Origin: a bacterium
GTDB lineage: Bacteria > JAMCPX01
Assembly: GCA_021789095.1 (NCBI GenBank)
Contig: JAJYJX010000050.1
Coordinates: 1-13,878 of the forward strand
Direction of reading: 5' to 3'
Length of the DNA stretch: 13,878 nt
Shown: positions 1-13,878 of the stretch, piece by piece
How positions within the stretch are numbered: position 1 is the stretch's first letter
Layout of the letters: each line of letters begins with the position of its first letter
Translations under genes and position numbers: made by a program
Notes under the pieces: model-generated
Told to the model about the DNA's origin: nothing
What the model saw: only the letters and a program-made list of their open reading frames with translations
The model's database searches: none

Positions 1-2066
1 AGCGGTATAGCAAACTCATGGGAATACGCGGCGCCATTAGGATTGTCCGGATTAAGCTGCATGTGGCATGTTGCACAGGTATCTGCAATGTTCGCGTGTT
101 TAGATACAAACACGGTTGTCGTGCCCGTAATGCCCGTGAAGTAGGAATTTTGACCCATCAGAATATCTGCCTGTGATGGTGTGTGAGGGAACATGCTGAT
201 GTAGGACAAAGGCACTGAGTCGTTGTGCAGGCCGTTGCGTGTGTTGTGACACTGCATACATACTGCACCTGCCCCGACTGAGTTAACCGTAAACCCTGCT
301 GCAAGAATGGTAGTATCAAATATCCTTAACTGATGCGGCAGCGATGCATCATGCGGGTCATGGCAAGCCTGACATGTCTGCGGCTGTACCTGCGAAACCG
401 TAAGACCAATGCCTGCAAGATCAGTTATCGTCAAACCGCCGAATCCAAGTACGTTTGTTGCACCGGTAAATCCGTACGCTGAAATCTGATCAAGATACGC
501 AGCAAAACCCTGCGCTGAATGACATCTTCCGCAATGAGCTGCGGTGGTACCCCTACCCTGAATAGTGCCTTCGCTCATAGCAAGATCATACTGTGCATGT
601 GCTGATTGCTGCCACTGGGTACCCATAACATGGTGTGTTGGTGCATCGTGACACTGGTTACAAACACCTGCAGTCCACCCAACTCTTTCAGCAAGGTCCT
701 GCGGGGAACTGCCGTGGGCAAGGGAATTGCTCGGTCCGTGGCAGTTTTCACATTGTATATTCGCAAGCGCTGCGACAGTCGGAGCCGTGGCTACCAAGTT
801 GGACCAGTTTGTTGATACCAGCGAGGTCGGGAATACCCATCCAGAAGCGGTTACAACGTCGTCAAACCCGTTGTTGTTTGCGAGCTTTGCCTGATCGAAG
901 CCTACCGTATGGCACGGCTCACATGACGAACCGTAATGGCTGCCAAGTACGCCGTTGATGCCGTTGGTAAACATACTTGCATGTGGTGTCTGCGACCACG
1001 GCGCAAAGTTTGTGGTTAAACTGCCGTTATGACAGGTAACACAATTGCTGTACCCGCCTGCTACCGGCTGCCCTACGCCTACCCATTTCCCTGCTACGAT
1101 GGTGAACGAGCTGCCTGACGACGCTACATTATAAACACCCAATTGATCTGGCGTAAACGTCACAATCGTGTACGGACCCGCCGCTACAGGAGAAAGAGAT
1201 GCAGAAGAGCCGTTCGGTACCGTTGTAAAATGTGCGTTGGGGCTTGCCTCGGTAAAATTAAGGTATACTGGCACGCCGACAGCCACATTTGCTATACCGG
1301 GCTGTTTGTCGCTTGCCCGTACCGTAATACTGGAACTGCTCTTTACGCCCTTAGAGTTTGTCGCATTTAAGGTCAAAGAATAGTTGCCCATTTCATTATA
1401 GCTGATAGGAACGATGGCGTCTCTATTAACCAACAACCCCCCTACCGGGTCAACCAAAGATGGGTCATTCGATGCCAGAGCTGCAAAGGTATCCGTTTTA
1501 AATGATACGGATAAGCAACTCGTTGAGCCTGTAAGCACCGGTGCTGTTGCCAGCGGTGATGTTATTGTCCAGTTACAGGTTACTGACAAGCCATTCGGAT
1601 CTGTTACTGTCGGGTTTAATGTAACATTGGCCGCATAGCCTACATTCAACTGGTTTGAAAGACCTGATATTAACGGGGCCTGATAAGGTCCGTGAACCAG
1701 GAGTACCTGGGTCGTTGATGTTACCCCTGCGACAACAGGTATTATGGATGATGTAAACTGGTTATATCCCGACATACTCACAACAGCCTGATACGACCCT
1801 ATCGGGACATTCGGGAATGAGAAATCACCGTTAGCATCGGTTGTTGTGTTTGATGCAACTGCAGGGTTTATTGCCACAGTGGCACCTACTATAGGTGTCT
1901 GTGAAGCACTGTCCTCGACAGTCCCTGATATATTGCCTACACTTAAGCCTGGTGCACCCGGTATACCGGCAGTTCCCGTGCTTCCTTTGCTTCCACTACA
2001 CCCTATTCCTATAATAGTGATGAGTGTAAACAGACTTACAAATTTGAGTATCTTTTTAAAACTCAT
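1..2066 (-). CDS. Multiheme c-type cytochrome lipoprotein with collagen-like and Ig-like N-terminus (partial)
   Basis: Probable cell-surface or periplasmic electron-transfer protein; its C-terminus lies beyond the window, leaving 688 visible residues. It starts at ATG 2066 with AAGGAGG (2077-2071) four bases upstream. Residues 1-22 are a signal peptide ending in a lipobox-like GIG before Cys23, so it is likely lipid-anchored. Six Gly-X-Y triplets follow (about 25-42), then a carboxypeptidase-regulatory-like beta domain (about 45-108), then an Ig/PKD-like region to about 335. Eight in-frame CxxCH haem-binding motifs follow, with first Cys at 342, 382, 439, 469, 512, 565, 603 and 664 (CVTCH, CEPCH, CENCH, CNQCH, CGRCH, CQACH, CMQCH, CATCH). 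More haems may lie past the edge. Family knowledge: such proteins pass electrons across or outside the envelope. The specific partner is unknown. Haem attachment would depend on ResB/CcsA, encoded at 11063-13269. Confidence 0.9.
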   Translation of the reverse strand, partial: MSFKKILKFVSLFTLITIIGIGCSGSKGSTGTAGIPGAPGLSVGNISGTVEDSASQTPIVGATVAINPAVASNTTTDANGDFSFPNVPIGSYQAVVSMSGYNQFTSSIIPVVAGVTSTTQVLLVHGPYQAPLISGLSNQLNVGYAANVTLNPTVTDPNGLSVTCNWTITSPLATAPVLTGSTSCLSVSFKTDTFAALASNDPSLVDPVGGLLVNRDAIVPISYNEMGNYSLTLNATNSKGVKSSSSITVRASDKQPGIANVAVGVPVYLNFTEASPNAHFTTVPNGSSASLSPVAAGPYTIVTFTPDQLGVYNVASSGSSFTIVAGKWVGVGQPVAGGYSNCVTCHNGSLTTNFAPWSQTPHASMFTNGINGVLGSHYGSSCEPCHTVGFDQAKLANNNGFDDVVTASGWVFPTSLVSTNWSNLVATAPTVAALANIQCENCHGPSNSLAHGSSPQDLAERVGWTAGVCNQCHDAPTHHVMGTQWQQSAHAQYDLAMSEGTIQGRGTTAAHCGRCHSAQGFAAYLDQISAYGFTGATNVLGFGGLTITDLAGIGLTVSQVQPQTCQACHDPHDASLPHQLRIFDTTILAAGFTVNSVGAGAVCMQCHNTRNGLHNDSVPLSYISMFPHTPSQADILMGQNSYFTGITGTTTVFVSKHANIADTCATCHMQLNPDNPNGAAYSHEFAIP

Positions 2067-2101
2067 AGAACCTCCTTAAATGGATTTTAATCAATAAAAG
2101 A

Positions 2102-2117
2102 GCAAGTTCTATACCAA
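2102..2117 (-). promoter_or_regulatory. Probable sigma-54 (-24/-12) promoter of the multiheme cytochrome gene
   Basis: Read on the minus strand, the sequence TTGGTATAGAACTTGC carries the GG (2115-2114) and GC (2103-2102) dinucleotides exactly 10 bases apart, as in the consensus TGGCACG-N4-TTGC. The -12 half (TTGC) matches fully. The -24 half matches TGG plus a conserved A. Predicted transcription start is about 2090, giving a leader of roughly 24 bases that contains the Shine-Dalgarno. No comparably good sigma-70 promoter was seen here. Confidence 0.45.
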
Positions 2118-2200
2118 TTTTAAACTAAGAATGTACTTAGGTAACTTCTTGTTTTATCTGGAAAATAGGTCTTTTGTTTTTCTTGTTTTACATAAAATAT

Positions 2201-2227
2201 TGGGTGAAATCACCCATCTCTGGGTGA
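2201..2227. repeat. Three-arm dyad repeat; operon terminator or enhancer site
   Basis: Seven-base arms alternate as TGGGTGA (2201-2207), TCACCCA (2210-2216), TGGGTGA (2221-2227), separated by 2 and 4 bases. The middle arm can pair with either neighbour, giving two mutually exclusive hairpins. The repeat begins 11 bases past the stop of the radical SAM gene, so it may end that operon, but the following T-run is weak. It also lies about 110-135 bases upstream of the predicted sigma-54 start point, a typical distance for an enhancer-binding site. The sequence does not decide between the two roles. Confidence 0.5.
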
Positions 2228-2237
2228 TAATACACAG

Positions 2238-3620
2238 TTATGAAAATACCCTTTTAAATTTCGCAAACAGCTTTTTAATGCCGCTTATAGAGCCAAGATG
2301 TTTCAGGACGTATACAAAGGATGAGATGGTTGTATAGGTATAGAGGAACCCTGCTACACGGAGCAGTTTCAGTGTCTTGTTTGATACTGTTGTATCCTGA
2401 AACGCCCTTTTATTGTAATAATCAAACCTTGTGAAATCTTCATCGAACCCGTATGCGGAATTGGACTTTACCATCTCGTACAGGTCGGTACCCGGCAAGG
2501 GCTGTGTCAGATTAAAGGTTACTTCATCAGAATTTATCTGCCTTGCAAATTTTATTGTTTTTAAAAGTTCATACTTTGTTTCACCTGGTGCGCCAAGCAT
2601 AAAGAATACAAGTGTTTTTATGCCTGTTTCATGGGCAATACGTATAACATCCTTTACCTGCTCAGGCACAATGCCCTTTTTATAGATCTCTTTTAGTATG
2701 TTCTCGTTTGCAGATTCAGCGCCTATATGCAGTTTCCTCAATCCCGCATTATACATGGCTTTTAAGAGCTCTGTATCGATTGTGTCTGCCCTTGTATTGC
2801 AGCCCCAGACAAGGTCCAGTTTTCGGTTTTCAAGCTTTTCTGTAAATTCCCTTACCCAGTTTTTGTTGATCGTAAATGTATCATCCTGGAGCATAAATGC
2901 CTGGATCTTATACATGGATTTTAGTTCCGTTATTTCCTGAACCACATTGTCCGGCGTCCTGTACCTGAGCTTTATACCGAATATCTTTTTCAGCGTGGGC
3001 TGGCAGTATGTGCAATGAAACGGGCAGCCCCTGCTCGCTATAATGTTTGTTCCCTTCATTGACCGGCCTGTTGCATCCATGTAATGCCAGTACTGCGTGT
3101 ATTTTTCATACTCGACAAGCCTGTGGTCCGGGAACGGGATATCATCAAGCTGTTCAGTCACATGAATGTCGTCTGACCTGTAAATATTGTCACCGTCCTT
3201 TATCCATGCCCCTTTTACAGGGCCCTTTGACGGAAGGTTCTTTAAAAGTTCTACAAACGGTCTCTCGCCTTCGCCGACAACAAGTGCATCAACATAAGGT
3301 ATAACGGTCTCGGGCATTATTGTTGTATGGGGACCTCCGGCAACAACATACTTGCCGAGTGATTTAGCCATCTGAGCTATATGTACGGCGTCATTGAACA
3401 TGATGGTATCAATGTATATACCGACTATATCAGTTGCAAAATTAACAAGGCGTTTGAATACATAATCATAGTTTCTGTGGAATGTGGTATCAATGACCTG
3501 TACATTCGCATCAAGGGATTTCCTCAGGTATGTTGCAATGTAGATCGCACCGAGCGGTGGATCGCCTGACGCGTATTTCATTCTTGGAAATACAATGGAG
3601 ATGTTATAATTATTCAGCAT
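2238..3620 (-). CDS. B12-binding-domain radical SAM protein
   Basis: A 460-residue radical SAM enzyme of the cobalamin-binding (class B-like) type. Residues about 5-125 form a Rossmann-like B12-binding domain (SIVFPRMKYASGDPPLGAIY near the start, VVAGGPH at 92-98, VVGEGE at 124-129) and lack a clear DxHxxG base-off motif, which is common in this class. The 4Fe-4S cluster motif CxxxCxxC is Cys199, Cys203, Cys206 (RGCPFHCTYC). A TIM-barrel core follows, including HIGAES and a C-terminal FNLTQPLPGT segment. The family performs difficult methylations or rearrangements, and the substrate cannot be read from sequence. The gene overlaps the upstream methyltransferase by 7 bases, so it is translationally coupled and last in a three-gene operon. 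Its ATG has AAGAAGG almost abutting it, which also favours coupling. Confidence 0.88.
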   Translation of the reverse strand: MLNNYNISIVFPRMKYASGDPPLGAIYIATYLRKSLDANVQVIDTTFHRNYDYVFKRLVNFATDIVGIYIDTIMFNDAVHIAQMAKSLGKYVVAGGPHTTIMPETVIPYVDALVVGEGERPFVELLKNLPSKGPVKGAWIKDGDNIYRSDDIHVTEQLDDIPFPDHRLVEYEKYTQYWHYMDATGRSMKGTNIIASRGCPFHCTYCQPTLKKIFGIKLRYRTPDNVVQEITELKSMYKIQAFMLQDDTFTINKNWVREFTEKLENRKLDLVWGCNTRADTIDTELLKAMYNAGLRKLHIGAESANENILKEIYKKGIVPEQVKDVIRIAHETGIKTLVFFMLGAPGETKYELLKTIKFARQINSDEVTFNLTQPLPGTDLYEMVKSNSAYGFDEDFTRFDYYNKRAFQDTTVSNKTLKLLRVAGFLYTYTTISSFVYVLKHLGSISGIKKLFAKFKRVFS

Positions 3621-4504
3621 ACCTTCTTAAGGACCACGGCAATCGTGTAAGCACCTTCCCTGATAAATCCCGGAAGCTGCCTGCCGTGTGACAGTTCCCA
3701 TGTATCTTTTATATCCTGTATGTGGAACCCTGCTCCTGAAACCAGCGACTCGATCTCTTTTACGGTGAAGTTATGGTACGGCGATTTACAGGGACTTACT
3801 GTATTGCTTACCTGGGATATTTCCCAGTCACCGGCCTCCTTGCCCTTATATCCCCTGTATATCGCAGATGCTATCCTTCTATAGCTGTTGATAAAAATGC
3901 TCCTGAGTTTTAATAGGAGCACCCATACAGCCATGCCCGGCAGACTCATCATCCCGCCTTCACTATTCTGATTGGCGGGAGTGGCGGCAGCCCTCTTGAT
4001 AATAAACCTGCCATAGATAATCTTGTATATACCGCTCAGAACATGCAGTATGCCCATGTCAAAAAGATTATTATGGACGGTCATAAAAACCCTTCCGCCG
4101 GGCTTCAACACCCGGTAAACCTCTCTCATCATAGCGCTCCGCTTTTCAAGAACGGTTATATGGTTTAAAAACTGTTTTGTCATAAGTACAACATCCATGG
4201 TACCGCTGCGCACAGGCAGACACCTTGCATCAGCGCACATCAGATATACATTGTCCGCATCCATGAGGGACTTTGCAGAACGCAGCATGCCCTTAACAAG
4301 ATCAAGGGCGTAAACCCTTGCACATAGAGCTGCCGCAGGCTTTGCCTCCCTGCCTGCTCCGCAGCCCAGATCAAGGACAAAATCGTCCCCCTTAATCAAT
4401 GTAGGGAACACATTCTTTTCATACTCTTCAAGCCCTGCCTTTGAATGCTCTGTGAATGTCTTAATCTCCTGCTGCTGGCTGTACTTTTGCGCAATGGGAT
4501 CTAT
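3614..4504 (-). CDS. Class I SAM-dependent methyltransferase, probable AUA start
   Basis: Methyltransferase of the Methyltransf_11/25 type. Numbered from ATA 4504 it has 296 residues: motif I VLDLGCGAG at about 43-51, acidic ALDL, CADARCLPV and LKPGGRVFMTVHN, plus a C-terminal NFTVKEIESLVSGAGF. The first conventional start is GTG 4411, but that leaves only 11 residues before motif I and has no good Shine-Dalgarno. The frame stays open upstream with protein-like sequence (DPIAQKYSQQQ, then GLEEYEKN), and no ATG, GTG or TTG occurs before the TAA near 4560. ATA at 4504 has AAGGAG six bases upstream and overlaps the flavin reductase TAG as ATAG. A poorly conserved, partly hydrophobic insert lies between the core motifs and the C-terminus. 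The substrate is unknown. It is second in the operon and overlaps the radical SAM gene by 7 bases. Confidence 0.85.
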   Translation of the reverse strand: MDPIAQKYSQQQEIKTFTEHSKAGLEEYEKNVFPTLIKGDDFVLDLGCGAGREAKPAAALCARVYALDLVKGMLRSAKSLMDADNVYLMCADARCLPVRSGTMDVVLMTKQFLNHITVLEKRSAMMREVYRVLKPGGRVFMTVHNNLFDMGILHVLSGIYKIIYGRFIIKRAAATPANQNSEGGMMSLPGMAVWVLLLKLRSIFINSYRRIASAIYRGYKGKEAGDWEISQVSNTVSPCKSPYHNFTVKEIESLVSGAGFHIQDIKDTWELSHGRQLPGFIREGAYTIAVVLKKVC

Positions 4505-5046
4505 GTTCGGCTCCTTTTTATAGTAACGATACTGCCGGGATCCAATGTGACATACATATCGTTACCAAGGTATAAAATAGGCTTTACGGTATTGCAGTTA
4601 ATAGTGCCGGACCCCGGTTGAATATCCGCTGATTCATGTATGAAAACAATCTTCCCTATAAAGAGGTCGTGGTCGCCTGCCGAAACTATATCCTGCACAG
4701 AACATTCGAATGCAGCATAAGCAGACTTCATAACCGGTACGTCGAGCTGCTTCGACGGTTTAAGTTCAATGCCGGTCTCTTTGATCTTGTTCCTGTCCCT
4801 GCCGCTAAAACTTCCCAGTGTAACAAGTGTTCTTAAATATTTAAAGTCTATGAAGTTGGCCGAGAATACACCCGACGATTTGATCAATTGGTGTGTAAAT
4901 CTTTTGGGAGATACCGATACAACGTAGATCATCGGATCTTTTGATACACCCGTCTGCCACACTGCGGGCATCAGGTTTGTTTTGTCTCCGTGCCTTGACC
5001 CTATCAATGCGACAACATTGGGATAAAACTGGTAAAATTCAGCCAT
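4501..5046 (-). CDS. Flavin reductase-like FMN-binding protein
   Basis: A 181-residue protein of the flavin reductase/flavoredoxin family (split-barrel FMN-binding fold). Recognisable pieces are the N-terminal YPNVVALIGSRHGDKTNLMPAVW, a substrate-side PMIYVVSVSPKRFTHQLIKS, the loop SFSGRDRNKIKETG, and GDHDLFIGKI near residues 128-137. Length is normal for the family. Members bind FMN and reduce flavin with NAD(P)H or act as electron carriers. Start ATG 5046 has AGAGG four bases upstream. It is the first gene of the operon with the methyltransferase and the B12 radical SAM enzyme. A role as a low-potential electron donor to the radical SAM or cobalamin partner is inference only. Its stop TAG (4503-4501) overlaps the next gene by four bases. 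Confidence 0.85.
   Translation of the reverse strand: MAEFYQFYPNVVALIGSRHGDKTNLMPAVWQTGVSKDPMIYVVSVSPKRFTHQLIKSSGVFSANFIDFKYLRTLVTLGSFSGRDRNKIKETGIELKPSKQLDVPVMKSAYAAFECSVQDIVSAGDHDLFIGKIVFIHESADIQPGSGTINCNTVKPILYLGNDMYVTLDPGSIVTIKRSRT
4511..4516 (-). promoter_or_regulatory. Shine-Dalgarno that decides the methyltransferase start
   Basis: AAGGAG read on the minus strand lies inside the last codons of the flavin reductase gene. It is followed by the six-base spacer CCGAAC and then ATA (4504-4502). This is ideal spacing for initiation at ATA, and too far for the next candidate, ATT, three codons later. Confidence 0.55.
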
Positions 5047-5098
5047 TCTTCCTCTCCCTATCTCTTATCCTTTAGCACATGTATCTCAGAATTGTCAT

Positions 5099-5158
5099 TA
5101 AGCAAGGTTTGCTTGTTCGATTGGGGTACCCCTTCACTCACTTTACTAACCCCGCTAC
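5099..5158 (-). repeat. Dispersed 60-bp repeat, copy 1
   Basis: Reverse-complemented, this stretch aligns without gaps to 9722-9781 with 46 of 60 identical bases (hand count). Shared blocks include GTAGCGGG, AGTGAGTGAAGGGGT, CCCC and CGAACAAGCAA. It contains the perfect 10-base palindrome GGGGTACCCC (5123-5132) and the small hairpin AAGCAA-GGT-TTGCTT (5100-5114). It lies between the divergent flavin reductase and phosphoesterase genes. No coding capacity is apparent. Confidence 0.6.
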
Positions 5159-5184
5159 TTTTCAAATGAACTTTTCGGGTTTAA

Positions 5185-5190
5185 TATAGT
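5185..5190 (+). promoter_or_regulatory. Possible -10 box for the phosphoesterase gene
   Basis: TATAGT lies eight bases before ATG 5199, and no convincing -35 hexamer sits 16-18 bases upstream. If used, transcription would begin within a base or two of the start codon. The call is weak. Confidence 0.25.
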
Positions 5191-5198
5191 AGTGAGCC

Positions 5199-6854
5199 AT
5201 GGAGATAATTTACATTACAGACATACACGGTGCAAGGGCACAGCTTGAAAAACTCTTTGAGGTGACCTTTGCGGATCTATACATCATAAGCGGCGATCTT
5301 ATATATTCGCCCTTCTATTCGCCCAGCACAGGCACGCTGTTTCTCGAACTTCAGGACACATTTCACCTCATGCGGCAACAAGACGCACCCGATATGCAGA
5401 TAGAAGAGTACGTACGTTTGCTCCTTAAGAAGGGACTGCCCGAAGACCTGAAGAACAAGGCAGAAGAGTACCTCAAACTGACAGAAAGGGCGCTGGGTGT
5501 AATGAACGAAAAATACAAGCAGATGGAACACGTATTCTCAATGATCAAAAAGGCACCTATAATCGTCCTGCCGGGAAATTATGATATGGATTTGTCCCTT
5601 ACACCTCTTGCCAACAGGCAGATTCATAAGAAAGTGGTTGAAATAGAAGGTTTAAGATTAGCGGGTTACGGGGGTGCAAACATGAGGACAGCAGGTATAC
5701 CTGAAGAAGGGATGGTCAAGTTCATAGAAACAGAACACTATTCAGAGCCGTATGATTTTTTCTCCAATGCACAACCCGACATATTCATATGCCATCAACC
5801 GCCATACGGTCACTTTGATCACATAGCGTCATACGGCTCCATAGGGAGCCTGGGGATTGAGAAAGCGGTTGAAGAAATAAATCCTCTCCTTGTCCTGAGC
5901 GGCCATGTACATGAAGATTTCGGCTGTGAATATGTAGATAAAACATTTTATGTAAATCCATCAAACTTCGGGGCCGTAGAAACAATAGAGGGCAAATTCA
6001 TGGACGGAGGGTACTATGCAAAGATAACGGTAGAAAATAAAACCATACAGAAGGTCATTCTTAAACGCGTGGAGGAATACAGGCCTTACGATATTGTAGA
6101 TTTTATACCCGAAGGCGACAGATTAAAAGAGATTATATTGGACGAAGCAAGGTACAAAGGTCTGAAAGAGAATATACACGATAAACTTCAACGCCCTGTA
6201 CCGGTCACGCATGTTCAGGAGATCAAGCTTTTTAACTCCGTAAAACACTTTTCCAGGCATTACGAATCAAAAGAAACAAACGAGCGGATAAAGTTTCTGA
6301 AAAAGGTGGCGTTGATCATGGAAGAAAAGGGAAGGCCTGTCGCCTTTGATCTGGTCGGCTCGACGCTGTTCGGTATGGCAGAAAAGAGTTCTGACATAGA
6401 TATCGTGATTTACTATACCGACAATCCTTCAGACGGAGATGCAGATAAAAATATAGAAGAAAGAATATCCGAATTCAACAGCATTCTCAAAGAGTTTGGC
6501 AGCGATAAATTCCAGGTTGAGATTGTTGATGCAATAAACCTTAAGGACGTTGAAAAGGCCATTATCGAAGAGAATTTTCAATCGGTCGTAACAGGCAGGT
6601 TTATTTTTTACAGGGCTATCTGCAGGCCTGTACACCACAGGCTTATACGAAGCTACGAGGGAATGCTCGAGAGCAAGGATAATTACCGCAAAGAGATGGA
6701 AGCATCCATGAGGGAGGTAATCAATACTCTTGTAAAGACATCGAGGCATTTTGAATCATTCAGAAAATACGAGGCAAGGCTTATCGATCTGGACGTGCCA
6801 ATCCCGCAGCCCATACGGAGAAGGCTCAAACAGTATTTCCAGATGGGAGAATAA
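5199..6854 (+). CDS. Calcineurin-like metallophosphoesterase fused to a nucleotidyltransferase domain
   Basis: A 551-residue two-domain cytosolic protein without a signal peptide. Residues 1 to about 290 are a metallophosphoesterase with the expected metal ligands: D8 and H10 (DIHG), D33 (SGDL), N127 and D129 (GNYD in place of the usual GNHD), H199 (ICHQPP), H236 and H238 (GHVH). Residues about 375-480 resemble the polymerase-beta/MNT nucleotidyltransferase core: G387-S388 (LVGSTLFG), D399 and D401 (SDIDIVIYY), and a possible third acidic residue near 440 (FQVEIVDA). A charged, probably helical tail follows. The start is fixed by an in-frame TGA two codons upstream and by the need for D8. The Shine-Dalgarno is weak (AGTGAG). 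It is the only plus-strand gene and is monocistronic. The phosphoesterase substrate and nucleotidyl acceptor are unknown. Confidence 0.85.
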   Translation: MEIIYITDIHGARAQLEKLFEVTFADLYIISGDLIYSPFYSPSTGTLFLELQDTFHLMRQQDAPDMQIEEYVRLLLKKGLPEDLKNKAEEYLKLTERALGVMNEKYKQMEHVFSMIKKAPIIVLPGNYDMDLSLTPLANRQIHKKVVEIEGLRLAGYGGANMRTAGIPEEGMVKFIETEHYSEPYDFFSNAQPDIFICHQPPYGHFDHIASYGSIGSLGIEKAVEEINPLLVLSGHVHEDFGCEYVDKTFYVNPSNFGAVETIEGKFMDGGYYAKITVENKTIQKVILKRVEEYRPYDIVDFIPEGDRLKEIILDEARYKGLKENIHDKLQRPVPVTHVQEIKLFNSVKHFSRHYESKETNERIKFLKKVALIMEEKGRPVAFDLVGSTLFGMAEKSSDIDIVIYYTDNPSDGDADKNIEERISEFNSILKEFGSDKFQVEIVDAINLKDVEKAIIEENFQSVVTGRFIFYRAICRPVHHRLIRSYEGMLESKDNYRKEMEASMREVINTLVKTSRHFESFRKYEARLIDLDVPIPQPIRRRLKQYFQMGE

Positions 6855-6856
6855 TA

Positions 6857-6963
6857 CCGGAATAAGTACTAAATCCGAATATCTAAATCCTAAAAGTATC
6901 GAATACATGAATTTTGATATTATTAAGAATTTATGATTTTGAATTTATGACTTAGTATTCCGG
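6857..6963. repeat. Imperfect palindromic AT-rich element between convergent genes
   Basis: The outer arms CCGGAATA (6857-6864) and TATTCCGG (6956-6963) are perfect complements. They are extended by CTAA (6869-6872) and TTAG (6952-6955) after a four-base bulge on the left. The inner AT-rich halves remain loosely complementary. A ten-base direct repeat GAATTTATGA occurs at 6928-6937 and 6941-6950. Placed between the stops of two convergent genes, it could work as a bidirectional terminator, or it may be a palindromic dispersed element. There is no long T-run. Confidence 0.5.
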
Positions 6964-6965
6964 AT

Positions 6966-9665
6966 TTATATGTTCGGCGCCTTCAGCAGATCCATGAGTT
7001 CTTCTCTTGAAAGTCTTTTGATCAGTGCGTCATCGCTCTCGATTATACCGTCCATGAGCGATGCTTTATGCTTTATAAGATCGTCTATTTTTTCTTCAAG
7101 TGTGCCCCTTGTTATAAGCTTGAAAACCTGGACGCCCTTTTTCTGCCCTATCCTGTGGACCCTGTCGGTCGCCTGCTCCTCCCTTGCTGCATTCCACCAT
7201 CTGTCATAGTGTATGACCACCGAAGCCGAGGTCAGATCTATGCCAAGGCCCCCTGCGAGAAGGCTGCTTACAAATACCCTGTTTCTTGGGTTATGCTGAA
7301 ACTTTTTTATCACATCTGAACGATTTCGGGTTGAACCCCGCAATGATGAAAAGGCTATACGTTTTGTTTTCAGCCACTGCTCTATGAGATCGAGCATTTC
7401 GAGATACTGACTGAAAACCACCACCTTTTCCCCCGAATCCATAGCTTCCTCGACAAGCTCTTTGAACAGCTCGAATTTACCGGAATTATAACTCCTCTCA
7501 TGGCTGCCCATTGCCAGCGCAGGATGATCGCACAGCCTTTTTAACTTTGTTATAAGTGCAAATACATGCAGATATTCGATGGGCATCGTTTCATCGCCAA
7601 GTTTCCTTATCAGTTCACTGCCGCGTGTATGAACAAGATTCTTATAAATGGATACCTGGCGGGACGTCAATGAACAATACCTTACGTCCTCCAGCTTCTG
7701 AGGCAGCTCTTTCAGCACACCGCTCTTGAGCCTCCTGAGTGTAAAGGGACTGACAATCTTTTTCAGCAGTTCTTTTTTACGATCGTCATTATACTTTGTT
7801 ATCGGGGTTTCGTATTCTTTTACAAACCTGTCAAGGGAGCCCAGATAGCCGGGCAAAAGAAAATCAAATATGGACCACATCTCTGTAAGCTTGTTCTCTA
7901 CCGGCGTACCGGTTAAAGCAAGCCTGTGTTTTGCGATAAGCGACTTTGCGGCCCTGTATGCTTTTGTCATGTAGTTCTTTATTTTCTGTGCCTCGTCCAG
8001 AATGACATATTCCCATTCCTGGCCGGATAACGCATCAATATCAAGCGACAGTACGGCATACGTGGTGAGCAGGACATGGTATGGCTTATTTTTCTGCAGC
8101 GAGCGGTCTTTATCGTGGTATTTGTTTATCACCAGCCATGGAAGATATTCATGCAGTTTGTACTCCCAGTGATCGAGTACCGATGTCGGAGCAACGATAA
8201 TGGACGGGGACGGCGTAACGGGGTAAACGGCACATAATAATGCCATTGCCTGATGCGTCTTGCCAAGTCCCATCTCATCCGCAAGAACGCCGTTAAGATT
8301 GTTCATATGAAGGAACCACAACCATTCATAACCTGCTTTTTGATAATCCCTTAGTGTCCCGTTCATGTTGTCTGTAGGCGGAGCACTGCCAGGCTTGATA
8401 ATATGATTCAGCCTCATATAAAAATTATGCAGGGGTTCAGGTTCCTCTACCATGACAGTATCGTCCATTTCCGACCTGAGCCTGGTATAGGCAAGTCTTG
8501 AGATCCTGATCCTGTTGTCATCCGTTACATCCCCCATGCCTTTCCATCTTTTTACGGTATCATCGGGTATATAAAACCAGTTATTCTCATGCTTGATAAA
8601 ACCATTGCCGTCCCTTTGCCTTATGATGTCATCAAGACTCATGTCTTCACCCATGGCTTCATAGTACGGTGCAAGGTACAGCCAGTCACCTTCCCCTTCG
8701 ACTTTTATCTGTTTGAGTCGGGGTGCGGGAAGTATACGGGTATTTTTTACCGTTTCCGACGGCTTAAACATCTTCTCGTTCTCAAGAGCAGGCATGCTGT
8801 ACCTGAAGAAATCAACAATATCGATGCCCGTATACAGAAGCGGCTTGCTCCCATCGAAGTACGGAACCAGCGCGTCCGGCAGTTCTTCTATCAATGTATA
8901 CGTGTTATTATCCCAGAACCATCTCTTGTCTATGATGTGCAGCTTTGCCTCTTCAGCTCTTATAAAGCCGGCCCCGTTACCTGCACTTTTTATACTGTAT
9001 CCGGGTACCAGCATGAGTCTTCCCTGTTCGTCATAATCCGCCATGAGCTCATGCACCAGCGGGGATTTGTTTACTTTAACCATGGATGCCCTGTCAGACC
9101 ACTCTACATCAGGTAATGACCTGATCTTTTTAAACAGTTCGGGACTTTCCCCTGCAGGCACTGTAAGCTTCGCCTGCCGGTCATTTGAGGCTGAATAAAA
9201 AGTTATTTCCAGCTGTGGTCCGTTACCCACAAGATCAACATGCATCTTTATGCGATCGAATGATGAAAACCATGAAGTGAAAATACTGTAAAACGGATTG
9301 GTTGAATTGATAATCGTATCCTGATACTCCGCTATTGATCTGGCATGATGCCTGTCATAAGACCTGTCCCTCTGCTGGATCCATACGAGCAACACTGCGA
9401 CAATATGTTTGCATACCCATCCCCACCTGCTTGAATAAGGACATGTGCAAGCCATCTGGGATATGGTGCTGCTTTTCCCTATGATATGAACTTCGTATGG
9501 ATACCTGCCGTTTCCCTGAACCGATGCGGATAAAGTATTGCCCTTGCGATTGATTGCCAGGACTGCGTCATGCTTGAAATAATGAATACCGCTCTGCCAT
9601 ATTTCACGCGTTACCACCTCTCTTACATGCTCCTGTTTTATGGTTTCAAGTGTAGCAGTAATCAT
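6966..9665 (-). CDS. SWIM zinc-finger SNF2-family DEAD/DEAH helicase
   Basis: An 899-residue ATP-dependent DNA translocase of the bacterial SNF2 (RapA/HepA-like) group. The N-terminal SWIM zinc finger is C73, C75, C85, H87 (CxCx9CxH). A long middle region of the type found in bacterial SNF2 proteins follows. The ATPase core has Walker A ADEMGLGKT with K469, the DEAQ box at 557-560 (VILDEAQKIKN), LTGTPVENKL, VVFSQYLEMLD and the arginine-finger motif ATDRVHRIGQ ending near 841. The protein is full length and intact. The family remodels protein-DNA or RNA polymerase-DNA complexes; the target here is unknown. No Shine-Dalgarno precedes ATG 9665, and the predicted promoter lies immediately upstream, so the mRNA may be nearly leaderless. 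The gene is monocistronic and converges on the phosphoesterase gene. Confidence 0.93.
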   Translation of the reverse strand: MITATLETIKQEHVREVVTREIWQSGIHYFKHDAVLAINRKGNTLSASVQGNGRYPYEVHIIGKSSTISQMACTCPYSSRWGWVCKHIVAVLLVWIQQRDRSYDRHHARSIAEYQDTIINSTNPFYSIFTSWFSSFDRIKMHVDLVGNGPQLEITFYSASNDRQAKLTVPAGESPELFKKIRSLPDVEWSDRASMVKVNKSPLVHELMADYDEQGRLMLVPGYSIKSAGNGAGFIRAEEAKLHIIDKRWFWDNNTYTLIEELPDALVPYFDGSKPLLYTGIDIVDFFRYSMPALENEKMFKPSETVKNTRILPAPRLKQIKVEGEGDWLYLAPYYEAMGEDMSLDDIIRQRDGNGFIKHENNWFYIPDDTVKRWKGMGDVTDDNRIRISRLAYTRLRSEMDDTVMVEEPEPLHNFYMRLNHIIKPGSAPPTDNMNGTLRDYQKAGYEWLWFLHMNNLNGVLADEMGLGKTHQAMALLCAVYPVTPSPSIIVAPTSVLDHWEYKLHEYLPWLVINKYHDKDRSLQKNKPYHVLLTTYAVLSLDIDALSGQEWEYVILDEAQKIKNYMTKAYRAAKSLIAKHRLALTGTPVENKLTEMWSIFDFLLPGYLGSLDRFVKEYETPITKYNDDRKKELLKKIVSPFTLRRLKSGVLKELPQKLEDVRYCSLTSRQVSIYKNLVHTRGSELIRKLGDETMPIEYLHVFALITKLKRLCDHPALAMGSHERSYNSGKFELFKELVEEAMDSGEKVVVFSQYLEMLDLIEQWLKTKRIAFSSLRGSTRNRSDVIKKFQHNPRNRVFVSSLLAGGLGIDLTSASVVIHYDRWWNAAREEQATDRVHRIGQKKGVQVFKLITRGTLEEKIDDLIKHKASLMDGIIESDDALIKRLSREELMDLLKAPNI

Positions 9666-9677
9666 ATCAAATTATAC

Positions 9678-9705
9678 ATTTTAGCAGCAAAAATACAGAA
9701 GTCAA
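9678..9705 (-). promoter_or_regulatory. Sigma-70-type promoter of the SNF2 gene
   Basis: On the minus strand, TTGACT (9705-9700), a 16-base spacer and TAAAAT (9683-9678) resemble -35/-10 boxes. An overlapping TATAAT (9676-9671) is a second -10 candidate. Predicted start points fall between about 9671 and 9664, essentially at ATG 9665. Confidence 0.45.
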
Positions 9706-9721
9706 ATGAAGGAAGGAGCCG

Positions 9722-9784
9722 GTAGCGGGCAGACAGTAGTGAGTGAAGGGGTGCCCCGAACGAACAAGCAACCCTCGCTACTGT
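9722..9784 (+). repeat. Dispersed 60-bp repeat, copy 2, with terminal inverted repeats
   Basis: The first 60 bases align to the reverse complement of 5099-5158. Inverted pairs are GTAGCG (9722-9727) with CGCTAC (9776-9781), and ACAGTAGTGAG (9733-9743) with CTCGCTACTGT (9774-9784), the latter with one mismatch. GGGGTGCCCC sits in the middle. The copy begins just past the stop of the tandem HAD gene, so it may also fold at that transcript's 3' end, but no T-run follows. Confidence 0.6.
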
Positions 9785-9785
9785 T

Positions 9786-11060
9786 TTATTCTATCGGTCT
9801 TATATACATTGGCAGTTTTGAAATGGTATCAAGGACAACCACCGCCCCTGATCCCGCAAGCTCATAAAACGGGGAAGGACCTGTTGCAATGGCGATAAAA
9901 TCCACACCTGCATTCCTTGCAGTCTCTGCATCAATGCCGGAATCACCCACATAAACCATTTCATCTTTTTTTAACTCAAGCTCTTTTGCTATCCGATCGA
10001 TGGTATCGGCATGTGGTTTTGCCTTAAGCCCGTCTCCTACTCCTACAACACTCTTGAAATACCCCCCTATGCCCAGGTTATCCAGCAGTATGCGGGAGTA
10101 TTTGCCGAGCTTGTTCGTTGAAACCGCCATTACATAACCGTCATTGTAAAGCTCTTCAATCACCTGCTGTACGCCCGGCATAAGCATGGTCTTCCCGAGA
10201 TAGACCGTTTCATAATGTGAACGGAACATCCGCACAGCCTGTTCCGCATCATGGATCCCGTTGATCCTCGACATTACGTACTCAAGCGGCATGCCGATTG
10301 TTTTTAAAACATCTTCGTATGAATATTCCGGCAGGCCAAGCTGTCTCATCGTATTATTGAAGCTTTCATGTATGGCTGAAAAAGAATTTATGAGTGTACC
10401 GTCAAGATCGAATATTATACCTTTGATGGACCTGCTCAGAAGGTTTATTATATCCCCGTAATTGCCGTACACCACGGATGGTATCCTGTTTTCATCACAG
10501 TATTTCTTCAGTACCGATCGCGCGAACACAATGTCGGCGTCCGGGGCCGCATCAATATCGGAGTAGCCGTTGCCGACGTATATAATCCTGTCAAAATACG
10601 GCCTGAATGCATTGACGATGCTTTTCTTGCATACACCGAATACCGAGGAATCATCGGTCATAAACGGGAAATCGACTGTAATACCCTCACCATTGTCCCT
10701 GATACTGTTGGCAAAGACACATATGTGATCTTCTATACCGTCTTTCTCAAGAGCGGCCTGTATAAGCAGGTCAAAACCATCGCTGACTATTATATGGACA
10801 ATGTCGTGCTTCTCGATAAACTGAAGGAACGGGATGAAATGTTCATCAATAACTGATTGCCCTACATAAAAATCCCTGACCGTGTTTAACGTCATGCCCT
10901 CACGGCTCAGCATCCTTCTGTAAATATCGGGCATGCTGATCTTGCTTCCTATAAGTTGTTCCCTGAGTTCAGAATTATTATCTATTATCCTGGCAAACTC
11001 TTCCCCTATATCTTTTTTGTTTATTGTTCCGTCAAAATCACTGACTATAAGTATTTTCAT
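9786..11060 (-). CDS. Tandem HAD-superfamily phosphatase (two HAD domains)
   Basis: A 424-residue protein made of two complete HAD domains. Domain 1 (1 to about 210) resembles MtnX/phosphoserine phosphatase-like HAD-IB enzymes: motif I DFDGT with D8 and D10, motif II IIVSDGFD, a lysine in VCKKS, and motif IV GNGYSDIDAA. Domain 2 (about 213-424) resembles phosphoglycolate phosphatase/PpaX: FDLDGTLINS with D218 and D220, AVSTNK, LKAKPHAD and YVGDSGIDAETA. Both active sites look intact. Predicted cytosolic, acting on small phosphorylated metabolites; the substrates are not deducible. It starts two bases after the ccsA stop with only a poor Shine-Dalgarno, so it is probably translationally coupled as the third gene of the resB-ccsA operon. 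Why a phosphatase sits there is unclear. Confidence 0.87.
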   Translation of the reverse strand: MKILIVSDFDGTINKKDIGEEFARIIDNNSELREQLIGSKISMPDIYRRMLSREGMTLNTVRDFYVGQSVIDEHFIPFLQFIEKHDIVHIIVSDGFDLLIQAALEKDGIEDHICVFANSIRDNGEGITVDFPFMTDDSSVFGVCKKSIVNAFRPYFDRIIYVGNGYSDIDAAPDADIVFARSVLKKYCDENRIPSVVYGNYGDIINLLSRSIKGIIFDLDGTLINSFSAIHESFNNTMRQLGLPEYSYEDVLKTIGMPLEYVMSRINGIHDAEQAVRMFRSHYETVYLGKTMLMPGVQQVIEELYNDGYVMAVSTNKLGKYSRILLDNLGIGGYFKSVVGVGDGLKAKPHADTIDRIAKELELKKDEMVYVGDSGIDAETARNAGVDFIAIATGPSPFYELAGSGAVVVLDTISKLPMYIRPIE

Positions 11061-11062
11061 AC

Positions 11063-11926
11063 CTATGTACTGCCGTAGCTGTGGAGCCCTGACAAAACAA
11101 GATTAACACCAAGATAGGTGAACAGGACAAACATAAACCCTATTATCGAGAAGATTGCGGCAGACTTTCCATGCCATCCCCATGAGTATCTCAGGTGTAT
11201 GTAGACAATATATATCAGGAACGTAATCAGGGACCATGTTTCCTTCGGATCCCAGCTCCAGTATCTGCCCCATGCATAGTCTGCCCATGCCGCACCTGTG
11301 ATAATACCGATCGCAAGAAGAACTTCCCCCACTATAATCAGCTTATAGCTGAGATCGTCGAGAACCTTTGTGGAGGGCAGATAGGAAAGGACTTTGCCGT
11401 TTGTATGCGTTGTATACCAGTCACTTATCAGATAAAAAACCGATGCGCCGAATGCCAGGGCAAAAGCGGAATAACCAAAAAAACTGGTTACAACATGAAA
11501 AGTCAGCCAGTTGCTTTTCAGCGCCGGTACCAGCGGTTCTATCCTGCTACTAACGTTCGGTGAAAACGAGGCGTAAGCCATGAACATGAACGCAAGAAGC
11601 GATACGGGGAACCCCAGCTTCCTCGCCTTATACTTGAGATCAACGATGATATACATAATAGCCACGGTCCAGGAAAGGAATATAAGGGACTCGTAAAGAT
11701 TGGTTATCGGTATGTGCCCATAATTCAGATGGTACGATTCTATCCATCGTGCAATAAGACCTGCTGTCTCGATAAGGAAGGCAAGTATGAATATTGCGAA
11801 ACCGCCCGCGTCGAGAAATTTCTTTTTAAACACAAGGCCGAACAGATACAAAAACATGGCACCTACATACACAAATGTCGCTATACTTAACAACAGGGTA
11901 TTTGTCTGATGAGCCATCATATCCAT
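11063..11926 (-). CDS. ccsA: Cytochrome c biogenesis protein CcsA (ResC; NCBI CcsB type)
   Basis: A 287-residue polytopic membrane protein, the haem-handling half of the System II cytochrome c synthase. It carries the tryptophan-rich WWD motif at 219-231 (WGRYWSWDPKETW), the conserved NLYES at 76-80, and histidines H144 and H244 that fit the conserved haem-ligand positions. About eight hydrophobic segments are visible. With ResB it exports haem and ligates it to CxxCH cysteines on the periplasmic side. It lies two bases after the resB stop. The start has ATG at codons 1, 3 and 4, with GGGG inside the resB end as a likely ribosome site; the first ATG is used here. Naming differs between databases (CcsA, CcsB, ResC). 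Confidence 0.93.
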   Translation of the reverse strand: MDMMAHQTNTLLLSIATFVYVGAMFLYLFGLVFKKKFLDAGGFAIFILAFLIETAGLIARWIESYHLNYGHIPITNLYESLIFLSWTVAIMYIIVDLKYKARKLGFPVSLLAFMFMAYASFSPNVSSRIEPLVPALKSNWLTFHVVTSFFGYSAFALAFGASVFYLISDWYTTHTNGKVLSYLPSTKVLDDLSYKLIIVGEVLLAIGIITGAAWADYAWGRYWSWDPKETWSLITFLIYIVYIHLRYSWGWHGKSAAIFSIIGFMFVLFTYLGVNLVLSGLHSYGST

Positions 11927-11928
11927 AA

Positions 11929-13269
11929 TTATTTTTCCCCTTTCTTTATCTCATGTATTATCTTTTCAAATTCCATTTCAAAGGAATATTTGTTCCTGTC
12001 AGCCACACCTGCAATGGTAAACGTACCGTTGAACTTATCCGGTATAAGAACCCATAACCTGCGTCTGTAGCTGAAGAATGACATGATCAATCCTATTATA
12101 AGGATAATCGCTCCGGTTGCAACATAGGGCGCCCCGGGGTCCTTTGCAACCTGCAATCCCGTATAAAAACTTTCATTTGCCTTAACAAACCTTAATTTAT
12201 ACCCGCCGATTGCTTCAGCGCCGTGAAAATCGGGATACTTCTGCAGGTATATTGAAGTTCTCTGAAGCTTATTGTCTTTGTAAATACCGACAAGTATGGT
12301 GGGGCCGAATCCCTGATAGTTGGCTGAATAATCAAGTACAGCTATAGAGGTATTATCTTTTACCCTGAACTGTTGATTAAGGTTTAATGATACATCGTCT
12401 TTGTTTTTGTTGTCGCTTCTTGACAACATGATATCAAAGCTGCTTGCACCTGCCTGACCGTAAGATGCCTGATAAATCGTAATGCCCTTGTACGTCAACG
12501 GCTGATTAACATCTATTATCTTATGCGCTACGGCATCGCCGCCGTTCAATAAGGTAAGGTCGCTCTTATAAGCCTTTGGCACGCCGGAGTCGTAAAATTC
12601 AATCTTGAAATTGTTGCATCTTATGGTAAACGGCAGGGTTAAATCCTTGCTGCCTCTTATCGTTTTGACAATATTCGTAGCATCGCCCTGATCGAGGTTT
12701 ACATAAGCGTCAAACCCAAAAAATGAGCCAATCAGAACACCTATAAATATTATTACAAGGCTCAAATGTGTTATGTACGGACCGAACCTTGCAATACGGC
12801 CTTTCTCGAGATACAGAAAATCCCCGTCCTCCGATTTAGCATGGATCGGCTCCTTGTATATTTCCCTGAACTTGCTGCTGAGCATGGTCATAAGGGCTTC
12901 TTTTGTGCCCTTGTATGATATGGTCTCTTTTTCCTTGAATGCATTGAGCTTTTCCACCGGGATCTGGAGTTTTGGTTTTGAAAGCATCTTGAAGATGGCA
13001 GGCAGCCTCTCCCACGTGCATACAATGACATTCATGATGAAGAGTATAAGGAGCAACTCAAACCACCATGAATGGTACATATCAAACAGATCGAAGAAAT
13101 TGAGCAGCCTGAAGGTTGACGCGCCATAGTGCTGCAGGTACATCTCGTCCGGCAGGTTCTGCTGTATTACCGTACCGATAATGGCAGTTGCAATAATAAC
13201 CAGAATGAGCACTACTGCAAGTTTAACCGAACTGAAAAATCTCCATATTTTATCCAATATCTTATCCAC
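11929..13269 (-). CDS. resB: Cytochrome c biogenesis protein ResB (Ccs1)
   Basis: A 446-residue ResB-family membrane protein, the apocytochrome-binding partner of CcsA in System II. Transmembrane segments lie near residues 14-38, 66-88 and 165-186, followed by a large periplasmic domain (about 190-380). The family signature SFYTGLQVAKDPG then precedes the last membrane segment (about 383-405) and a cytosolic tail. The predicted start is GTG 13269 with a weak AAGAG upstream; SSVKLAVVLILVIIATAIIGT near the N-terminus matches the family's first helix. It is the first gene of the operon resB-ccsA-HAD and has a near-consensus promoter 70-95 bases upstream. The protein is intact and of usual length. 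Confidence 0.92.
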   Translation of the reverse strand: MDKILDKIWRFFSSVKLAVVLILVIIATAIIGTVIQQNLPDEMYLQHYGASTFRLLNFFDLFDMYHSWWFELLLILFIMNVIVCTWERLPAIFKMLSKPKLQIPVEKLNAFKEKETISYKGTKEALMTMLSSKFREIYKEPIHAKSEDGDFLYLEKGRIARFGPYITHLSLVIIFIGVLIGSFFGFDAYVNLDQGDATNIVKTIRGSKDLTLPFTIRCNNFKIEFYDSGVPKAYKSDLTLLNGGDAVAHKIIDVNQPLTYKGITIYQASYGQAGASSFDIMLSRSDNKNKDDVSLNLNQQFRVKDNTSIAVLDYSANYQGFGPTILVGIYKDNKLQRTSIYLQKYPDFHGAEAIGGYKLRFVKANESFYTGLQVAKDPGAPYVATGAIILIIGLIMSFFSYRRRLWVLIPDKFNGTFTIAGVADRNKYSFEMEFEKIIHEIKKGEK

Positions 13270-13336
13270 TGTAATTTTCTCTTTTCTATTTTTTTTACCC
13301 CGTTAGAATGTGTGGGTTTTAACAATATAAAGACAA

Positions 13337-13365
13337 ATTTTACAAAGTCGAGTAACTATTGTCAA
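13337..13365 (-). promoter_or_regulatory. Near-consensus sigma-70 promoter of the resB-ccsA operon
   Basis: On the minus strand, TTGACA (13365-13360) is followed by a 17-base spacer and TAAAAT (13342-13337). The -35 is perfect, the spacing optimal and the -10 five of six. Predicted start is about 13330, giving a 5' leader of about 60 bases before GTG 13269. Confidence 0.65.
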
Positions 13366-13397
13366 TTAAAACTATTACAAAATATAAAAAGAGGGGT

Positions 13398-13432
13398 GGT
13401 GCAGACCTCCGGAGGGGACCGAGATCTGCACC
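13398..13432 (-). terminator. Hairpin terminator after the FadN-like gene
   Basis: The arms GGTGCAGA (13398-13405) and TCTGCACC (13425-13432) form an eight-base stem. The loop contains the small palindrome CCTCCGGAGG (13406-13415). On the minus strand it starts four bases after the stop codon and is followed by ACCCCTC then TTTTTATATTTT. On the plus strand it is followed directly by GTTTTTA, so it could stop transcription in both directions and insulate the resB promoter. Confidence 0.65.
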
Positions 13433-13436
13433 GTTT

Positions 13437-13878
13437 TTAGTTGCGGAGGGGTTTATTATTCATTAACATGTATTGCAATCTGTCCTGCGTTTTCTGCTGA
13501 CCGCACAGAATCAAAAATGCTTCTTTTTCAAGATCGAGAAGTTTTTGTTCGTCAACAGTCGTACCCGGTGGTACATCACCGCCTGCTATAACATTGATCA
13601 GCCGGTTAGCAATAAACTCATCATACTCACTAATATAACCACCAAGTCTAAGATTTCGAGCCCCCAGCTTTAAAGTTGCCAGTGCTTCTCTTCCTGCTAC
13701 CTGTATATCTGTTCTTGGCCTCTGGGGCTTGAATCCTTCTTTTACCATTGCGAGGACTGTCTGTTTCGCATCATAGATCAGGTTCTCCTTGTTCAGCGTA
13801 ATCTGATCCGCAGGACTCAGGAACCCGTAAAGCTCAATTGCTTCTTTTGCACTCATGGATACCTTTGCCATCCCTATC
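13437..13878 (-). CDS. FadN-type 3-hydroxyacyl-CoA dehydrogenase/enoyl-CoA hydratase, C-terminal part (partial)
   Basis: The visible 146 or so residues match the C-terminus of the bifunctional FadN (YusL)-like beta-oxidation enzyme: AKVSMSAKEAIELYGFLSPAD, ITLNKENLIYDAKQTVLAM, and the terminal CGQQKTQDRLQYMLMNNKPLRN signature (shown here in pieces). The frame continues past the window edge as Ile-Gly before Met 13871, and that Met aligns inside the family rather than at its start. The gene is therefore cut by the window, not a small separate gene. The catalytic NAD-binding and hydratase domains are not visible. The role would be fatty-acid or aromatic-acid beta-oxidation in the cytosol. A hairpin terminator follows its TAA stop. 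Confidence 0.82.
   Translation of the reverse strand, partial: IGMAKVSMSAKEAIELYGFLSPADQITLNKENLIYDAKQTVLAMVKEGFKPQRPRTDIQVAGREALATLKLGARNLRLGGYISEYDEFIANRLINVIAGGDVPPGTTVDEQKLLDLEKEAFLILCGQQKTQDRLQYMLMNNKPLRN

What the first reader, a model, noticed from the sequence alone, without database searches (positions are those of the whole stretch)
4411..4516. Methyltransferase probably initiates at AUA in an ATAG stop/start overlap
The methyltransferase frame has no ATG, GTG or TTG upstream of GTG 4411, yet 31 codons of convincing protein sequence precede it and are needed for a normal N-terminus before motif I. ATA at 4504 has AAGGAG six bases upstream and shares the bases ATAG with the TAG stop of the flavin reductase, a direct analogue of the common ATGA coupling junction. 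AUA initiation is very rare. A simple A-to-G sequencing error is unlikely to explain it, since ATG here would destroy the flavin reductase stop. A less likely alternative is a -1 frameshift at the upstream A5 run, which would make a flavin reductase-methyltransferase fusion.
Basis: partly seen in the sequence, partly recalled or inferred. Interest (0 to 1): 0.62.

Follow-up and report, generated by a model that had tools for sequence, protein, structure and literature searches.

The report
Methyltransferase gene starting at AUA
A bacterial methyltransferase gene seems to start at the very rare start codon AUA, which shares bases with the stop codon of the gene before it, and the same genome uses exactly this arrangement at the gene for initiation factor IF3, so the odd start is probably real.

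Summary
The methyltransferase (MT) frame has no ATG, GTG or TTG between its in-frame stop (4564-4562, minus strand) and GTG 4411. The 30 codons after ATA 4504 are 50-60% identical to four homologues and evolve under constraint (pN/pS 0.29-0.42). All four homologues start at an ATG about five codons upstream of the ATA position. ATA 4504 lies 6 nt behind AAGGAG and forms ATAG with the flavin reductase stop.
The best support came from elsewhere. In this genome and in six others of its family, infC (IF3) also lacks a canonical start and begins at a conserved ATA that forms the same ATAG overlap with the thrS stop. In 366 strongly coding genes (457 kb, about a fifth of the genome), this MT and infC are the two clearest cases without a standard start.
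Most likely the MT starts at AUA 4504, placed by AAGGAG and coupled to flavin reductase termination, at reduced efficiency and perhaps under IF3 control (inferred). GTG 4411, a -1 frameshift fusion and a one-base error are each disfavoured. No homologue has MT next to flavin reductase, so conservation of this junction cannot be tested, and recent loss of the start cannot be excluded. AUA starts are known elsewhere.

The parts
4501..5046 (-). Flavin reductase-like protein, 181 aa, ATG start, TAG stop at 4503-4501
   Evidence: Pfam PF01613 E 2.7e-30; homologues in five family genomes, 67-71% identical, end at the same place or within a few codons
4511..4516 (-). Shine-Dalgarno AAGGAG, 6 nt before ATA
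   Evidence: sequence; AAGGAG/AAGGAGG at similar spacing precedes many genes of this genome
4502..4504 (-). ATA, proposed start codon of the methyltransferase; overlaps the flavin reductase stop as ATAG
   Evidence: best near-cognate codon at usable distance from the SD; no ATG/GTG/TTG in frame
4412..4504 (-). 31 codons of the methyltransferase upstream of GTG 4411
   Evidence: 50-60% identity and pN/pS 0.29-0.42 against four homologues
3614..4504 (-). Class I SAM-dependent methyltransferase, 296 codons from ATA
   Evidence: Pfam PF08241 E 2.1e-20; 53-60% identical to family homologues
4409..4411 (-). GTG, first standard start codon in the frame; not the likely start
   Evidence: no SD; homologues have no start at this position
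2238..3620 (-). B12-binding radical SAM protein; its ATG overlaps the methyltransferase stop by 7 nt (ATGCTGA)
   Evidence: Pfam PF04055 and PF02310; sequence

Best explanation
The methyltransferase is translated from AUA at 4504. The 30S subunit is placed by AAGGAG six nucleotides upstream, with help from ribosomes that have just terminated at the overlapping UAG of the flavin reductase; initiator tRNA reads AUA with a third-position mismatch, so output is lower than from AUG and should fall when IF3 is high. Shown here: the absence of any standard start, constraint on the first 30 codons, the SD, the overlap, and a conserved ATAG/AUA junction at thrS-infC in the same genome. Inferred: actual initiation, coupling, reduced yield and IF3 sensitivity.
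For: No ATG/GTG/TTG in 50 codons. Homologues conserve the segment and start at an ATG about five codons further upstream; pN/pS 0.29-0.42 over those 30 codons, similar to the rest of the gene (0.34-0.37). AAGGAG at 6 nt, chance 0.25% at a given position; unique in the genome as a junction between two coding frames. infC in G000, G001, G002, G003, G006, G007, G008: thrS TAG and infC ATA share ATAG, no standard start upstream, the next one 15-28 codons in (Pfam check). Literature: S. aureus infC, ccpN and citZ start at AUA, the reporters of ccpN and citZ giving roughly 10-30% of AUG (PMC13009471); L. monocytogenes rsbW, overlapping rsbV, is still translated from ATA (PMC13068326).
Against: No homologue carries the MT behind flavin reductase, so this AUA is seen once. 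In E. coli a coupled aUAA junction without an SD gave no initiation (PMC9955659); the SD is the main reason to expect otherwise here. The assembly has 203 contigs and its reads cannot be inspected. The AlphaFold model is too poor (mean pLDDT 44) to show that the N-terminus is needed.
Confidence: 0.8

Rival explanations
1. The start codon was lost recently and the gene is now unexpressed or barely expressed: a young pseudogene whose frame has not decayed yet.
For: This copy is a divergent extra paralogue; the genome keeps the family-typical copy with ATG on another contig, 83% identical to the G005 gene. No homologue shares this junction.
Against: The full frame is intact with pN/pS 0.34-0.37; an SD at the right spacing remains; the frame overlaps the next gene in the operon.
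Confidence: 0.09
2. Assembly or sequencing error hides a standard start.
For: Single fragmented assembly, reads not available.
Against: The only one-base change giving ATG at this site is ATA to ATG, which removes the flavin reductase stop and adds about 36 residues that no homologue has. A one-base indel would break the MT frame or the conserved flavin reductase end.
Confidence: 0.05
3. A -1 frameshift at the A5 run makes a flavin reductase-methyltransferase fusion.
For: The MT frame is -1 relative to flavin reductase and is open from before the A5 run onward.
Against: No X_XXY_YYZ heptamer (AUA AAA AGG); G004 has the same AUAAAAAG with no MT behind it, so the run is explained by the conserved TIKR sequence; MT homologues stand alone with their own ATG.
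Confidence: 0.03
4. Translation starts at GTG 4411 and the upstream homology is a remnant.
For: It is the first standard start codon.
Against: No SD; homologues have no start there; upstream codons are constrained as strongly as the rest.
Confidence: 0.03

Closest known systems
thrS-infC junction of the same genome family (found here)
   Same: ATAG shared by a TAG stop and an ATA start; no standard start in frame; SD-like purine stretch upstream
   Different: conserved in seven genomes and on an essential gene known elsewhere for non-AUG starts; SD weaker in most (AGAGAGG) than the AAGGAG here
AUA-initiated infC, ccpN and citZ of Staphylococcus aureus (PMC13009471)
   Same: AUA start, with a strong SD
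   Different: shown by ribosome profiling and reporters; here only inferred; not described there as ATAG overlaps
L. monocytogenes rsbW with ATG to ATA (PMC13068326)
   Same: AUA start inside an overlap with the preceding gene of an operon
   Different: 17-nt overlap; selected mutants and rare strains
4-nt ATGA stop/start overlaps with termination-reinitiation (PMC6728339)
   Same: same geometry and probable coupling
   Different: canonical start with UGA; a 4-nt overlap on a UAG stop needs an xUA start codon
Streptomyces sigR GTC start repressed by IF3 (PMC5472188)
   Same: non-AUG start that limits output, there through IF3
   Different: GUC codon, first gene of its pair, shown by experiment

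Membership tests
Genes initiated at AUA | no ATG/GTG/TTG in frame upstream of conserved coding sequence | tested here: met
Genes initiated at AUA | strong SD at usual spacing from AUA | tested here: met
   AAGGAG, 6 nt
Genes initiated at AUA | AUA conserved in orthologues | tested here: inconclusive
   no orthologue with this junction found; homologues elsewhere in the family use ATG
Genes initiated at AUA | initiation shown by N-terminal peptide, ribosome profiling or reporter | not testable with these tools
   no such data for this organism
4-nt stop/start overlap with translational coupling | start codon overlaps upstream stop by 4 nt | tested here: met
   ATAG 4504-4501
4-nt stop/start overlap with translational coupling | downstream translation depends on upstream translation | not testable with these tools
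   needs a reporter
Programmed -1 frameshifting | slippery X_XXY_YYZ heptamer in the upstream frame with a stimulator | tested here: not met
   AUA AAA AGG; same run in G004 without a downstream MT; fold around the junction not unusual, z -0.19
Class I SAM-dependent methyltransferase | Methyltransf_11/25 domain with motif I | tested here: met
   PF08241 E 2.1e-20, VLDLGCGAGRE

The most novel reading that the evidence does not exclude
This lineage uses the ATAG overlap as a low-output junction: UAG-terminated genes coupled to AUA starts, fixed at thrS-infC and recruited again at this methyltransferase, so that the IF3 level sets methyltransferase output together with IF3 itself.
Probability: 0.2. 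Interest if true: 0.6.

Novelty: new member of a known kind. Interest (0 to 1): 0.42.

Why it matters
Gene finders that allow only ATG, GTG and TTG would cut this protein short by 31 residues and would miss the infC start in seven genomes of the family. A UAG stop can form a 4-nt overlap only with an xUA start, so AUA at ATAG is a testable variant of ordinary ATGA coupling. It may link a metabolic operon to IF3 and offers a natural pair (this gene and infC) for asking how SD strength and termination rescue a poor start codon.

Tried and rejected
Searching for orthologues with the same junction: phylum-wide genomes, the GTDB contig collection, viral contigs and plasmids gave only four close homologues (one in this genome), none beside flavin reductase. 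The idea that the SD and leader descend from the homologues' leader gave alignments no better than shuffles (p 0.13-0.91). RNA folding at the junction is ordinary. AlphaFold with four sequences was too poor to use. The other 19 AAGGAG-N4-8-ATAG sites are not junctions of two coding frames. The L091 gene flagged in the first scan has an ordinary ATG behind AGGAGG.

Full report
What is there. On the minus strand the flavin reductase (5046-4501, PF01613) ends ...ACT ATA AAA AGG AGC CGA ACA TAG, and the methyltransferase frame reads ...AAA AAG GAG CCG AAC ATA GAT CCC ATT GCG CAA AAG TAC. The frame is open from a stop at 4564-4562 and holds no ATG, GTG or TTG before GTG 4411. AAGGAG (4516-4511) precedes ATA (4504-4502) by six bases, and ATA shares ATAG with the stop. 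The MT stop overlaps the ATG of a B12-binding radical SAM gene by 7 nt (ATGCTGA), so the MT sits in a tight operon.

The upstream codons are protein. Four close homologues exist in the genome collections searched: a second copy in this genome (G000:C101) and one each in three genomes of the family. They are 53-60% identical to the window protein, and the conservation runs through the 30 codons before GTG 4411 at 50-60% identity with pN/pS 0.29-0.42, like the rest of the gene. All four homologues begin with ATG a few codons before N-P-I-V-K-K-Y; the window's ATA lies about five codons downstream of that position. GTG 4411 has no SD and no counterpart in homologues.

Is it an error or a frameshift? 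In five family genomes the flavin reductase ends at the same point or within a few codons (TIKRDR stop in three, VTIRR stop and SLITTE stop in two), so its TAG is in the expected place; ATG at 4504 would extend it by about 36 residues. The A5 run before the junction is also present in the G004 flavin reductase, where a different, convergent gene follows, so it needs no frameshift to explain it. The zero-frame codons AUA AAA AGG form no tandem slippery heptamer.

How unusual is it in this genome? In 41 contig stretches (457 kb, 366 strongly coding frames by a hexamer score trained on the long frames) I asked which genes have coding sequence before their first standard start. The MT ranked first (24.3) and infC second (20.4); the next scored 11.7 and 11.5. 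Genes here start mostly with ATG and commonly carry AAGGAG or AAGGAGG. AAGGAG-N4-8-ATAG occurs 20 times in the genome, only here between two coding frames.

The precedent in the same genome. infC has no standard start either. In G000, G001, G002, G003, G006, G007 and G008 the thrS stop TAG and an infC ATA share ATAG, the infC frame closes 5-16 codons upstream without ATG, GTG or TTG, and the next standard start would remove 15-28 residues of the IF3 N-domain (domains checked for G000). For G002 the script stopped at an earlier ATA; the conserved TACATAGAAAAG site lies 30 nt further on in the same frames. A divergent infC in G005 also begins at ATA behind GGAGGTGA, without the thrS overlap. So ribosomes of this lineage very probably initiate at AUA in an ATAG overlap. 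infC is known for non-AUG starts in other bacteria, and infC loci sampled from other phyla often lack an early standard start too, so that part is not new in kind.

What the literature adds. Ribosome profiling in S. aureus shows AUA starts at infC and ccpN, and reporters of ccpN and citZ give about 10% of AUG, up to 30% for ccpN in rich medium (PMC13009471). L. monocytogenes rsbW, which overlaps rsbV, is translated from ATA at reduced level (PMC13068326). In E. coli, aUAA in place of AUGA in a coupled pair without an SD gave no initiation (PMC9955659), which suggests that the AAGGAG matters. I found no paper describing ATAG overlaps (open-access library only).

Evolution (inference). The second copy in this genome is the close relative of the other family genes (83% to G005); the window copy is a diverged paralogue that lies behind flavin reductase only here. 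One route that keeps the flavin reductase stop at every step is ATGA to ATAA to ATAG. Alignment of the leader with the homologues was no better than chance, so the history is open.

Verdict. What remains unshown is initiation itself, coupling, and conservation of this particular junction.

Noticed in passing
L126:1480 (G000:C128) and L124, L125, L127-L130: thrS and infC share ATAG, with infC starting at ATA, in seven genomes of the family; standard gene finders would truncate IF3.
   Followed up: yes
L123 (G005:C69): A divergent infC begins at ATA behind GGAGGTGA without the thrS overlap; possibly a different origin of infC or a binning contaminant in G005.
   Followed up: partly
L147:5477 onward: A 709-codon frame behind a response-regulator-like gene has a fair coding signal over 33 codons before its first standard start (TTG) and no clear near-cognate start with an SD.
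   Followed up: partly
window 3-2066: Large protein with many CxxCH motifs (multihaem cytochrome-like) and a lipoprotein-like signal, cut by the contig end.
   Followed up: no
window 5046-5199: The flavin reductase stands back to back with a metallophosphatase-type gene; this pair is kept in G001 and G008 while the genes behind flavin reductase differ.
   Followed up: partly
G003:C46 and G008:C117: Clusters of several B12-binding radical SAM genes; G003 has at least 21 matches to the window's radical SAM protein.
   Followed up: no
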